This document shows, piece after piece, positions 1-61,123 of a stretch of DNA of 61,123 nt. This DNA comes from Acidobacteriota bacterium (GTDB taxonomy: Bacteria > Acidobacteriota > Blastocatellia > Pyrinomonadales > Pyrinomonadaceae): NCBI GenBank assembly GCA_003697135.1, contig RFGC01000041.1:1-61123 (forward strand), given 5' to 3'. The notes below the pieces were generated by a model. The model did not search any database. It was not told where the DNA came from and saw nothing but the letters and a program-made list of their open reading frames with translations. Position 1 is the first letter of the stretch; every line of letters starts with the position of its first letter. The translations under genes were made by a program, and so were the position numbers.

Positions 1-212
1 GGTATGCACTGGATGAAGGAGGTAGAAAAAATGTTCCTCGGCATTTTACGACTTTTCTTTTTATGAGTGATGACGGTGTTCCGATGGTATTTAGCCGAAA
101 CGGTAAAGGAGGACCTTTTGAATATGGAAAGGCTTCCGACTTTGTACGAGAAAATTACGGAACCATTCGCGGAATAGGAAAAGACCCAACAGGTTACTAT
201 GGAAGGAGGTAA
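1..212 (+). CDS. C-terminal tip of a truncated protein, probably an RHS/polymorphic toxin (5' end outside window)
   Basis: An open frame enters from the left edge (codons in phase with base 3) and stops at TAA 210-212, giving about 69 C-terminal residues. The sequence is soluble and basic, with the motifs FLFMSDDGVP, FSRNGKGGPFEYG and IRGIGKDPTGYY; there is no membrane segment. I do not recognise the family. Its position supports a toxin tip: it ends four bases before a small exported protein whose ribosome site lies inside its last codons, and degraded RHS core sequence follows within 1 kb. That tight tip/immunity order is typical of polymorphic toxin loci. The role is inference; only the open frame and the spacing are seen. 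Confidence 0.5.
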   Translation, partial: YALDEGGRKNVPRHFTTFLFMSDDGVPMVFSRNGKGGPFEYGKASDFVRENYGTIRGIGKDPTGYYGRR

Positions 213-216
213 GCCA

Positions 217-903
217 ATGCGGTATTTATACTTTGCTATTCTTTCTATAATTTTAATTAGCCATTCTCAATCCTTATTTGCACAGAAATTGCAACTTACT
301 GGAAAAATAAGCAACTTGAAAATGACTGAGACACCGAAAACCGTAGAGTTTTCCTATGATGTGGAGTTAACTTTCACCAATATAGGCAATGTTCCTATTT
401 TGTTATTGAAGTCTGATTTCCTTTTGCTATGCATCGATCGTGAAATATACGGAATTCCTGCCAATGAGAAAGATGAGAGAAAACTTTGGTCTTTTTCTAC
501 CTTTCCTTCAATCGGCGTAACTCCTGACTGGCGAAATATTAAAAAAACTCTTGATGCTAAAGCTCCACCATCGAGCATTATAAAAAGAGTCAATGTTGGA
601 GAGAGCATTGTTTTCTATGGTAAAGAGTGGTTTTACTTCAATAAAGAAAAAGATAAATATTTTAAACCTGAAAACTTTACTTGGAATGAAATTAAAGACG
701 CGAAATCCTTATCGCTTCGACTTACATATCGTATTTGGTCATTAGACTTTGAAACTTCTTCTCCGAGAGAAGAAAAAAAGTTTGGCAAAAAACTTCAAAA
801 GCGATGGAGGAAATACGGTTATTTGTGGCTTGATGATATTGTTTCTGAGCCGGTTCCGCTCGACTTGAGTTCTGTGGTGATAAAGACTGATTCTCAACCT
901 TGA
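217..903 (+). CDS. Exported protein, candidate immunity protein for the upstream toxin tip
   Basis: 228-residue protein. The ATG at 217 is chosen because GGAGG at 205-209 sits 7 bases upstream; the longer frame from 199 would remove this ribosome site. Residues 1-23 form a signal peptide (hydrophobic LSIILIS core, ending SLFAQ). The mature part alternates beta-strand-like segments (VEFSYDVELTFTNIG, the transgressive 'FTN.G..P' pattern of beta-sandwich proteins) with charged stretches, and ends without a membrane anchor. It starts 4 bases after the upstream stop, so it is probably translationally coupled, and is followed at once by an intrinsic terminator at 945. An exported partner fits a toxin acting in or entering through the periplasm. 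No family is recognised; the immunity role is inference from position only. Confidence 0.6.
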   Translation: MRYLYFAILSIILISHSQSLFAQKLQLTGKISNLKMTETPKTVEFSYDVELTFTNIGNVPILLLKSDFLLLCIDREIYGIPANEKDERKLWSFSTFPSIGVTPDWRNIKKTLDAKAPPSSIIKRVNVGESIVFYGKEWFYFNKEKDKYFKPENFTWNEIKDAKSLSLRLTYRIWSLDFETSSPREEKKFGKKLQKRWRKYGYLWLDDIVSEPVPLDLSSVVIKTDSQP

Positions 904-944
904 ATTACTAAAGAAAGTTAGTTAGAAAATGGGCGTCGCCGCTT

Positions 945-976
945 GACAGCTTTTTTCGAGAGGCTGTCTTTTTTTT
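945..976 (+). terminator. Rho-independent terminator after the candidate immunity gene
   Basis: GACAGC (945-950) pairs with GCTGTC (963-968) around a T-rich loop, followed directly by eight T residues (969-976). It lies 42 bases after the stop of the exported protein and would end the toxin/immunity transcript. It also rules out the open frame at 943-1194 as a natural gene, since that frame would begin inside the hairpin. Confidence 0.75.
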
Positions 977-1032
977 CTTTGGAGTTAGCCGTAATGCTTC
1001 TAACCGGAAATCAAAAAATGAAAATTGCGCTT

Positions 1033-1057
1033 GGCAGCTTGTTGCTGTCTTTTTTTA
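1033..1057 (+). terminator. Second, related Rho-independent terminator
   Basis: GGCAGC (1033-1038) pairs with GCTGTC (1044-1049, one G-U pair), followed by eight T residues (1050-1057). Stem and tail resemble the terminator at 945-976 (both GRCAGC/GCTGTC plus an eight-T tail), which suggests a duplicated cassette end. Nothing between the two terminators looks coding. Confidence 0.6.
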
Positions 1058-1192
1058 TTGGCTTTTGTCTGACAGCGAGTTCGATGCCTTGTTTGACAAT
1101 CATCGTTGAGATGATTGTCTGTAAAAAGGCTTGCTCATCGCTGTCGGGAAAGTTCTCAATCTTGGTGAACTTCGAGACGAGGCTATGTTTGT

Positions 1193-1904
1193 GATTTATC
1201 GGGCAATCTAATCACGGACTCGGAAGGCAGAAGTTTCGCTTACGATGCTGAGAACAAACAGCGGGAAGTCCGAGATTCACAAAACAATGTGATTGGACAA
1301 TATGACGGCGATGGACGGCATGTCAAAAAGTTTGTGCATTTGACCGAGGAAACAATAAGATTCACGTATGACGCATCTGGTAAAATGTTGGCTGAGTATT
1401 CGACGGTTATAGCGTCGGTAGAAGAAGCAAAGATAAGTTATTTGACGAGTGACCATTTAGGAAATCCACGGGTGTTGACGGAGCAGAGTGGGAAGGTATA
1501 TTCGAGGAGAGACTTCACGCCGTTTGGAGAGGAGATTCGCACGCCGCAGAGGACTGAGCAGTTGGGTTACAGTGTTGATGCAGTTAAGCAGAAGTTTACG
1601 GGGTATGAGAGGGATAGTGAAAGCGAGTTTGACTATGCCAAAGCTAGATACTATTCAAATCAATACGGGTAAAGCATCAAGGGTTTCAGAGGAAACGGCG
1701 GTCCTTACAATGGCACACGAGCTATATGGACACGCTTTGCTTTTTAGGCAGAATAACAAAAATTGGAGTGGACATGGACCGATATTCGATAAAATTGAGA
1801 AGAGGACTATAAACAACTATAGGCTTGGGAAGCAACGATGGCTTGCAGAACCTCTAACCAAAACAATAGGAGAGAAAATAGGAGGAAAGAAAAATGTTAC
1901 TTAA
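1193..1904 (+). pseudogene. Broken RHS protein: RHS core remnant joined out of frame to a HELYGH metallopeptidase-like toxin tip
   Basis: Frame A (about 1193-1672) reads as RHS repeat and RHS-associated core: DLSGNLITDSEGRSFAYDA, VIGQYDGDGR, YLTSDHLGNPRVLTEQSG, DFTPFGEE, KFTGYERDSES and FDYAKARYYSNQYG, then a stop. No start codon or intact upstream repeat is present; an in-frame stop lies just upstream (1166-1168). In the next frame the sequence runs on to 1904 as KASRVSEETAVLTMAHELYGHALLF...GHGPIFDKIE, with HELYGH resembling an HExxH zinc-protease site and a later GH as possible third ligand. The usual post-core stretch ('RYYSP..GRF..PDP') is missing, so core and tip were probably joined by a deletion plus a single-base shift near 1650-1672. 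The locus looks like a displaced tip or dead cassette. Alternative: an assembly error at this repeat-rich site. Confidence 0.7.
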
Positions 1905-2322
1905 AAAGCTGAAATTCCTTGAATCAATTACTGCGCTATTAATATTGACTCTAGGGTTGCACTTTTTGGCTTATCTCCAATCAAAGCCAGAATTACAGAA
2001 AAAAGAAGTACAAACTACAATAACTTACTGTAACTTTGACCTCTCAAGTGGTTGGAAACTGGCAAATCTAACTTTTAACTCACTATATTCATTCAGCGTG
2101 AATGAAAAGGGCGAAGTAGTTGATATTAAAAAGATACGAGACGACTTTATTGGAGAAGAAGCCGTAAAATCTTGTCTTTCAAAATGGAGGATCACTGGAG
2201 TTCCTGAAAAATCTTCTTTTGTTGTGTATTTCAATTGGCAACACGGTAAGGGTTGGGTTGAGCAAACAATTTTTGGAAAGGGTTTTAAGCAAACTATGAG
2301 TGTTGAAAATGTTGGCTATTAG
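1894..2322 (+). CDS. Small membrane-anchored protein, candidate immunity protein for the HELYGH tip
   Basis: 142 residues. ATG 1894 is preceded by AGGAGG-type sequence (about 1880-1887) and overlaps the last 11 bases of the HELYGH frame, so the two were translationally coupled. One N-terminal hydrophobic helix (about residues 11-29, ITALLILTLGLHFLAYL) acts as uncleaved signal or anchor. The rest is a small soluble domain with FSVNEKGEVVDIKK and EEAVKSCLSKWRI, a layout reminiscent of TonB-C-like/energy-transducer C-terminal domains (the 'G.V....I.......A..AL..W.F' pattern), here with W at 'SKWRITGVP'. So it could also be a stand-alone TonB-C-like protein. The immunity role is inferred from the overlap with the tip. 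It appears intact although its partner is broken. Confidence 0.55.
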   Translation: MLLKKLKFLESITALLILTLGLHFLAYLQSKPELQKKEVQTTITYCNFDLSSGWKLANLTFNSLYSFSVNEKGEVVDIKKIRDDFIGEEAVKSCLSKWRITGVPEKSSFVVYFNWQHGKGWVEQTIFGKGFKQTMSVENVGY

Positions 2323-2502
2323 CAACAGTCAAACCAATCAAACAATCAAGAAACGTGCAAGGGAACATGCAAGAAGCACACAGCGCTTTGAAAAAGCAAG
2401 TCGCAGAAAAATTCTCGCAACCACTTTGCGCCTTCAAACGAAAACAAATGATGGCTGAACAAACTTGGAAAGGTCTTGAAAACATACCGATTATTTCAAG
2501 AC

Positions 2503-2599
2503 TTTATGTTAGAGACAAAAAACGCACTTTTGTTAGAGGCAAAAAGAGCATTTTTGTTAGAGACAAAGAGAGCAATTTTGTTAGAGGCAAAGAGAGCGC
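2503..2599 (+). repeat. Four tandem copies of a 24-bp unit, within a non-coding or weakly coding gap (2323-2658)
   Basis: Units start at 2503 (25 bases), 2528, 2552 and 2576, consensus TTTTGTTAGAGRCAAARAG followed by AGCNN; a partial fifth copy (TTTTGTTGGGC) starts at 2600. A 92-codon open frame from 2355 crosses the array and would encode FVRGKESxF-type repeats, but it has no recognisable domain and its N-terminal half is unconvincing, so I do not call it a gene. Otherwise the 336-base gap between the last immunity candidate and hemA holds no terminator or promoter that I can defend. Confidence 0.8.
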
Positions 2600-2658
2600 T
2601 TTTGTTGGGCTGAAGAATTTTTTGTTAAGATAAAAATTTAACTTGAGTCTTCTTTCAG

Positions 2659-3942
2659 GTGACCGTGAGTTCAGAACTTTCGATTCTATTTGCCGTAGGC
2701 ATCAACCATAAGCTTGCGTCAGTCGAGGTTCTTGAAAGGCTTTTCATTCAAAAGGAAGAAATACCAAGCCTTCTACAACAACTCAAAAGAACCGTTGACG
2801 AAGCGGTCGTGGTCTCGACCTGTAACCGAACGGAAGTTTATGCAGTAACCAAAAGAACAGATATTCCAATCAACTACTACAAAGACTTGCTAATAAATTT
2901 CAAATCTGCGGCTGATGCAGTTTCTCATGAAAACTTCTTCGGACTATCTTCTTGCACTGCCAGCAGACAGCTTTTTCGCGTGGCAACCGGCGTTGACTCA
3001 AGCGTTATCGGCGACATGCAAATTCTCGGCCAAGTGCGTGAGGCATACGAAATAGCACGAAAACACGGCTCCGTCGGCAAAATCCTGCATCAACTTTTCC
3101 AAAGAGCTTTGAAAATAGGCAAAAAAGTTAGGACAGATACAAATTTCCAAAGAGGTGTGATCTCAATAAGCTCCGCATCTGTTGATCTTGCTTGCCAGAT
3201 GCTTGGAACGCTGAAAAACTCTATCGCCTTGGTCATAGGCGCTGGCGAGATGGCTAAACAAACTGCCGAGATGCTAATCAAAAAGCGAGTCGGCAAACTG
3301 CTCATAACCAACCGAACCGAACGAAACGGCCTGAAACTTATCGAAGAACTGAATTCACTTATCGAAAAACTAGGCTCAAGCAGTAAGGTTTATATTGAAT
3401 TCGTCCCATTCGACGAATACAAATCTCGCTTGAATGAAGTTGATGTTTTATTCACAGCAACAAGCGCGCCAACAACAATTCTCCACAAGGAAGATTTTAT
3501 TTTGAATCCCATTCGTGGCGACCGGAAAATCTTGTTGATAGACATCTCGGTTCCACGCAACATTTGCCCTGAAGTTGGTAGTTGCGAAAACGTTATTTTG
3601 AAAAACATTGACGATTTGAAGAAAATTTCCGATGAAAATTATCAGCGTCGAATTGCTGACTTGCCGTTAATTCATGAAATCATCGGAAAAGAGCTATCAG
3701 AATTTTTGGTTTGGTATTATTCACTTCCCTTTTTGCCCAAAAACCTAGCCGATGGCGCAAGGCCAAACACAGATGAAGAACTTCAAATCATTCAGACTAG
3801 AAAATTCCTGCTTGAAAACATCGAGCATATTCACAAACTCGCCATGCAATATGACTCTGAAGACTTACTCGGTCAAATTGAAATCGTCAACAGGCTCAAA
3901 TCAATGAGAAACTCAGCATCGAGGATTCGGGCAAATGCGTGA
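2659..3942 (+). CDS. hemA: Glutamyl-tRNA reductase
   Basis: 427 residues. Reduces glutamyl-tRNA(Glu) with NADPH to glutamate-1-semialdehyde, the first committed step of heme synthesis by the C5 route. N-terminal catalytic domain: GINHK near residue 14 and VVSTCNRTE with the catalytic Cys near residue 54; then SRQLFRVATGVDS and GQVREAYE; Rossmann NADPH domain with VIGAGEMA (about residue 190) and TNRT; C-terminal dimerisation helix. Length is typical for the family. The start is taken as GTG 2659 (GTG ACC GTG AGT); no strong ribosome site is visible and GTG 2665 is an alternative. First gene of a five-gene heme operon; its end overlaps hemC by 8 bases. HemL and HemB, which act between this gene and HemC, are not in the window. 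Confidence 0.96.
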   Translation: MTVSSELSILFAVGINHKLASVEVLERLFIQKEEIPSLLQQLKRTVDEAVVVSTCNRTEVYAVTKRTDIPINYYKDLLINFKSAADAVSHENFFGLSSCTASRQLFRVATGVDSSVIGDMQILGQVREAYEIARKHGSVGKILHQLFQRALKIGKKVRTDTNFQRGVISISSASVDLACQMLGTLKNSIALVIGAGEMAKQTAEMLIKKRVGKLLITNRTERNGLKLIEELNSLIEKLGSSSKVYIEFVPFDEYKSRLNEVDVLFTATSAPTTILHKEDFILNPIRGDRKILLIDISVPRNICPEVGSCENVILKNIDDLKKISDENYQRRIADLPLIHEIIGKELSEFLVWYYSLPFLPKNLADGARPNTDEELQIIQTRKFLLENIEHIHKLAMQYDSEDLLGQIEIVNRLKSMRNSASRIRANA

Positions 3943-4879
3943 ATTCGTCATAGGTTCAAGAGGTAGCGATCTTGCTCTTTGGCAGTCGAATTTTGTCAAA
4001 AATGAGCTTGAGAAACGTTTCCCCGATGCTCGATTTGAAATCCGTATCATCAAAACTAAGGGCGATAAAATCCTTGATACCGCGCTTTCCAAAATCGGCG
4101 ACAAAGGACTTTTTACGAAGGAAATAGAAATAGCTCTTCTCAAAGGAGAGATTGATTTAGCCGTTCATAGCTTGAAAGATTTGCCGACAGCCGAACCAGA
4201 AGGATTGAAAATAACCGCATTTAGCGCCAGAGAAATGCCGAATGATGTTCTCATATCGAAAAAATACAAATCAATTGATGAACTGCCGAAAGGCGCGAAA
4301 ATCGCTACTGGAAGCCTGCGTCGTAAAAGCCAGCTTCTCAATTATCGCCCTGATTTGGAAATTCACGAAATTCGCGGTAACGTCCCGACAAGGATTGAAA
4401 AATTTTTCAAGTCCGATCTGGACGCTTTGATTTTGGCATTTGCAGGTGTGCATCGTCTAGGGCTTGATAATCTAATCAGCCAGATAATCCCGACTGAAAT
4501 TCTACTTCCCGCCGTAGGGCAAGGGATTATTGCAGTTGAGTCTCGATGCGACGATTTAGAGATGGCATCAATGCTGGAAAAAATCAACAACAAAACGTCC
4601 GAAGCCTGCGCAAGAGCTGAACGTGCCTTTATGCGAACGCTTCAAGGCGGCTGTCAAGTTCCCGTCGGAGCACTGGCAACTTTGGAAAATGATACGTTGA
4701 CCTTGCAGGGCTTTATTGGAAGCCATGATGGAAAGCGTTTCTTGAGAGAAAAAATGAGCGCAAAGGTTATAGAGGCCGAGAATTTAGGTATGAGTTTAGC
4801 CCGCAAATGTCTGGAAAAAGGAGGTTCGGAAATTCTGGCAGAAATTCGTAAAGAGTCTAAGGCAAACTCGCAAAAATAA
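3935..4879 (+). CDS. hemC: Porphobilinogen deaminase (hydroxymethylbilane synthase)
   Basis: 314 residues. Polymerises four porphobilinogen units to the linear tetrapyrrole hydroxymethylbilane in the cytoplasm. Visible signatures: N-terminal IGSRGSDLALWQ, KTKGDKI, the active-site loop region GLFTKEIE, HSLKDLPT, IATGSLRRKSQL with substrate-binding arginines, EIRGNVPTRIEK, and the dipyrromethane-cofactor Cys in the family signature ERAFMRTLQGGCQVPVGA (about residue 239). Length matches the family. It starts inside the end of hemA (8-base overlap), which points to translational coupling, and hemD follows after 21 bases. Confidence 0.96.
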   Translation: MREFVIGSRGSDLALWQSNFVKNELEKRFPDARFEIRIIKTKGDKILDTALSKIGDKGLFTKEIEIALLKGEIDLAVHSLKDLPTAEPEGLKITAFSAREMPNDVLISKKYKSIDELPKGAKIATGSLRRKSQLLNYRPDLEIHEIRGNVPTRIEKFFKSDLDALILAFAGVHRLGLDNLISQIIPTEILLPAVGQGIIAVESRCDDLEMASMLEKINNKTSEACARAERAFMRTLQGGCQVPVGALATLENDTLTLQGFIGSHDGKRFLREKMSAKVIEAENLGMSLARKCLEKGGSEILAEIRKESKANSQK

Positions 4880-4900
4880 CCTGAAAGAAAGGCTTCCCAA

Positions 4901-5668
4901 ATGCGCAAAATTTTGGTTGTTAGAAAATTCGATAATTTCAGCCGACTTCTTCAGAAAAGTGGCTTTGAAGTTGTGAACTGCCCGACGATTGAAACCGTTA
5001 CAAATCAAGATTTGAGCGATTTTGAAGCGAAAATATCATCGGGAAAATACGATGTTGTTTTCCTTACAAGTCCCAAATCAGCCGAGATTTTCTCGGCAAA
5101 AGTTTCTTCTTTCAAAGGCAAAATCTATGTTTTCGGAAAAAAAGGATTTGAAAAGCTGAAAGAAAAGCTTTCAGAAAATCCTAAAACTCAATTTGAGCCT
5201 GAATTATACTTTGATGAATCGGCAAATACGGTCGAAGAAATGCTCAAAAAGATTCCGCCAGACAGCTTGAAACACAAAAAATGTCTGTTCGTCAAAGGTG
5301 ATAAATCATTGGGCGTTGTAAAGGATTTTTTGAAGGGAATAACCGAAGTTGATGAAACGGTTGTTTATACAACCAAAAAAATTTCTGTTGATGAGCAAAC
5401 CAAAACATTGATTTTGCACGATTTGAGCGCTGGGAGAATCCGTTGCGCTTGTTTTTTTAGCCCTAGCGGAGTAGAAGGTTTTATTGAAAACTTTGGCTTT
5501 ACAAGTCTAAAACACACCAAGATCAGCGCCTTTGGTCAAACCACTGCGGATTTTTTACGTCAAAACGGATTTCAAGTTGACTTTGTGCCGAGCAAAACAA
5601 GGCTTGAAGATTTTGCTTTGGAAATTAAAAATTTTCTCGAAAAAATTGAAACAAGAGAGTTGAAATAA
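4901..5668 (+). CDS. hemD: Uroporphyrinogen-III synthase
   Basis: 255 residues. Cyclises hydroxymethylbilane with inversion of ring D to uroporphyrinogen III. This is a fast-diverging family, and support comes from two half-domains of the expected alpha/beta fold: N-terminal ILVVRKFDNFSRLLQKSGFEVV and YDVVFLTSPKSAEIF, and C-terminal CACFFSPSGVEGFIENF, ISAFGQTTADFLRQNGFQVDFVP and a final RLEDFALEI helix. The SPSGVEGF and FGQTTA motifs are the conserved ones. Position between hemC and hemE makes the assignment firm. ATG 4901 follows a GAAAGG ribosome site; its TAA overlaps the ATG of hemE by one base. Confidence 0.9.
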   Translation: MRKILVVRKFDNFSRLLQKSGFEVVNCPTIETVTNQDLSDFEAKISSGKYDVVFLTSPKSAEIFSAKVSSFKGKIYVFGKKGFEKLKEKLSENPKTQFEPELYFDESANTVEEMLKKIPPDSLKHKKCLFVKGDKSLGVVKDFLKGITEVDETVVYTTKKISVDEQTKTLILHDLSAGRIRCACFFSPSGVEGFIENFGFTSLKHTKISAFGQTTADFLRQNGFQVDFVPSKTRLEDFALEIKNFLEKIETRELK

Positions 5669-6696
5669 TGGAAAATTCTCTATTCATCAAGGCTTGCAAA
5701 AGGCAATCTGTTGAAAGAACTCCGGTTTGGATAATGCGGCAGGCTGGGAGATATTTGCCTGAATACCGTGCGATTCGGGAAAAGTATGATTTCTTGACGA
5801 TGTGCAAAACTCCCGAAATTGCGGCTGAAGTCACAATCCAACCAATTGAGATTATCGGCACGGATGCGGCGATTCTTTTTTCCGATATTCTCGTCATTCC
5901 CGAAGCAATGGGAATGCATCTTGAGATAATCGAATCGAAAGGGCCGATTTTTAGAAATCCGATTCGCAACGCCGAAGCAGTTAAGTCTCTACAAACCGCA
6001 GGCTTGTTTGAGAGACTTCAATTCGTGATGCAAGCGATAAAGCTAGTCAAAGAAAGGCTAAATGGTAAAGTCCCGCTCATCGGGTTCGCAGGAAGTCCTT
6101 GGACTTTAGCAACTTACATGATTGAAGGCAAGGGATCGAAGAATTTTGAGATCGTCAAAAGCTTTATCTACCAGCAACCAGAAGCCGCTCACGAACTACT
6201 TCAAAAGCTGGCAGATGCAGTAGTTGAATACTTAAATGCAAAAATTCAAGCTGGATGCGATGCCGTGCAAATTTTTGACACTTGGGCTGGAATCTTGTCA
6301 CCTGCTGATTTCGAGGAGTTTTCGCTGAAGTATATCCGTTACATTTGCGAGAATCTGCAAACCAATGGCGCACCTGTTATAGTTTTCGCAAAGGGAATTC
6401 GGTATTTCAAGCGGCTTGCTGACCTGAAATGCGATGTTTTAAGTGTTGATTGGACGCATGAACTAGGACAAGTGCGAGCGGAAATCGCCGATAGAAAAGC
6501 ACTGCAAGGAAATCTCGATCCAACCGTGCTTTTCGCTCCAAGAGAAAAAATTAAAATGGAAGTAGAGCGAATTTTAAGAAGTTATGGAGAAGGTTCAGGG
6601 CATATTTTCAATCTCGGACATGGGATTTTGCCGAATACGCCTGTGGAAAATGTCAAATATCTTGTGCAATGCTTGAAGGAGTTGAGCGCAAGATAA
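5668..6696 (+). CDS. hemE: Uroporphyrinogen decarboxylase
   Basis: 342 residues. Decarboxylates the four acetate side chains of uroporphyrinogen III to give coproporphyrinogen III; needs no cofactor. Family signatures: PVWIMRQAGRYLPEYR (residues 18-33, binding the substrate carboxylates), the invariant Asp in LFSDILVIPEAMG, PLIGFAGSPWTLATYM, QIFDTWAGILSP, WTHELGQ, LQGNLDP and FNLGHGILPNTPVENV near the C-terminus. Length is typical. ATG overlaps the hemD stop (TAATG), with GAGAG as ribosome site. The last codons (LKELSAR) are part of a short duplication that also supplies the ribosome site of the next gene. Confidence 0.97.
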   Translation: MENSLFIKACKRQSVERTPVWIMRQAGRYLPEYRAIREKYDFLTMCKTPEIAAEVTIQPIEIIGTDAAILFSDILVIPEAMGMHLEIIESKGPIFRNPIRNAEAVKSLQTAGLFERLQFVMQAIKLVKERLNGKVPLIGFAGSPWTLATYMIEGKGSKNFEIVKSFIYQQPEAAHELLQKLADAVVEYLNAKIQAGCDAVQIFDTWAGILSPADFEEFSLKYIRYICENLQTNGAPVIVFAKGIRYFKRLADLKCDVLSVDWTHELGQVRAEIADRKALQGNLDPTVLFAPREKIKMEVERILRSYGEGSGHIFNLGHGILPNTPVENVKYLVQCLKELSAR

Positions 6697-6716
6697 ATTG
6701 AAGGAGTTGAGTGCAA
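6673..6716 (+). repeat. 19-bp direct repeat at the hemE/hemN junction
   Basis: TTGAAGGAGTTGAGCGCAA at 6673-6691 (hemE codons) recurs with one change (GTGCAA) at 6698-6716. The second copy contributes the AAGGAG ribosome site and the A of the hemN start codon, so a local duplication of the 3' end of hemE appears to have created the present hemN translation start. Confidence 0.85.
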
Positions 6717-8104
6717 TGAAAAAGATGAACGAAGAAGATTTTCGCTTTTTGGAAAAATACAACAAACCGGGGCCAAGATACACTTCGTATCCGACTGCTC
6801 CGATGTTTTCAGAAAACTTCACGGCAGACGATTTTATTTCGGAAATCATCGAGACGAATAAAGATGAAAACGCAAGTCCGATTTCTCTTTACTTTCATTT
6901 TCTCTTTTGCGCCAAGCTTTGTTACTTTTGCGGATGCAACATGCGCATAACGTCCGACCGCAATTTGATCGCAAGGTATAACGACTATCTAAAGCGTGAA
7001 GTTTTGTTGATTAAGAAATTTCTTTCTAAAAAACGAAAAGTTGCCCAAATGCATTGGGGCGGCGGCACGCCTTCTTATCTTTTGCCCGATGAAATCAAGG
7101 ATTTCGGGGAATTCATCAGAGCAAACTTCGAGTTTTCCGCCGATGCGGAAATCGGCGTTGAGATTGATCCGCGCGGGCTAACAAAAGAGCACATGGAAGC
7201 TTTTCGCTCCGTCGGCTTTAACAGAATTTCGATGGGTGTTCAGGATTTCGATCCGAAAGTTCAACGCGCAATCAATCGAATTCAAACAGAAGAAATAACA
7301 AAGCGCGCAATTGATTGGGCGCGTCAACTGGGCTTTGAAAGCGTCAACATTGACTTGATTTACGGACTACCACATCAAACACTTGAAAGTTTTAGCATCA
7401 CCGTTGACAAAACAATTCAGATGTCGCCCGATAGAGTTGCCGTCTTCAACTATGCTCACGTTCCTTGGCTCAAAAAGCATCAAAAGCTCATCAAAGCCGA
7501 AGATTTACCGAAAGCAGAAGAAAAGCTGAAAATCCTGAAGATGACAATAGAAAAAATGACTTCGGCCGGATACGAATATATCGGCATGGATCACTTCGCA
7601 AAATCAACCGATGAACTCGCAATTGCGCAGAAAAATAATTCCCTGCATCGGAATTTTCAAGGTTATTCCACCAAGGCCGGATGCGATGTTTATGCATTTG
7701 GAGTTTCTGCAATCAGCCAATTTGAGAACATTTATGCACAGAATACAAAGGATTTGAAAGAGTATTTTGAAAGAATTGGCGCTGGACGCCCGGCTACAAA
7801 AGTCGGCTACCGAATGAGTGCTGATGACCGTATTCGCAAAGAAACGATTATGCAACTGATGTGTCACCTAAAAATTGACAAACGCAAAATCGAGCAAAAG
7901 TTCGGAATTCGCTTCGATGAATACTTTGCCGATTCAATCACGCAACTTGAAACATTCATCGCCGATGGTCTCGTAGAGAACAAAAAAGATGAAATCCGAG
8001 TTAAGGAATACGGCAAATTCGTTATCCGCAATATCGCAATGTGCTTTGACGCATATTTGCAAAAAATCATGGCTGAGAAACCTATCTTTTCTAAGACCGT
8101 TTAA
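6716..8104 (+). CDS. hemN: Oxygen-independent coproporphyrinogen-III oxidase (radical SAM)
   Basis: 462 residues. Oxidatively decarboxylates two propionates of coproporphyrinogen III to vinyl groups without O2, using SAM and a [4Fe-4S] cluster. Signatures of true HemN rather than HemW: N-terminal GPRYTSYPTAP, SLYFHFLFCAKLCYFCGCNM with the cluster motif C-x3-C-x2-C followed by the extra Cys, HWGGGTPSYL, FNRISMGVQDF, NIDLIYGLPHQT, YIGMDHFAK and a C-terminal HemN domain (residues about 360-430). ATG 6716 is chosen (AAGGAG 9 bases upstream); the longer TTG start at 6698 would lie in the ribosome site. Last gene of the operon. An anaerobic enzyme here says heme can be made at low oxygen; an oxygen-dependent HemF may exist elsewhere. 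Confidence 0.95.
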   Translation: MKKMNEEDFRFLEKYNKPGPRYTSYPTAPMFSENFTADDFISEIIETNKDENASPISLYFHFLFCAKLCYFCGCNMRITSDRNLIARYNDYLKREVLLIKKFLSKKRKVAQMHWGGGTPSYLLPDEIKDFGEFIRANFEFSADAEIGVEIDPRGLTKEHMEAFRSVGFNRISMGVQDFDPKVQRAINRIQTEEITKRAIDWARQLGFESVNIDLIYGLPHQTLESFSITVDKTIQMSPDRVAVFNYAHVPWLKKHQKLIKAEDLPKAEEKLKILKMTIEKMTSAGYEYIGMDHFAKSTDELAIAQKNNSLHRNFQGYSTKAGCDVYAFGVSAISQFENIYAQNTKDLKEYFERIGAGRPATKVGYRMSADDRIRKETIMQLMCHLKIDKRKIEQKFGIRFDEYFADSITQLETFIADGLVENKKDEIRVKEYGKFVIRNIAMCFDAYLQKIMAEKPIFSKTV

Positions 8105-8190
8105 GCAAACACAACACTTGGCCAGCGGTTTGGAATCACCTTAAAGTTTTCTTCTGACTTAACTCTGGAATCGTCAACCTTTTTAAGGAA

Positions 8191-8721
8191 CTATTGCTTA
8201 GCCTTTTTCCTAGAAGAGTTTTTAGTTGGCTGTTTAGTTTTGAATGACTTTTTCTGAGATACTTTTGTTTTTTTGTTTATGGGATGAGATAATGTCCAGT
8301 AATTTTTTTCATCATCGCCTCCGGGCAAGCACGTCCAATCGTTAACCTTTTCCCCCAGTTTTACATTGTTTCTGCGAATCAACACAACTTGTTGTGAAAA
8401 GGCAGTCTCTTCGGCACATCTCTCTTTTTTCACTTCGCCACCTATTGCTATAACAGTCGCTTCAATATCATCGTAGTAGTAATGAACAACTTCCCCGCTC
8501 CCAATTTCTCGGACTACTTTACACTTGGGTAAAATATCCATCACCAACTCTTTGCTCGCGTCACCTTTGGTGTATCTCAAAACACATTTACCATCTTTTT
8601 CCAACAAAACGAAAGAATAAGGCAAGTTCTTTATCTTGAAACTATCTACAATTTCCTGACCTAATGACAATGCAGGTAAGAACATTATCATCAAAGCACA
8701 TAACACCTTGCTAACCTTCAT
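8191..8721 (-). CDS. Small exported protein of unknown function
   Basis: 176 residues. The ATG at 8721 has GGGAG 8 bases upstream and begins a clear signal peptide (MKVSKVLCALMIMFLPALSLGQ); the longer frame from 8742 lacks a ribosome site. The mature part has a short beta-rich stretch (SFVLLEKDGKCVLRYTKGD, VVHYYYDDIEATVIAIG), four or five cysteines that could form disulfides, and a strongly basic Lys/Ser/Thr-rich tail. I recognise no family. It is convergent with hemN (86 bases between stops, no clear hairpin) and upstream of it lies prmA-era on the same strand. Confidence 0.65.
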   Translation of the reverse strand: MKVSKVLCALMIMFLPALSLGQEIVDSFKIKNLPYSFVLLEKDGKCVLRYTKGDASKELVMDILPKCKVVREIGSGEVVHYYYDDIEATVIAIGGEVKKERCAEETAFSQQVVLIRRNNVKLGEKVNDWTCLPGGDDEKNYWTLSHPINKKTKVSQKKSFKTKQPTKNSSRKKAKQ

Positions 8722-8868
8722 GTTCTTATCTCCCAAAACCAAACTTGATGAGAACGCATAATCCGATTATAAACACTCAGATTTCCACCTGTTACTCTGT
8801 TTCCATCCCAAAGTTTTTGAAACTGAATTATGATCGGCATAAAAAATAACAAAGCCAAGGATAACTTA

Positions 8869-9810
8869 TCAACACTTAAACCTAACTTTTATCGAAATCC
8901 ACTCCCCTAGGGTTTCTACCGATGTGTTGTGTTTTCTGAGTCTCTCTTCTATCGCTTTCCTTTGCTCTCTCAGAATCCCAGAAAGCACGAGAAATTTTCG
9001 GGATTTTTCGATAAGCAAAGGTAGAATCGGCAATATAGTTTCAAGAGTTAGATTCGCGCAAACGAAATCAAACGAAGAACTTTCAGCCGAAGTTTCGGGA
9101 GCATCATTAACAGAGCCAACATAAAACTCGATGTTGTTCGTTCTGTTCAGTTCTGCGTTCTTCTTTGCTTGCGCGATAGCCTCTTGATCAATATCACAAG
9201 CAACGATTTTCGAGTTCGGAGAAATCTTCGATGCGGCAATTGCTAAGATTCCTGTTCCAGTTCCAACATCGAGAAAGCTCATGCCGGGCGCGAAAAATTG
9301 CTCAATGGCTTTAAGGCAAAGCTGAGTTGTCTCGTGAGTCCCAGTCCCGAAAGCCATTCCCGGTTCGATATAAATTACCTCTTTGGAAGTAGCAGTTTTC
9401 CCTCTTCTCCAACTCGGCATGATGATAAATTTTGCTGTTTCAACAGGCTTCCAATGCTTTTTCCAAACTCTAAGCCAGTCTTTATCGGCAATCGAAAAAC
9501 ATTTAACACTTTTAATCAATGAGCCTTCATCAAAGCCGTAAATCTTCAGTGCTCGTTGAATGAACGGTAAAACGGCCGCTTTTCTAATGGTTAGGTCTTG
9601 AAAATACGCCCTAATCGAAACAATCTCACTTTCTGATGCTTTCAATGATTTGCTTTCAACAATTTCAACAGAAGGTAGATTTCCAAGAATTTTAGTTACT
9701 TCCGTTCCACATGCTCCTGCTTCGTTCAAGCCAAATTCGACTGCTTCAACTGCTTCTTCAGATGCCTTCACTTCGACAACGCGCCAAAGTTTCTTAGCCT
9801 TCGTCTGCAT
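8869..9810 (-). CDS. prmA: Ribosomal protein L11 methyltransferase
   Basis: 313 residues, the family length. Trimethylates ribosomal protein L11 using SAM. The N-terminal substrate-recognition domain (WRVVEVKASEEAVEAVEFGLNEAG) is followed by a class I methyltransferase domain: YIEPGMAFGTGTHETTQLCL, the SAM loop LDVGTGTGILAIAA, VACDIDQEAI and CANLTLETI. The start is placed at ATG 9810, which matches family N-termini; a TTG at 9849 overlapping the era stop (TTGA) is an alternative that would add 13 residues and couple the two genes. Transcribed after era. Confidence 0.93.
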   Translation of the reverse strand: MQTKAKKLWRVVEVKASEEAVEAVEFGLNEAGACGTEVTKILGNLPSVEIVESKSLKASESEIVSIRAYFQDLTIRKAAVLPFIQRALKIYGFDEGSLIKSVKCFSIADKDWLRVWKKHWKPVETAKFIIMPSWRRGKTATSKEVIYIEPGMAFGTGTHETTQLCLKAIEQFFAPGMSFLDVGTGTGILAIAASKISPNSKIVACDIDQEAIAQAKKNAELNRTNNIEFYVGSVNDAPETSAESSSFDFVCANLTLETILPILPLLIEKSRKFLVLSGILREQRKAIEERLRKHNTSVETLGEWISIKVRFKC

Positions 9811-9845
9811 CGTTGTAAAATCTCTCAAACCTTGAGATCGAGATT

Positions 9846-10757
9846 TCAACCGCCGATCCCTATTTCGTCAAGTTTATATTCAAGGTTTCGCCAGTTTTCA
9901 TAGACCTTCACGAAAAGTTCCAAATATACATGTTTGCCGAGTAATCTTTCGATTTCAAGTCTCGCTTTTGTGCCGATTTCCTTTATCTTTTTGCCATTTT
10001 CGCCAATGATTATTCGCTTTTGTGAATCTTTTTCGACCAAAATGGTGCAATAAATCTTTGTTACTTTTTCATCTGATTCGTCAAATCTTTCAGTAATCAC
10101 TGCCGTGACGTAAGGAAGTTCATCTCTGGTTGATTCAAGAATTTTCTCTCTCACGATTTCTGCAACCAAGATGCGCAAAGGCTGATCGGTTAATTCATCT
10201 TCCGCAAAGATCGGCTCACCTTCAGGCAAGCGCCTGATTATTTCCTTGAGCAAAATATCAACCTGAAATCCCTTACGAGCAGAAATCGGGATTATTTCCT
10301 CGAAGTTGTATTCCTTTGAGTAAAACTCTATCAAAGGCAAAAGTGTAGCTTTATTCTTGAGTTTATCAACCTTGTTAAGAGCCAGAATAGCCTTTTTTCC
10401 TGAATCTTTTACAAGTTGCAGGACAAACCTATCGCCATTGCCAGTTGTAACGGAAGCGTCACGAATTAAAACCAACAAATCCACCGATAGAATCGCATCC
10501 ATAACAGCAGTCATCATGCGCCTATTGAGCAAGTAACCGGGTTTGTGAATTCCGGGCGTATCAACAAAAATTATCTGTCCTTCGTTTGGAATCGTAACAA
10601 TACCTTTTATCTTATGCCTCGTAGTTTGTGGTTTATCGGAAACAGCGGCAATTTTTTCACCGACCAGATAATTCAAAAGCGTGGATTTACCTGCATTGGG
10701 TCGCCCTATCAGGGCAACATAACCGCAACGAAAACTTTTCTCGCTCATAAAAAGCAT
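9846..10757 (-). CDS. era: GTPase Era
   Basis: 303 residues. Essential GTPase that binds the 3' end of 16S rRNA and assists 30S assembly. G domain: G1 GRPNAGKS, G2 region TTRHKIKG, G3 DTPGIHK, G4 NKVD, G5 ISARKG; C-terminal KH domain with RIIIGENGKKIKEIG and RLEIERLLGKHVYLELFVKVYENWR. ATG 10757 has GAGAG a few bases upstream; ATG 10748 (MSEKSF) is an equally possible start, and the longer frame to 10784 is not favoured. prmA follows after 35 bases, giving a ribosome-biogenesis pair. Confidence 0.96.
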   Translation of the reverse strand: MLFMSEKSFRCGYVALIGRPNAGKSTLLNYLVGEKIAAVSDKPQTTRHKIKGIVTIPNEGQIIFVDTPGIHKPGYLLNRRMMTAVMDAILSVDLLVLIRDASVTTGNGDRFVLQLVKDSGKKAILALNKVDKLKNKATLLPLIEFYSKEYNFEEIIPISARKGFQVDILLKEIIRRLPEGEPIFAEDELTDQPLRILVAEIVREKILESTRDELPYVTAVITERFDESDEKVTKIYCTILVEKDSQKRIIIGENGKKIKEIGTKARLEIERLLGKHVYLELFVKVYENWRNLEYKLDEIGIGG

Positions 10758-10888
10758 TATACTCTCGGAACAACCAAAAAGCACTGAATCGTCTTAATTT
10801 GCTTCAATAAAAGATTTCCAATGATTTCTCTGCTTTAATGTGTTCGCAATAAAAACGGAACGGTTTTAAAGCAGTGATACCAGCTATT

Positions 10889-10901
10889 CGTTATCAGACG
10901 C
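10889..10901 (+). repeat. Interspersed element CGTTATCAGACGC, single copy
   Basis: Exact copy of the 13-bp element in the 169-base gap between the DUF58 gene and era. The rest of the gap holds no hairpin or promoter that I can defend. Other copies of the family lie at 13632, 13761, 47981, 48050, 48114, 55895, 55930, 55969 and 55997. Confidence 0.85.
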
Positions 10902-10926
10902 AATGAGTCTTTTGCTCAAGGTGCTT

Positions 10927-12249
10927 TCAGAGCAATGCCTTTTCTTTGACTTTCAAATAAGTTTCAATCAATCTGGGGGCAAGTGTTGGGATAGTGACAT
11001 CGAGAGCCAATCCGCCAATTGATTCAACCATTTTAAGTGCGGTTTCTCTTTGAAGCACGATTTCTTCAGCGGCAGATTGGAAAAACAGTTCGTCTAAAGT
11101 TGTTGGTGTCGTAGCCAAAGCAGAATGAAGGTCTCTATCGCCAACCGTCACGACTAAAGGCAGATGACGTGGGCGCAAGAGTTTCAAGGCATTCAATAAT
11201 CTCTGAGAAGCATCCTTATCAATCAAATCTGTAAGCACGACCACCAAGGCACGTTTTTTGATGTTTGAGGTGATAAATCTAAAAGCTCTTGAGTATGAAG
11301 GTTCAATGATCTCAGGCTCTAAATCATACAGAGCTTCTAAAGCTGAATCTATATGCCTGATGCCTTTGCTTGGTGCGATAAAACGTTTGATTTTTCTACC
11401 AAAGACCAGAAGGCCCGAATTATCACCGACGCGAGCAGCCATCAGCATTAAAGCAAGGCTGGCATGAATGGCAATGTCGAATTTTGTTTCGTTCTCTATT
11501 CTGCCAGTCATCAAGCGTCCTGAATCTACAGCGATTAGCACGGTTTGGTCTCGTTCGATCTGGTATTGTTTTGTTATGAGCTTTGCTTTTCTTGCCGTTG
11601 CCGTCCATGATATGTGCCTTAACTCATCGCCTTGAACATAATCTCGCAAAGATTCAAATTCTCTGCCCTCACCTCTTTTGAGGATTTTTCGCTCGGTGAC
11701 AACAAGATTTTGTCTTCCTAAGGCTTTATGAAATATCTCTCTTGCACGCAAGATGCTTGGATAAACTTTTACGGATTCTTGCTTGTTCAGGTAAGTTTGA
11801 CACCACACAAGCCCAAGATTCGATAAAAAGCGAACCGCAGTTAAACCAAACTCATACCGACCACGCTTAGGTGAAACTAGTTCGTAGCATACTTTTGCGT
11901 ATCTGTGTGGTTCTATCCTCAACTTTGCTTCCCTTTTGCCGATTAGCTGCATTTGCGGTGGATATTCATCTTTGATATGAACAAATAGAGTTCTGCTGGA
12001 ATCGTTCTCTACTACAAGGTAAACGGTTGTTTTCTCACCGATAGCAAAGCGCTTTCCGAATTCCCGATGGATTTTCACACCTTTAATTTTCTTTCGGCTA
12101 GTGAAGTAATCAACAAAAGCGGCGACAAAGAGCAAAGCATCGTAGACAAAAATCGTTGTTTTGACAATCGGAAATTGCCAGAAAAGTAGTGGCAAGATCA
12201 ATCCTAAACAGAGAAGAGAGTAGAAAAGATTCGAGAAAACAAACTTCAT
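10927..12249 (-). CDS. DUF58 family membrane protein (MoxR-associated VWA-like)
   Basis: 440 residues. Two N-terminal membrane helices (about residues 7-50), an extracytoplasmic-type beta-rich region, then the DUF58 signature around residues 200-245 (RGEGREFESLRDYVQGDELRHISW.ATAR) and a VWA-like fold with LIAVDSGRLM and VVVLTDLID. Proteins of this family are usually encoded next to a MoxR AAA+ ATPase and are thought to act as its substrate adaptors in envelope or stress functions; no moxR is present here. It starts three bases after the stop of the zinc-ribbon protein gene, so the two form an operon. Precise function is unknown. Confidence 0.85.
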   Translation of the reverse strand: MKFVFSNLFYSLLCLGLILPLLFWQFPIVKTTIFVYDALLFVAAFVDYFTSRKKIKGVKIHREFGKRFAIGEKTTVYLVVENDSSRTLFVHIKDEYPPQMQLIGKREAKLRIEPHRYAKVCYELVSPKRGRYEFGLTAVRFLSNLGLVWCQTYLNKQESVKVYPSILRAREIFHKALGRQNLVVTERKILKRGEGREFESLRDYVQGDELRHISWTATARKAKLITKQYQIERDQTVLIAVDSGRLMTGRIENETKFDIAIHASLALMLMAARVGDNSGLLVFGRKIKRFIAPSKGIRHIDSALEALYDLEPEIIEPSYSRAFRFITSNIKKRALVVVLTDLIDKDASQRLLNALKLLRPRHLPLVVTVGDRDLHSALATTPTTLDELFFQSAAEEIVLQRETALKMVESIGGLALDVTIPTLAPRLIETYLKVKEKALL

Positions 12250-12252
12250 GAT

Positions 12253-13083
12253 TCATCTAATAAAACTGGGAGTTGATTGTGAAGCGTCTGAGCTTGGCGA
12301 TTGTGGTTCTAGGTTGTTGATGTAATATACTTTCAAATCTCTTTCACTAGCTATTAACCACCTATTGTTAGTCTTTACAAGCTTCATCTCTTGTTGCACA
12401 GCGCCAGTAGAAATTTTTTGCGGACTTTTCATTACCCACATCTTATCAAAAACAACCATGGCAAGCTGTTCAGAATCGAGCGATATTTGCAAATTTTGCA
12501 CTTGAATTGAAATACTATCGTATTTCTGGTAAGCCCTGATTCTATCGGCTCTGACGTGATTTTTGTCCTTGTTGCTTTCGGTATAGTAAATTTCTAGAGT
12601 ATCGGTGTAAAAAGCAAGATGAGCTTCTAGGTTTTTATTTGAATTTGTTGCGGCCCAATTCGCTAGTGTTTCAGCAATCTCATTTTTTATCTTTTCCATC
12701 GTTTCTGGACTTATGGAATTATCATTTCGTTTGGTAGAAATACCAACCTGCTTTGGAACAACGGCTTGCTCGGATGGTGATTCTGACCTGCTACGTAGAA
12801 GGACAAATGCTCCAAGAACCAAAACTGTTAACCCAATCAGACCTAGAAAGAGAAATTTTCTATTGGAATTTTTGATGGCTTGAGTCGGCAAGGCGGTATG
12901 CGCTTTGTTTGTCAACTCTAAATTAAGAATGCTCAGATCAACAAGCGTAGCATCTTCAGGATTTGTTGTGTCAGAAGCCTTCTCCCGAAGAACTTTAGCA
13001 TCAACCAGTGCAGTGCCATCTGTAAGACAAAAATTCAGTGTTTCATCTGAATAAGAAGAGTAGCACTTCGGGCAAACCTTCAT
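12253..13083 (-). CDS. Zinc-ribbon / single-TM / NTF2-like protein
   Basis: 276 residues. Residues 1-27 are a Cys-rich motif (CPKC...FCLTDGT: Cys 4, 7 and 19, with Asp 22 a possible fourth ligand). After a linker there is one membrane helix (about residues 92-111, FLFLGLIGLTVLVLGAFVLL), then a C-terminal domain (about 150-255) with the pattern of SnoaL/DUF4440 NTF2-like folds (WAATNSNKNLEAHLAFYTDTLEIYY, RWLIASERDLKVYY). Topology is presumably ribbon in the cytoplasm and NTF2-like domain outside. The protein at 49761-50636 has the same N-terminal module with a different outer domain. Forms an operon with the DUF58 gene. Function unknown. Confidence 0.75.
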   Translation of the reverse strand: MKVCPKCYSSYSDETLNFCLTDGTALVDAKVLREKASDTTNPEDATLVDLSILNLELTNKAHTALPTQAIKNSNRKFLFLGLIGLTVLVLGAFVLLRSRSESPSEQAVVPKQVGISTKRNDNSISPETMEKIKNEIAETLANWAATNSNKNLEAHLAFYTDTLEIYYTESNKDKNHVRADRIRAYQKYDSISIQVQNLQISLDSEQLAMVVFDKMWVMKSPQKISTGAVQQEMKLVKTNNRWLIASERDLKVYYINNLEPQSPSSDASQSTPSFIR

Positions 13084-13210
13084 CGCCGAGTATTATATCA
13101 AGAAATTATGACTCTAGTAAGCACCTCTTAGAAAAAAATCCTAAATCGAAATGTCAAAGTGCTGAAATTTTTTGCTTGTGACGGAGCAAAAGCTATGCGG
13201 AAACAAAAAA

Positions 13211-13287
13211 TGGTGGCGGGGGGGAGACTCGAACTCCCAACCTTGGGGTTATGAATCCCACGCTCTAACCAGTTGAGCTACCCAGCC
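13211..13287 (-). tRNA. tRNA with CAU anticodon (elongator Met, or Ile2)
   Basis: Read on the minus strand from 13287, the 77 bases fold as a cloverleaf: acceptor GGCTGGG/CCCCGCC, D arm GCTC/GAGC with AACTGGTTA loop, anticodon arm TGGGA-TTCATAA-CCCCA, T arm GGGAG-TTCGAGT-CTCCC, discriminator A and encoded CCA (13213-13211). The anticodon CAU and the elongator-like body fit tRNA-Met; a tRNA-Ile modified by TilS to read AUA has the same anticodon and cannot be excluded. Two mismatches are visible: U4 against C69 in the acceptor and A31 against C39 closing the anticodon stem. It is not the initiator, whose anticodon stem carries three G-C pairs with a different loop context. Confidence 0.88.
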
Positions 13288-13473
13288 AACCAAAAACCTA
13301 TTATAAATTCAGCACCGAAAACGTCAAGTCCACACAAATACTACTCACAACAAATCCAAAATAACTAAAAACGTAGCATAAGCCTGCAGTTTCAGCATTA
13401 GTCAGTGATCACCTCGACCGCCTAAAATGGTTAGAGATGTTGCACACACAAAACAACAATAACTTTATTGTTT

Positions 13474-13515
13474 GGAAGTTCCAGCAACAAACTTGGAAGC
13501 TCCAGCAACAAACTT
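13474..13515 (+). repeat. 21-bp tandem duplication in the 13288-13856 gap
   Basis: The 21-base unit at 13474-13494 (GGAAGTTCCAGCAACAAAC plus TT) is repeated immediately at 13495-13515 with one change (GGAAGC). It lies in the 569-base non-coding gap between the tRNA and menC, whose only other recognisable content is the CGTTATCAGACGC elements further right. A 61-codon open frame across the unit (13437-13622) has no recognisable feature. Confidence 0.7.
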
Positions 13516-13631
13516 CCTGTCCGGCCTGCTGTTTCGATAAAAAGTTTCCTTGTTTACTTCTCGTTTACTTCTTGCTTGATTCTTGTCTAAGTCGCTGTTT
13601 CAATGGAAAAAGCATCATATAAAGCCTGAAA

Positions 13632-13773
13632 CGTTATCAGACGCGCTTTTGAAATTATGTATTTGATTTGAAACGACCTCCAACATGAAATTTGTCCTAG
13701 CATCAAGTTTGACATCCAACCTAACACTTAGGACTATCAGACACAACTTCACCTAACACTCGTTATCAGACGC
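13632..13773 (+). repeat. Interspersed element CGTTATCAGACGC, two exact copies and one degenerate copy
   Basis: Exact copies at 13632-13644 and 13761-13773; a decayed copy (CTATCAGACAC core) at 13732-13744. The last two are each preceded by CCTAACACT (13718-13726-region and 13751-13759-region), so the ancestral unit may be longer than 13 bases. They fill the gap upstream (in map order) of menC. Confidence 0.85.
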
Positions 13774-13856
13774 AAATCAAAGTGGTGGGAAAGTAGAAAA
13801 TAAAAGCTTCTAGGCAAAATTACTTAAGACCTCTGAAGACGTTTCAGCAAAGGCTG

Positions 13857-14966
13857 TTACTGAATCAGCACTCTTCTGGTAGCTATTTTGTTAATTCTAT
13901 CTTCTTTAATTCGGAATCCGATGCCTGCTGATTCGGGAGCTATTATCGTTCCTCTACTTGTGACTTCTACTTCTGGCTCGATTATGTCTTCGTGCCAGTA
14001 TCTTTTGCTCGCAGAGACATCTCCGGGTAAGGTGAATCCTTCCAGTGTGGAAATAGCAATGTTGTGAGCACGTCCGATGCCAGATTCTAACATACCACCA
14101 CACCAAACCGGAATGCCTCGTTCTCTGCAAACTCTTTCAACAAGCTTTGATTGTGTATGCCCACCAACTCGCCCGTTCTTGATGTTGATTATCTTGCAAG
14201 CACCTAATTCAATCGCTTTGCAAGCATCTTCAGGCGAGCGAATTGACTCATCGAGGCAAATCGGAGTTTTGATCTGTTTCTGCAATTTTGCATGATCGAG
14301 CATATCATCGTATGCAAGAGGTTGCTCAATCATCATTAGGTTAAAATCATCTAGTTTCTTGAAAAGCTCGATGTCTGAAAGTGAATATGCAGAATTCGCA
14401 TCACCCATCAAGTTGATTGAACCAAATCTCTCACGTATTTTCTTTATAATCTCAAAATCCCAACCGGGGGCGATTTTCACCTTGATTCGCTGATAACCTG
14501 CTTGCAGTTCTGTCTCTATCTTTTCAAGGAGTTTCTCCACAGAATCTTGAATTCCAATTGAGACTCCGCAAGGAATTTCTTTTCTAACACCGCCCAGATG
14601 TCGCCAAAGAGGCACATTCAGCATCTTTGCTTCCAAGTCCCAACAAGCAGTTTCTAGTGTTGCCTTCGCCATGCGATTTCCTCGAACTCGCCTCATCAAG
14701 TCCCATACATCAGCGGCTGAATTTATTTCTTTACCGATGAGCATTGGAGCTAGAACCTTTTCAATTACAACCCAACAAGACTCAGTCCATTCTTCACAAT
14801 AAGAAGGCAACTCACCAGCAGTGCATTCGCCCCAGCCCTCTGTTCCGCTTTCATCAACAACGCGAGCCAAAATAATTCTTCTCTTTTCGGTTCTACCAAA
14901 ACTTGTTTGAAAGAAATGCACTAATGGAAGTTCTATCTCGATTAGCTCAACCTCGGAGATTCTCAT
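13857..14966 (-). CDS. menC: o-Succinylbenzoate synthase (enolase superfamily)
   Basis: 369 residues. Dehydrates SHCHC to o-succinylbenzoate in menaquinone synthesis; relatives in the same subfamily racemise N-acylamino acids. Enolase capping domain at residues 1-125 (EVELIEIELPLVHFFQTSFG), then the barrel with catalytic Lys in KVKIAPG, metal ligands in MGDANSAY (Asp), IEQPL (Glu) and LDESI (Asp), the second catalytic Lys in IIKNGRVGG, and CGGMLESGIGRAHNIAI, LPGDVSASKRYWHEDI near the end, which are typical of the OSBS branch. ATG 14966 is chosen (MRISEVEL); the ATG-less extension to 14975 adds little. It stands alone, without other men genes nearby, so substrate specificity rests on motifs only. 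Confidence 0.85.
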   Translation of the reverse strand: MRISEVELIEIELPLVHFFQTSFGRTEKRRIILARVVDESGTEGWGECTAGELPSYCEEWTESCWVVIEKVLAPMLIGKEINSAADVWDLMRRVRGNRMAKATLETACWDLEAKMLNVPLWRHLGGVRKEIPCGVSIGIQDSVEKLLEKIETELQAGYQRIKVKIAPGWDFEIIKKIRERFGSINLMGDANSAYSLSDIELFKKLDDFNLMMIEQPLAYDDMLDHAKLQKQIKTPICLDESIRSPEDACKAIELGACKIINIKNGRVGGHTQSKLVERVCRERGIPVWCGGMLESGIGRAHNIAISTLEGFTLPGDVSASKRYWHEDIIEPEVEVTSRGTIIAPESAGIGFRIKEDRINKIATRRVLIQ

Positions 14967-15062
14967 CGCAACCAAAAATTTAAGAGTAATTTAACAAGTT
15001 TGAATTTACAAAAGCCTAAGTGAGTTTTTTGGTCATTTACCTTAAAAATGATGCTTTTTCGA

Positions 15063-15090
15063 TTGAGATTCTAATAGTTTCGTGTAAAAT
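15063..15090 (+). promoter_or_regulatory. Probable sigma-70 promoter of the LVIVD/FG-GAP gene
   Basis: TTGAGA (15063-15068), 16-base spacer, TAAAAT (15085-15090), about 28 bases upstream of the ATG at 15119, with AAGGAG at 15105-15110 as ribosome site. Sequence match only. Confidence 0.45.
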
Positions 15091-15118
15091 AAAGGTCGGT
15101 TTAGAAGGAGCAACAAAC

Positions 15119-17203
15119 ATGAAACCGTTTTGCTTCGCTTTTGCTTTAGCAATTTTTATGTCTTTTCTTTTTCCGCAAGAATCTCTAGCACAAAAGATAA
15201 GACTGCGCGGTAAAGTCACGCCGAATTGCCCAGCTACGGGAAATGCCAACTGGAAGTTTGCCGATCTCTACGGAGAAGGCAACATAGCAGTTCAGGGAAG
15301 CTACAACTGCAGAGGTGCTTTTATTTACGACATATCAAATCCCGACGCTCCCGTGCTTGCTTCATGGTATAACCCAAATAACGACCAGCAATTTTTAGAA
15401 GCGATAATCTTCAACGGACGCGGCTACTTCGGCAGTGGAAACGGTGGCGGCGTTCACATCGTTGATTTGTCCAATCCTTACAGTCCACAACTTTTGGGAA
15501 TCGTGAATTCCTCGAATGGCGGCGGTTACGACCGCATTCATGAAATCGTAGTTTTTGAGCAAAACGGGAGAACATACTTGATCGAAAACTACAATAGTCT
15601 ATACTCCACGAAGATTTTGAAGGTGATAGACGTAACAAATCCCGCCAATCCAACGTTTGTTCGAGACATCAACCCAACTGAAGTTCAATGGGTTCACGCT
15701 GTTCACATAAGAGGCAACAAGCTCTATACATCAGGTTGGGGCAATTCTACGACTCGTGCGAGAACGGAAATTTATGATATTTCTAACATAGCAAATCAGG
15801 CTCCGACACTACTTGGATACATAGAAGACCCAAGCTCTTCGGTGACAAACGGTAACAACATGCATAGTTCATGGACAAGTGAAGATGGCAAATATCTCTA
15901 CAGTTGCCGCGAAGTAACCAACAGCAATGGTCCAAGTCCGGGAGATGTTCGTGTTTATAACGTCGAAAATCCAGCTCAACCGCTGCTAGTTAAGAGATTT
16001 ACAATGACCGATCTAAACCTGAATGCCGTAACACCACACAATCCCGTAGTGATGGGTAATCTGCTTTTCGTGTCTTGGTATCAAGCCGGGCTTCAAGTTT
16101 TTGATATAACAAATCCTGCAGACCCAAAACGCGTCGGGCAATACGATACATTTACTCCTGCTTTCATGCCTCCTGAGCCTGGTGAGTCTTCCATTCTAAA
16201 TGAACCATGGGATTTGGTTTGCGGAAGTAGCAATCTTCAAAATACTCTCCCAACCAATTATGACGGCAATTGGGCAGTCTATCCGTTCTTAGGATACGAT
16301 AAGGTTTTGTTAGGAGACTTAAAGGAAGGACTTCTAATAGTTGATGTAACAGGAATCTTTGCGCCTCCCAAAAATCTGGTTTCGGACTTCGATGGCGACA
16401 GAAGAACAGATTTTTCCGTATTTAACCCAACAACGAGAACATGGAAGATTGAGAAAAGCTCAAACGGAGCATTTGAAGCTTATCAATTTGGTTTAAGCGA
16501 CGACTTAGTCAAACCCGCGGATTACGATGGAGACGGAAAAACGGATATAGCAGTTTTCAGACCTTCGAGTGGAACTTGGTATGTTTTGGGAAGCTCAAGG
16601 GGATTTTTCGCCGCTCAATTCGGTTCAAACGGTGATATTCCCGTTCCGGGAGATTACGATGCTGACGGAAAAGCAGATTTTGCTGTATTCAGACCTTCTA
16701 GTGGTCATTGGTTCGTCATGCAAAGCACTCTGGGATTTAGAGCTGTCCAATGGGGAACCTCCGGAGATAAACCGATAGTTGGAGACTTCGAGGGCGACGG
16801 CAAAGCAGATTTTGCTGTTTGGAGACCTTCAAACGGCACTTGGTATGTAATGCAAAGCTCTTCAAGCCTTCCGATTTTCATACAATTCGGCACGCAAGGC
16901 GATCGTCCTTCGTCAGGCGATTTCGATAACGATGGAAAAACTGACATAGCCGTTTTTAGACCAAGTAGTGGACACTGGTATATTCTAAACAGCGGTAACA
17001 ACTCGCTATCTGTTTATCAGTTTGGCATATCTTCGGACTTGCCAATTCCGGCAGATTACGACGGCGATAGTAAAACCGACATCGCTGTTTTCAGGCAAGC
17101 AGACAATGCTTGGTATTACCTAGCGAGTGCAAATAATTCTTTCAATATGAAAGTATTCGGTCAGTCGGGTGAATTCCCGCTTCCGGCCTCGGCACAACCT
17201 TAA
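15119..17203 (+). CDS. Exported LVIVD-repeat / FG-GAP-like repeat protein
   Basis: 694 residues. Signal peptide 1-24 (ends ESLAQ). Residues about 40-420 form LVIVD-type beta-propeller repeats (VQGSYNCRGAFIYDISNPDAP, GVHIVDLSNPYSPQLLG, LQVFDITNPADPKRVG, GLLIVDV). Residues about 425-690 hold seven FG-GAP/VCBS-like repeats of about 47 residues, each D(Y/F)DGDGKTDIAVFRPSSGTW(Y/F), with Asp-rich calcium-binding loops. Start chosen at ATG 15119 (AAGGAG 8 bases upstream) rather than the frame start at 15020, which precedes the promoter and signal peptide. Such proteins are secreted or surface-bound with unknown ligands. A perfect hairpin terminator follows. Confidence 0.88.
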   Translation: MKPFCFAFALAIFMSFLFPQESLAQKIRLRGKVTPNCPATGNANWKFADLYGEGNIAVQGSYNCRGAFIYDISNPDAPVLASWYNPNNDQQFLEAIIFNGRGYFGSGNGGGVHIVDLSNPYSPQLLGIVNSSNGGGYDRIHEIVVFEQNGRTYLIENYNSLYSTKILKVIDVTNPANPTFVRDINPTEVQWVHAVHIRGNKLYTSGWGNSTTRARTEIYDISNIANQAPTLLGYIEDPSSSVTNGNNMHSSWTSEDGKYLYSCREVTNSNGPSPGDVRVYNVENPAQPLLVKRFTMTDLNLNAVTPHNPVVMGNLLFVSWYQAGLQVFDITNPADPKRVGQYDTFTPAFMPPEPGESSILNEPWDLVCGSSNLQNTLPTNYDGNWAVYPFLGYDKVLLGDLKEGLLIVDVTGIFAPPKNLVSDFDGDRRTDFSVFNPTTRTWKIEKSSNGAFEAYQFGLSDDLVKPADYDGDGKTDIAVFRPSSGTWYVLGSSRGFFAAQFGSNGDIPVPGDYDADGKADFAVFRPSSGHWFVMQSTLGFRAVQWGTSGDKPIVGDFEGDGKADFAVWRPSNGTWYVMQSSSSLPIFIQFGTQGDRPSSGDFDNDGKTDIAVFRPSSGHWYILNSGNNSLSVYQFGISSDLPIPADYDGDSKTDIAVFRQADNAWYYLASANNSFNMKVFGQSGEFPLPASAQP

Positions 17204-17240
17204 CTGATTATTGAACCGTCTTCTTGAAAAATAAGACCCA

Positions 17241-17273
17241 GAAAAAGGTTGCAATATAACTGCAACCTTTTTC
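17241..17273. terminator. Terminator hairpin, 13-bp perfect stem
   Basis: GAAAAAGGTTGCA (17241-17253) and its exact complement (17261-17273) flank a 7-base loop. The right arm ends in CTTTTTC and the left arm begins with A residues, so it can end transcription on either strand. It lies 38 bases after the upstream stop and 23 bases before the next gene. Confidence 0.85.
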
Positions 17274-17295
17274 AGCATTTGAGGAGGTTGAAAAG

Positions 17296-18777
17296 ATGGA
17301 AAAATTGACACTTCATATTCAAAACGGCTCATTAGCGGGCAAAACTTTTGAACTCCACTCGGAGCGAATGTTGATAGGTAGAGACCCCAACGCTGATTTG
17401 AGACTTCAACCAGATGAAAGAATCGTATCATCAAGACATGCAGTAATCGAAGTAAAACCTGACGGCTTCTATCTTACTGACATGAACAGCACAAATGGAA
17501 CTTACATCAACGGAGTTCCTATAAAATCACAAAGACTTGCTGACGGAGATTTGATTTCCTTCGGCAAGAATGGCATTAAAGCACTGGTCAAAATCGAGCC
17601 GGTTCCTGAATCTGCTCCTGTGTCGCCATACATAATCGAGCAACAAGAAGATTGGAGAAAGTCTGTATCAAAGATAGGACTAGCAGGTTCGTTAGAAACA
17701 GTTGAAAAGAAACCTGTCCAGCAAAAAGGTAAGTATATTGCCGTAGGTTTCACCATTTTTGCCGTAGTGTTTCTTTCCTTGATCGTTATTGCAATCCTTG
17801 TTCTTAATCTTGGAATCGTAGCGGCGTCTGTAGCGGCAGTTGTAGCTTTCACACCGGCTTGTCTTTACATTCTTCCTCTGATATGGCTTGACCGTTACGA
17901 TCCCGAACCTATATGGCTTTTGGCTTTAGCTTTCGCATGGGGAGCTTTGGTAGCAGTTATCTTTTCAATAATTGTCAATACCATTATCGCTTCTCTTTTC
18001 GGTCCTATAGTAGGAGCTGTAATTTCTGCTCCAGTGTTTGAAGAAGCTTCTAAAGGCATGGGCTTGATAATCTTGTTACTCTTCTTCCGCCGTGAATTCG
18101 ACGACATTCTAGACGGTATAGTTTACGCTGGTGTAATAGCTTTGGGTTTTGCAACTGTAGAAAATGTCCTCTACTACGGGCGTGCCTTAATCCAAGGTGG
18201 TCTTGGTGATCTACTGATAGTGTTCTTCCTTAGAGGAGTTTTATCACCTTTTGCTCATGTAACTTTTACGGCCATGACTGGAATAGGCTGTGGGATTTCG
18301 AGAGAGTCTCACAATACGCTGGTTAGAGTCTCAATGCCGATAATAGGATATTGCTTGGCTGTCTTTCTACACGCTCTTTGGAATGGTATGGCTACATTCT
18401 TAGGTCCAGGATTTCTGATAGGATATTTCATCGTAGAAGTTCCTTTCTTTCTCATTTTCGTCGGATTCTGCATCTATGTAATGAGACGGCAAAACAAAAT
18501 TCTGCGTGATGCTCTAGCTATTGACATGGCAAGAGGACTCATAACAAAGGAGCAATACGAAACTGCAACTTCGGCCATAAAAAGCACCTTATGGCTTCTG
18601 TCAGGCATCGGACAAGGGAAACTCAGGAAGCGCTGGCAGTTCCTTCGTGCTGTTGGAAAACTTGGGCTTAGCTACTGGCATATACAGAGAGCAACGGCCG
18701 CACAAGGTTACACGGGAAGTTTCCAGCAAAACCCGATTTTACGAGATGAGGTGTTAAGGCTTCGTAGCGCTATTTGA
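17296..18777 (+). CDS. FHA domain fused to a PrsW-type intramembrane metalloprotease
   Basis: 493 residues. Residues 1-95 are a forkhead-associated phosphothreonine-binding domain: LIGRDPNADLRL, VSSRHAVIEV and DMNSTNGTYINGVPI carry the conserved GR, S.RH and NSTNGT residues. From about residue 150 there are eight or so membrane helices with PrsW-family motifs: FEEASKGMG (the Glu-Glu pair expected at the metal site), GFATVENVLYY, HVTFTAMTGIG and the C-terminal HALWN. PrsW proteases cut anti-sigma factors and other membrane substrates. The fusion suggests recruitment or regulation through Ser/Thr phosphorylation. ATG 17296 has GGAGG about 10 bases upstream. It runs tail to tail with the VWFA gene (57 bases between stops). 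Confidence 0.9.
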   Translation: MEKLTLHIQNGSLAGKTFELHSERMLIGRDPNADLRLQPDERIVSSRHAVIEVKPDGFYLTDMNSTNGTYINGVPIKSQRLADGDLISFGKNGIKALVKIEPVPESAPVSPYIIEQQEDWRKSVSKIGLAGSLETVEKKPVQQKGKYIAVGFTIFAVVFLSLIVIAILVLNLGIVAASVAAVVAFTPACLYILPLIWLDRYDPEPIWLLALAFAWGALVAVIFSIIVNTIIASLFGPIVGAVISAPVFEEASKGMGLIILLLFFRREFDDILDGIVYAGVIALGFATVENVLYYGRALIQGGLGDLLIVFFLRGVLSPFAHVTFTAMTGIGCGISRESHNTLVRVSMPIIGYCLAVFLHALWNGMATFLGPGFLIGYFIVEVPFFLIFVGFCIYVMRRQNKILRDALAIDMARGLITKEQYETATSAIKSTLWLLSGIGQGKLRKRWQFLRAVGKLGLSYWHIQRATAAQGYTGSFQQNPILRDEVLRLRSAI

Positions 18778-18834
18778 CTTTGAAAATACAAACAACAACC
18801 TTAAACAATAGTGAAAGCCGAAGTTTATCTTGCT

Positions 18835-20157
18835 CTAGAAAGGTAATCTTCTCATCTGTGGAGGATTTTTTTGAATTTGTATTTCCTTGCGAGGCTGTGG
18901 TATTGAGCTTGAGGGATTTTGTTGAGGTATGCTGGTTTGAGGTGCTGACTGCGATTTAGCTTGCTTACCTGGTTGAGTTCTCTGTTCTGCTTGCTGCGAC
19001 TGTGTAGAAATCACCCTAGAAGAGGTTTGCTGATTTTGTTTTGATGGAATTTCAGCGACATTCACATTATTCGTCTGCCCGACAATGTAGCTATTTTTTG
19101 CTCTCACCACAACGTTTGGTCTCGTTACCCTAACCTTTATTCGCTTTCTTTGACCAGGTCTTCCGATATTTTCGGGATAATAACCCAGAGTATATTGCCG
19201 TCGAAGCTCCTCAGCTATCATCATGAAAGCATTGTTAAGATTGGTCGTCGTAGCTTCGTAAAATCTGCCGCTTGACAAAAAGGCAAGTTCCTGTAGATAC
19301 TTCTTTCCTCTCTCATATTCTTGGCGGCTTGTTCCTGGGATTCTGCTGCCGAAGATTATGTCCATAAGAACACCAATAATACTCCCATTGCTTGATGGAG
19401 GATAAGAAGAACCGCGGGAAGCCTCTGCATAAGTATCATACCAAATCGCATAAATCATGGTGCTCGACTCTTCAGCTCGCTTGAGCGTCATGCGATCACT
19501 GCTTTTTCTAGAACCCGTATCAACTCCGTCGGTGAATAAAACTATCGCTTTCCGTCCATCAATTTTTTCTGCCTCTGCTAAAGCCATCATTACAGCATCA
19601 TAAAGATTCGTCCCACCGGAAGTTCTGGCTTGCATAATTGCGGATCGAAGAATACGCCTATCGCTGGTTGGTTGACACAAAACATCAATATATTCGCTAA
19701 ATGTCCAGACACCTACCTTGTCATCGCTTCTTAACTGATTTGTAAAGGCAATCGCTGTTTGCTTGATTTGATCCATTTTTTCTTGAGTGGAACCACTTAC
19801 ATCAATCAGCAAAATAACCGTGAAAGGCTGTTCAACAGAAGCAAAATACTCTATCTTTTGAGGCACATCATCTTCAAAGACCTGAAAGTCCTCTTTTCTT
19901 AAATCACTAATAAACCGCCCGTATCTATCAACTACACTGACCGGAATTGTTACCAAATTCGTTTCTACTCTAATAACTTCATCTTCTCCTACATCTTGAG
20001 AGCCTTGCTTATCTTCGCTACTGATTTCCGTATCAGATTTATTTTTGTCTATTAAAACTGGCGGACGACGGCTTTCTGGAGCAGGCACTTGAGAAAAAGC
20101 ACTTGACGGAAAGAGCAGAACAAAAAAGATGGCTAGAAAAATAAGGAAAGATTTCAT
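18835..20157 (-). CDS. Exported VWFA-related protein, acidobacterial type
   Basis: 440 residues. Signal peptide 1-22. A short beta domain (VVDRYGRFISDLRKEDFQVFEDDVPQKI) typical of the VWFA-related acidobacterial family precedes the von Willebrand A domain (about residues 112-320) with MIDAS residues DVSGST, SGGTN and FTDGVDT. After a YTLGYYPENI segment the C-terminus is Gln/Pro/Ser-rich and disordered. Probably binds protein ligands at the envelope through a divalent metal; function is unknown. It starts 52 bases after the serine hydrolase stop, so the two may be co-transcribed. Confidence 0.9.
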   Translation of the reverse strand: MKSFLIFLAIFFVLLFPSSAFSQVPAPESRRPPVLIDKNKSDTEISSEDKQGSQDVGEDEVIRVETNLVTIPVSVVDRYGRFISDLRKEDFQVFEDDVPQKIEYFASVEQPFTVILLIDVSGSTQEKMDQIKQTAIAFTNQLRSDDKVGVWTFSEYIDVLCQPTSDRRILRSAIMQARTSGGTNLYDAVMMALAEAEKIDGRKAIVLFTDGVDTGSRKSSDRMTLKRAEESSTMIYAIWYDTYAEASRGSSYPPSSNGSIIGVLMDIIFGSRIPGTSRQEYERGKKYLQELAFLSSGRFYEATTTNLNNAFMMIAEELRRQYTLGYYPENIGRPGQRKRIKVRVTRPNVVVRAKNSYIVGQTNNVNVAEIPSKQNQQTSSRVISTQSQQAEQRTQPGKQAKSQSAPQTSIPQQNPSSSIPQPRKEIQIQKNPPQMRRLPF

Positions 20158-20209
20158 AAGGATTTTACTCCTCTGGCCAGACTTCGCTATTTCCGATTAT
20201 ACATCACCT

Positions 20210-21337
20210 TCATTGGTTGCCAGCAGAATTAAGCTCCTCATTAGCCAATCTGTGAAACTCTCTTCTAACAGCATTTATGTTTGCAAACGGTGGTTTACGA
20301 GAGTGAGTGCGATTTGTGAAAAGGATAAAAATCCTTTCTTTCTCTGGATCAATCCAAAGACTCGTGCCTGTGAATCCCAAATGCCCGAAACTACTCTTTG
20401 AAAGTGCGTCTGAAGCGGTAGAATCTTGAGTTTCTGCAAGCTGAAATCCAAGCGAACGAGCTTCATTCAAGCCTTCGGTGAGATTTTCGGAAAATCTTGC
20501 ACAAGTTTCAGGCTTTAGCAAACTCGTGCTATCCGGTAAAAACTGCTGTGCCAGAATAAAGGTTTCTTCTACATTTGAAAACAGACCTGAATGCCCTGAT
20601 ACTCCGCTCATAAACCAACAATTCCCATCATGTACTTCACCCCAGATTACATAGTCACGCCATTGCACCTTCTCAACAGAATAACCACGCTCTATGCAGA
20701 CACTCTTCTCGTATTCATTCCCTTTCTCGCTTGCGGCAATCTCTCTTAAAAGACTTTTTGGCGGATTATAAAAAGTTCTACATAGCTTCAAAGGCTTGAA
20801 AATCTCCTCTTCGGCAATCTCATCAAGACGCCTTCCGAAGATCTTTTCGAGTAGAAACGTAAGGACTAGAAAATTCAAATCGCTGTAAATTACTTTTTCA
20901 CCTGGCATTGCTTCGGCAGGACTTAAAGCTATAAATGACAAAATTTCTTCTCTCGACTCAACCAAAAGATAAAAAGGCATCCAGTCACATAGTCCAGAAT
21001 CATGCGTAAGCAGATTCTTAACCATTAGCTTTCGGTCTTTTGAAAATTCAGGAAAGTATTTTGCCAAGTTATCTTCTAACGAAAGCTCGCCCGTTTCCAG
21101 CAGTTTTGCACAAATCAACCCGACAACTAAAGGCTTTGTTAAACTAGCCAAATCATAAATAGTATTGACCTTTGCTGGTATTTCTTCGGGTTCTACGACA
21201 GCCGAACCAATGGCATCTGCAAAAATTATTTCTCCTTTTTCAGCAGCAAGATAAACAGCCGAAGGAAAAAGTCTTTTCTCTACTTGCTCAACTAGAAATC
21301 TCGATATTCTCTCGTTCTTCAATGTCTCCTCAACCAT
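20210..21337 (-). CDS. Serine hydrolase of the beta-lactamase class C / PBP-like family
   Basis: 375 residues, no signal peptide visible. Active-site motifs: SxxK as SLTK in YDLASLTKPL (nucleophile near residue 66), the Tyr motif YSDLN, and a C-terminal HSG-type triad within VSGHSGLFSNVEE. These are the class C beta-lactamase, esterase and D-aminopeptidase fold signatures; which activity applies cannot be read from sequence. The ATG at 21337 has only a weak GAGG-like ribosome site. Gene order suggests an operon with the VWFA protein. Confidence 0.88.
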   Translation of the reverse strand: MVEETLKNERISRFLVEQVEKRLFPSAVYLAAEKGEIIFADAIGSAVVEPEEIPAKVNTIYDLASLTKPLVVGLICAKLLETGELSLEDNLAKYFPEFSKDRKLMVKNLLTHDSGLCDWMPFYLLVESREEILSFIALSPAEAMPGEKVIYSDLNFLVLTFLLEKIFGRRLDEIAEEEIFKPLKLCRTFYNPPKSLLREIAASEKGNEYEKSVCIERGYSVEKVQWRDYVIWGEVHDGNCWFMSGVSGHSGLFSNVEETFILAQQFLPDSTSLLKPETCARFSENLTEGLNEARSLGFQLAETQDSTASDALSKSSFGHLGFTGTSLWIDPEKERIFILFTNRTHSRKPPFANINAVRREFHRLANEELNSAGNQ

Positions 21338-21447
21338 TTAACCCAAAATTCACTCACAAACTAACAAATCTTTCAACTATCTGAAAAACAGCAAAAACGG
21401 AAATTTTACAAAAAATACACTTTCTTTCAAATCATAATTAGTTGCGC

Positions 21448-21475
21448 TTGACAAAATCTAAAAAACAATAATAAT
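21448..21475 (+). promoter_or_regulatory. Probable sigma-70 promoter of the TonB-dependent receptor gene
   Basis: TTGACA (21448-21453), 16-base spacer, AATAAT (21470-21475), 42 bases upstream of the start codon at 21518. The region between the divergent serine hydrolase and receptor genes is very AT-rich and holds no other clear site. Confidence 0.55.
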
Positions 21476-21517
21476 TTCTTAACGTAAAGTTAAAATCCAA
21501 CCTGAGAGGAGATAAAG

Positions 21518-24500
21518 ATGAAAAAAAGACTTATTTCTTGCTTTGTCCTTTTGCTACTTTGGTGTAGCCAAGCTATAGCGCAAGGAACAACTTCGCGTGT
21601 TACAGGCGTAGTCACAGACACCGCAGGTGCAGTAGTTCCAGGTGCAACTGTGACCTTAACAAACGAAGGCACTGGAACAAGCGTTTCAATTGAGACCAAT
21701 AACAATGGCGTTTATGTTTTTGATCTTGTTCAGCCTGGAAACTATACCGTAACGGTTGAGAAACAAGGTTTCAAAAAGTTTGTGTCAAAAAACAATGCAG
21801 TTTTTGTCAATCAGCCTGCTACGGTGAATGTAGTTTTAGAACCCGGTGATATTGGGGTTACAGTAACCGTCGAAGCTACCGCTGAACTAGTTCAAACGAG
21901 CACATCTGGGAACGTTGGTGGAACGGTTGAGCAAAGAGTTGTTGAAAGCCTGCCGATTGTAGGTTTGCGCGGTCGAAACCCATTGGATATTCTGATATAT
22001 CAGCCTGGATTCGTCATAGGTGCAAATACTGGTGGCGGTGTCCATGTTCACGGCTCACGTGATAGAGCGTTTAATTTTACACTCGATGGCATTGACATCA
22101 ACGAATCCAGTGCTGGTGGCTCTAATTTCACACCGCTACGCATCAACCCTGACTCAATCCAGGAATTTCAATTTGTCTCAAGCAACTTCACCGCAGAGCT
22201 GGGCAGAAGTAGCGGTGCTCAAGTGACCTTCATAACCAGAAGCGGAACAAATAAACTCAGAGGCAATCTCTTTGAATACTACCAAACCCCCGATCTCAAC
22301 GCTAATGAATACCAAAATAATCTAAATAATCAGCCCAAAGGACAATTTGTCCAGCACATCTTCGGGGGAAGTCTCGGTGGCCCGATAATTAAAAACCGAA
22401 TGTTTTACTTCTTCAACTTGCAGCTTCTAAGAGCATACGAAACTAGACTGGTAACCAGAACCGTTTACACTCAAACCGTCCGCAACGGTATTTTCAGATA
22501 TGTGCAAGGCGGACAGAATTCACCAGCAGGAACGGTAAACGCTTCAGTAGATGCTAACGGAAATCCGCTTCTACCGAACTGCGGTGGTTCTATCACAACA
22601 AATTGCATTGCCACTTACAACATTGCCTCCAATCCAACAGGCATTGGGCTAGACCCAACGCTTATGAGATTCATTACGGCAATGCCGCTACCGAATAACT
22701 TCTTTGTAGGTGATGGACTTAACACGGCGGGATTTAACTTTGCGGCCCCACAGCGCGAAAAACAATACGACTTGACCTTTAGAATTGACTACAAGTTTTC
22801 AGAGGTAAATTCACTTTACGTCCGCTGGGCACAAGGTAAACAAGATACGATCTGCGACAGTGTCAACGGCGGACTGCAAGCTTTTCCTGATACACCATGC
22901 AAGGTTAATACCGAAAGAGACCCGAAAAATATAGCCATAAACTGGAAATACTCACTCAAACCAAATCTTATCAACGAGTTCATTTTTGGAGTTAATTACT
23001 TCAAGTTCTGGTTTGGAAATCCAGCTGTTAGAACAGATTATCCTTATGTTTTCAATCTAGTCACCGACCCCTTCAGCAATTTCACTTACAATGCCAGAGC
23101 TTTGAGAACTATACAATTCGTTGACAATCTAACTTGGGTAAAAGGCAATCACACCGTAAAGGCTGGGATAAACTTCCGTTTTGGACGTCAAGTTGACGAT
23201 AGGTCTTCGGTTGCTGGTGCTGATATAACACCTCTTGTGAATTTCAGTGCATCGGTTAACAGCAATTTCACAGGATTCAACCTACCTACAACTGGGGCAA
23301 CCGGAATAAACTCAAATGACTTGAGCAGACTAAGAAGCGTGATAAACGATCTCTTAGGAAGAGTTGGCACTATCAGTCAAGCATTTGTTGCTGATCCAAC
23401 TGGAAGTTCGTTCGCACCAGCAGGAACACGCTGGGATTTTCGTCACTACTACCCTGAATACGATTTCTATATTCAAGATACTTGGAAATTCCTCCCTAAT
23501 TTAACCCTTGATTTGGGAATGCGATATGAAATCAAGTTTTCTCCGAGTTCAAAGGGAAGACCTATACTACGTCCCGACAAAGTAGTTAATTATGGCGCGG
23601 CTCCCTCTAACACAATTAAATGGGTTGAAGGAGATATTTTCGAGAATGATTACGATAATTTCAGCCCTTCAATAGGCTTTGCTTGGGATCCTTTCAAAAC
23701 CGGAAAAACTTCTGTCAGGGCTAATTTCCGCATTAGCTACGATCGCTTCCCGACGTTCCTTTTCGGAAGCAGCATATTCCAAAGCACTCCAGGGAACAAT
23801 ATAGGCGTTTTCAATTCTTCTTTCGGCCAAGGTGGTGGATTGCTTAGAAATGGTCTGCCGAGCTTGACACCTACTTCGACGCCAAACGCACTACGTCAAC
23901 CACCTGCATTTGGAACCGGTAGCATAACGGTAGTTGATCCTGACTTGAGATTCCCGGAAGTTTACTCCTGGTATGCTGGATTCCAAAGAGAACTTTTCAA
24001 CCAGATTGTGCTCGAAGTCAATTACATCGGCAAACGCGGTGTTCATCTTCTTGGTGGATACGATGCAAATCAAGTTGATATAAATGCAAGAGATCCTCGC
24101 TTCAACACCACATTCTTACAAGAATTCATCGCTATCAGAAACAATCCAAGCTACAACAGCCCGTTCATAAATGCCCTCTACACAGGCGACCCGAACAACA
24201 ATTCTGGAACCGCTACTTTCCGCTCTACGAATGCAACCAACATTTCCCTCGGTGCAGTTGCTTCTGCTGCGCTTTCAGTTTCACAAAGAACTGTCGGCGG
24301 ACAGCAAATGATCGTAGTGAACGGATTTAGCCCCTTCCTTTTCCAGAAATTCCCACAATTCACCGGTGCAATGAACGTTATTGATAGCAACGATCGTTCT
24401 CTCTACAACGCTTTAGAAATAATCTTCAAGCGTCGAATAAAAGATGGATTGGGCTTTCAGCTTAGCTATACTTTATCTGAATCAAAAGACACTCGCTCTT

Positions 24501-25168
24501 TCGATCCGACCTTTACAGTGGTTGCGCGTGGTAACGCTCAATCCGCTTCCAGCACTCCGTTTAACATATACGACCGCTTTGCTAATTACGCATGGTCAGA
24601 CTTTGACCGCAGACACGCTTGGCAAGGTTATGTTCTCTATGAATTGCCCTTCGGCAAAGGCAAAATGTTTGCCTCAGATGTTCCTACATTTGTTGACTAC
24701 ATAATTGGCGGGTGGCAAGTTGCGGCCATTTTGAACTACGCTTCGGGACGTCCCTTCACAGTTTATTCTGGCGTAAACACTTTCAGCAATGCTGTTCAAT
24801 CAACAGCAAACTGCAACGGATGCACTAGAAACATGGGACGCTTGATTCAAGAAAGTGGCACTAATTTCTGGTTCAGTGCTAGTCAAAGGGCTATGTTCAG
24901 CATTCCTGAGCCTGGCTCTATCGGAAACACCGGAAGAAACTTCTTCATCGGGCCGAGACGTTTCGATTTCGATCTTTCGGTTTCCAAAGACTTTAGAATC
25001 AGCGAAAGAATTAAGTTTAGCCTCAGGGCCGATGCCAAGAATTTCTTCAATGTCCCAAGTTTCGGACTCCCGGTAGCCGTAGCTAATTCAACTGCATTCG
25101 GCCGCATTAGGGATAGCGTCATCAGCAACGCAAGAAGAATCCAACTCTCAGGTAAGTTGAGTTTCTAA
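21518..25168 (+). CDS. Oar-like TonB-dependent receptor with carboxypeptidase-regulatory N-terminal domain
   Basis: 1216 residues. Signal peptide 1-22 (ends AIAQG). Residues about 25-110 are a CarboxypepD_reg-like beta-sandwich (RVTGVVTDTAGAVVPGATVTL, GVYVFDLVQPGNYTVTV). A plug domain follows (about 120-230; GRNPLDILIYQPG, GVHVHGSRDRAFNFTLDGID, SSGAQVTFITRSGTN), then a large barrel with TonB-receptor motifs (YDFYIQDTWKFLPNLTLDLGMRYE) and a C-terminal strand ending in Phe (RRIQLSGKLSF), as needed for outer-membrane insertion. The family is expanded in Acidobacteriota and takes up large ligands such as oligosaccharides or peptides; the substrate is unknown. GAGGAG ribosome site, own promoter and own terminator make this a single-gene unit. 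Confidence 0.93.
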   Translation: MKKRLISCFVLLLLWCSQAIAQGTTSRVTGVVTDTAGAVVPGATVTLTNEGTGTSVSIETNNNGVYVFDLVQPGNYTVTVEKQGFKKFVSKNNAVFVNQPATVNVVLEPGDIGVTVTVEATAELVQTSTSGNVGGTVEQRVVESLPIVGLRGRNPLDILIYQPGFVIGANTGGGVHVHGSRDRAFNFTLDGIDINESSAGGSNFTPLRINPDSIQEFQFVSSNFTAELGRSSGAQVTFITRSGTNKLRGNLFEYYQTPDLNANEYQNNLNNQPKGQFVQHIFGGSLGGPIIKNRMFYFFNLQLLRAYETRLVTRTVYTQTVRNGIFRYVQGGQNSPAGTVNASVDANGNPLLPNCGGSITTNCIATYNIASNPTGIGLDPTLMRFITAMPLPNNFFVGDGLNTAGFNFAAPQREKQYDLTFRIDYKFSEVNSLYVRWAQGKQDTICDSVNGGLQAFPDTPCKVNTERDPKNIAINWKYSLKPNLINEFIFGVNYFKFWFGNPAVRTDYPYVFNLVTDPFSNFTYNARALRTIQFVDNLTWVKGNHTVKAGINFRFGRQVDDRSSVAGADITPLVNFSASVNSNFTGFNLPTTGATGINSNDLSRLRSVINDLLGRVGTISQAFVADPTGSSFAPAGTRWDFRHYYPEYDFYIQDTWKFLPNLTLDLGMRYEIKFSPSSKGRPILRPDKVVNYGAAPSNTIKWVEGDIFENDYDNFSPSIGFAWDPFKTGKTSVRANFRISYDRFPTFLFGSSIFQSTPGNNIGVFNSSFGQGGGLLRNGLPSLTPTSTPNALRQPPAFGTGSITVVDPDLRFPEVYSWYAGFQRELFNQIVLEVNYIGKRGVHLLGGYDANQVDINARDPRFNTTFLQEFIAIRNNPSYNSPFINALYTGDPNNNSGTATFRSTNATNISLGAVASAALSVSQRTVGGQQMIVVNGFSPFLFQKFPQFTGAMNVIDSNDRSLYNALEIIFKRRIKDGLGFQLSYTLSESKDTRSFDPTFTVVARGNAQSASSTPFNIYDRFANYAWSDFDRRHAWQGYVLYELPFGKGKMFASDVPTFVDYIIGGWQVAAILNYASGRPFTVYSGVNTFSNAVQSTANCNGCTRNMGRLIQESGTNFWFSASQRAMFSIPEPGSIGNTGRNFFIGPRRFDFDLSVSKDFRISERIKFSLRADAKNFFNVPSFGLPVAVANSTAFGRIRDSVISNARRIQLSGKLSF

Positions 25169-25190
25169 AGCTTACCTGAAATTCTCAACA

Positions 25191-25232
25191 AAATCTCTCC
25201 TGTCTCTTGAAGGCAGGAGAGATTTATTTTTT
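25191..25232 (+). terminator. Rho-independent terminator of the receptor gene
   Basis: AAATCTCTCCTG (25191-25202) pairs perfectly with CAGGAGAGATTT (25214-25225) around an 11-base loop; a T-rich tract (TTTATTTTTTT) follows to 25232. It lies 22 bases after the stop and also separates the convergent prenyl synthase gene. Confidence 0.9.
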
Positions 25233-25264
25233 TGAATAACAAATGGTAACGTCCCTGTTTTTGG

Positions 25265-26143
25265 TTATTTCTTGCGAGTAAGAACAAAATCGGCTATTTC
25301 AACGAGAAGGCATGTATCTTTGCTGATTTTCTTTAGAGCTGATATAGACTCACGATGGACTTGTTTAGCTGACTCAAGCGCTCCATCAATACCATAAAAC
25401 ATCGGATAGGTCGCTTTCTCTGCTACTAAATCCTTCCCTGCTGTTTTGCCTAAATTTTCGCTTGTTTGGGTTACGTCTAACAAATCATCGGTGATTTGAA
25501 ACAGAAGCCCCAAGTTTGAGGCATACTCGGTAATTGCCTTCAGTTCCTGCTCTGACGCATTTGCAATTATAGCCCCAGCTCGTGCCGAAAAACTTATCAT
25601 CGCACCGGTTTTGTTTCTGTGGATTTTTTCCAATTCTTCAAGAGAAATCCTTTTGCCTTCTGCTTCCAAATCCATCTGCTGGCCGTTTGCCATTTGTGCG
25701 GCTGATTTTGCAAGCTCTGCAATCAACTTGGTTCTGGTTTCATAGCTTAAGGATTCATCATCAGCTATAGCCTCGAAGGCAAGCACCTGCAATCGGTCGC
25801 CTGCAAGTATCGCTGTTGCTTCATCAAACTTCACATGACAAGTTGCTCTACCACGCCTTACTTGATCGTTATCCATTGCGGGCAAATCGTCGTGTATAAG
25901 TGAATAAGTGTGAATCATCTCGACTGCCGCCGCAGTTCGCAGTAGCTTTTTCTCCTCTACTCCAAAAACATGCCCAACCGCAAGAACTAAAGTAGGGCGA
26001 AATCTTTTCCCGCCTGCAAATACACTCCAACGAATCGCTGCATGAAGCCTTTTAGGCTCTTCTTCTTCAGACGGTATAAGCTCATCTAAAGTGTCATTTA
26101 CAATCTGACTAGCTCTCTCCCAAAATTTCCCTAGCTCGCTCAT
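25265..26143 (-). CDS. ispA: Short-chain polyprenyl diphosphate synthase (farnesyl/geranylgeranyl type)
   Basis: 292 residues. Condenses isopentenyl diphosphate with allylic diphosphates to C15/C20 products for quinone, lipid-carrier and isoprenoid synthesis. First Asp-rich motif HDDLPAMDND (two extra residues between the Asp pairs, the bacterial FPP-synthase type), RRGRATCH, second motif FQITDDLLDVT, and GKTAGKD, EKATYP towards the C-terminus. Family length. ATG 26143 is preferred over the GTG at 26167, which would add eight residues; the ribosome site is weak (AAAGTG). Product chain length cannot be fixed from the sequence alone. Confidence 0.92.
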   Translation of the reverse strand: MSELGKFWERASQIVNDTLDELIPSEEEEPKRLHAAIRWSVFAGGKRFRPTLVLAVGHVFGVEEKKLLRTAAAVEMIHTYSLIHDDLPAMDNDQVRRGRATCHVKFDEATAILAGDRLQVLAFEAIADDESLSYETRTKLIAELAKSAAQMANGQQMDLEAEGKRISLEELEKIHRNKTGAMISFSARAGAIIANASEQELKAITEYASNLGLLFQITDDLLDVTQTSENLGKTAGKDLVAEKATYPMFYGIDGALESAKQVHRESISALKKISKDTCLLVEIADFVLTRKK

Positions 26144-26264
26144 TTCACTTTCTTTAATTTTCAACACAAATCATTGTAAATTTCAAACCTTGATCAAAAA
26201 GCTAACACCGCAAGGCATAGTGAGTTTTGTCAAAAGTCTCCCAATAGGCTACAGTTTTTAATGT

Positions 26265-26750
26265 ATGCCTGTTAGCAAGGAAGAGTTTCGTGCCGCTCTT
26301 TCGAGATTTGCAAGCGGTGTAACCGTTGTCACTACAAAAAACAATAAAGGAAAACTCTTCGGCATAACTGTTAGTGCTTTCTGTTCGGTTTCGCTCGAAC
26401 CGCCTCTGGTGTTGATTTGCATAGACAAAAAAACTGGGAGCCACCATGCATTTCACGAAGCTGGGCGTTTTATAGTGAATTTTCTCAGAGAAGATCAGCA
26501 AAATCTTTCAGAACATTTTGCCTCACCTCTCGATGATAAATTTTCAATAGTTCAACACTACATCAGCGAAAGCGGCTTCCCTGTTCTTGAAAACTCGCTA
26601 GCGAGCCTAGAGTGCAAGATAGTTTACTCATACGAAGGCGGAGATCATACAATTTTTGTTGGTGAAGTCGAGAAAACAAGAATTAGTGAAGGAAATCCGC
26701 TTATCTATTTTCGTGGTAGATATAGGCAGATTGCCGGTCAAGATGCCTGA
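26265..26750 (+). CDS. FMN-binding flavin reductase family protein
   Basis: 161 residues, matching the flavin reductase (HpaC-like) family. Conserved features: FRAALSRFASGVTVVTT, GITVSAFCSVSLEPPLVLICID (flavin-binding core), SHHAFHEAGRFIVNFL and GDHTIFVGEVEKT, YFRGRYRQIAG at the end. Such proteins reduce FMN or FAD with NAD(P)H, often for a two-component monooxygenase, or bind flavin for other uses. ATG 26265 is used; an ATG four bases earlier is out of frame. Its last 50 bases overlap the 3' end of the kynurenine monooxygenase gene on the other strand. Confidence 0.85.
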   Translation: MPVSKEEFRAALSRFASGVTVVTTKNNKGKLFGITVSAFCSVSLEPPLVLICIDKKTGSHHAFHEAGRFIVNFLREDQQNLSEHFASPLDDKFSIVQHYISESGFPVLENSLASLECKIVYSYEGGDHTIFVGEVEKTRISEGNPLIYFRGRYRQIAGQDA

Positions 26751-28077
26751 TCTTTTCCATAACTTCGTGCAAATCAACTTCAGAAATATCTTTGATTTTC
26801 GCACAAAGCTCCATCAAAAACTTATCTTGCGCATTTCCCTTGTCTCTTGCCACTGAATAAGGCAAATCTTCTCTGAACGTAACCATTGAGTATTTTGAAA
26901 AATAATCCGGAAATTTCTGCTCCAACAGCGTTTCGAGTTGCCGTTTCCGCTGAAAAACCGGGTCTGTTACAGCATCGCGCATTTCGTAAAAATTCTCTTC
27001 AGCCATGTCAGCTATTGCATCAGTATTCGGCTTGCGCGTCTTTGCGAAAATGCTGAAAACCCTCTCCCAATCTGTGCCATATTCACCGATGAGTTGATTC
27101 AGTATTCGGCAATCTTCAAACGCACAATTCATGCCTTGCCCATAAAAAGGCACTATTGCATGAGCTGAGTCTCCCAAAAGCAATGCCTTGCCTTCGACGT
27201 TCCAAGGAAAGCATTTCACAGTTCCCAGATTACCAGTCGGGTTCTTGAAAAAATCCTCAACAAGTGTCGGCATCAAAGGCAAAGCATCAGCAAAATGCGT
27301 TTTGAAAAATTCAATCAGAAACTCTTCATCTCTCAGGCTCTCGAAACTGTTTTCTCCTTTGTGAGCAAGAAAAAGCGTGCAGGTGAAACTACCATCAGGA
27401 TTCGGCAAAGCAATCATCATAAAAGAATGCCTTGCCCAGATGTGCAAAGCGTTTTTTTCTATTTGAAAGTTACCTTTTTCATCAGGCGGTATATGAAGCT
27501 CTTTGTATCCGTGTTCAAGCCACGTCTGCGAAAAGTTGAAGCGCTCTACGCCGCCGTGAAGCATTGAATTTCTCACAACCGATCCGGCACCATCGGCGGC
27601 AAAAAGCGTATCAGGTTTGATTTTCCATGTTTCTCCATTCTCTACATCTTGAATTATCGCCTCGCCCGTCTTGCAATCAAACTGAACACATCTTTTGTTA
27701 AAATGAATCCGAACGTTAGCATACTTTTCTGCTTCGTCCATCAAAGCGCAATTCAAACCGGCACGAGAAATCGAGTTGATATATTCTCCTTTCCTACCCG
27801 AATATGGCAAAAATTTCATCTCGCCTTCTGGAGTATGAACCATTCTGCCATACATCGGGATTGCCTCACGAAGCATGTATTCATCAAGCCCAATTTCACG
27901 CAAAGCAACAATACCGCGATTTGACAATGCAAGATTTATCGAGCGCCCTGCAGGAATCTTAACCTTTCGCATGTCAGGACGCGCCTCATAAACGTCAACT
28001 TCAATCCCACGCTTTGCCAAATAAACTGCTAAAAGCGATCCAGCTAACCCCGCACCTATGATTGCAACTTTTGACAT
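26701..28077 (-). CDS. kmo: Kynurenine 3-monooxygenase
   Basis: 458 residues. FAD- and NADPH-dependent hydroxylation of L-kynurenine to 3-hydroxykynurenine in tryptophan breakdown or in NAD synthesis through quinolinate. N-terminal FAD Rossmann motif IGAGLAGSLLAVYLAKRG, PAGRSINLALSNRG (a KMO-specific segment), FAADGAGSVVRN, and the second FAD motif LLGDSAHAIVPFYGQGMNCAFEDC with the KMO-type FYGQGMN sequence. There is no C-terminal membrane anchor of the eukaryotic kind. No other kynurenine-pathway gene is in the window. The ATG at 28077 has no clear ribosome site. The 3' end overlaps the convergent flavin reductase gene by 50 bases. Confidence 0.92.
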   Translation of the reverse strand: MSKVAIIGAGLAGSLLAVYLAKRGIEVDVYEARPDMRKVKIPAGRSINLALSNRGIVALREIGLDEYMLREAIPMYGRMVHTPEGEMKFLPYSGRKGEYINSISRAGLNCALMDEAEKYANVRIHFNKRCVQFDCKTGEAIIQDVENGETWKIKPDTLFAADGAGSVVRNSMLHGGVERFNFSQTWLEHGYKELHIPPDEKGNFQIEKNALHIWARHSFMMIALPNPDGSFTCTLFLAHKGENSFESLRDEEFLIEFFKTHFADALPLMPTLVEDFFKNPTGNLGTVKCFPWNVEGKALLLGDSAHAIVPFYGQGMNCAFEDCRILNQLIGEYGTDWERVFSIFAKTRKPNTDAIADMAEENFYEMRDAVTDPVFQRKRQLETLLEQKFPDYFSKYSMVTFREDLPYSVARDKGNAQDKFLMELCAKIKDISEVDLHEVMEKIRHLDRQSAYIYHENR

Positions 28078-28194
28078 TCTAAAAACCCGAATCTACCCAA
28101 TTTTAAGCCTTTCTCTGTATGAAGTTCGATTATATCAACTTCGAGCAAAGGCTGAAACTCGCTCGCATAGCTGTAATTATTTAAGAAAGCTTCA

Positions 28195-28400
28195 AGTTAG
28201 CTCCGGGAAATGGCATGGAAAATGCTTACTTGACGAGATGGTTGACCTAGCTATTTGCCAAAACCCGCCAAACAACCTTTCGTTTGAGCGCAGCATGTTG
28301 CTACGCTTGGCAAGCCTTCCGGGCGTTCTCTTAGCTTTACCTTCCCTTCGGCCTAGTCACTTCTTGACTAGGCTTCTCTCCGACTTACTTGCTCTAGCTT
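28195..28400 (-). other. Structured, GC-richer non-coding stretch, candidate RNA (in the 28078-28648 gap)
   Basis: Within the 571-base gap between divergent kmo and lnt, this part is clearly richer in G+C than its flanks and holds several hairpins: 28351-28373 (GCCTAGTCA, 5-base loop, exact complement), 28288-28306 (8-bp stem, 3-base loop, one G-U pair only if read on the minus strand), 28269-28286 (CAAAC/GTTTG) and 28213-28225 (GCAT/ATGC). The G-U pair favours the minus strand as the RNA. I found no tmRNA, RNase P, 6S, SRP or riboswitch signature. A 187-codon open frame across the region (28058-28621) lacks a ribosome site and any protein-like composition. Right of 28400 the gap is AT-rich with nothing recognisable. 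Confidence 0.4.
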
Positions 28401-28648
28401 TTTCTTCTCAATCAGTGGTCTCCAAATCATTCTGCTTTCTGCTTTTTCATTCTGACAAATCAAACAAAAATTTTCCTTCAAAATACCAAAAATTGTTATC
28501 AACACATAACAAAAAGTGTTCTCTTCCCACACACTTTTTATCTTTTAGACTGAAAACCATTTATTTTGACATAACAGCATCCGAAAAGCTAAAGTTTTCC
28601 GAGCAATACCGATTTTGGTAAACTTCAATTTGTTGGTGCAAACAACAG

Positions 28649-30211
28649 ATGAGCATTTCAAAGGACTTACCGATGCAAGCAAAAATATCGAAAAATCTAC
28701 TTTTCGTATTCCTCTCGGCCATTTCCCTGTCACTTGCTTTTCCTGATTTTGAGCTTTGGTTTTTAGCTTGGGTGAGTTTTGTGCCTTTCTTTTGGGCAAT
28801 TTTCGATACTTCTAGACGAGAAGCCTTCGTTTTAGGTTGGATTTGGGGAATCTCCTTCTTCTTCGGCAGTTGTTGGTGGCTAGCTCATGCTCCGATTCAC
28901 TATGGCGGCATTCCCGCGCCAATTTCATATTTTCTCATTCTTTTAGCATCAGCCATCGTTGGTATTTTCCCAGGTGTTTTTGCACTTTTGCTCTCTCAAG
29001 CTTTCAGTAAATTCGGCGTGAGAGCAGTTCTAATCGCTCCTGTTTTTTGGACAGCGCTTGAGTATGCGAGATTCTGGATAACTGGAAATAACTGGAATTC
29101 AATAGCTTATTCTCAAGCCTTCAACTTAAACGTTCTTCAAATAGCTTCGATTGGCGGAATTTATCTCATCGGCTTTTTGATAGTCGCCTTCAATGCCTTT
29201 TTATTCTTGCATCTCAAACTTGCTATAGAAAAGAAACTCAGACGAACCGATTGGCTTGCTTTCGTTTTGTTTCTGCTCGCTGTCTCTACAGTTTTGTTCA
29301 TCAGCAAAAACACTAACGAAGAACTGAAAAACACGGAGAAAGCAGGAAAAATCGTAGTCGTTCAACTAAATGTGCCAGGAAAAGACCTCAACGAAGAAAA
29401 ATGGCTTGCGTTGAGAGAAAAGCATATTCAAATGGCTGAAACCGCCTTGGAATCATCAAAGATTGAAAACACTCAAGAACCAGAACTCCCAATTCTAGTC
29501 GTTTTCCCTGAATCTCCAATGAATTTTGCATACGGTAGCGACCCGGAACTACAAAAGGTGTTTGCAGATTTTACAAGAAGAAACCGGGTTTCATTGCTTT
29601 TCAACTCGGCGGAGCTAAACAAAAGCAAAGGCAACTACTTCAATTCAGCGGTGATGATTGATGAAAAAGGCCAAAAGATTGGGCAATACGACAAAATTTT
29701 CCTTGTGCCTTTTGGTGAATATGCGCCCGTGCCTGAATCTCTCGAAAAATTCGTCCCAACTGTTGTAGGACATTTTGAAAAAGGGCGTGAATACGATATG
29801 TTTGCCTTCGGCAACTTAAAATTTGGCATTATGATCTGCTTTGAATCGCACTTTCCGAATCTTTCAAGAGAATATGCAAAACAAGGCGCAGATATTTTGA
29901 TTGAAATGACAAACGATGGCTATCTCGGAAAGACTCCTGTTTTAAGACAACATCTTGCAAATGCGGTTTTTCGTGCTGTTGAAACTAGAAAACCCGTCAT
30001 AAGAGCAACAAACGTTGGTATTACAGCTTATATCAACGAAAAAGGCGAAGTCCTCGATGAAGCAGAATCTTACGCAGAAGCCATAAGAGTTTGGAGTGTT
30101 GGTAAGTCTCAAGATTCGCAAACATTTTATGTAAAATATGGAGATTGGTTGGCTATAATTTGCCTTATTTTCACCTTGGTTTTCATGGCTTATGGATTTA
30201 GTAGAACTTAA
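28649..30211 (+). CDS. lnt: Apolipoprotein N-acyltransferase
   Basis: 520 residues. Transfers the third acyl chain to the N-terminal Cys of lipoproteins in the inner membrane, which shows a Gram-negative envelope with Lol-type sorting. About six to seven N-terminal membrane helices (residues 10-215) are followed by a nitrilase-type catalytic domain: Glu in VVFPESPMNFAYG, Lys in QYDKIFLVPFGEYAP, Cys in FGIMICFESHFP, plus TNDGYLG.TP and a final membrane helix (about 495-515). ATG 28649 or ATG 28673 (MQAKISKN) could be the start; neither has a strong ribosome site. The 3' end overlaps prfB by 20 bases. Confidence 0.93.
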   Translation: MSISKDLPMQAKISKNLLFVFLSAISLSLAFPDFELWFLAWVSFVPFFWAIFDTSRREAFVLGWIWGISFFFGSCWWLAHAPIHYGGIPAPISYFLILLASAIVGIFPGVFALLLSQAFSKFGVRAVLIAPVFWTALEYARFWITGNNWNSIAYSQAFNLNVLQIASIGGIYLIGFLIVAFNAFLFLHLKLAIEKKLRRTDWLAFVLFLLAVSTVLFISKNTNEELKNTEKAGKIVVVQLNVPGKDLNEEKWLALREKHIQMAETALESSKIENTQEPELPILVVFPESPMNFAYGSDPELQKVFADFTRRNRVSLLFNSAELNKSKGNYFNSAVMIDEKGQKIGQYDKIFLVPFGEYAPVPESLEKFVPTVVGHFEKGREYDMFAFGNLKFGIMICFESHFPNLSREYAKQGADILIEMTNDGYLGKTPVLRQHLANAVFRAVETRKPVIRATNVGITAYINEKGEVLDEAESYAEAIRVWSVGKSQDSQTFYVKYGDWLAIICLIFTLVFMAYGFSRT

Positions 30212-31332
30212 AGAAAAATACGAAGACATCAAAGCTAGAGCTGAACAACTTGGGAGGTTTCTTTGACCTTCCGAAGAAGCGTCAGGAACTTGAAAAACTC
30301 GAAGTAGAAATCGCCGATCCGAATTTCTGGAACGATACGGAAAAAGCGCAGAAAATACTGCGCCAGCGGAGTCGTCTTGAAAAGGTAATCTCACGACAGG
30401 AAAACTTTGAAAAAGCTCTATCCGATGCGGAAGTTCTGTTTGAATTCGCAAGTGAAGATGAAGAATCCGCAAAAGAACTTAATGAACTCATCAAAAAACT
30501 CGAAAAGGAAGTTGGCGAAGCTGAAGTTGAAATGCTGCTTTCCGGAGAAAACGACTCAAAAAATGCAATCTGCTCGATTCAAGCTGGAGCTGGTGGAACC
30601 GACGCTCAAGATTGGGCAGAGATGCTTTTGAGAATGTATCTGCGTTGGGCTGAAAGAAAAGGTTTCAAGGTAGAGATAATCGAAGAGCAACCGGGAAGCG
30701 AAGCTGGTATAAAATCGGCTACTTTCCGTGTTGAAGGTGAATATGCATACGGGCTTCTTTCGTGTGAATCAGGCGTTCACAGACTCGTGCGAATATCTCC
30801 TTTCAATGCAGGCGCAAGTCGTGAAACCTCATTTGCTTCTCTTTTTGTCTCGCCCGAAATAGATGACGACATCGAAATTGAAATCAACGAAAAAGACTTG
30901 CGGATAGATACCTTTCGTTCTTCAGGAGCTGGAGGCCAGCATGTAAACGTCACTGATAGTGCCGTTCGCATTACTCATATTCCAACTGGGATCGTAGTAA
31001 CTTGCCAAAACGAGCGTTCACAAATCCAAAACCGCGCTACTGCTATGAAAATTTTGCGATCAAAGCTCTATGAACTCGAACTAGAAAAACGAAGAGCAGA
31101 AGTAGCACAGCTAGAAGCTACAAAGCGTGATATTTCTTTTGGCTCGCAGATTCGTAGCTATACGCTCCATCCGTATCGGCTCGTAAAAGACACTAGAACA
31201 AAATATGAAAGAACCGACGTTGAAGCAGTTTTAGATGGTGAAATTGACGACTTCATAAAGGAGTATCTTATTTTCAAGAAAAAGAACGAAGTTGAAAAAG
31301 CAAGCGAGCAAGCACCGCTTGGGACTCGATAA
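30192..31332 (+). CDS. prfB: Peptide chain release factor 2, expressed through a programmed +1 frameshift
   Basis: 379 residues after frameshifting. ATG 30192 opens a 24-codon first frame that ends at CTT TGA C (TGA 30264-30266), preceded by the internal Shine-Dalgarno-like GGGAGG (30252-30257), the classic autoregulatory site: slow reading of UGA when RF2 is scarce lets the ribosome slip +1 on CUU and continue in the frame of 30265. The main frame holds the class I RF domains: ISPFNAGASRETSFAS, including the SPF tripeptide that reads UGA/UAA, and SGAGGQHVNVTDSAVRI with the GGQ motif that triggers peptide release. Taking only the downstream frame (from TTG 30250) would lose the N-terminal helix. 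It starts inside the end of lnt. Confidence 0.97.
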
Positions 31333-31368
31333 CAAACAACACCACCTAGACTTGGAAATTTGTTGAAT

Positions 31369-33804
31369 ATGGCGACAAAGGTGGAAAAAAGTGAAGGCAA
31401 AACCTATCTGGCTGAAGTAATTGCAATCGCTCTCTTCGCTATTGCTGTTTTAGTCTTTTTGTCACTTTTTTCGTATCACGAAAGCGATCCCTCAATTATC
31501 ACTTCAAGCACTCAAAAAACTAGAAATTGGATAGGAACGGTTGGAGCAAACACAGCAGCAGTGATCTTCAGCGTTATCGGCTATGTCGCATACGTCCTAC
31601 CATTTCTGCTTGCACTAAGCGCTTGGAAGATTTTTCAATCAAAAATCATTCTGCCAACAAAAGGAAAAATTTTAGGATTTCTACTCTTTCTTTTGTCTGC
31701 TCCTACGCTTTTAACAGTCTTTGATGTTTATGGAGCCATAATTGGAACTTTTCTCGGTGAGATTTTGATAGAGTTTCTCGGCAAAGTTGGTTCTAGCGTA
31801 GTGCTTTTTGCTTGTGTGATAATCTCGCTTTTACTCATCACGGATGCATCTTTTAGCGGTGTTTTTGACGGCTTCAAACAAGCCTTCGCTACTCTTCTTT
31901 CCGGCTTCAAAAGAACTGTAGAACGATATAGAAAATGGAAGGAAGAGCAAGAGAAAAAAGCAAAAGAACGTTTAGAGCGAAGAAATAAAATGCGCCTTGA
32001 AAATAAAAGAGCCATTTCGCTCGATGTTCTTCTTCAAAATGAAGAAATAACCGAAGAATCAGCACCTTCCGCTGAATCTGAAACTCATCCGCCAATAATC
32101 CTTTCAGGTAGCGAATTGGAAACGCAAGAAGCAACTGAAAACAAAGCCGAAAATAAACCTGAAATAGAAAACACCGCAGTTACAAATGACGAAAAAGCCC
32201 TTAAGACAAACGAATCAACTACCGAGCAAAAAGAGCAAGTAGCAAACAAGGCTCTATCTCAAAACAGCGAGATTATCAAACAAAGTGAAACTTCAAAGGC
32301 AAAAGCCCCGCAAAACAAAAAAGCAAAGCAAAGTTTTGAGAATTATGTTTTACCTTCAACAGAATATCTAACCTTGCCACCGCCGCATCTTGAGCAACGG
32401 GAAGAAGAGCTTTTAGAAACAGCGCGGCTGATTGTAGAAAAAGCAAAAGAATTCAACGTCACAGGTCGCGTGGTTCACATCTGCCAAGGTCCTGTTGTAA
32501 CAACTTACGAATTCAAGCCTGATCCGGGCGTTAAGTATTCAAAAATCGTAAGTCTTGCCGATGATTTATGCCTAGCTCTCAAAGCCGAATCCATAAGAAT
32601 CGATCGAATTCCGGGCAAAGCATACGTTGGAATCGAAGTCCCAAATAAAAAACGCGAAGTAATTTACTTGCGTGAAATAATCGAATCGAAAAAATTTCGC
32701 GAATCCGAATCGCTTTTGACAATTGCACTTGGCAAAACAATTGACGGAGCAAATTACGTAACCGACTTGGCAAAAATGCCGCATCTTTTGATTGCAGGAG
32801 CAACAGGATCAGGGAAATCTGTCGGTGTAAACGCTTTGATAGTCTCGATTCTTTACAGAGCAAGACCTGACGAAGTCAAATTCATAATGGTTGATCCAAA
32901 AAGATTAGAGCTTGGAGTTTATGCAGATATTCCGCATCTTGCAACGCCGATCATAACTGATCCAAAACGCGCTTCGGTTGCGCTGAAGTGGGCGGTTTCT
33001 GAAATGGAGCGGCGTTACAAGTATCTAGCGGGTTGGGGAGTGCGAAACATTGATGGCTACAACGAAGAAGTAAAGCGAAGGAATGAAGAAGGAGATTTCA
33101 ACGAAAACGGAGAACCGTGGAAACCCTTGCCGTATATCGTAATCATAATAGACGAATTCGCCGATTTGATGATGGTTTCTGGCAATGAAGTTGAAGAAGC
33201 CGTAACACGCCTTGCGCAGATGGCGCGTGCTGTCGGCATTCATCTTGTGCTCGCTACTCAACGTCCTTCAGTTGACGTCATAACAGGCTTAATCAAAGCC
33301 AATTTTCCTGCAAGAATCTCGTTTAGAGTTTCTTCAAAAGTTGACTCTCGAACAGTAATAGACATGAACGGAGCGGAGAAATTACTCGGTAGAGGCGATA
33401 TGCTCTTCTTGCCGCCAGCGACTTCGCAAATTGTTCGTGTTCACGGAGCATTTGTTGAAGAAAAGGAAATTTTCAAGATCGTCGAACACATAAAAGCTCA
33501 GGGCGAGCCTGAATACGACGTAACCATTACGAAAACAGAAGAAGAGTTAGAAGAACAGGAAGGACTACCAGGCAAAAACGATCCTCTTTTCTGGGATGCT
33601 CTGCGCGTAATCGTAAATGCGAGGAAGGCTTCTACTTCGCTTTTGCAAAGACATTTGCGGATAGGTTATGGTCGCGCCGCCGCTATTTTAGATGCAATGG
33701 TGCGTGCAGGCTACGTTGGCGAGATGGACGCAAGTGCACGGGCACGCCCCGTTTTACCTTCGGCATTTCAAGCTCTAGAAGAATGGGAACAGCAAGAAAA
33801 CTAA
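31369..33804 (+). CDS. ftsK: DNA translocase FtsK/SpoIIIE
   Basis: 811 residues. Moves chromosome ends through the closing septum and activates dimer resolution. Four N-terminal membrane helices (about 15-185), a charged Glu/Lys/Gln-rich linker (about 195-325), then the motor: alpha/beta domain with FNVTGRVVHICQGPVVTTYEF, Walker A GATGSGKS (about residue 480), Walker B IIIDEFADLMM, and RPSVDVITGLIKANFP.RISF. The C-terminal gamma winged helix (DPLFWDALRVIV, LLQRHLRIGYGRAA) reads polar KOPS-type sequences. ATG 31369 is chosen over two upstream TTG codons. It follows prfB after 36 bases. Confidence 0.95.
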   Translation: MATKVEKSEGKTYLAEVIAIALFAIAVLVFLSLFSYHESDPSIITSSTQKTRNWIGTVGANTAAVIFSVIGYVAYVLPFLLALSAWKIFQSKIILPTKGKILGFLLFLLSAPTLLTVFDVYGAIIGTFLGEILIEFLGKVGSSVVLFACVIISLLLITDASFSGVFDGFKQAFATLLSGFKRTVERYRKWKEEQEKKAKERLERRNKMRLENKRAISLDVLLQNEEITEESAPSAESETHPPIILSGSELETQEATENKAENKPEIENTAVTNDEKALKTNESTTEQKEQVANKALSQNSEIIKQSETSKAKAPQNKKAKQSFENYVLPSTEYLTLPPPHLEQREEELLETARLIVEKAKEFNVTGRVVHICQGPVVTTYEFKPDPGVKYSKIVSLADDLCLALKAESIRIDRIPGKAYVGIEVPNKKREVIYLREIIESKKFRESESLLTIALGKTIDGANYVTDLAKMPHLLIAGATGSGKSVGVNALIVSILYRARPDEVKFIMVDPKRLELGVYADIPHLATPIITDPKRASVALKWAVSEMERRYKYLAGWGVRNIDGYNEEVKRRNEEGDFNENGEPWKPLPYIVIIIDEFADLMMVSGNEVEEAVTRLAQMARAVGIHLVLATQRPSVDVITGLIKANFPARISFRVSSKVDSRTVIDMNGAEKLLGRGDMLFLPPATSQIVRVHGAFVEEKEIFKIVEHIKAQGEPEYDVTITKTEEELEEQEGLPGKNDPLFWDALRVIVNARKASTSLLQRHLRIGYGRAAAILDAMVRAGYVGEMDASARARPVLPSAFQALEEWEQQEN

Positions 33805-33897
33805 AGAGTGACTGCTCTTATCGAAAAAACAGCCTTAACTTGAAAAACGGTGCAAACAACTAGCAAGATTGGAATTTAGCAAGTTTCCGAAGGACTT

Positions 33898-34392
33898 ATG
33901 GAAAATCTAGAAAAACCACTGGTTTCGGTGATAATGGGAAGTGTTTCCGATTGGGAAACCATGAAAAATGCCTCTGAAGTTCTCAGTGAATTCGGTGTTC
34001 CGCACGAATGCAAAGTTGTTTCGGCACACAGGACGCCGGATTTGTTGTTTGAGTTTGCAAAATCGGCTGAACAAAGAGGAATCGAAGTTATAATTGCAGG
34101 TGCGGGTGGAGCAGCACATTTGCCTGGCATGTGTGCTTCGCAAACTGTCTTGCCTGTGCTTGGCGTTCCAATCCAAAGCAAAGCTCTGAACGGGCTTGAC
34201 TCGCTACTTTCTATTGTTCAGATGCCTGCCGGTGTGCCTGTTGGAACTTTAGCAATCGGCACAGCCGGAGCAAAAAATGCCGCACTTCTCGCAATCTCGA
34301 TTCTGGCAAACTCAAGACCACAACTGAGAGACAAATTGCGCGAATTCCGACGCAAACAAACAGAGCAAGTTTTGAATTCAGAGCTTCCTTGA
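33898..34392 (+). CDS. purE: N5-carboxyaminoimidazole ribonucleotide mutase (PurE class I)
   Basis: 164 residues. Rearranges N5-CAIR, made by PurK, to CAIR in purine synthesis. Signatures: [21 protein letters not shown] with the active-site His, [49 protein letters not shown]. Length is that of bacterial PurE. AAGGA lies a few bases upstream of ATG 33898. It is followed by purK, its direct partner, after 86 bases. Confidence 0.97.
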
Positions 34393-34478
34393 TGATATTC
34401 TCGATTGAGATTTTGTTTCAGTAATTTTAACAAATTGCTTAAAACTATCGGAAAAAATTAACAAACTAGTGAGTGCTT

Positions 34479-35630
34479 ATGATTCTTCCGGGTTCGACAA
34501 TCGGCATTTTCGGAAGCGGACAGCTTGGACGAATGTTTGCAATAGAAGCAAGAAAGATGGGCTATCGCGTGCATACTTTCTCGCCCGATACAGACACCCC
34601 GACAGGCCAAGTCGCAGACATCGAAACAACGGCTGACTATAACGACTTGGACGAGGTGAGAAAGTTTGTCCAGAAAGTTGACGTGGTAACTTTTGAGTTT
34701 GAAAACGTTCCTGCTGAAACTATACGCGTCGCTGAAGAATTTGTTGAGGTTCATCCAAAAGGAGACGTTTTGCACACAACTCAAAACCGTCTTCGTGAAA
34801 AGAATTTTTTGAAAAAACACGGATTTCCTCATGCTCGTTTCCGCCACATTCAAACTCTGGAAGATTTGAACCAAGCAGTGGAAGAATTGGGCTTGCCATG
34901 CGTTTTGAAAACCGCAGGTTTCGGATACGACGGCAAAGGACAAACAAAAATAACAAGTCCTGAACAAACGAAACAAGCCTACACAAATCTCGCAGGGCAG
35001 GAAGGAATTTTAGAAGCTTTTGTTGATTTTGCAAAGGAAGTCTCGGTAGTTTGCGCTCGTAACAAAAAAGGCGAGTTTGTTCATTACGGAGTAATCGAAA
35101 ATAGCCATCATAATCACATCTTAGACATATCTTTCGCCCCGGCTAAAGTTTCTGACAAAGTTCGACGTGAAGCTATCGAAATAACCCATCAAATCGCCGA
35201 TGTTTTCGGATACGTTGGGACTTTGTGTGTCGAATTTTTTTTGACAAAAAAAGATGAACTTTTAGTCAATGAAATCGCACCGCGTCCGCATAATTCTGGA
35301 CATTTAACCTTCGACGCATGTATCACTTCACAATTTGAACAGCAACTCAGAGCGGTTTGCGATTTACCACTTGGTTCAACGGAGTTTTATAAGCCCGCCG
35401 CAATGGCTAATCTACTCGGAGACATCTGGCAATTTGGCGAACCTAGCTGGTCAAAAGCTCTGGAAACTCCGAATGTGAAACTTCATATTTACGGAAAATC
35501 TGAAGCCCGACGAGGGCGCAAAATGGGACATATAACAGCTCTAGCAGATTCAACTGAAGAAGCCGTTGAGCTTGTAACAACCGCCAGAAGAAAACTCACT
35601 GAAAACGCTTCGGCTATTTTGGTCAGGTAA
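34479..35630 (+). CDS. purK: N5-carboxyaminoimidazole ribonucleotide synthase
   Basis: 383 residues. ATP-grasp enzyme that carboxylates AIR with bicarbonate to N5-CAIR. N-terminal GIFGSGQLGRMFAIEARKMGY, VVTFEFENVPAET; ATP-grasp core with LPCVLKTAGFGYDGKGQ and the metal-binding end EIAPRPHNSGHLTFDAC.TSQFEQQ.RAVC.LPLG, then a C-terminal domain with AMANLLGD and YGKSEARRGRKMGHIT. ATG 34479 is chosen; a GTG at 34473 would add two residues. It converges on the small conserved gene at 35648 (17 bases between stops). Confidence 0.96.
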   Translation: MILPGSTIGIFGSGQLGRMFAIEARKMGYRVHTFSPDTDTPTGQVADIETTADYNDLDEVRKFVQKVDVVTFEFENVPAETIRVAEEFVEVHPKGDVLHTTQNRLREKNFLKKHGFPHARFRHIQTLEDLNQAVEELGLPCVLKTAGFGYDGKGQTKITSPEQTKQAYTNLAGQEGILEAFVDFAKEVSVVCARNKKGEFVHYGVIENSHHNHILDISFAPAKVSDKVRREAIEITHQIADVFGYVGTLCVEFFLTKKDELLVNEIAPRPHNSGHLTFDACITSQFEQQLRAVCDLPLGSTEFYKPAAMANLLGDIWQFGEPSWSKALETPNVKLHIYGKSEARRGRKMGHITALADSTEEAVELVTTARRKLTENASAILVR

Positions 35631-35647
35631 ATTTTCAGAACAAAATG

Positions 35648-36088
35648 CTAAAGGCTTTTCTCAACCTGTTCCTCTTTTTGCTCTCCCTTTGGCTCATCCA
35701 TACTCAAAAGCCATTTTTTAGCCTCATCCACATCCATGAAAATCTTGCCCTTTCCACCACGATTCAGCATTATTGTTTCAGCAAGTGCATTCAATGCCGA
35801 ATGTTCAATTCGGTGATCTACATAAGCAACCAACAATCCCTCTAAAATCTCTGGAAGGTGAGCACCGATTTCATAGGCATCTGTTCCAGATATGTTCCCT
35901 TCTATGTTTTCTTCAACCAGAACTTTTTTGTAACCTCTCAATCGGCATTCTTCAGCTATTTCTCTCCAAAAAGAGAGTGAAATCTCTGTGCTATCTTCTT
36001 CTCCCTCGACCAAAGCATGAAGATATTCTCTACAATACCTAAACTCAAGCCTATAAGGCCTGGACGCATCCTGTTGATCCTGAACCAT
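35648..36088 (-). CDS. Small conserved cytoplasmic protein, possible STAS/SpoIIAA-like fold
   Basis: 146 residues, no signal peptide or membrane segment. The arrangement strand (YRLEFRYCREYLHALVEGE), helix (ISLSFWREIAEECRLRG), strand (YKKVLVEENIEG), helix (AHLPEILEGLL), strand (VAYVDHRIEH), helix (LNALAETIMLNRG) and strand (KGKIFMDVDEAKKWLL) resembles SpoIIAA/STAS-like domains, but I cannot name a family. The C-terminus is Glu/Lys-rich. It starts at ATG 36088; a duplicated 24-bp promoter-overlapping element sits directly upstream, suggesting specific regulation. Confidence 0.65.
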   Translation of the reverse strand: MVQDQQDASRPYRLEFRYCREYLHALVEGEEDSTEISLSFWREIAEECRLRGYKKVLVEENIEGNISGTDAYEIGAHLPEILEGLLVAYVDHRIEHSALNALAETIMLNRGGKGKIFMDVDEAKKWLLSMDEPKGEQKEEQVEKSL

Positions 36089-36105
36089 AAGGCCTCTCGA
36101 ACAGT

Positions 36106-36159
36106 ATATTTACGCTTTACTATAACTTTTATATTTACGCTTTACTATAACTTTGTCAA
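36106..36159 (-). promoter_or_regulatory. Perfect 24-bp tandem repeat overlapping a promoter
   Basis: Two identical 24-base units (36106-36129 and 36131-36154) are separated by one base, a 25-base period. On the minus strand each reads AAAGTTATAGTAAAGCGTAA followed by ATAT and contains two GTAAA boxes seven bases apart. A TTGACA box (minus strand, 36159-36154) touches the outer unit, and a 17-base spacer leads to AAATAT within that same unit, so the repeats lie across the spacer, the -10 region and downstream of it. The layout suggests tandem operator sites for the gene at 36088. The rest of the 36089-36318 gap shows nothing else. Confidence 0.55.
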
Positions 36160-36318
36160 GCATACCTAAGCCCATGCAAAAAATGACTTTGCAATCAAAA
36201 ATGCTGAAGCGATTTTTTGTTTCACAGGGCAATTTTTCCCAATTCACAAGTTGGTAACAGCAAAAAGTGTTTTGCTTGTTAAATTGTAAAGTCTTCCTCA
36301 AGGCTATGACAGCAGAAG

Positions 36319-37506
36319 TTATTTTTTTCGCAGTTTCACCACAGATTCGACATGATGCGTTTGCGGAAAAAGGTCTAGTGCGATTACAGAAACGATTTCG
36401 TATTTTTCGTTGAGCTTTCTCAAATCTCTTGCTAAAGTTGCTGGATCACAAGAAACATAGCAAATCTGTTTAGGTTCTAGTCTTATCAACTCTTCCACGA
36501 CTTTCTTTTCCATTCCCGTTCGCGGCGGGTCTAACAATACGAAGTCAAGGTCTTTCAGCTCTTTTACAAGATTTCTAGTTTTTTCTCCCAAAAATTCGCT
36601 TACCTTTCTTGCAAAAAACTTTACATTCTTAATGCCTTGAATTTCAGCATTTTTCACTGCAAACCTTACGGCTTCTGGACTTTCTTCAACCGCAATCACG
36701 CTTCTAAATCTTCTTGCTAGTGGCAAGGTGAAAAATCCGACTCCGCAATACAAATCCAACGCCATTTCGCCCGAAAAATCGTCTAATGCTGTTTCAATCA
36801 ATCTCTGAAGTAGAAAACGATTTGCCTGAAAGAAAACTCTGCTATCGAAAAGATACTCTTCTGCTCCAACTTTAATTGAAAGCTGATCTGTTTCGCTTGG
36901 AAAATCTTTTGAAAACACGGAAACATTTTTCCCGTCTGTCGCTACCTCAACATGAATTTTCCCTTTTGTGAGAAGGCTTTGACGAATTATTTGCGAACGG
37001 AAATCGCAGAGAAACTCCTGCAATCTCGGAGTTAATATAGGGCAAGTCTCAACGTCAACAACTTCGTTGGAGTTTCGCTTAAAATAGCCTATTTTTCTGC
37101 TTTCTAAATCTACGTGCCATTGGGCGCGCAGTCTATAGCTCCATTCTTGTTCACTCTCAATAATCGGTATTTCGTCAAGATGAATTTTACCTATCCTTTG
37201 CAAACAATCGCGGACTATTTGAACTTTTTTCTCTAGCTGAATCGAGTAAGCAAGATGCTGAAAATCGCAACCGCCACATTCCCCAAAATAACGGCAAAGC
37301 GGCTCTCGACGTTCTTTTGATGGCTCAATGATTTCAACGATTGTTGCGAAGGCCGTTTGAGCATTTCTTTTATAAATTTTCACTTTGAGCCTATCACCTT
37401 CAGCGGCTAACGGCACGAAAATCGTCAACTCTCTTGCATAAGCCAAGCCATAACCGCCCGGCACAACCTTTTGTATTGTAACCTCTAAAATCTCTGAATC
37501 CGACAT
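36319..37506 (-). CDS. rlmD: 23S rRNA (uracil-C5)-methyltransferase, RlmD/TrmA family
   Basis: 395 residues. N-terminal TRAM domain (EVTIQKVVPGGYGLAYARELTIFVPLAAEGD), then the iron-sulfur Cys set CRYFGECGGCDFQHL with a fourth Cys in VETCPILTP, and the SAM-dependent methyltransferase domain: LDLYCGVGFFTLPLA, VAVEESPEAV, VLLDPPRTGME and the catalytic nucleophile in CYVSCDPATLARDL. A Fe-S cluster with TRAM points to RlmD/RlmCD-type rRNA m5U formation; which uridine is uncertain. ATG 37506 sits two bases after the bioD stop, so it is read at the end of the biotin operon, although it has no known link to biotin. Confidence 0.9.
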   Translation of the reverse strand: MSDSEILEVTIQKVVPGGYGLAYARELTIFVPLAAEGDRLKVKIYKRNAQTAFATIVEIIEPSKERREPLCRYFGECGGCDFQHLAYSIQLEKKVQIVRDCLQRIGKIHLDEIPIIESEQEWSYRLRAQWHVDLESRKIGYFKRNSNEVVDVETCPILTPRLQEFLCDFRSQIIRQSLLTKGKIHVEVATDGKNVSVFSKDFPSETDQLSIKVGAEEYLFDSRVFFQANRFLLQRLIETALDDFSGEMALDLYCGVGFFTLPLARRFRSVIAVEESPEAVRFAVKNAEIQGIKNVKFFARKVSEFLGEKTRNLVKELKDLDFVLLDPPRTGMEKKVVEELIRLEPKQICYVSCDPATLARDLRKLNEKYEIVSVIALDLFPQTHHVESVVKLRKK

Positions 37507-37508
37507 TC

Positions 37509-38267
<759 letters not shown>

Positions 38268-38322
38268 TCAACCCTTTTTGAAAACTTTTTGGATTAGAAG
38301 CCAGCATCACCATTTGAAAAAA

Positions 38323-39720
38323 TCAGTTTTTGGCGAGCTTCGCAAGTTCATCTCTTGATGCTCGAAAAGCTTCACATAGAATCTGAACCATATCTTCTAG
38401 CTCATCAAGCGTGGAAACCAAAGGTGGCATGAAGATAAGAACATTCCCGATGGGACGCACCAGCAAACCGTTGTTTCTTGCCATATCGGCAACCTTCCAC
38501 CCGGCTTGGTCTCTGTAAGCAAAGCCTTCTTTTGTTTTTTTGTCTTTAACAAGCTCGATTCCTACCATAAATCCTGCTTGTCTGACTTCTCCGACGAAAG
38601 GCTCATCGGCGATTGGCTGTAGCCATGACGAAAGCTTTTCGATTTTTTCGGGCATTTGCGGCATGAGTTCTTCAAGCAAATCTAGATTTACCAAACTTAC
38701 AGCCGCACCGAGCGGATTTCCAGCGTAAGAATGTCCATGAAAGAAGGTTTTGCCCGAGTCAACTTCGCCTAAAAATGCTTCAAAGACTTTTTCAGTGGCA
38801 AGAGTAGCCCCAATCGGCAGATAACCGCCCGAAATTCCTTTACCTAAACACATCAAATCAGGCGTGATTTTTTCAATATCACAAGCAAACATCGAGCCTG
38901 TGCGACCAAAGCCTGTTGCTACTTCATCAACTATCAAAAGCACTTCGTATTGATTGCACAGTTCACGCAAACCCTTTAGAAACCCGCGCGGCGGAACTAT
39001 GATTCCACCTGCGCCTTCTACAGGTTCAACAATAACTGCTGCAATTTCATCTCGCCGCTGGCGTAGCAATTTTTCTGTGGCTTCAAGGCTTTCAGCCAAA
39101 GGATCAGAGCTTTGGCTTCTATACGGATAAGGATATGGCACGCGAGGATGCGGTGGCAAAAGACTCAAAAATGCCCAATGAAACATATCGTCTGGAGCAA
39201 CACCAACAGCACCTAGAGTGTCACCATGATAGTTATTGTAGAAACCAAGAATGAGACGCTTATTTTTCGCACCTTGATTTGCCCAAAATTGGACAGCAAT
39301 TTTGATTGCGGCTTCCACAGCTCCAGCTCCGTTGTCCACATAAAAAACACGCTTCAAACCTTGCGGAGCTATTTTTACAAGCCTTTCTGCAAACAGAATT
39401 GCTGGCACGTTGCTCATTCCTAGCAAAGTCGAATGAGCGATACGCTCTAGTTGCTCTACAATAGCGCGGTTTAGTTCGGGAACGCAATGGCCGTGGACGT
39501 TCAGCCAAATCGAAGAAGTGCCATCGTAATATGCGCGTCCATGCACATCGAACACACGAACTCCTTCACCACGCTCAATGATAATCGGCTCACTTGCAAT
39601 GTATTGCTTCATGTGTGTAAACGGATGCCACAAGTAAGCCTTATCAAGTTCTGCAAGTTTTTCGTAGCTAATTTTTTCTTTGAAAACCAAAGATTGCCTT
39701 GCGTCGTTCATCTTCATCAT
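38323..39720 (-). CDS. bioA: Adenosylmethionine-8-amino-7-oxononanoate aminotransferase
   Basis: 465 residues. PLP enzyme that converts KAPA to DAPA with SAM as amino donor. Features: YLWHPFTHMKQY near the N-terminus (BioA-specific), YYDGTSSIWLNVHGH, FYVDNGAGAVEAAIK, YHGDTLGAVGV, LLIVDEVATGFGRTG with the PLP-contacting Asp, and LGKGISGGYLPIGATL with the PLP-binding Lys; FFHGHSYAGNPLGAAV follows. The family usually has DSGS where this protein has DNGAG. Start at ATG 39720 with two more ATG codons within four codons; no clear ribosome site. Confidence 0.95.
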   Translation of the reverse strand: MMKMNDARQSLVFKEKISYEKLAELDKAYLWHPFTHMKQYIASEPIIIERGEGVRVFDVHGRAYYDGTSSIWLNVHGHCVPELNRAIVEQLERIAHSTLLGMSNVPAILFAERLVKIAPQGLKRVFYVDNGAGAVEAAIKIAVQFWANQGAKNKRLILGFYNNYHGDTLGAVGVAPDDMFHWAFLSLLPPHPRVPYPYPYRSQSSDPLAESLEATEKLLRQRRDEIAAVIVEPVEGAGGIIVPPRGFLKGLRELCNQYEVLLIVDEVATGFGRTGSMFACDIEKITPDLMCLGKGISGGYLPIGATLATEKVFEAFLGEVDSGKTFFHGHSYAGNPLGAAVSLVNLDLLEELMPQMPEKIEKLSSWLQPIADEPFVGEVRQAGFMVGIELVKDKKTKEGFAYRDQAGWKVADMARNNGLLVRPIGNVLIFMPPLVSTLDELEDMVQILCEAFRASRDELAKLAKN

Positions 39721-39746
39721 CGAAATTTGATTGAAATTTGATTCAA

Positions 39747-40742
39747 TTATACGGCGTTTTTTCTTTGCTTCTGAAATGAGCCGAATTTTAGAATGACCCC
39801 GGCTTCTAGCATTCCAGCTCCGACAGCCGTAAAAAGCAAAAGATTACCTTCACGGATTCTGCCTTCTGATCTTGCCACATCAAATGCAATTGGAATCGTA
39901 GCGGCAGAACTATTACCACAACGAGCAACAACATCAATCGTTTTATCAGCACTGATGCCAAGCAGTTTCCCTGCTTCTCGAATCAAACGACGATTAGCTT
40001 GATGCGGAATCCACCAATCAATGTCTTTCAGTGCAATCCCAGCCTTTTCAAGAGTGATGCGTCCGACTTCAGCCATTCGACGCACGGCGTGGCGAAAAAG
40101 TCCCGCACCATCTTTCATTCGCATTAAATGTTTTCCTTCAGCAACAGCTTCAGGCGTTAGCGGCTCTCGGCTACCGCCAGCCCAAACAACGATTTCATCC
40201 CAATGCTCACCGTCCGATCCGAAATGCACACTGAGTATTCCTTCGCCCGGCACTAACAAAAATGCACCCGCACCATCGGCAAATAAAGATGCGGTAGACG
40301 GATCACTTCGATCAACACGGCGCGAGAGGACATTTGCCCCGATTACCAAACATGCAGTCGAGTTAGCTTCTCCATAAAAGTTCGCAAACGCCAATGCGTA
40401 AAGAAATCCAGCACAAGCGCCTGCCAGATCAACAGCTCCAGCGCGTTTGAGTCCAAGTCTATGCGCTACTTGTGGCGCTGTCGGCGGCAAAGGATAGTCA
40501 GGCGTGCTTGTTGCCAAAATCAGTAACCCGATTTCATCAGGACTTATCTGCGCGTCAAGCAATGCCCGACGGCCGGCACATACAGCAAGATCGGACGTCG
40601 CTTCTTCAGGCAAAGCAGTCGGCAACACTCGCACACCGGTTCGTCTTTCTATCCAACCCGGCTGAAGACCAAGATGTTTTTCTATTTCCTCGGTTTTGAT
40701 GTGCGTTCGAGGTATTGCCGAACCTATGCCAGCTAACTTCAT
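39747..40742 (-). CDS. bioZ: FabH-like 3-oxoacyl-ACP synthase, probable BioZ-type pimeloyl-ACP forming enzyme
   Basis: 331 residues. KAS III fold with the Cys-His-Asn triad: Cys in LAGACAGFLYAL (about residue 110), His in WWIPHQANRRLI, Asn in CGNSSAATIPIAF; also TGVRVLP, ADGAGAFLL and a GAGMLEAGVIL C-terminus. A housekeeping FabH normally sits with plsX and fabD; here the gene lies between bioF and bioA, 31 bases after bioF, exactly where BioZ is found in some proteobacterial biotin operons. BioZ condenses glutaryl-CoA with malonyl-ACP to start pimeloyl-ACP synthesis. Family assignment is firm, BioZ function is inferred from operon position and the absence of bioC/bioH/bioI/bioW nearby. ATG 40742 is used; the longer frame to 40853 overlaps bioF and is not family-like. 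Confidence 0.75.
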   Translation of the reverse strand: MKLAGIGSAIPRTHIKTEEIEKHLGLQPGWIERRTGVRVLPTALPEEATSDLAVCAGRRALLDAQISPDEIGLLILATSTPDYPLPPTAPQVAHRLGLKRAGAVDLAGACAGFLYALAFANFYGEANSTACLVIGANVLSRRVDRSDPSTASLFADGAGAFLLVPGEGILSVHFGSDGEHWDEIVVWAGGSREPLTPEAVAEGKHLMRMKDGAGLFRHAVRRMAEVGRITLEKAGIALKDIDWWIPHQANRRLIREAGKLLGISADKTIDVVARCGNSSAATIPIAFDVARSEGRIREGNLLLFTAVGAGMLEAGVILKFGSFQKQRKNAV

Positions 40743-40773
40743 GATTTTCCATGCGACAAAAATCTTGAAACCT

Positions 40774-41955
40774 TCAAAACGTGCTATTACGCTTCGGAAA
40801 AGCGTCAATCGCTTTTTCGATTTGCTCGACAGAATGCGTTGCCATTGGAGCAAGACGAATTCTGCTTGTTCCTTGTGGCACTGTCGGTGGCCTTATTGCA
40901 GGTGCAAAAATACCTTTTTCTTCAAGCTTTGAAGAAAGCTCTAGCGTTTCTGCCGCTTCGCCGATCATCACAAGAATCATTGGCGCGTCTATCTCACCTT
41001 TGATTTCGTAACCTTTTTCTTGAAGTCTTTCTTTCAAACACAAACGATGATTTCGCGCCGTCTGCCTTCGCCAGCCTTCTGTTTTGACGATTTCAATAGC
41101 GCACAAAGCCGTCGCCGCCAAAATAGGAGAAATTGCAGTGCTGTAAATGAAAGAACGAGCGCGATTGATGATGAAATCAATAAGCGTTCTACTTCCAACA
41201 ACAAATCCACCTTGCAAACCGAAAGCTTTTGAGAGCGTGCCTATCTGAACAGGAATACGCTCTTCGACCTTGAAATACTCCGCAGTTCCCCTGCCGTTTT
41301 CTCCGACAATTCCAGTTCCGTGAGCATCATCAACAACCAAAATTGCGTTCATTTCTTCGCAAAGTTCGATAAGTTCAGGTAGCGGAGCAAAATCACCATC
41401 CATGCTGAAAACGCCGTCAGTAACGACTATTCGCTCACCACGAACGGAAGAAGTGGAACGAATAAGCCTCCTCAGGTCTTCCAAGTCATTATGCCTGTAG
41501 CGGCGAACTTCTGCTCCTGAAAGCCTTGCGCCATCGTGTAAACTCGCATGAACCAAAGCATCTAAAAAAATCACGTCACGTGGCGTAGCTAGTGCGCTCA
41601 AAACGCCGACATTTGCCGCATATCCGCTTGAAAAAACAAGCGATGCTTCTGCACCTTTGAATTCAGCAAGTTTAGTTTCCAGCATCTCATGAACTTCAAA
41701 ATGTCCGGACACCAAAGGCGAAGCACCAGAACCCAGTCCGTATTTCTCAATCGCATCTTTAGCAGATGATAAAAGGCGCGGATCGTCGGCTAGTCCGAGA
41801 TAGTTGTTCGATGCAAGATTGATGAGTTGCTTGCCGTTAAGCGAGACTATGGGTCCCGAACGATTGAAACATCGAAGTTCACGACGCAAACTTTGCGCCG
41901 ATAAACGAACAAGTGTTTCAATCCATCTAGGACGCATCGTTTCAAGTATTCTCAT
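40774..41955 (-). CDS. bioF: 8-amino-7-oxononanoate synthase
   Basis: 393 residues. PLP-dependent condensation of pimeloyl-ACP (or -CoA) with alanine to KAPA. Signatures: LINLASNNYLGLADDP, YGLGSGASPLVSGH, LDALVHASLHDGARLS, VVTDGVFSMDGDFAPL, VVDDAHGTGIVGENGRG and the PLP Lys in IGTLSKAFGLQGGF. The start is uncertain: ATG 41955 overlaps the bioB end by 14 bases, ATG 41937 (MRPRWIETL) lies just beyond it and gives the most family-like length. Second gene of the operon. Confidence 0.95.
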   Translation of the reverse strand: MRILETMRPRWIETLVRLSAQSLRRELRCFNRSGPIVSLNGKQLINLASNNYLGLADDPRLLSSAKDAIEKYGLGSGASPLVSGHFEVHEMLETKLAEFKGAEASLVFSSGYAANVGVLSALATPRDVIFLDALVHASLHDGARLSGAEVRRYRHNDLEDLRRLIRSTSSVRGERIVVTDGVFSMDGDFAPLPELIELCEEMNAILVVDDAHGTGIVGENGRGTAEYFKVEERIPVQIGTLSKAFGLQGGFVVGSRTLIDFIINRARSFIYSTAISPILAATALCAIEIVKTEGWRRQTARNHRLCLKERLQEKGYEIKGEIDAPMILVMIGEAAETLELSSKLEEKGIFAPAIRPPTVPQGTSRIRLAPMATHSVEQIEKAIDAFPKRNSTF

Positions 41956-42952
41956 CCTTTTCGCAAGTTCGTTCCAAGATAGGCTCAAGCCCTAAATCTC
42001 TTAACATGCTCCAGTCGGCTTCTGCCGCTTGTCCCTTTTCCGTTAAATAATCGCCCAAGAAAAGACTGTTTGCAATTAGCATTGCCAGCGGCTGAAGAGA
42101 ACGAAGATGAATCTCACGTCCCGCCGAAGCTCGTAGCTCAGCCCTAGGATTTATGAGCCGAAAAACAGAAAGAACACGAAGACAACGCCAAGGAGTTAGA
42201 TTCTTTACGGTATGCCCATCGCCTAGCGGAGTGCCATGAATTGGGATCAGAAAGTTTACAGGTATCGAATCGGCTTCGAGTTCCCGCAAAGCATAAGCTA
42301 ATTCAACGATTTCTTCATCGGTTTCGCCCATGCCAATAATCACGCCCGAACAAAGCGAAATTCCGGCTTCTTTTACTGCTGAAATCGTTTTAATTCGGTC
42401 AGCGTAGGAATGCGTTGTGGTTATTTCTCCGTAGCGAGCGGAACTGGTGTTGAGATTGTGATTGTAAGCATCAACACCGGCGCGCTTGAGTGCATGCGCT
42501 TTTTCCGGATCGTCAATTAGTCCCAAACATGCGCAAACTTCCATCGGCAGTTCTGCTTTAATGTGCTTTGTGGCTTCAGCAACTCGCTCGATGTCACGCC
42601 ACGTAGGTCCGCGTGTAGCTGTAACAATGCAGAAACGATGTGCCCCAGCCTTGTAAGCCTCACGCGCTTTTTCCACCATTTCCATTGGATCAAGCATCGG
42701 ATAACGAGCAATCTCGCTCGAAGCATGTCGAGATTGCGAACAGTAACCGCAATCTTCAGGGCAAAAACCGCTTTTTGCATTGAGCAAAACGTTAACCTTA
42801 ACTTTATTCCCGAAAAAAGCCCTGCGCACGCGCCATGCCGCATCAATGAGCGGTAAAGTTTCTTCATCAGGAAGACCTAAAAGCGCAAGCGATTCGTCTT
42901 TCGTAGGTGGTTTGTTACAAATTGCATTTTCGACTAATAGATTCCAGTTCAT
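41942..42952 (-). CDS. bioB: Biotin synthase (radical SAM)
   Basis: 336 residues. Inserts sulfur into dethiobiotin using SAM, a [4Fe-4S] and a sacrificial [2Fe-2S] cluster. SAM-cluster motif CPEDCGYC (C-x3-C-x2-C) after NVLLNAKSGF; further conserved parts are YKAGAHRFCIVTATRGP, EVCACLGLID, YNHNLNTSSARYGEITTTHSYADRI, CSGVIIGMGET and VNFLIPIHGTPLG; the RASAGREIHLRSLQPLAML segment holds the Arg that binds [2Fe-2S]. ATG 42952 is chosen because GGAG stands 8-9 bases upstream and it matches family N-termini; the frame to 43045 is too long. First gene of bioB-F-Z-A-D-rlmD. Its promoter should lie in 42953-43131, shared with the divergent exported protein gene; I see no BirA-like palindrome I could defend. 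Confidence 0.96.
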   Translation of the reverse strand: MNWNLLVENAICNKPPTKDESLALLGLPDEETLPLIDAAWRVRRAFFGNKVKVNVLLNAKSGFCPEDCGYCSQSRHASSEIARYPMLDPMEMVEKAREAYKAGAHRFCIVTATRGPTWRDIERVAEATKHIKAELPMEVCACLGLIDDPEKAHALKRAGVDAYNHNLNTSSARYGEITTTHSYADRIKTISAVKEAGISLCSGVIIGMGETDEEIVELAYALRELEADSIPVNFLIPIHGTPLGDGHTVKNLTPWRCLRVLSVFRLINPRAELRASAGREIHLRSLQPLAMLIANSLFLGDYLTEKGQAAEADWSMLRDLGLEPILERTCEKDENT

Positions 42953-43131
42953 CAGGATTTCTCCAAAGTTTTGTGGATTTTCAGACTGCACGAGCAAAAA
43001 CTGCGAACCTGCGCCATCTGCGTAAAAGAATTTTATATCGCTCAATTGCTCTTCAGGTCAAGCATGTTTCTAAAGTCAGTTTTTCGACGCAAGTTGCCAA
43101 ATGCACGATTTTCGATTAGATTTTTGTAATC

Positions 43132-43722
43132 ATGAAAAGAGCTTTTCTGTTAGCGTTTTGGATTCTTTCTGCATTGATTCTTTCAGCCGATGCACAAAAT
43201 ACTTACGTTCTTCAAAAAGGAACGATAATCTTCGCAACAGTTGAAAGCCCTGTTGGTTCGAGATTCTCAAATGCAAATGACACTTTTACGGCTAAAGTCT
43301 CAAAGCCGATTTTAGCGGGTCAAATAGAAATCCTGCCTGTTGGCTCGCTCCTGCAAGGGCGCGTTTTGAAAGCAAAACCAGCTTCCATTAACGGCAGAAA
43401 CGGCGAGCTTGACGTTAAATTTGAATATCTCGTTTTGCCCGACGGAAGCCGCAGACAGATAGATGCAGACTTGATAAATTTTCCCATACCGAAATCCGAA
43501 AAGCGACTCGGCTTATTTGCTTTCGTCTTTGGCGGGTTGGGCGCTTTAATTGGCTTTGTTAGTGCGGAAGGAAAGGGCGCACTAATCGGCGCAACAACTG
43601 GAACGGCTGTCGGAGTCGGAGCGGCAATCCTTCAAAGGGGAAAAGAAATCAACATCAATCTGAATCAACAAATTGAAATCCGATTGAACCAGGATGTAAC
43701 AATGCCTGCAGCGGATTTTTGA
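43132..43722 (+). CDS. Exported protein with beta-rich domain and glycine-zipper segment
   Basis: 196 residues. Signal peptide 1-21 (ends SADAQ). Residues about 25-125 are beta-rich (VLQKGTIIFATVESPVGSRFSNANDTFTAKVSKPI, LPVGSLLQGRVLKAKPA), a pattern like TrbI/VirB10-type or SAF-like 'too large a start-stop' barrels in which a ligand or pilus channel is coated. Residues about 128-170 are Gly-rich and hydrophobic (FGGLGALIGFVSAEGKGALIGATTGTAVGVGAAIL), a glycine zipper that may insert in a membrane. The end is INLNQQIEIRLNQDV. No family is recognised with confidence; the envelope location is the only firm inference. Divergent from bioB. Confidence 0.7.
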   Translation: MKRAFLLAFWILSALILSADAQNTYVLQKGTIIFATVESPVGSRFSNANDTFTAKVSKPILAGQIEILPVGSLLQGRVLKAKPASINGRNGELDVKFEYLVLPDGSRRQIDADLINFPIPKSEKRLGLFAFVFGGLGALIGFVSAEGKGALIGATTGTAVGVGAAILQRGKEININLNQQIEIRLNQDVTMPAADF

Positions 43723-43838
43723 GAAACCAATCTTCAACGAGAAAATCGGCAAAATTGCAAATCGGCAACTGACTGTGGGAAAATTTCGTATGAAAGGTTT
43801 GAATCACAAAGATTCGTCCTGAAAAAGGAGATAGAAAA

Positions 43839-44156
43839 ATGTCCGAATTCAACCAGATAGACGAGAAGAAAAATCAAAGCCTAGTGCCCGTTAACTCTTC
43901 TCAAGAAGAATTTTCATCGGGCTACAGCGCGCAAGACTATCAACAAAAAATTCAGGAAGTCGCCTTAAAAGCTAAAGAATTCTTGAATGAAAAGTTCGCG
44001 CAAGCAAGCGAGAAAGTTAGGGAAATTTCTAGCAAAGACCCGCAAGAATTGATTGAAGATGCTAAAGAATTTGCCCGAAAAAATCCGGGACAAGCGATTT
44101 TAATATCCGCTGCGGTTGGATTGGTGCTAGGAATTTTAATCAGAGGCAGAAGATAA
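43839..44156 (+). CDS. YqjD/ElaB-like (DUF883) membrane-anchored protein
   Basis: 105 residues. Amphipathic helix-rich body (YQQKIQEVALKAKEFLNEKFAQASEKVREI, DPQELIEDAKEFARKNPGQA), then one C-terminal helix (AILISAAVGLVLGILI) and RGRR. This is the layout of DUF883 proteins such as E. coli YqjD and ElaB, tail-anchored inner-membrane proteins that bind ribosomes in stationary phase. ATG 43839 has AAGGAG about 9 bases upstream. The rpiB gene follows after 28 bases. Confidence 0.82.
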   Translation: MSEFNQIDEKKNQSLVPVNSSQEEFSSGYSAQDYQQKIQEVALKAKEFLNEKFAQASEKVREISSKDPQELIEDAKEFARKNPGQAILISAAVGLVLGILIRGRR

Positions 44157-44184
44157 ATTCAAGCAAAGCATTTACGGGATTTTT

Positions 44185-44637
44185 ATGAAAGTAGCCATAG
44201 GCGCTGATCATGCAGGATTTGAAGTCAAAGAAAAGATAAAAAAGCTCCTTGAAGAAATGCAAATTCCCTACGAAGACGTAGGGACCAATTCGACTGAGCC
44301 TGTTGACTATCCTGATTTTGGTGCAAAAGTTGGCCAGAAAGTAGCTTCAGGAGAAGCTGATCAAGGCATAGTTGTTTGTGGTTCGGGAATAGGCATTGCA
44401 ATTGCCGCAAATAAGATCAAAGGAATCAGAGCCGCTCAAGCGTGGAATGAAGAAACAGCGCGTTTAGCTCGCCAGCACAATAACGCAAACGTTCTTGCAA
44501 TCGGTGCAAGGGTTTTACCTGAAGAAGAAATTCCGAAAATCGTTCGTGCATGGTTTAGTGCCGATTTTGAAGGTGGAAGACACGAAAGAAGAGTTGAAAA
44601 AATCAAAGCATTGGAAAGCGAGGACAAAGCGCAATGA
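44185..44637 (+). CDS. rpiB: Ribose-5-phosphate isomerase B
   Basis: 150 residues. Interconverts ribose 5-phosphate and ribulose 5-phosphate. [32 protein letters not shown], and [22 protein letters not shown] with the catalytic Cys of the RpiB/LacAB family; [13 protein letters not shown] follows. Family length. Its TGA overlaps the ATG of glyA (ATGA, 4 bases), a pairing seen in other bacteria and consistent with translational coupling. Confidence 0.95.
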
Positions 44638-45932
44638 CAAATCTTTTTAATGCTCCACTAGAAGAAGTTGACCCAATTATAAGCCAAGCCATTGATGACG
44701 AAGTTAGAAGGCAAACAAACGGACTTGAGCTAATTGCTTCAGAAAACTTCGTTTCTGAAGCAGTTCTTCAAGCAATGGGTTCGGTATTTACGAACAAATA
44801 TGCCGAAGGTTATCCGGGAAGGCGATATTATGGCGGCTGTGAGTTCGTTGATATTGTCGAACAAACTGCCATAGATCGAGCCAAAAAACTCTTCAACGCT
44901 GAACATGCGAATGTTCAACCTCACTCCGGCGCTCAGGCGAATATGGCGGTCTTCTTAGCATCGCTTCAACACGGTGACACAATTCTGGGCATGAATCTTT
45001 CTCATGGCGGCCATTTAACGCATGGACACCCTTTGAATTTCTCCGGAATCAACTACAAAGTCGTAACCTACGGAGTTCACCCGGAAACTGAACAGATAGA
45101 CTATGAGCAATTGAGAGTTTTAGCTGAAGAACACAAACCAAAACTTATAATTTGCGGAGCTTCTGCATATCCACGCATAATTGATTTCCAGAAAATAAGC
45201 GAAATAGCTTCTTCTGTCGGTGCAAAAGTGCTTGCTGATATTGCGCATATTGCGGGACTTGTTGCTGCTGGGCTTCACCCTTCACCGATACCCTACTGTG
45301 AATTCGTCACCACGACAACCCACAAAACACTGCGAGGTCCGCGCGGCGGTTTGATTTTATGCCGTGAAGAGTTTGCAAAGGATATTGACAAGGCAGTTTT
45401 TCCGGGTGTTCAAGGTGGACCTCTAGTTCACATAATAGCGGCAAAAGCCGTTGCATTCGGCGAAGCTCTGCGAGAAGATTTTAAGGAATATCAAAAACAA
45501 ATCGTAGCTAATGCAAAGGCTCTTGCTGAGGAACTCTCGAATCAAGGATTGCGTCTGGTTTCCGGTGGAACGGATAATCATCTTTTGCTAGTTGATGTTT
45601 TCCTTAACGGAAAAGGCATCACAGGCAAGGAGGCTGAAAAAGCGCTGGAAGAAGTTAATATAACGGTCAACAAAAACACGATTCCGTTTGATCCTAACAA
45701 ACCAATGATTGCTTCCGGCATCAGATTAGGCACTCCTGCACTAACAACACGCGGAATGAAAGAACCACAAATGCGACAGATCGCTAGAATGATAGCCGAA
45801 GTTATCCGAGAGCCGAAATCCGAAGAGGTCAAAAACAAAGTAAGAAAGGAAGTTGCAGAGCTTTCAGCTCAATTCCCGCTTTATCCAAAACGCTACAAAG
45901 AGAAAAAAATCGAATCAATACGGGCAAGCTAA
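44634..45932 (+). CDS. glyA: Serine hydroxymethyltransferase
   Basis: 432 residues. PLP- and tetrahydrofolate-dependent interconversion of serine and glycine, the main one-carbon source. [68 protein letters not shown], the PLP Lys in [14 protein letters not shown], and [34 protein letters not shown]. Length typical. Overlaps rpiB by 4 bases. The 270 bases after it hold no gene or hairpin terminator that I can defend. Confidence 0.97.
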
Positions 45933-46203
45933 ACCTCGAAAATCCAAAGAGTTCATAGCTGGCCGTGCAAAAACTAAATCAGCAAACTGAGCGGATTTGA
46001 AACTGATGCCCAAAAAATCTTTCACCAAAAAGAACGTTTTATCATCTCAAGCGACTTTGCGTTGTCATTAGATAGCCATAGATTCAAAGTTCTACAAGCT
46101 TCTAGCGTTGCTTCAAACATCGAACAAAAAACTTTAGATCAACACATTTCGAGCATTAAACAAATCTTTTCGCATAAAAACCACAAAAAAGCTTCACCTT
46201 AGC

Positions 46204-46234
46204 TTGACAATCGTTAGAATTAGAATTATTCTAA
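46204..46234 (+). promoter_or_regulatory. perR promoter with overlapping PerR box
   Basis: TTGACA (46204-46209), 17-base spacer, TATTCT (46227-46232). TTAGAATTATTCTAA (46220-46234) is a perfect 7-1-7 inverted repeat that matches the Fur/PerR box and covers the -10 element, so bound PerR would block its own transcription. The ATG of perR is 17 bases downstream. Confidence 0.85.
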
Positions 46235-46251
46235 TTACAGATTCGGTGAAA

Positions 46252-46644
46252 ATGGCACAGGTAGCGCAGAAAAATTTGACGAAGCAAAGAGCGGTTGTCC
46301 TGCAAGTTATTCGGCAAGCGGAACAGCATCTGACGGCTAATGAGGTTTATGACAGGGCAAAGCAACTCTTGCCTACCATAAGCTTTGCAACTGTCTATAA
46401 CTCATTAAGATTCTTGAAAGATGCTGGATACATTGCCGAGATAGAGTTTGCAGGAAGTGCAAGCCGATTTGATAAAAGAGTAGAACGCCATGATCATGCT
46501 CTTTGTGTAAAGTGTGGGAAACTTATTGATATTGATTTAGAAATACCACAAGAGCTTGTTCAGACGGCGGCTATTCTTTCAAATTTCAGACCTGATTCAA
46601 TAGAAATAACTCTGCGCGGCTTGTGTCCAGATTGCACCGAGTAA
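46252..46644 (+). CDS. perR: Fur-family peroxide-stress regulator, PerR type
   Basis: 130 residues. Winged-helix N-terminal part (KNLTKQRAVVLQVIRQAEQHLTANEVYDRAKQ, ISFATVYNSLRFLKDAG) and C-terminal dimer domain. Structural Zn site from two CxxC pairs: CVKC (about residue 85) and CPDC at the end. Regulatory-metal residues H-D-H in RHDHALC, and Asp in ASRFD, the residue that separates PerR (Asp) from Fur (Glu). ATG 46252 is used; the longer frame from 46204 would start inside the promoter. It is autoregulated through the box at 46220 and stands 37 bases before a peroxiredoxin gene, which supports peroxide sensing by metal-catalysed His oxidation. Confidence 0.9.
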   Translation: MAQVAQKNLTKQRAVVLQVIRQAEQHLTANEVYDRAKQLLPTISFATVYNSLRFLKDAGYIAEIEFAGSASRFDKRVERHDHALCVKCGKLIDIDLEIPQELVQTAAILSNFRPDSIEITLRGLCPDCTE

Positions 46645-46681
46645 ATCAAACCAAAATCCAAAAAATCACAAGGAGGAAAAT

Positions 46682-47269
46682 ATGTCAACAAAAACGGTTA
46701 CAGTCGCGGAAACACGACCTGAGATTCAATTTGCAAAAGTTGGCCAACCGGCACCAGATTTCGATCTACCTTCAACCAAAAACCTAGAAACTCTGGCTGA
46801 AAACGTAAAGCTTTCAGATTATAAGGGCAAATGGTTAATCCTGCTATTTTACCCGCTTGATTTTACGTTTGTTTGTCCTACCGAATTGACAGCGTTTTCA
46901 GACAGAATTGATGAAATACGCGGTGTCGGTGCAGAAGTTATAGGAATTTCAACCGATTCTGTTTTCTCGCATCGCGCTTGGCTAAAGACTCCACGCGAGC
47001 AAAACGGAATCGAAGGTTTGAAATTCCCATTGGCTTCCGATGTTGGTGGAAGACTTGCGGCTAAGTATAACATCTTGGTTGAAGACAAGATGGTTGCTTT
47101 GCGCGGTCTTTTCATCATTGACCCGGAAGGCATTCTTAGATACGCAGTCGTTCATGATTTGAACATCGGACGCTCCGTTGATGAAACACTGCGAGTTTTG
47201 CAAGCTCTGCAAACAGGCGGCTTGTGCGCAGCTGACTGGAAACCCGGTCAGGAAACTCTGAAGGTCTAA
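46682..47269 (+). CDS. 2-Cys peroxiredoxin (AhpC/Prx1 class)
   Basis: 195 residues. Reduces hydrogen peroxide and organic peroxides. Peroxidatic Cys in FYPLDFTFVCPTELTAFSD (about residue 62, with the PxxxTxxC context), the conserved Arg in the second half (LRGLFIIDPEG), and resolving Cys in GGLCAADWKPG near residue 184. ISTDSVFSHRAWLKTPREQNGI matches the Prx1 family. AAGGAGG ribosome site 6-7 bases before ATG 46682. Likely co-transcribed with perR, ending at the hairpin at 47279, and so derepressed by peroxide. Confidence 0.93.
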   Translation: MSTKTVTVAETRPEIQFAKVGQPAPDFDLPSTKNLETLAENVKLSDYKGKWLILLFYPLDFTFVCPTELTAFSDRIDEIRGVGAEVIGISTDSVFSHRAWLKTPREQNGIEGLKFPLASDVGGRLAAKYNILVEDKMVALRGLFIIDPEGILRYAVVHDLNIGRSVDETLRVLQALQTGGLCAADWKPGQETLKV

Positions 47270-47278
47270 AAACCAAAA

Positions 47279-47316
47279 GTCAGGTAGGATTTCCTCCTAC
47301 CTGACCGTTTCTTTTT
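47279..47316 (+). terminator. Rho-independent terminator after the peroxiredoxin gene
   Basis: GTCAGGTAGG (47279-47288) pairs perfectly with CCTACCTGAC (47296-47305) around ATTTCCT; CGTTTCTTTTT follows. It lies 10 bases after the stop. The T tract runs directly into the GGAGG ribosome site of the next gene, so readthrough would be attenuated rather than separate. Confidence 0.88.
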
Positions 47317-47329
47317 GGAGGAAAAGTTT

Positions 47330-47806
47330 ATGATGAGAATAGGAGATAAAATCCCTTCATTTAATGGTGCAACTCAATGGCTTAACACATCGGAAGATTT
47401 CCGAATTGAAGATCATCTGCAAGGCTCACCTACTCTGGTTTACTTCTGGGCGGTGAGTTGCGGTATCTGTAAAGAAAATCTTCCTAAACTCAAGGAACTG
47501 AAAGAAAAATATGAAAAACAAGGACTAAAGTTTGTGGCTGTTCACATGCCACGCTATGAGGCAGATACTGATATTGAAAAGGTTCTGCAAATTATAAAGG
47601 AATTTTCGATAGATGATGTTTGCGCGATTGACAATCTCCACAAACTTCGCGAAGCATTCCGCAACGAACAGGGCTGGGTTCCGGTCTATTACCTGTTCGA
47701 TGCTGAAGGCAAACTCAAAACAAGAGCGGCAGGTGAATACGGCATCGGCATCATAACGTCCACATTAGAGAAAATGTTCCCAGAAGCAAAACAAGCCAGC
47801 GCTTGA
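47330..47806 (+). CDS. Cytoplasmic thioredoxin-like (TlpA/redoxin) protein
   Basis: 158 residues. Thioredoxin fold of the TlpA/ResA type: TLVYFWAVSCGICKENLPKLKELKEKYEKQGLKFVAVH with active site C-G-I-C, then GWVPVYYLFDAEGKL with the cis-Pro position. There is no signal peptide, so unlike most TlpA proteins it should act in the cytoplasm, perhaps reducing the upstream peroxiredoxin. Start at ATG 47330 (GGAGG at 47317-47321, 8 bases upstream); a second ATG follows directly. The longer TTG frame at 47315 falls in the terminator. Confidence 0.85.
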   Translation: MMRIGDKIPSFNGATQWLNTSEDFRIEDHLQGSPTLVYFWAVSCGICKENLPKLKELKEKYEKQGLKFVAVHMPRYEADTDIEKVLQIIKEFSIDDVCAIDNLHKLREAFRNEQGWVPVYYLFDAEGKLKTRAAGEYGIGIITSTLEKMFPEAKQASA

Positions 47807-47980
47807 TTGAGAATCTTCTTCTTGCAAAACTTCGGTTCCAGCTTTTGGTTTGCTATTTCGCCGCTCTACACTAACAAAGCCTGAGTTCTTTTCTGAAATA
47901 AAGCATCTTTGGTAAATATCTTAGGCAAACGCCGAAAGTTGGAACCGAAAAAAAACACCCTAACCAAATATCCCACAAAA

Positions 47981-48126
47981 CGTTATCAGACCCAACCCAT
48001 TTCATAACACGGTTGATGCCACCAAAAGCCACAGCATTCTCTAACCTAACGTCATCAGACGCAGATAAATCTTTCCCCATTCCTTAACAATTTTCAAAAT
48101 GCAGATTAGTGTTCGTTATCAGACGC
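47981..48126 (+). repeat. Interspersed element CGTTATCAGACGC, three copies, in the 47807-48247 gap
   Basis: Copies at 47981-47993 (CGTTATCAGACCC), 48050-48062 (CGTCATCAGACGC) and 48114-48126 (exact), spaced 69 and 64 bases start to start. CCTAAC occurs shortly upstream of the first two. The last copy continues GTGTT, as does the copy at 55997. Apart from these, the 441-base gap shows a TATAAT at 48179-48184 that may serve the next gene, without a convincing -35 box. Confidence 0.85.
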
Positions 48127-48247
48127 GTGTTATAGACAATTAACATTGAGATCTTGCCTGACTTTAGTATTATGGCGCTATAATAGCTTTGAAGGTTTTA
48201 CAAAAGCAAATGGGTTTTTAGAGAGCTTTTAGCAAAGAAAGCCGAAG

Positions 48248-49705
48248 ATGATAAAAAGCCTGTCATCTCAGACTTTGAGAATTATTTACTTTCTTTTGGT
48301 TATTTCTCTTCTGAGTCTTCAAACAAGCTGTTTGTTGTTTCCAAAGAAAGTGCCGCCTTTAGACGTAATCTTTGCCAAATCCGATAAAACTCCTGGCAAA
48401 CGCCCGATAATAATAATCCCCGGTATTTTAGGAACAGAGCTTATTAACAAGCAAACTGAAGAGAAGGCTTGGTTTAATCGTTCAGTTGCCGAGACTGATT
48501 CGCTTGCACTCCCGATCTCACCTAAACTAGAAGAAAACACTGATTCGTTGATTCCAACTCGAATTGTAGAAAGAGCAAAAGTGTTTCGCTTCTTCCCAGA
48601 AATTGAAATTTACGATGCTTTGATAAAAGCAATTGAAACTTACGGAGGCTATAGGGAAGGCGATTGGGACAACCCGCCAAAAGATGGCTTCCAAGACACT
48701 TACTACATTTTTGCATACGATTGGCGCAGAGATAATGTCGAAAATGCACGCTTGCTTATAAGAAAAATTGAAAAACTAAAAGAAAAGCTTGGCAAAGCAG
48801 ATTTGAAATTTAATGTTCTAGCTCATTCAATGGGCGGGCTGATAGTGAGATACGCCGCAATGTATGGCGACAAAGATTTGCCACAAAGGATTGAGGATAT
48901 AAATCCAAATTGGGCTGGTGCAAAGCATTTCAACAAAATTTTCATGTTTGGAACACCTAACAAAGGCTCGATGTCCGCATTCGTGGGGCTTCTCGAAGGA
49001 TACTCCGTTAAAACCTTGACTGGAAAAATCGAGTTTCCAAACCTATCGCCAGAAGTTCTATTTACCTTCCCTGCCGTGTTCCAACTAATGCCCGCTCCTG
49101 ACAACGCAAAGTTCTATGATGAAGATTTACAGCCCTTGAAAATTGACCTTTACAACCCTGCAACTTGGAAAGAATACGGCTGGAGCGTTTTATCGAACCA
49201 CAAAGCACTGAAAAGACTAAATGAAAACAGTGAAAACACGGAAGACCAAATGAAAGAAATTAACGATTATTTAGAAGTTGTGCTTCGTCGTGCTTTCATG
49301 TTTCACAAAGCTCTAGATGCAGAAACCTCTCCTCCGCCTAACCTGTTGTTTTTTGTTTTCGGAAGTGACTGCTCGAAAACACTCGACGGTGTGATTATCA
49401 GAAAGAACAAGAAAAACGGTAAACCTTTCGTTTTTTATAGAACCAAAGGCTACAAGACATCAGACGGAAAAAAGATAAAGTCAGAGGAAATTAAAAAATT
49501 GCTTTTCTTGCCCGGTGATGGACGCGTCACTCGTCAATCATTACTCGCACAAAACTTATTCGGTAACCCTCCTGCAAGGCGTTTTGCTCCAAATTTCATA
49601 AATTTTTTTTGTGAAGAACACGGCGATTTAGTCAACAACAAAATCGCTCAAAATAACTTTTTGACAGCCTTACTATTTGAGAGACTAGAGGAATCCGGTT
49701 TCTAA
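48248..49705 (+). CDS. Lipoprotein alpha/beta hydrolase of the lecithin:cholesterol acyltransferase (LCAT) family
   Basis: 485 residues. Signal peptide with lipobox LQTSC (lipidated Cys near residue 28), so it is a lipoprotein, consistent with lnt in the window. The LCAT domain: RPIIIIPGILGTEL, DTYYIFAYDWRRDNVENA, nucleophile in VLAHSMGGLIVRYAA, MFGTPNKGSM. Probable Asp in PGDGRVTRQSLL and His in CEEHGDLVNN complete the triad. Such enzymes act as phospholipases or acyltransferases; the substrate is not evident. No strong ribosome site before ATG 48248. Confidence 0.88.
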   Translation: MIKSLSSQTLRIIYFLLVISLLSLQTSCLLFPKKVPPLDVIFAKSDKTPGKRPIIIIPGILGTELINKQTEEKAWFNRSVAETDSLALPISPKLEENTDSLIPTRIVERAKVFRFFPEIEIYDALIKAIETYGGYREGDWDNPPKDGFQDTYYIFAYDWRRDNVENARLLIRKIEKLKEKLGKADLKFNVLAHSMGGLIVRYAAMYGDKDLPQRIEDINPNWAGAKHFNKIFMFGTPNKGSMSAFVGLLEGYSVKTLTGKIEFPNLSPEVLFTFPAVFQLMPAPDNAKFYDEDLQPLKIDLYNPATWKEYGWSVLSNHKALKRLNENSENTEDQMKEINDYLEVVLRRAFMFHKALDAETSPPPNLLFFVFGSDCSKTLDGVIIRKNKKNGKPFVFYRTKGYKTSDGKKIKSEEIKKLLFLPGDGRVTRQSLLAQNLFGNPPARRFAPNFINFFCEEHGDLVNNKIAQNNFLTALLFERLEESGF

Positions 49706-49760
49706 AAATAGCTGTGTCCGAAACGCATTCGGTTCTAACGCCAAAGTGCCATTGTTATTT

Positions 49761-50636
49761 CTATTCTCTCCTAACCCGCCAAGTGCCATATTGAGTGTTT
49801 GGCTGCAAGTAAGGATTCGAGGTAGTAGCTGTGTAGGAACCTTCCATGGAATTTTTCTTTATCCTTCCTTCCCAATAAATAGTTATATCGTTCTTACTGT
49901 CATAAGAGACAAATGAGATATTTTTTCCATCAGTGTAGCCAGAAATTATATTTCCAGACCCCAGTGCTGGTTTTGATACGTTAACCCGCCCACCTATGGT
50001 TGAACCATTCTGCGATATTCGTATTGACAAGCCTGTTGTTTGATTGAAAGTTAAATTCGTAGCACTGCCAACATACTTCCCTTCCAGTGAATTAGTCTCG
50101 TTCTTATCTTCGTCTTCAACCAGCTCTTTCTCGGTTTCGATAGTATCTACATCAGCCTTTTCTTCATTTGCTTCATTTTCAGCCTGCTCGACATCTGAAG
50201 AACGATCATCAGAAGAATTTTCATCTGACGCAGCCTCTTCTTGCTTTGAAACTTCCTCGTCCGCAAGCCGATCTTGAGTGTTATTGTCATCAGATAAACG
50301 GCTATTAGATGGCTGTTGTGCTTTTGGTTGCCGAGTGTTGGAAATTCCTGCTCCAGTTCCATCAGCGGTAGAAGCAAAATAAAAGAGCAAAGCTCCTACG
50401 CCGACTACAAACAAAAGAAAAACTGTAGCTAGAAACCCTACAAGCAGGATTATTTTTGTTTTATTACTTGTCTTACCAATAGAAGAACCAGAAGCATTCA
50501 AGCCTGAAACCACGGTCATTTGAGTTTCTTGAGATACCGCAGTTTGAGAACTTGAAAAAAGAGGTGTGCCATCATCAAGGCAGAAATTTATACCTTCATC
50601 GTAATAACTGCGACCACATTTCGGACACCGCTTCAT
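49761..50636 (-). CDS. Zinc-ribbon / single-TM protein with outer beta-rich domain
   Basis: 291 residues. Residues 1-27 repeat the Cys motif of the protein at 12253-13083 (CPKCGRSYYDEGINFCLDDGTPL; Cys 4, 7, 19). One membrane helix (about 58-88, IILLVGFLATVFLLFVVGVGALLF), a long acidic Asp/Glu/Ser linker (about 95-180, e.g. DENSSDDRSSDVEQAENE), and a beta-rich C-terminal domain (about 185-291, LEGKYVGSATNLTFNQTTGLSIRISQNG...GSYTATTSNPY) that looks like a small barrel. No family name is certain. Function unknown; presumably the ribbon is cytoplasmic and the barrel periplasmic. The 222-base gap upstream holds a decayed TTATCAGACAC element at 50761-50773. Confidence 0.7.
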   Translation of the reverse strand: MKRCPKCGRSYYDEGINFCLDDGTPLFSSSQTAVSQETQMTVVSGLNASGSSIGKTSNKTKIILLVGFLATVFLLFVVGVGALLFYFASTADGTGAGISNTRQPKAQQPSNSRLSDDNNTQDRLADEEVSKQEEAASDENSSDDRSSDVEQAENEANEEKADVDTIETEKELVEDEDKNETNSLEGKYVGSATNLTFNQTTGLSIRISQNGSTIGGRVNVSKPALGSGNIISGYTDGKNISFVSYDSKNDITIYWEGRIKKNSMEGSYTATTSNPYLQPNTQYGTWRVRRE

Positions 50637-50858
50637 AAAACTTCAGCCCTTCATCACCTTGAGCAATCTTCGCCAATTCACAGATTTTAACCAGATTCTA
50701 GACTTACCTCAAGATATTGTCAGAAATCTGCAAGAAAAGTGGCAAAAGAAAACCATGCATTTTTATCAGACACAATAGGTATAACCAGATTTCCACAATT
50801 CCAGTTTCCTCCATGATTACTACCTAGCTATTATCCTGCTTCGTCTTCCGCTTCAATA

Positions 50859-51509
50859 CTAAACCCCACGCGCATCGGCTCCCCAGATATATTTGTGAAT
50901 TTGCAAATTCAGCCGAACCTTCAGCCCGCTTTCTGCAACCGCTCTTGCTATTTCTAAAAGAGAAGACGCGCCCCAAACAGGTGAAATCAAAATTTCCTTT
51001 GCTCGATCCTGAAGTGAATAGTCTTCTATAACCTTCTTTGCAAACTCCCAATCTGCCAAATCCGCAACCACAAACTTAACTTCATCTTTGCTTTTATCGA
51101 GCAAGTATAAATTCTGCCAGTAGTTTCTTTCACTTTCCCCTGAACCGGGACATTTAACATCAAGTATTATCTTCGCTCTCTTATCCACCTTCTCGATTGA
51201 AAAATATCCGCCCGTTTCTAGCAACACTTCATAACCTCTGTCGCAAAGCTCCGAAATGAACGGAAAGACATTCTTTTGAGCCAAAGGCTCTCCGCCTGTG
51301 ATTTCAACTAGTTTGCAGTTGTATTTTTCAATTTCCTTGAAAATCTGCTCGAAAGTCATCCTTGTTCCGCCTGTAAAGGTGTATTCTGAATCACACCAAA
51401 CGCACCTCATCGGACATCCAGTCAAGCGAATAAAAGCACAAGGCCTTCCAACATGTGAAGATTCACCTTGTATGGAAAGAAAAATCTCTGTAACCCGCAA
51501 ATCCATCAT
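50859..51509 (-). CDS. queE: 7-carboxy-7-deazaguanine synthase (radical SAM)
   Basis: 216 residues. Makes the 7-deazaguanine core of queuosine from 6-carboxytetrahydropterin. EIFLSIQGESSHVGRPCAFIRLTGCPMRCVWCDSEYTF carries the cluster motif C-x3-C-x2-C, with ITGGEPLAQ and KCPGSGE further on; QueE is short because it has a reduced barrel. It stands alone; queC, queD and queF are not in the window. Two adjacent ATG codons (51509, 51506); no clear ribosome site. Confidence 0.93.
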   Translation of the reverse strand: MMDLRVTEIFLSIQGESSHVGRPCAFIRLTGCPMRCVWCDSEYTFTGGTRMTFEQIFKEIEKYNCKLVEITGGEPLAQKNVFPFISELCDRGYEVLLETGGYFSIEKVDKRAKIILDVKCPGSGESERNYWQNLYLLDKSKDEVKFVVADLADWEFAKKVIEDYSLQDRAKEILISPVWGASSLLEIARAVAESGLKVRLNLQIHKYIWGADARGV

Positions 51510-51595
51510 CAGCAAGTTGACATTATAGCCGATGAATAACCTTGATGCTTATTCAAGAAACTCTTATGAAAACCTCAAACTATCAATCCAAAATC

Positions 51596-51624
51596 TTGAC
51601 AAAAGTAGCGTAAGGCAATATTCT
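51596..51624 (+). promoter_or_regulatory. Probable sigma-70 promoter of the beta-helix protein gene
   Basis: TTGACA (51596-51601), 17-base spacer, TATTCT (51619-51624), the same -35/-10 pair as at perR. The start codon at 51707 is 83 bases downstream, leaving a leader of about 75 bases that may be regulatory. Confidence 0.6.
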
Positions 51625-51706
51625 CTTGATCAAAAGCATTAGGCAATCAATAACGCAGGCTGTTCGTTTGACTTTAGATTTTTCATCTCAGATTAGGGGG
51701 CTGGTT

Positions 51707-54589
51707 ATGGGATCAAGACCAACAAATACCTTGAAAAAGTCACTAACAGTGCTTGGCTTTCTTTTACTCGTAGCAATATCACTTGAGGCAGCAACTTACA
51801 CAGTTACAAAAACAGCAGATACAAACGATGGAATATGCGACTCCGACTGCAGTCTTCGAGAAGCAATAGCAGTAGCAAATGGAACAAACAATGACGACAC
51901 AATCGTTTTCAATATACCAACAAGCGACATAGGTTGTTCCGGCGGAGTTTGTGTGATTACCTTAAGTAGCCAGCTTACTATCAACTCTGCTTCAACATCA
52001 GGCACACTTACAATTACCAACGCAAGTGGAAATCAAAGAATAGAAATCTCAGGCAATAATTCTGTCAGAGTTTTTCAAGTTAATCTTGGAGGTAATCTCA
52101 CTGTTGAGAGCCTAACGATCAGAAACGGTGTCGGTGACGGTGCTGGTATTTTGAATCTTGGAACATTAACTGTCCTGAATTCAACGATAAGAAACAACTC
52201 TGCTGGAGCCACTAACTTCGGTGGTGGTATTCTTAACGGTACCAACTGCACAACTACAATTATCAGCTCCACTATCAACAATAACTCTGCTGGAATTAAC
52301 GGTGGCGGTATCAACAACGGACAATCAGCTACTATAACAATCATTAACTCGACTATCAGCAGCAATTCTGCTGGAGCAGATGGAGGTGGAATTATCAATG
52401 ATACAAACGCAACAGCTACAATCATCAACTCAACTATTAGCAACAATTCTGCTCAGCAAGAAGGTGGAGGTATTTACAATAACAATGGCACGGTAAACGC
52501 TCGCAATACAATCATTGCAAATAACAATGCTACCAATCAAGGTCCTGATTTTTGGGGCACTCTCACGTCACAAGGTCATAACCTAATAGAAAACACTTCC
52601 AACACCACAATCACGGGAACAACTACAGGAAACATTCTGCATCAGGACCCCAATTTGTCGCCATTAGGCAACTACGGTGGGCCAACTCAGACTCATGCTT
52701 TACTGCTAGGCTCACCTGCCTTGAACGCAGGAAACAACTGTGTATTGACTCAAGGCGGCTGTGGCACTAGCGATCCTCCTATCGCTGTCAGCTCGGATCA
52801 AAGAGGTAATTCAAGAACGACAAGTGCAGGCAGTAGCGTTGACATTGGCGCCTATGAACAAAGATACGGAGTAGTTATAAATACAAACGACAGTGGCCCG
52901 GGTAGCTTGAGAGATGAAGCCACATCAGATTTTGGAGGATTCATTACTTTTAACATCCCTACATCGAGTTGTCCAGGAGGCGTTTGTATCATCACTCTTT
53001 CGAGCCAAATAGACATCAACCGAGTTGTCATTATAACAAACGAAGGAGAAGCCCAAAGTATTGAAATTTCAGGTGGCAATACGACTAGGGTCTTTCGCAT
53101 AATCAGTGAGGGAAATCTTACTATCAATAGCCTGACAATTAGAAATGGAGACAGTTCTGGTAGTGATGGAGGTGGTATTCTTAACGATATAGGCGGCACA
53201 TTAACTATAATAAAATCCACTATAAGGAATAACTCCTCTGGGACTTTTGGTGGTGGCGTTAGTAGCTACGGCACAACAACGATTATAAACTCCACAGTAA
53301 GTAACAATTATGCTAATTTTGGTGGCGGTGGAATTGATAGCAGCATCGGCTCAGCCACAATTATCGGCTCAACCATTAGTAATAACACTGGAGGCTACGG
53401 TGGCGGTATAAGTAACTATGATGTAACAACAATCATTAACTCAACTATTAGTAATAACACTGGAGACTACGGTGGCGGTATAAGTAACTATGGTGTAGCA
53501 ACAATCATTAACTCAACCATCAGCAACAATAGTAATAGTAGCAATGGGGAAGACGGCGGTGGCATCTGGAATTCTGGAACACTAACACTTATCAACTCAA
53601 CCATCAGCAATAACTTTGCTCAAGAAGACGGTGGTGGTATCTACAACGACGTATCAGGGACAGTCTATGCTCGAAATACAATCATTGCAAACAATACTCT
53701 TGGCTTCGGCGTTTTGGGACCCGATTTTTACGGCACAATCAACTCTCAAGGAGATAACTTGATAGAAGATACCACCGGAACTTCGGGAACAGTAACTACC
53801 GATATTACAGGACAAGATCCGAGTCTCGGACCTCTTGGATACTATGGAGGTGGGTCAAATGGGCACTGGTTGAGAACACGCCCGCTGCTTTCCGGTTCAC
53901 CAGCAATAGACGCAGGTAACAACTGCGTTACAACTGCAGGCGGTTGCGGAATCAATGATCCGCCGATCGCAGTCAACACTGATGAGCGTGGAGCTTCAAG
54001 ACCATCAAATGCAGGAGTTGATATTGGAGCTTATGAAGAAAACTCGGCATACGTAGCCGCTTTGCCCAACGGAACTCAAACCATCAGTTACAGTTTCGAG
54101 ATAACTTCCAACAGTGAAGGATGCACAATGAGCATGACAGGACTTCCTTTGGGTTTATCTCTGCAGCAATCAGGCGCTGCTTACAACATAGCAGGAATAC
54201 CAATTCAAACAGGAACCTTTACACCACAGCTTACCATCACCTGCGGCTCGAATCAGGCAACGGTGAATTACTCGTTGTTCATAGCGGCGCCCTCAGCGGC
54301 ATCGGTGACAGTCAGCGGGCGAGTATTTGCAGGAAGCAGCAAGGGATTGAGAAATGCATACGTAGTTTTAACTGATGATCAAGGTATAAGCCGAATAGCT
54401 CGAACTACTTCGTTCGGATACTATCGTTTTGACGAAGTAGAAGCTGGAAGAACCTATATCTTGACGGTTCAATCGAAACGTTATGCTTACGAACCAAAGG
54501 TTCTGTTCGTGACAGAAGACATGACTGACGTAAACTTCCATCCTTCAGAATCGAAGACGGAAGAAAACAGGTTTTACCAAAGCCCGTGA
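51707..54589 (+). CDS. Exported CSLREA / right-handed beta-helix protein with internal duplication
   Basis: 960 residues. ATG 51707 is chosen because AGGGGG stands 7 bases upstream and it opens a signal peptide (hydrophobic LTVLGFLLLVAISL, ends EAATY); the frame from 51626 has no ribosome site. CSLREAIAVANG (about residue 45) is the CSLREA motif, followed by beta-helix rungs of the form TIINSTISNNSAGxxGGGI and a choice-of-anchor-Q end (LLLGSPALNAGNNC...DQRG). A second copy starts near residue 390 (GPGSLRDEATSDFGGFITFNIP) and repeats the whole order through ...LLSGSPAIDAGNNC...DERG. The end is a carboxypeptidase-regulatory-like domain (SGRVFAGSSKGLRNAYVVLTDD, GYYRFDEVEAGRTYILTV). Likely surface adhesin or carbohydrate-binding protein; ligand unknown. 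Confidence 0.9.
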   Translation: MGSRPTNTLKKSLTVLGFLLLVAISLEAATYTVTKTADTNDGICDSDCSLREAIAVANGTNNDDTIVFNIPTSDIGCSGGVCVITLSSQLTINSASTSGTLTITNASGNQRIEISGNNSVRVFQVNLGGNLTVESLTIRNGVGDGAGILNLGTLTVLNSTIRNNSAGATNFGGGILNGTNCTTTIISSTINNNSAGINGGGINNGQSATITIINSTISSNSAGADGGGIINDTNATATIINSTISNNSAQQEGGGIYNNNGTVNARNTIIANNNATNQGPDFWGTLTSQGHNLIENTSNTTITGTTTGNILHQDPNLSPLGNYGGPTQTHALLLGSPALNAGNNCVLTQGGCGTSDPPIAVSSDQRGNSRTTSAGSSVDIGAYEQRYGVVINTNDSGPGSLRDEATSDFGGFITFNIPTSSCPGGVCIITLSSQIDINRVVIITNEGEAQSIEISGGNTTRVFRIISEGNLTINSLTIRNGDSSGSDGGGILNDIGGTLTIIKSTIRNNSSGTFGGGVSSYGTTTIINSTVSNNYANFGGGGIDSSIGSATIIGSTISNNTGGYGGGISNYDVTTIINSTISNNTGDYGGGISNYGVATIINSTISNNSNSSNGEDGGGIWNSGTLTLINSTISNNFAQEDGGGIYNDVSGTVYARNTIIANNTLGFGVLGPDFYGTINSQGDNLIEDTTGTSGTVTTDITGQDPSLGPLGYYGGGSNGHWLRTRPLLSGSPAIDAGNNCVTTAGGCGINDPPIAVNTDERGASRPSNAGVDIGAYEENSAYVAALPNGTQTISYSFEITSNSEGCTMSMTGLPLGLSLQQSGAAYNIAGIPIQTGTFTPQLTITCGSNQATVNYSLFIAAPSAASVTVSGRVFAGSSKGLRNAYVVLTDDQGISRIARTTSFGYYRFDEVEAGRTYILTVQSKRYAYEPKVLFVTEDMTDVNFHPSESKTEENRFYQSP

Positions 54590-54654
54590 GAAGATGAGGA
54601 TTTGCAGAAAAACCGAAGGTATAGAATCCAAAAGCGGCTTTGACTTTTGAGATT

Positions 54655-55797
54655 CTATGCCTTCAGAATCTGCCTTGCTATAACTAATCTCTGTATCTCG
54701 CTTGTGCCTTCTCCGATTGTGCAGAGTTTTGCATCACGCCAGTATTTTTCTACTGGGTAATCCTTCGTGTAGCCGTAACCGCCATGAATTTGTATCGCTT
54801 CTTCAGCAACTCTGACAGCAACTTCTGATGCGAAAAGCTTTGCCATCGAAGATTGTTTGGTGACTTTCTTGCCAGCATCCTTCATCGCTGCCGCTTGCAG
54901 CGTCAAAAGCCTTGCGGCTTCGATTTGCGTTGCCATATCTGCAAGCTTGAACTGAATCGCCTGAAATTCTGCTATCGGACGTCCAAATTGCACTCTTTCT
55001 TTGGCATACTTCAAAGCCGCTTCGTATGCACCTTGCGCAATTCCTACAGCCAAAGCCGCAATCGAGATTCTACCACCATCAAGAATCTGCATTGCTTGTA
55101 AGAATCCTTCGCCTTCTTTGCCAAGCAAGTTCTCTTCAGGGACATAGCAATCTTCAAAAACAACAGATGCGGTTTCTGAGGCACGCATGCCGAGCTTGTT
55201 TTCTTTCTTTTCTGCTCTGAATCCTTTCATTGTCTTGTCGAAAATAAAAGCCGATATGCCTTTGTTTCCTTTCTCTCTGTCTGTCACGGCAACTGCAACA
55301 AGCGTATGGCAAGAAATAGCATGAGTTATGAAATTCTTCGAGCCGTTGACTATCCAACCCCCGTTTGAGCGAACTGCGGTTGTCTTTGTTCCCGAAGCAT
55401 CCGATCCTGCCTGTGGTTCGGTTAACCCCCAAGCTCCAAAATGCTCACCTCTTGCCAAAGGCACAAGATATTTCTGCTTTTGTTGCTCGTTGCCGAACAT
55501 GAAAATGTGATTCGAGCAAAGCGAATTATGAGCCGCTACAGAAAGTCCTATCGAACCATCAACTCTACCTAATTCTTCGATAATCGTTGCATATTCAACA
55601 TATCCCATGCCGGCTCCGCCGTATTCTTCTGGAAAAATAATCCCCATCAGTCCAAGCTCGGCAAGTTTAGGCAGTAGCTCAACCGGAAAATGCTGTGTTT
55701 CGTCCCATAAGCTAACATGCGGACGAATCTCGCTTTCAGCAAACTCCCTAATGCTATATTTTATTTGCAACTGCTCTTCGTTCAACTCGAAAATCAT
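54655..55797 (-). CDS. Acyl-CoA dehydrogenase (short-chain/branched-chain type)
   Basis: 380 residues. FAD enzyme for the first step of beta-oxidation or branched-chain amino-acid breakdown, passing electrons to [24 protein letters not shown] and [13 protein letters not shown] (flavin contacts), [60 protein letters not shown] and the catalytic Glu in [18 protein letters not shown], the position used by short- and medium-chain enzymes. Chain-length preference cannot be read reliably. A glutaryl-CoA link to the BioZ route is possible but unsupported. It stands alone; the ATG at 55797 has no strong ribosome site. Confidence 0.93.
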
Positions 55798-55894
55798 AAG
55801 CTTTGCAAATGTAAAAGTTTTGTAATCTCTATAATTCAGATTAACCGAAACAGCCGAAAAACGGAAATCCGCAAAGACGAGTTTGCATTTATAT

Positions 55895-56036
55895 CGCTAT
55901 CAGACGCAACAAAAATTTAGAAAGTCTTTCGTTATCAGACGCACGAAAGCTCTCTAAGATGCTCATTGCGTTATCAGACGCAAGTTGTTGATTTGTCGTT
56001 ATCAGACGCGTGTTTACAGTTCGCGTGTTTACAGTT
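55895..56036 (+). repeat. Interspersed element CGTTATCAGACGC, four copies, plus a 15-bp tandem duplication
   Basis: Copies at 55895-55907 (CGCTATCAGACGC), 55930-55942, 55969-55981 and 55997-56009 (exact), spaced 35, 39 and 28 bases. The last merges with two tandem copies of CGCGTGTTTACAGTT (56007-56021, 56022-56036). They fill the 252-base gap between the acyl-CoA dehydrogenase and the transporter gene. Spacing is irregular and spacers differ in length, so this is not a CRISPR array. Confidence 0.9.
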
Positions 56037-56049
56037 GTTAATATCCGCA

Positions 56050-58377
56050 TCAAGCGGAGTTTTTCTTACCTGATAGAATCATTTCTCTTCCGACATAGTA
56101 AAGGAAAAGCGCCAGAATCCACAGAGGGATTAGAGCCAACCAATCAGAGTTGGGGCCTTCAAAGAATGGATTATGCGCTTGTGACCATTTTAGCGTGCTT
56201 TCCTGAATGTTTTTCAATGTTTCCACGACTGCAAACAAAGCGATCAAGATTCCTGCTATTGCTCCGCCTGCGATATAGCCTGAAGCCAACAGCACACCGT
56301 TTGACTTGTCGGTTTCTGCTATGATCTGCTCTTGAGTCAAGTTTCTCTTGGCAAGCTTTTTCTTGAGATAAAAATCAACAGCCCACCTAACAATGCCGCC
56401 GACAAAAACAGGAGCTGAAGTCGAAAGCGGTAGATAAAGCCCAACTGCAAAAGCCAGTGCCCCTATGCCGGAAAGCTCCAAAACTATGGCAATCATTGCG
56501 CCGATGATCACCAATCCCCAAGGAAGCTCTCGACTTAAAATCCCCTTAATTATGTAACTCATTAGCGTTGCCTTTGGAGCATCGTATCTTTCAAGCTTGT
56601 TGCCTTCTTCATCTTCTTTCAGCACACCGTTGATGCCTGGATCAACAAAATACACTGGATGCCCGTTCTTACCAACCAAGTATTTTCCGACCTGCCCAAT
56701 CGAAGGATCGGTATTATGCCAGACTCTGTATGTTTCAGTATCAGTCAAAGCATGTTTACCACCGGGCTTTTCACTTCTAAATTCTCCACCTTCTCTTGCA
56801 AGTTTATCCTCTGTAACGACTATTTGTGCCTCTATCGAGTTAGGATCGAGTTTTTTGTAGTAGGTTCGAGAATCGTTCAAAAATATCAGAAGGCTTCCCA
56901 AAATCAAGGCTGAAGACAAAGCGCCGATTAAGATTGCAACTTGTTGCCTCCAAGGCGTTCCTCCAACCCAAAAGCCTGTTTTCAAATCCTGCGATGTTGT
57001 GCCTCCGTTAGACGCTGCTATGCAAACAATCCCACCGATTGACAAGGCAGTAACAAAGTAAGGATCAGGATTAGTCCATCCTAAAGCAAGGAAAATTAAG
57101 CAGGTTATCAAGAGTGTTGCAACTGTCATTCCTGAGATTGGATTTGAGGACGACCCTATTTCGCCCGTTAACCTCGATGAAACCGTGACAAATAAGAATC
57201 CTAAAGCCACTATCAGAAGCGCTCCGAGAAACGAAACCAACGGATCGGCAAAAACATAAAGCCCTAATCTGGGTGAAAGCATTATTGCCGCTATCAAAAT
57301 TATGATTCCGACCACTACCCATTTCATAGGAATGTCGCGATCAGTGCGTGGCAACGTAGAATTCGATTGTTGCGAGCTAGCTCGCAAATCCGATAGCCCT
57401 GCCCTGATACCGTGCCAGATTATCGGTGCGCTACGAACCAGTGAAATTATACCTGCCATTGCGACGGCTCCTGCCCCGATGTAAAGAATATAAGCGCTGC
57501 GAATCTCTGAAGCCGACATCTCTGCAACTGTTTTGCTGAGTTCAGGAGCAATAGGACGTGCGGCGCTCTCGCCGAAAAACTTTATCAATGGGATAAGAAC
57601 CAAATAAGAAAGAATACCTCCCCCAATCATCAATCCCGCAATGCGCGGACCAATTATGTAACCAACTCCAAGCAAAGTCGGATCATTATCAATCTCGAGT
57701 TTTCCGCCTTTCAGAATGTTACCTAAATCCCTTTCTGGCGTCGGTTTCCAAAGATTAAAAACCTTCATCAAGGTATTGAAAGCTACACCAATGAGAAACC
57801 CTATTGTTATGATTTTCCCACCCTGCAACGCTGAATCTGTAGAAGCGCTTGTTTCTGAGGAAAATCTTCTTGATTCTTCTGAAGCACCTGCCTTAAGAAC
57901 TTCTGCACATGCGGTTCCTTCGGGATATTTCAAATAGCCGTGTTGATCTCTAATCAAAGCACGCCTTAGCGGTATCATCATTAAAATCCCCAAAAGTCCG
58001 CCCAAAACAGCAACCAAAGTAGCACGCCAGATTTCGAGATCGAATCCCAAAATCATAATTGCTGGCATCGTTACACCGACACCGAAAGCGATTGATTCGC
58101 CTGCACTTCCAGCTGTTTGCATTATGTTGGCTTCCAAAATCGTTGCATCTCTAAATCCAATTTTAGAGAGGAGTTTGAAAAGAGTTATCGCTATAACTGC
58201 GACCGGAATTGACGCCGAAACTGTCATGCCGACCTTCAAAACCAGATAAAGCGACGAAGCCCCAAAAATTATCCCAAGCAAAGTTCCAACAAGTAACGGA
58301 AACGGCGTAAGCTCTCGAATTGAAACTTCAGCGGGAATATACGGCTTGAAATTCTCAAGGAATGGATTCTTCTGCAT
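56050..58377 (-). CDS. OPT family oligopeptide/metal-chelate transporter
   Basis: 775 residues with about 14-16 membrane helices. N-terminal ELTPFPLLVGTLLGIIFGASSLYLVLKVGMTVSASIPVAVI and later NIMQTAGSAGESIAFGVGVTMPA (the conserved NxxQTxASAG-type motif), then GTTSQDLKTGFWVGGTPWRQQV and a large periplasmic loop around residues 510-590. The bacterial OPT family takes up oligopeptides or metal-chelate compounds by proton coupling; the substrate is unknown. ATG 58377 is chosen because GGAGG sits a few bases upstream; the TTG frame at 58392 is the ribosome site itself. No partner genes adjoin. Confidence 0.92.
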   Translation of the reverse strand: MQKNPFLENFKPYIPAEVSIRELTPFPLLVGTLLGIIFGASSLYLVLKVGMTVSASIPVAVIAITLFKLLSKIGFRDATILEANIMQTAGSAGESIAFGVGVTMPAIMILGFDLEIWRATLVAVLGGLLGILMMIPLRRALIRDQHGYLKYPEGTACAEVLKAGASEESRRFSSETSASTDSALQGGKIITIGFLIGVAFNTLMKVFNLWKPTPERDLGNILKGGKLEIDNDPTLLGVGYIIGPRIAGLMIGGGILSYLVLIPLIKFFGESAARPIAPELSKTVAEMSASEIRSAYILYIGAGAVAMAGIISLVRSAPIIWHGIRAGLSDLRASSQQSNSTLPRTDRDIPMKWVVVGIIILIAAIMLSPRLGLYVFADPLVSFLGALLIVALGFLFVTVSSRLTGEIGSSSNPISGMTVATLLITCLIFLALGWTNPDPYFVTALSIGGIVCIAASNGGTTSQDLKTGFWVGGTPWRQQVAILIGALSSALILGSLLIFLNDSRTYYKKLDPNSIEAQIVVTEDKLAREGGEFRSEKPGGKHALTDTETYRVWHNTDPSIGQVGKYLVGKNGHPVYFVDPGINGVLKEDEEGNKLERYDAPKATLMSYIIKGILSRELPWGLVIIGAMIAIVLELSGIGALAFAVGLYLPLSTSAPVFVGGIVRWAVDFYLKKKLAKRNLTQEQIIAETDKSNGVLLASGYIAGGAIAGILIALFAVVETLKNIQESTLKWSQAHNPFFEGPNSDWLALIPLWILALFLYYVGREMILSGKKNSA

Positions 58378-58479
58378 TTTTCCTCCCTCCAAAATTCTGA
58401 TAAAAACAACTTTGTAATTTTACAAATCCCTCACCTGATTAGAAAGTCCAAACCTTCAATTTTCTACTATCAAAACCTA

Positions 58480-58508
58480 TTGACAACTCTCACCACAAAA
58501 CTTAAATT
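58480..58508 (+). promoter_or_regulatory. Probable sigma-70 promoter of the S74 surface protein gene
   Basis: TTGACA (58480-58485), 17-base spacer, TAAATT (58503-58508). The start codon at 58585 has AAGGAGG upstream (about 58569-58575). Divergent from the OPT transporter gene. Confidence 0.5.
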
Positions 58509-58584
58509 AAAGGATAGCTTCATTCTTGAAGGGGTTGGTCGCAAAACAAGAGGAAAGTAAAAGCACAAAAAGGAGGCAAATCCA

Positions 58585-60855
58585 ATGAGACAAATGGTTT
58601 ATTTGTTGAGTATGATGTTTCTTGTAGTTAGTTTAAGTTTTTCTCAAACCACAGAGTTTACCTATCAGGGACGGTTGACAGACAGTTCTGTAGCGGCAAA
58701 CGGAACGTATGATTTTCAGTTCAAACTCTTCGACGCACAATCAGGAGGAACTCAGCAAGGTTCAACACAAACCGTGACAGGAGTTCAAGTAGTCAATGGG
58801 ATTTTCACTGTTGTTTTGAATTTTGGTGCGTCTGCGTTTTCTGCTGGTGCAGACCGTTGGTTGGAGATAAGCGTCAAGAAGCCGACGGATACTACATACA
58901 CAACGCTTGCACCGAGGCAGAAGATAACAAGTGCGCCGTATTCAGTTCGTTCGCTACTGGCAGATACAGCAAATACCGCTACGAATGCAATCAATGCTGT
59001 AAACGCAACTAATGCAACAGATGCAGCGAATCTAGGTGGTCAGCCGGCATCGGCGTATGTTTTGACAACAGACACAGTGACGTTCATAAGAAATCAAATG
59101 ACACCAACGCAAACAGCTAATTTCAACATTAGCGGGACAGGAACTGCGGATATCTTTAATGCTCTTACTGAATACAGAATAAACGGTAGCAGAGTTTTAG
59201 GAACTTCAAGCTCATCTTTATTTGTTGGAATAGGAGCAGGTTCAAATAATGCCGGGATTTCAAATACCTTTGTCGGCAATAACACCGGTAATGCTAACAC
59301 CAGCGGAAGCAATAATGCATTTTTCGGAGCAGGAGCAGGAGAAAAAAATACAACCGGTAGTGATAACACATTCATCGGGGTTCAATCTGGTTTTAATAAC
59401 ACTGCAGCATCGCAAAACACTTTCATTGGTTATCAAGCTGGCTACTCTAATGACGTAGGCACAGGTCTTAACACAGGTATTTTCAATACTTTTGTTGGTT
59501 ACCAAGCAGGATATAGTAATACAGGAGGAAGCAACCAAGATGAAGGTTCTTACAATTCTTTTTTTGGTTACGGAGCTGGTAGAAACAATACATACGGCAG
59601 CGGAAATTCCTTTTTCGGCACAGGAAGTGGATTTAGCAGCACAAATGGCTTTCACAACTCCTTTTTCGGCGCATGGAGTGGCCAACTGAACACAACTGGT
59701 GGTGAAAATGCCTTTTTCGGTGCAGGTGCTGGTAACAGTAACACAACTGGCTCTTACAACTCATTCTTTGGTGCATGGGCTGGTCTTAGCAACACAACTG
59801 GAGAACAGAATTCCTTCTTTGGCACGTGGTCTGGTTGGAGTAACACGACTGGTTTATACAACTCTTTCTTCGGCGCAAGCACCGGTTTTAGCAATACAAC
59901 TGGTGGCGAAAATGCTTTTTTCGGTACAGGTGCTGGTAGTAGTAACACAACTGCTTCTTACAATTCATTCTTCGGAACATGGTCTGGACTCAAAAACACA
60001 ACCGGAGATCGAAACTCATTTTTCGGAACATGGGCTGGTCAGAACAACACGACTGGCGCTACCAACTCCTTCTTCGGTGCCCAAACTGGTTTCGACAACA
60101 CAACTGGCACAGGGAACTCCTTTTTCGGCGCAAGAGCTGGTGCCACTAATCAAACCGGAAATAACAACACGCTAATCGGCACAAATGCCGACGTTGGTAG
60201 CGATGGCCTAACATACGCTACAGCAATTGGCGCTGACTCGGTTGTCAACTCAAGTAACACGATTGCACTAGGACGCCCAAGTGGATCAGATACTGTGTTG
60301 GTTTATGGTGAGCTGCAGGTTGATACTCTAAGCACAATTGGCACAGATACACTCTGTCGTAATACTTCAAATCGAATTGCTCAGTGTTCATCTTCATTGC
60401 GCTACAAAAAGAATGTAGTACCATTTTCACTAGGCTTAAGTTTCATCAAGCAACTCAAGCCGATTTTGTTTGAATGGCGAGACGGTCAGCAAAGGCGAGA
60501 CATTGGATTCGGAGCAGAGGATGTCGAAAAACTCAATCCGTTGTTTGTTACCTACAACTCAAAAGGTGAAGTCGAAGGTGTTAAATACGAAAAGTTAACA
60601 ACCGTGCTGGTCAATGCAATTAAGGAACAACAAGAAGAGATAGAACGACAGCAAAAGCAGATAGAGACTCAGCAAGCTGAGATAAAGCGGCTGAGTGAAA
60701 TCAACGGAAGACAGCAAGCTCAGATTGAAGAGCAAAAGAAACAACTACAAGTTCAAGCAAGTCAACTAGCCGAGCAAGCAAAAGCAATAAGACAGTTGAA
60801 ACTTCTGGTCGAGAGAAAACTAAAAACTCGTTCAACCAGAAAAAACAAAAAATGA
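58585..60855 (+). CDS. Exported surface protein with 17-residue repeats and a C-terminal S74 chaperone domain
   Basis: 756 residues. Signal peptide 1-21 (ends LSFSQ). A beta-rich N-terminal domain (FTYQGRLTDSSVAANGTYDFQFKLFD...) is followed by about 18 repeats of 17 residues (residues about 225-530), consensus NSFFGAWAGLSNTTGEQ, giving a 51-bp DNA period. The C-terminal part carries a peptidase S74-like tail-spike chaperone domain (SLRYKKNVVPFSLGLSFIKQLKPILFEWRDGQQRRDIGFGAEDVE), where family members have Ser-Asp-x-Arg-x-Lys at the self-cleavage site; here it is Ser-Leu-Arg-Tyr-Lys. A coiled coil of about 70 residues (QQEEIERQQKQIETQQAEIKRL) with a basic tail ends it. Probably a trimeric fibre on the cell surface, like phage tail fibres. 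Confidence 0.88.
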   Translation: MRQMVYLLSMMFLVVSLSFSQTTEFTYQGRLTDSSVAANGTYDFQFKLFDAQSGGTQQGSTQTVTGVQVVNGIFTVVLNFGASAFSAGADRWLEISVKKPTDTTYTTLAPRQKITSAPYSVRSLLADTANTATNAINAVNATNATDAANLGGQPASAYVLTTDTVTFIRNQMTPTQTANFNISGTGTADIFNALTEYRINGSRVLGTSSSSLFVGIGAGSNNAGISNTFVGNNTGNANTSGSNNAFFGAGAGEKNTTGSDNTFIGVQSGFNNTAASQNTFIGYQAGYSNDVGTGLNTGIFNTFVGYQAGYSNTGGSNQDEGSYNSFFGYGAGRNNTYGSGNSFFGTGSGFSSTNGFHNSFFGAWSGQLNTTGGENAFFGAGAGNSNTTGSYNSFFGAWAGLSNTTGEQNSFFGTWSGWSNTTGLYNSFFGASTGFSNTTGGENAFFGTGAGSSNTTASYNSFFGTWSGLKNTTGDRNSFFGTWAGQNNTTGATNSFFGAQTGFDNTTGTGNSFFGARAGATNQTGNNNTLIGTNADVGSDGLTYATAIGADSVVNSSNTIALGRPSGSDTVLVYGELQVDTLSTIGTDTLCRNTSNRIAQCSSSLRYKKNVVPFSLGLSFIKQLKPILFEWRDGQQRRDIGFGAEDVEKLNPLFVTYNSKGEVEGVKYEKLTTVLVNAIKEQQEEIERQQKQIETQQAEIKRLSEINGRQQAQIEEQKKQLQVQASQLAEQAKAIRQLKLLVERKLKTRSTRKNKK

Positions 60856-60936
60856 CCTGAGAAACCTCAAAATTCAATCCCTAACAAATCCGCTTCAATG
60901 ACGGTTAGGGATCAAAATCAAAAAAAGGAGAAGCTT

Positions 60937-61123
60937 ATGAAAAAATCACTCATGTTTGTTTTTGTGCTGATTTTATTGACTACATTTACGAAAGCACAAT
61001 TGATGAGTGGAGGAAGTTATGCCTTGTGGCAGTCGGTTACGGCAAATGGAGGGTTGCAGAATTCTGCTGGAGGAAACTTCGCTGTTGATGGAACGGCGGG
61101 TCAATCTGCGGCAGGACAGAACA
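60937..61123 (+). CDS. Exported protein, 3' truncated by the window edge
   Basis: 62 codons visible. ATG 60937 has AAGGAG (60925-60930) upstream. Signal peptide MKKSLMFVFVLILLTTF then TKAQ, followed by SGGSYALWQSVTANGGLQNSAGGNFAVDGTAGQSAAGQN, a Gly/Ser/Asn-rich start seen in many secreted acidobacterial proteins of unknown role. It lies 81 bases after the S74 protein and in the same direction, so it may share its transcript. Confidence 0.8.
   Translation, partial: MKKSLMFVFVLILLTTFTKAQLMSGGSYALWQSVTANGGLQNSAGGNFAVDGTAGQSAAGQN

Follow-up and report, generated by a model that had tools for sequence, protein, structure and literature searches.

What does a phosphothreonine-binding domain do on an intramembrane protease? 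The question is raised by an open reading frame in the window (the whole stretch of 61,123 nucleotides analyzed here, from an acidobacterium of the Pyrinomonadaceae), in which an FHA domain precedes a PrsW membrane domain. The switching-on of intramembrane proteases from inside the cell is, to our knowledge, poorly understood, and the fusion offers a clean system for testing whether intramembrane proteolysis has its substrates selected by Ser/Thr kinases.

The sequence-only reading of this DNA held that such coupling would be a new mode of control, a claim overtaken by a publication from 2012. In the available part of Zhang et al. 2012 (PMC3482391), PrsW is described as fused to FHA, PilZ, cyclic-nucleotide-binding, and Zn-ribbon domains, and PrsW proteins with signaling domains are considered more likely to be signaling peptidases; the domain pairing and the proposed role are the same as those considered here. 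For the FHA form, Section 9 of that article gives neither organism nor alignment nor topology; it refers to an additional file, with which the acidobacterial set, the residue conservation, and the C-terminal form described below may overlap. The idea having been in print since 2012 (PMC3482391, as far as available), the value of the present set lies in defined members, defined residues, and testability: FHA–PrsW is a good test case and not a new kind of system. Among the papers listed by the literature searches, which covered few subscription papers, the fusion appeared in PMC3482391 alone and no experimental study of an FHA–PrsW protein was found; the accessible part of PMC7456259 treats FHA and PrsW as separate proteins.

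Architecture and conservation of FHA–PrsW

The gene and its parts have the following positions.

17296..18777, + strand: FHA–PrsW gene, 493 aa, ATG start (open reading frame list, Pfam, conservation)
17302..17595, + strand: FHA domain, residues 3–100, predicted cytosolic (Pfam, AlphaFold2 model, fold match, conservation)
17626..17715, + strand: linker, residues 111–140, pLDDT < 50, taken as disordered (AlphaFold2)
17725..18483, + strand: PrsW membrane domain, helices between residue 144 and ~396, eight of them assigned as membrane-spanning (Pfam, conservation, AlphaFold2)
18484..18774, + strand: basic helical C-terminal tail, residues 397–493, predicted cytosolic (conservation, AlphaFold2)

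Both domains were recognized by Pfam, FHA (PF00498) at residues 26–90 (E = 8.1e-20; 71.5 bits against a cut-off of 20.7) and PrsW (PF13367) at residues 204–386 (E = 1.8e-51; 174.9 bits against a cut-off of 23.5). Relatives aligned across nearly the entire length of the protein, with 39–63% identity over the best segment, and the nearest named ones belong to the Pyrinomonadaceae, Acidobacteriota. These E-values and near-full-length matches exclude chance. The FHA–PrsW protein is the single PrsW match in its own genome (2.79 Mb in 47 contigs, 97% complete).

To assess conservation, residues were counted in 59 proteins, namely the window protein and 58 full-length acidobacterial loci out of 68 loci from one contig scan. 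Five loci cut by contig ends (L041, L042, L056, L060, and L061) were left out, as were a PrsW without FHA (L063), an FHA fragment (L068), and three actinobacterial PrsW proteins without FHA (L065–L067). FHA phosphothreonine sites follow a five-residue rule (G, R, S, H, N), matched here by G28, R29, S45, H48, and N67. In the FHA domain, G28, R29, S45, H48, D62, S65, G68, T69, and N72 were each found in 59/59 proteins and N67 in 58/59. With column entropy averaging 1.43 bits over the FHA stretch, these invariant columns stand out. The C-terminal tail contributes further invariant positions (W461, H462, A466, T473, and S475; 59/59). Between residues 94 and 172, G128 alone reaches 90% (55/59), and the linker is therefore poorly conserved.

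The PrsW motifs EExxK, FxxxE, H, and HxxxD/N, as defined in the accessible part of PMC12943098, correspond to E249E250xxK253, F285xxxE289, H321, and H359xxxN363, and every named residue (E249, E250, K253, F285, E289, H321, H359, and N363) is present in 59/59 proteins. The same source describes B. subtilis PrsW mutants E75A/E76A and H175A, and all four motifs are shared with Bacillus subtilis PrsW (YpdC). Unlike B. subtilis PrsW, the window protein carries an added FHA domain, scores 59 bits on the NCBI PrsW equivalog NF033739 (below its cut-off of 225 bits), and has no zf-HC2 protein on its contig. The Leptospira protein LIC_20173 (PMC12943098, in the part available) is likewise a PrsW joined to a signal-binding domain, but there the domain is a C-terminal PilZ, for a second messenger, whereas FHA–PrsW carries a phosphothreonine reader at the opposite end. 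A toxin-export role for PrsW was also considered and set aside; Pfam found no C-terminal toxin domain, and PMC3482391, as far as available, separates the signaling fusions from that class.

The architecture first read from the letters, an FHA domain joined to a full PrsW with EE and H motifs, was thus borne out by Pfam and by the 59-protein alignment, and a search among homologs for loss of the phospho-binding residues or of the catalytic EE/H residues returned none lost in 59, with N67 at 58/59. Both domains look functional from their residues and predicted structure, and FHA–PrsW is a real, conserved, and probably phosphothreonine-responsive intramembrane protease.

Predicted fold and topology, and a proposed mode of action

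An AlphaFold2 model was built from the window protein and 42 relatives. The full-length model has a mean pLDDT of 90.0 and a pTM of 0.77, with residues 111–140 below 50. The closest folds to its FHA part are OdhI (Z = 18.9) and GarA (Z = 18.8); DgcB, in a structure with its own tail bound, also scored high (Z = 17.3). By both sequence and fold, the FHA domain is nearest to the phosphothreonine-binding group of OdhI, GarA, and FhaA (Rv0020c), with which it shares these features; OdhI, GarA, and FhaA are not known to be joined to a protease.

The membrane domain is harder to place. A separate model of residues 143–493 (pLDDT 89.5) gave no Foldseek match at E ≤ 0.001, and the membrane domain gave no match to PDB sequences at E ≤ 1. 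With this PrsW-only model, VIA-align ranked 9c7u_C from the human BOS complex first (Z = 13.6, rmsd 4.7 Å over 196 residues, 13% identity), followed at rank 2 by a hit of Z = 8.5; a Z of 13.6 is close to the best value (14) that helical models typically reach when they lack a clear match, and it proves little. No Rce1, APH-1, or γ-secretase title occurred among the best 50 VIA-align rows. We take 9c7u_C to be TMEM147, a relative of APH-1. The membrane-domain arrangement may resemble that of this CPBP/APH-1-like chain, at a Z that is not beyond chance for helical models. In its accessible part, PMC3482391 describes PrsW as distantly related to CPBP and APH-1 and gives about eight transmembrane (TM) helices for most PrsW proteins, the number also assigned to FHA–PrsW.

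These eight TM helices were assigned from helix length, hydropathy, and charge, since the model itself gives helices and not membrane spans. Averaged over the 59 proteins, the K+R counts are 1.07, 2.0, and 2.44 for the presumed inner loops and 0.05, 0.17, 1.15, and 0.0 for the presumed outer ones, and the C-terminal tail carries 16.25 K+R against 7.17 D+E. Because of this distribution of K+R over loops and tail, both termini are predicted to be cytosolic. E249/E250 lie mid-helix, and E289, H359, and H321 lie 12, 9, and 3 residues, respectively, from helix ends assigned to the outer side. Charge distribution and helix ends would thus place the catalytic residues at mid-membrane and in its outer half. 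A cytosolic FHA domain controlling an active site open to the outer half would then amount to inside-out control.

The most likely reading, to which we give an even chance, is that of a phosphothreonine-responsive protease whose FHA domain brings a membrane substrate to PrsW. A Ser/Thr kinase would phosphorylate a single-pass membrane protein in its cytosolic part, or else a partner bound to it, and the cytosolic FHA domain would bind that phosphothreonine on substrate or partner. The low-confidence, probably floppy linker would let the FHA domain deliver the substrate TM segment to PrsW, which would cut at or near the outer membrane face and leave a stub to be handed to a site-2 protease. The state of the kinase inside the cell would in this way decide which membrane protein is cut.

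The fold matches also bear on a different role for the same domain. OdhI and GarA are self-binding FHA proteins. The FHA domain might accordingly bind a phosphothreonine of FHA–PrsW itself, or of a kinase, and act as a latch or docking device (autoinhibition or localization) with no part in substrate choice. The closest folds (OdhI and GarA) and the match to DgcB with its own tail are consistent with such a latch, and the 30-residue low-confidence linker could carry the phosphosite; against it, the linker is poorly conserved, G128 being its sole position at 90% or above. We consider this alternative unlikely, though the likeliest competitor to substrate delivery by the FHA domain.

Distribution and gene neighborhood

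Other FHA–PrsW fusions, which the sequence-only reading had proposed to look for, do occur in the phylum. FHA and PrsW lie in one frame in at least 36/396 sampled Acidobacteriota genomes (own genome included), 28 of them with a single match and 8 with a frame matched in two or three pieces, in a phylum-wide survey that scored the best three candidates per genome. A plasmid search found 80% of FHA–PrsW in one place in 0/72,556 records.

The PrsW domains of 46 proteins were placed in a tree, rooted at the midpoint only and with some long branches whose placement is unsure; a branch with support 99/97 splits 35 rows from 11. The 35-row side holds all 32 N-terminal FHA–PrsW proteins together with FHA-less L113 and L063 and with L114, which may be cut by a contig end. 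The 11-row side holds the actinobacterial rows, other FHA-less PrsW proteins, and one protein from another family with the domains in reverse order (L115:8197-9873, G230), in which the FHA domain is C-terminal (residues 487–550, Pfam E = 7.9e-14). Most simply, the tree suggests that FHA was joined to PrsW twice, once at each end, and lost at least once. Two joinings suggest that phosphothreonine reading and intramembrane proteolysis are linked, and the FHA-less L113 and L063 beside the fusions indicate that the protease can do without FHA.

Two observations concern the FHA-less proteins. One of them (L116:2437-4314, G254), placed by the tree with the protein whose FHA domain is C-terminal, has a C-terminal tail with repeated DTIRT-like threonine motifs. 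Four others of the same family (L117–L120, from G377, G197, G075, and G025) are each followed by a homologous protein of 258–270 aa (4/4), which resembles a metallo-β-lactamase/class II cAMP phosphodiesterase by Pfam in the one of the four that was scanned.

Upstream of the window gene lie the following features.

15020..17203, + strand: upstream neighbor, LVIVD + FG-GAP repeat protein (Pfam, synteny)
17242..17272, + strand: hairpin with T-run, terminator-like, between the LVIVD/FG-GAP gene and FHA–PrsW
17281..17287, + strand: ribosome-binding site GAGGAGG (read from sequence)

A member of the LVIVD/FG-GAP cluster lies directly upstream in 29/67 other loci. The LVIVD/FG-GAP protein was rejected as a partner; it is not directly upstream in the remaining loci, and hairpins separate the genes. 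Downstream, on the opposite strand, the window has genes for a VWA protein and a β-lactamase-family protein, and among the neighbors examined none is kept next to FHA–PrsW beyond the family level.

The window has no TTGAC before the FHA–PrsW start. A promoter-like pattern (TTGACN, 15–18 bases, TANNNT, and 3–12 bases to the start codon) was found in 32/59 loci, against 0.11% of letter-shuffled upstreams. The spacer is 16 bases in 32/32, and the −10 element ends 6–10 bases before the start codon, from which we infer a leaderless mRNA. In 25/32, a hairpin is predicted whose 3′ arm includes five or all six of the −35 bases, and in 25/32 the LVIVD/FG-GAP gene is directly upstream; a terminator-like hairpin seems to double as the promoter of a leaderless mRNA in 25/32 loci.

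This sigma-70-like pattern would suit steady expression, and together with the single PrsW match in the genome it could fit a constitutive housekeeping or quality-control membrane protease whose FHA domain merely tethers it to kinase complexes, with no switching. The invariant phosphothreonine-site residues in 59 proteins argue instead for ligand binding with a consequence, and we regard a housekeeping role as improbable.

Substrate delivery by the FHA domain would call on a kinase, and the own genome supplies candidates: 13 matches to PF00069 (12 above the cut-off, of which two belong to a single frame), alongside 16 FHA matches and M50 (site-2 protease family) matches with a best E of 5.2e-55. 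No kinase was found within 8 kb of the FHA–PrsW gene of the window. Among 13 hand-chosen lineages, one genome each, a kinase lies within 8 kb of FHA–PrsW in 4, against 1.58 expected from kinase density (P = 0.06, a value that is if anything flattering, since the kinase counts of G291, G051, and G339 are minimum values that lower the expectation). For the genus with the kinase operon, that comparison combined the G227 locus with a kinase density taken from G173 (22 per 4.1 Mb); G227 itself has 18 per 3.8 Mb. The tightest association is in G235 (L050/L105), where the frame of a kinase of 1001 aa that also has an FGE-sulfatase domain ends 3 bp upstream of the FHA–PrsW start. A member of kinase cluster 5 is present in 29/67 other loci; no kinase motifs are present in the L052 member, which a contig end truncates, and an additional kinase not belonging to the cluster occurs in L054.

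In one genus, FHA–PrsW is followed by a kinase operon (L011 and similar) in the order Zn-ribbon–kinase–PEGA, two Zn-ribbon membrane proteins, and FHA-kinase. The gap from FHA–PrsW to the kinase ranges from ~0.25 to several kb, with other genes intervening in some loci. In three other genera (G307, G389, and G243), the operon's ribbon proteins and FHA protein lie on a different contig from FHA–PrsW, and the operon was therefore rejected as a dedicated partner. In G307, FHA–PrsW lies more than 200 kb inside its contig; the contigs of G389 and G243, at 13.6 and 24.3 kb, exclude close linkage only, and in these two genomes the tables hold the operon's last two genes, with kinase identity taken from frame length. 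The own-genome FHA-kinase is on contig 14, with no ribbon genes within the 16 kb read. The proposed coupling to Ser/Thr kinase signaling therefore stands in part: intact domains and two joinings favor it; a dedicated kinase is not supported by the count of 4/13 lineages at P = 0.06 or by the operon's place on other contigs in three other genera.

Candidate substrates

The available part of PMC3498285 describes B. subtilis PrsW as the site-1 protease of RsiW, with PrsW and RasP acting in RsiW degradation. By analogy, FHA–PrsW could be a classical anti-sigma site-1 protease that frees an ECF sigma factor, with the FHA domain as trigger. The own genome has five zf-HC2 matches as well as M50 proteases, and in G011 a single-pass zf-HC2 protein (L104:6768-7577) is encoded divergently ~0.6 kb from the first possible FHA–PrsW start. 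Set against this, a search with the zf-HC2 profile placed none of the five matches on the window contig (proximity of the two genes is not needed for function), L130 from the genus of G011 does not show the G011 arrangement, and the G011 gene is the one zf-HC2 gene among ten hand-picked neighbors in deep lineages; the score of 59 bits against the 225-bit equivalog cut-off also counts against this reading. We judge an anti-sigma substrate to be quite unlikely, somewhat less so than a housekeeping role. The suggestion that relatives might keep a kinase or an anti-sigma gene nearby was checked and gave a kinase in 4/13 lineages and zf-HC2 in 1/10 neighbors. The G011 protein also has a CxxCH motif following its TM helix.

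Two window genes encode membrane proteins of another kind.

12253..13083, − strand: protein with N-terminal Zn-ribbon-like CxxC...C motif, linker with DATLVD, one TM helix, candidate phosphothreonine ligand (reading)
49761..50636, − strand: second Zn-ribbon–linker–TM protein, QMTVVS in linker (ribbon model)

The outer part of the first has a weak SnoaL/Cds6_C-like match, below Pfam cut-offs. A 27-residue ribbon model, of which the 12253–13083 protein was itself a part, gave two strong matches in the own genome, both in the window (12253–13083 and 49761–50636), and eight weaker ones (E = 6.4e-5 to 0.39). Linker residues P42 and T44 are kept in at least 90% of 17 aligned proteins (16 from kinase operons and 1 from the window), and the linker threonine motifs seen include PPTVMM, EETVIR, and DATLVD. 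In 16 relatives the model gave 100 matches, from which 20 with short frames were taken; L145, L149, and L153, which gave no translation from the base expected, were left out. A T[VIL][VIML] motif, a pattern picked after viewing examples, occurs in the linker of 13/19 ribbon proteins with a TM helix, against 2.5 by shuffling; two of the 19 are the window's own, and the L147 copy is at the helix edge.

These features would allow a specific form of substrate delivery, a phosphothreonine-gated sheddase in which a kinase marks the linker threonine of Zn-ribbon proteins, the FHA domain docks there, and PrsW cuts from outside. If true, this would be an inside-out switch of surface proteins; we consider it very improbable, slightly more so than a housekeeping role. 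The ribbon proteins persist in genomes without FHA–PrsW: six family members lacking it have a ribbon match in 6/6, within frames shorter than 400 aa in 5/6 (not G086). T[VIL][VIML] occurs in 4/11 ribbon loci from such members (11 readable out of 12 taken), lower than the 13/19 above but not significantly so (Fisher P = 0.13). In three of these members, an FHA protein as long as the FHA-kinase lies ~1 kb from the ribbon protein and may be its likelier reader. The Zn-ribbon proteins look like kinase substrates, but not like private substrates of FHA–PrsW. In several genomes, Zn-ribbon–linker–TM proteins adjoin the FHA-kinase, with which they may form a phosphothreonine relay.
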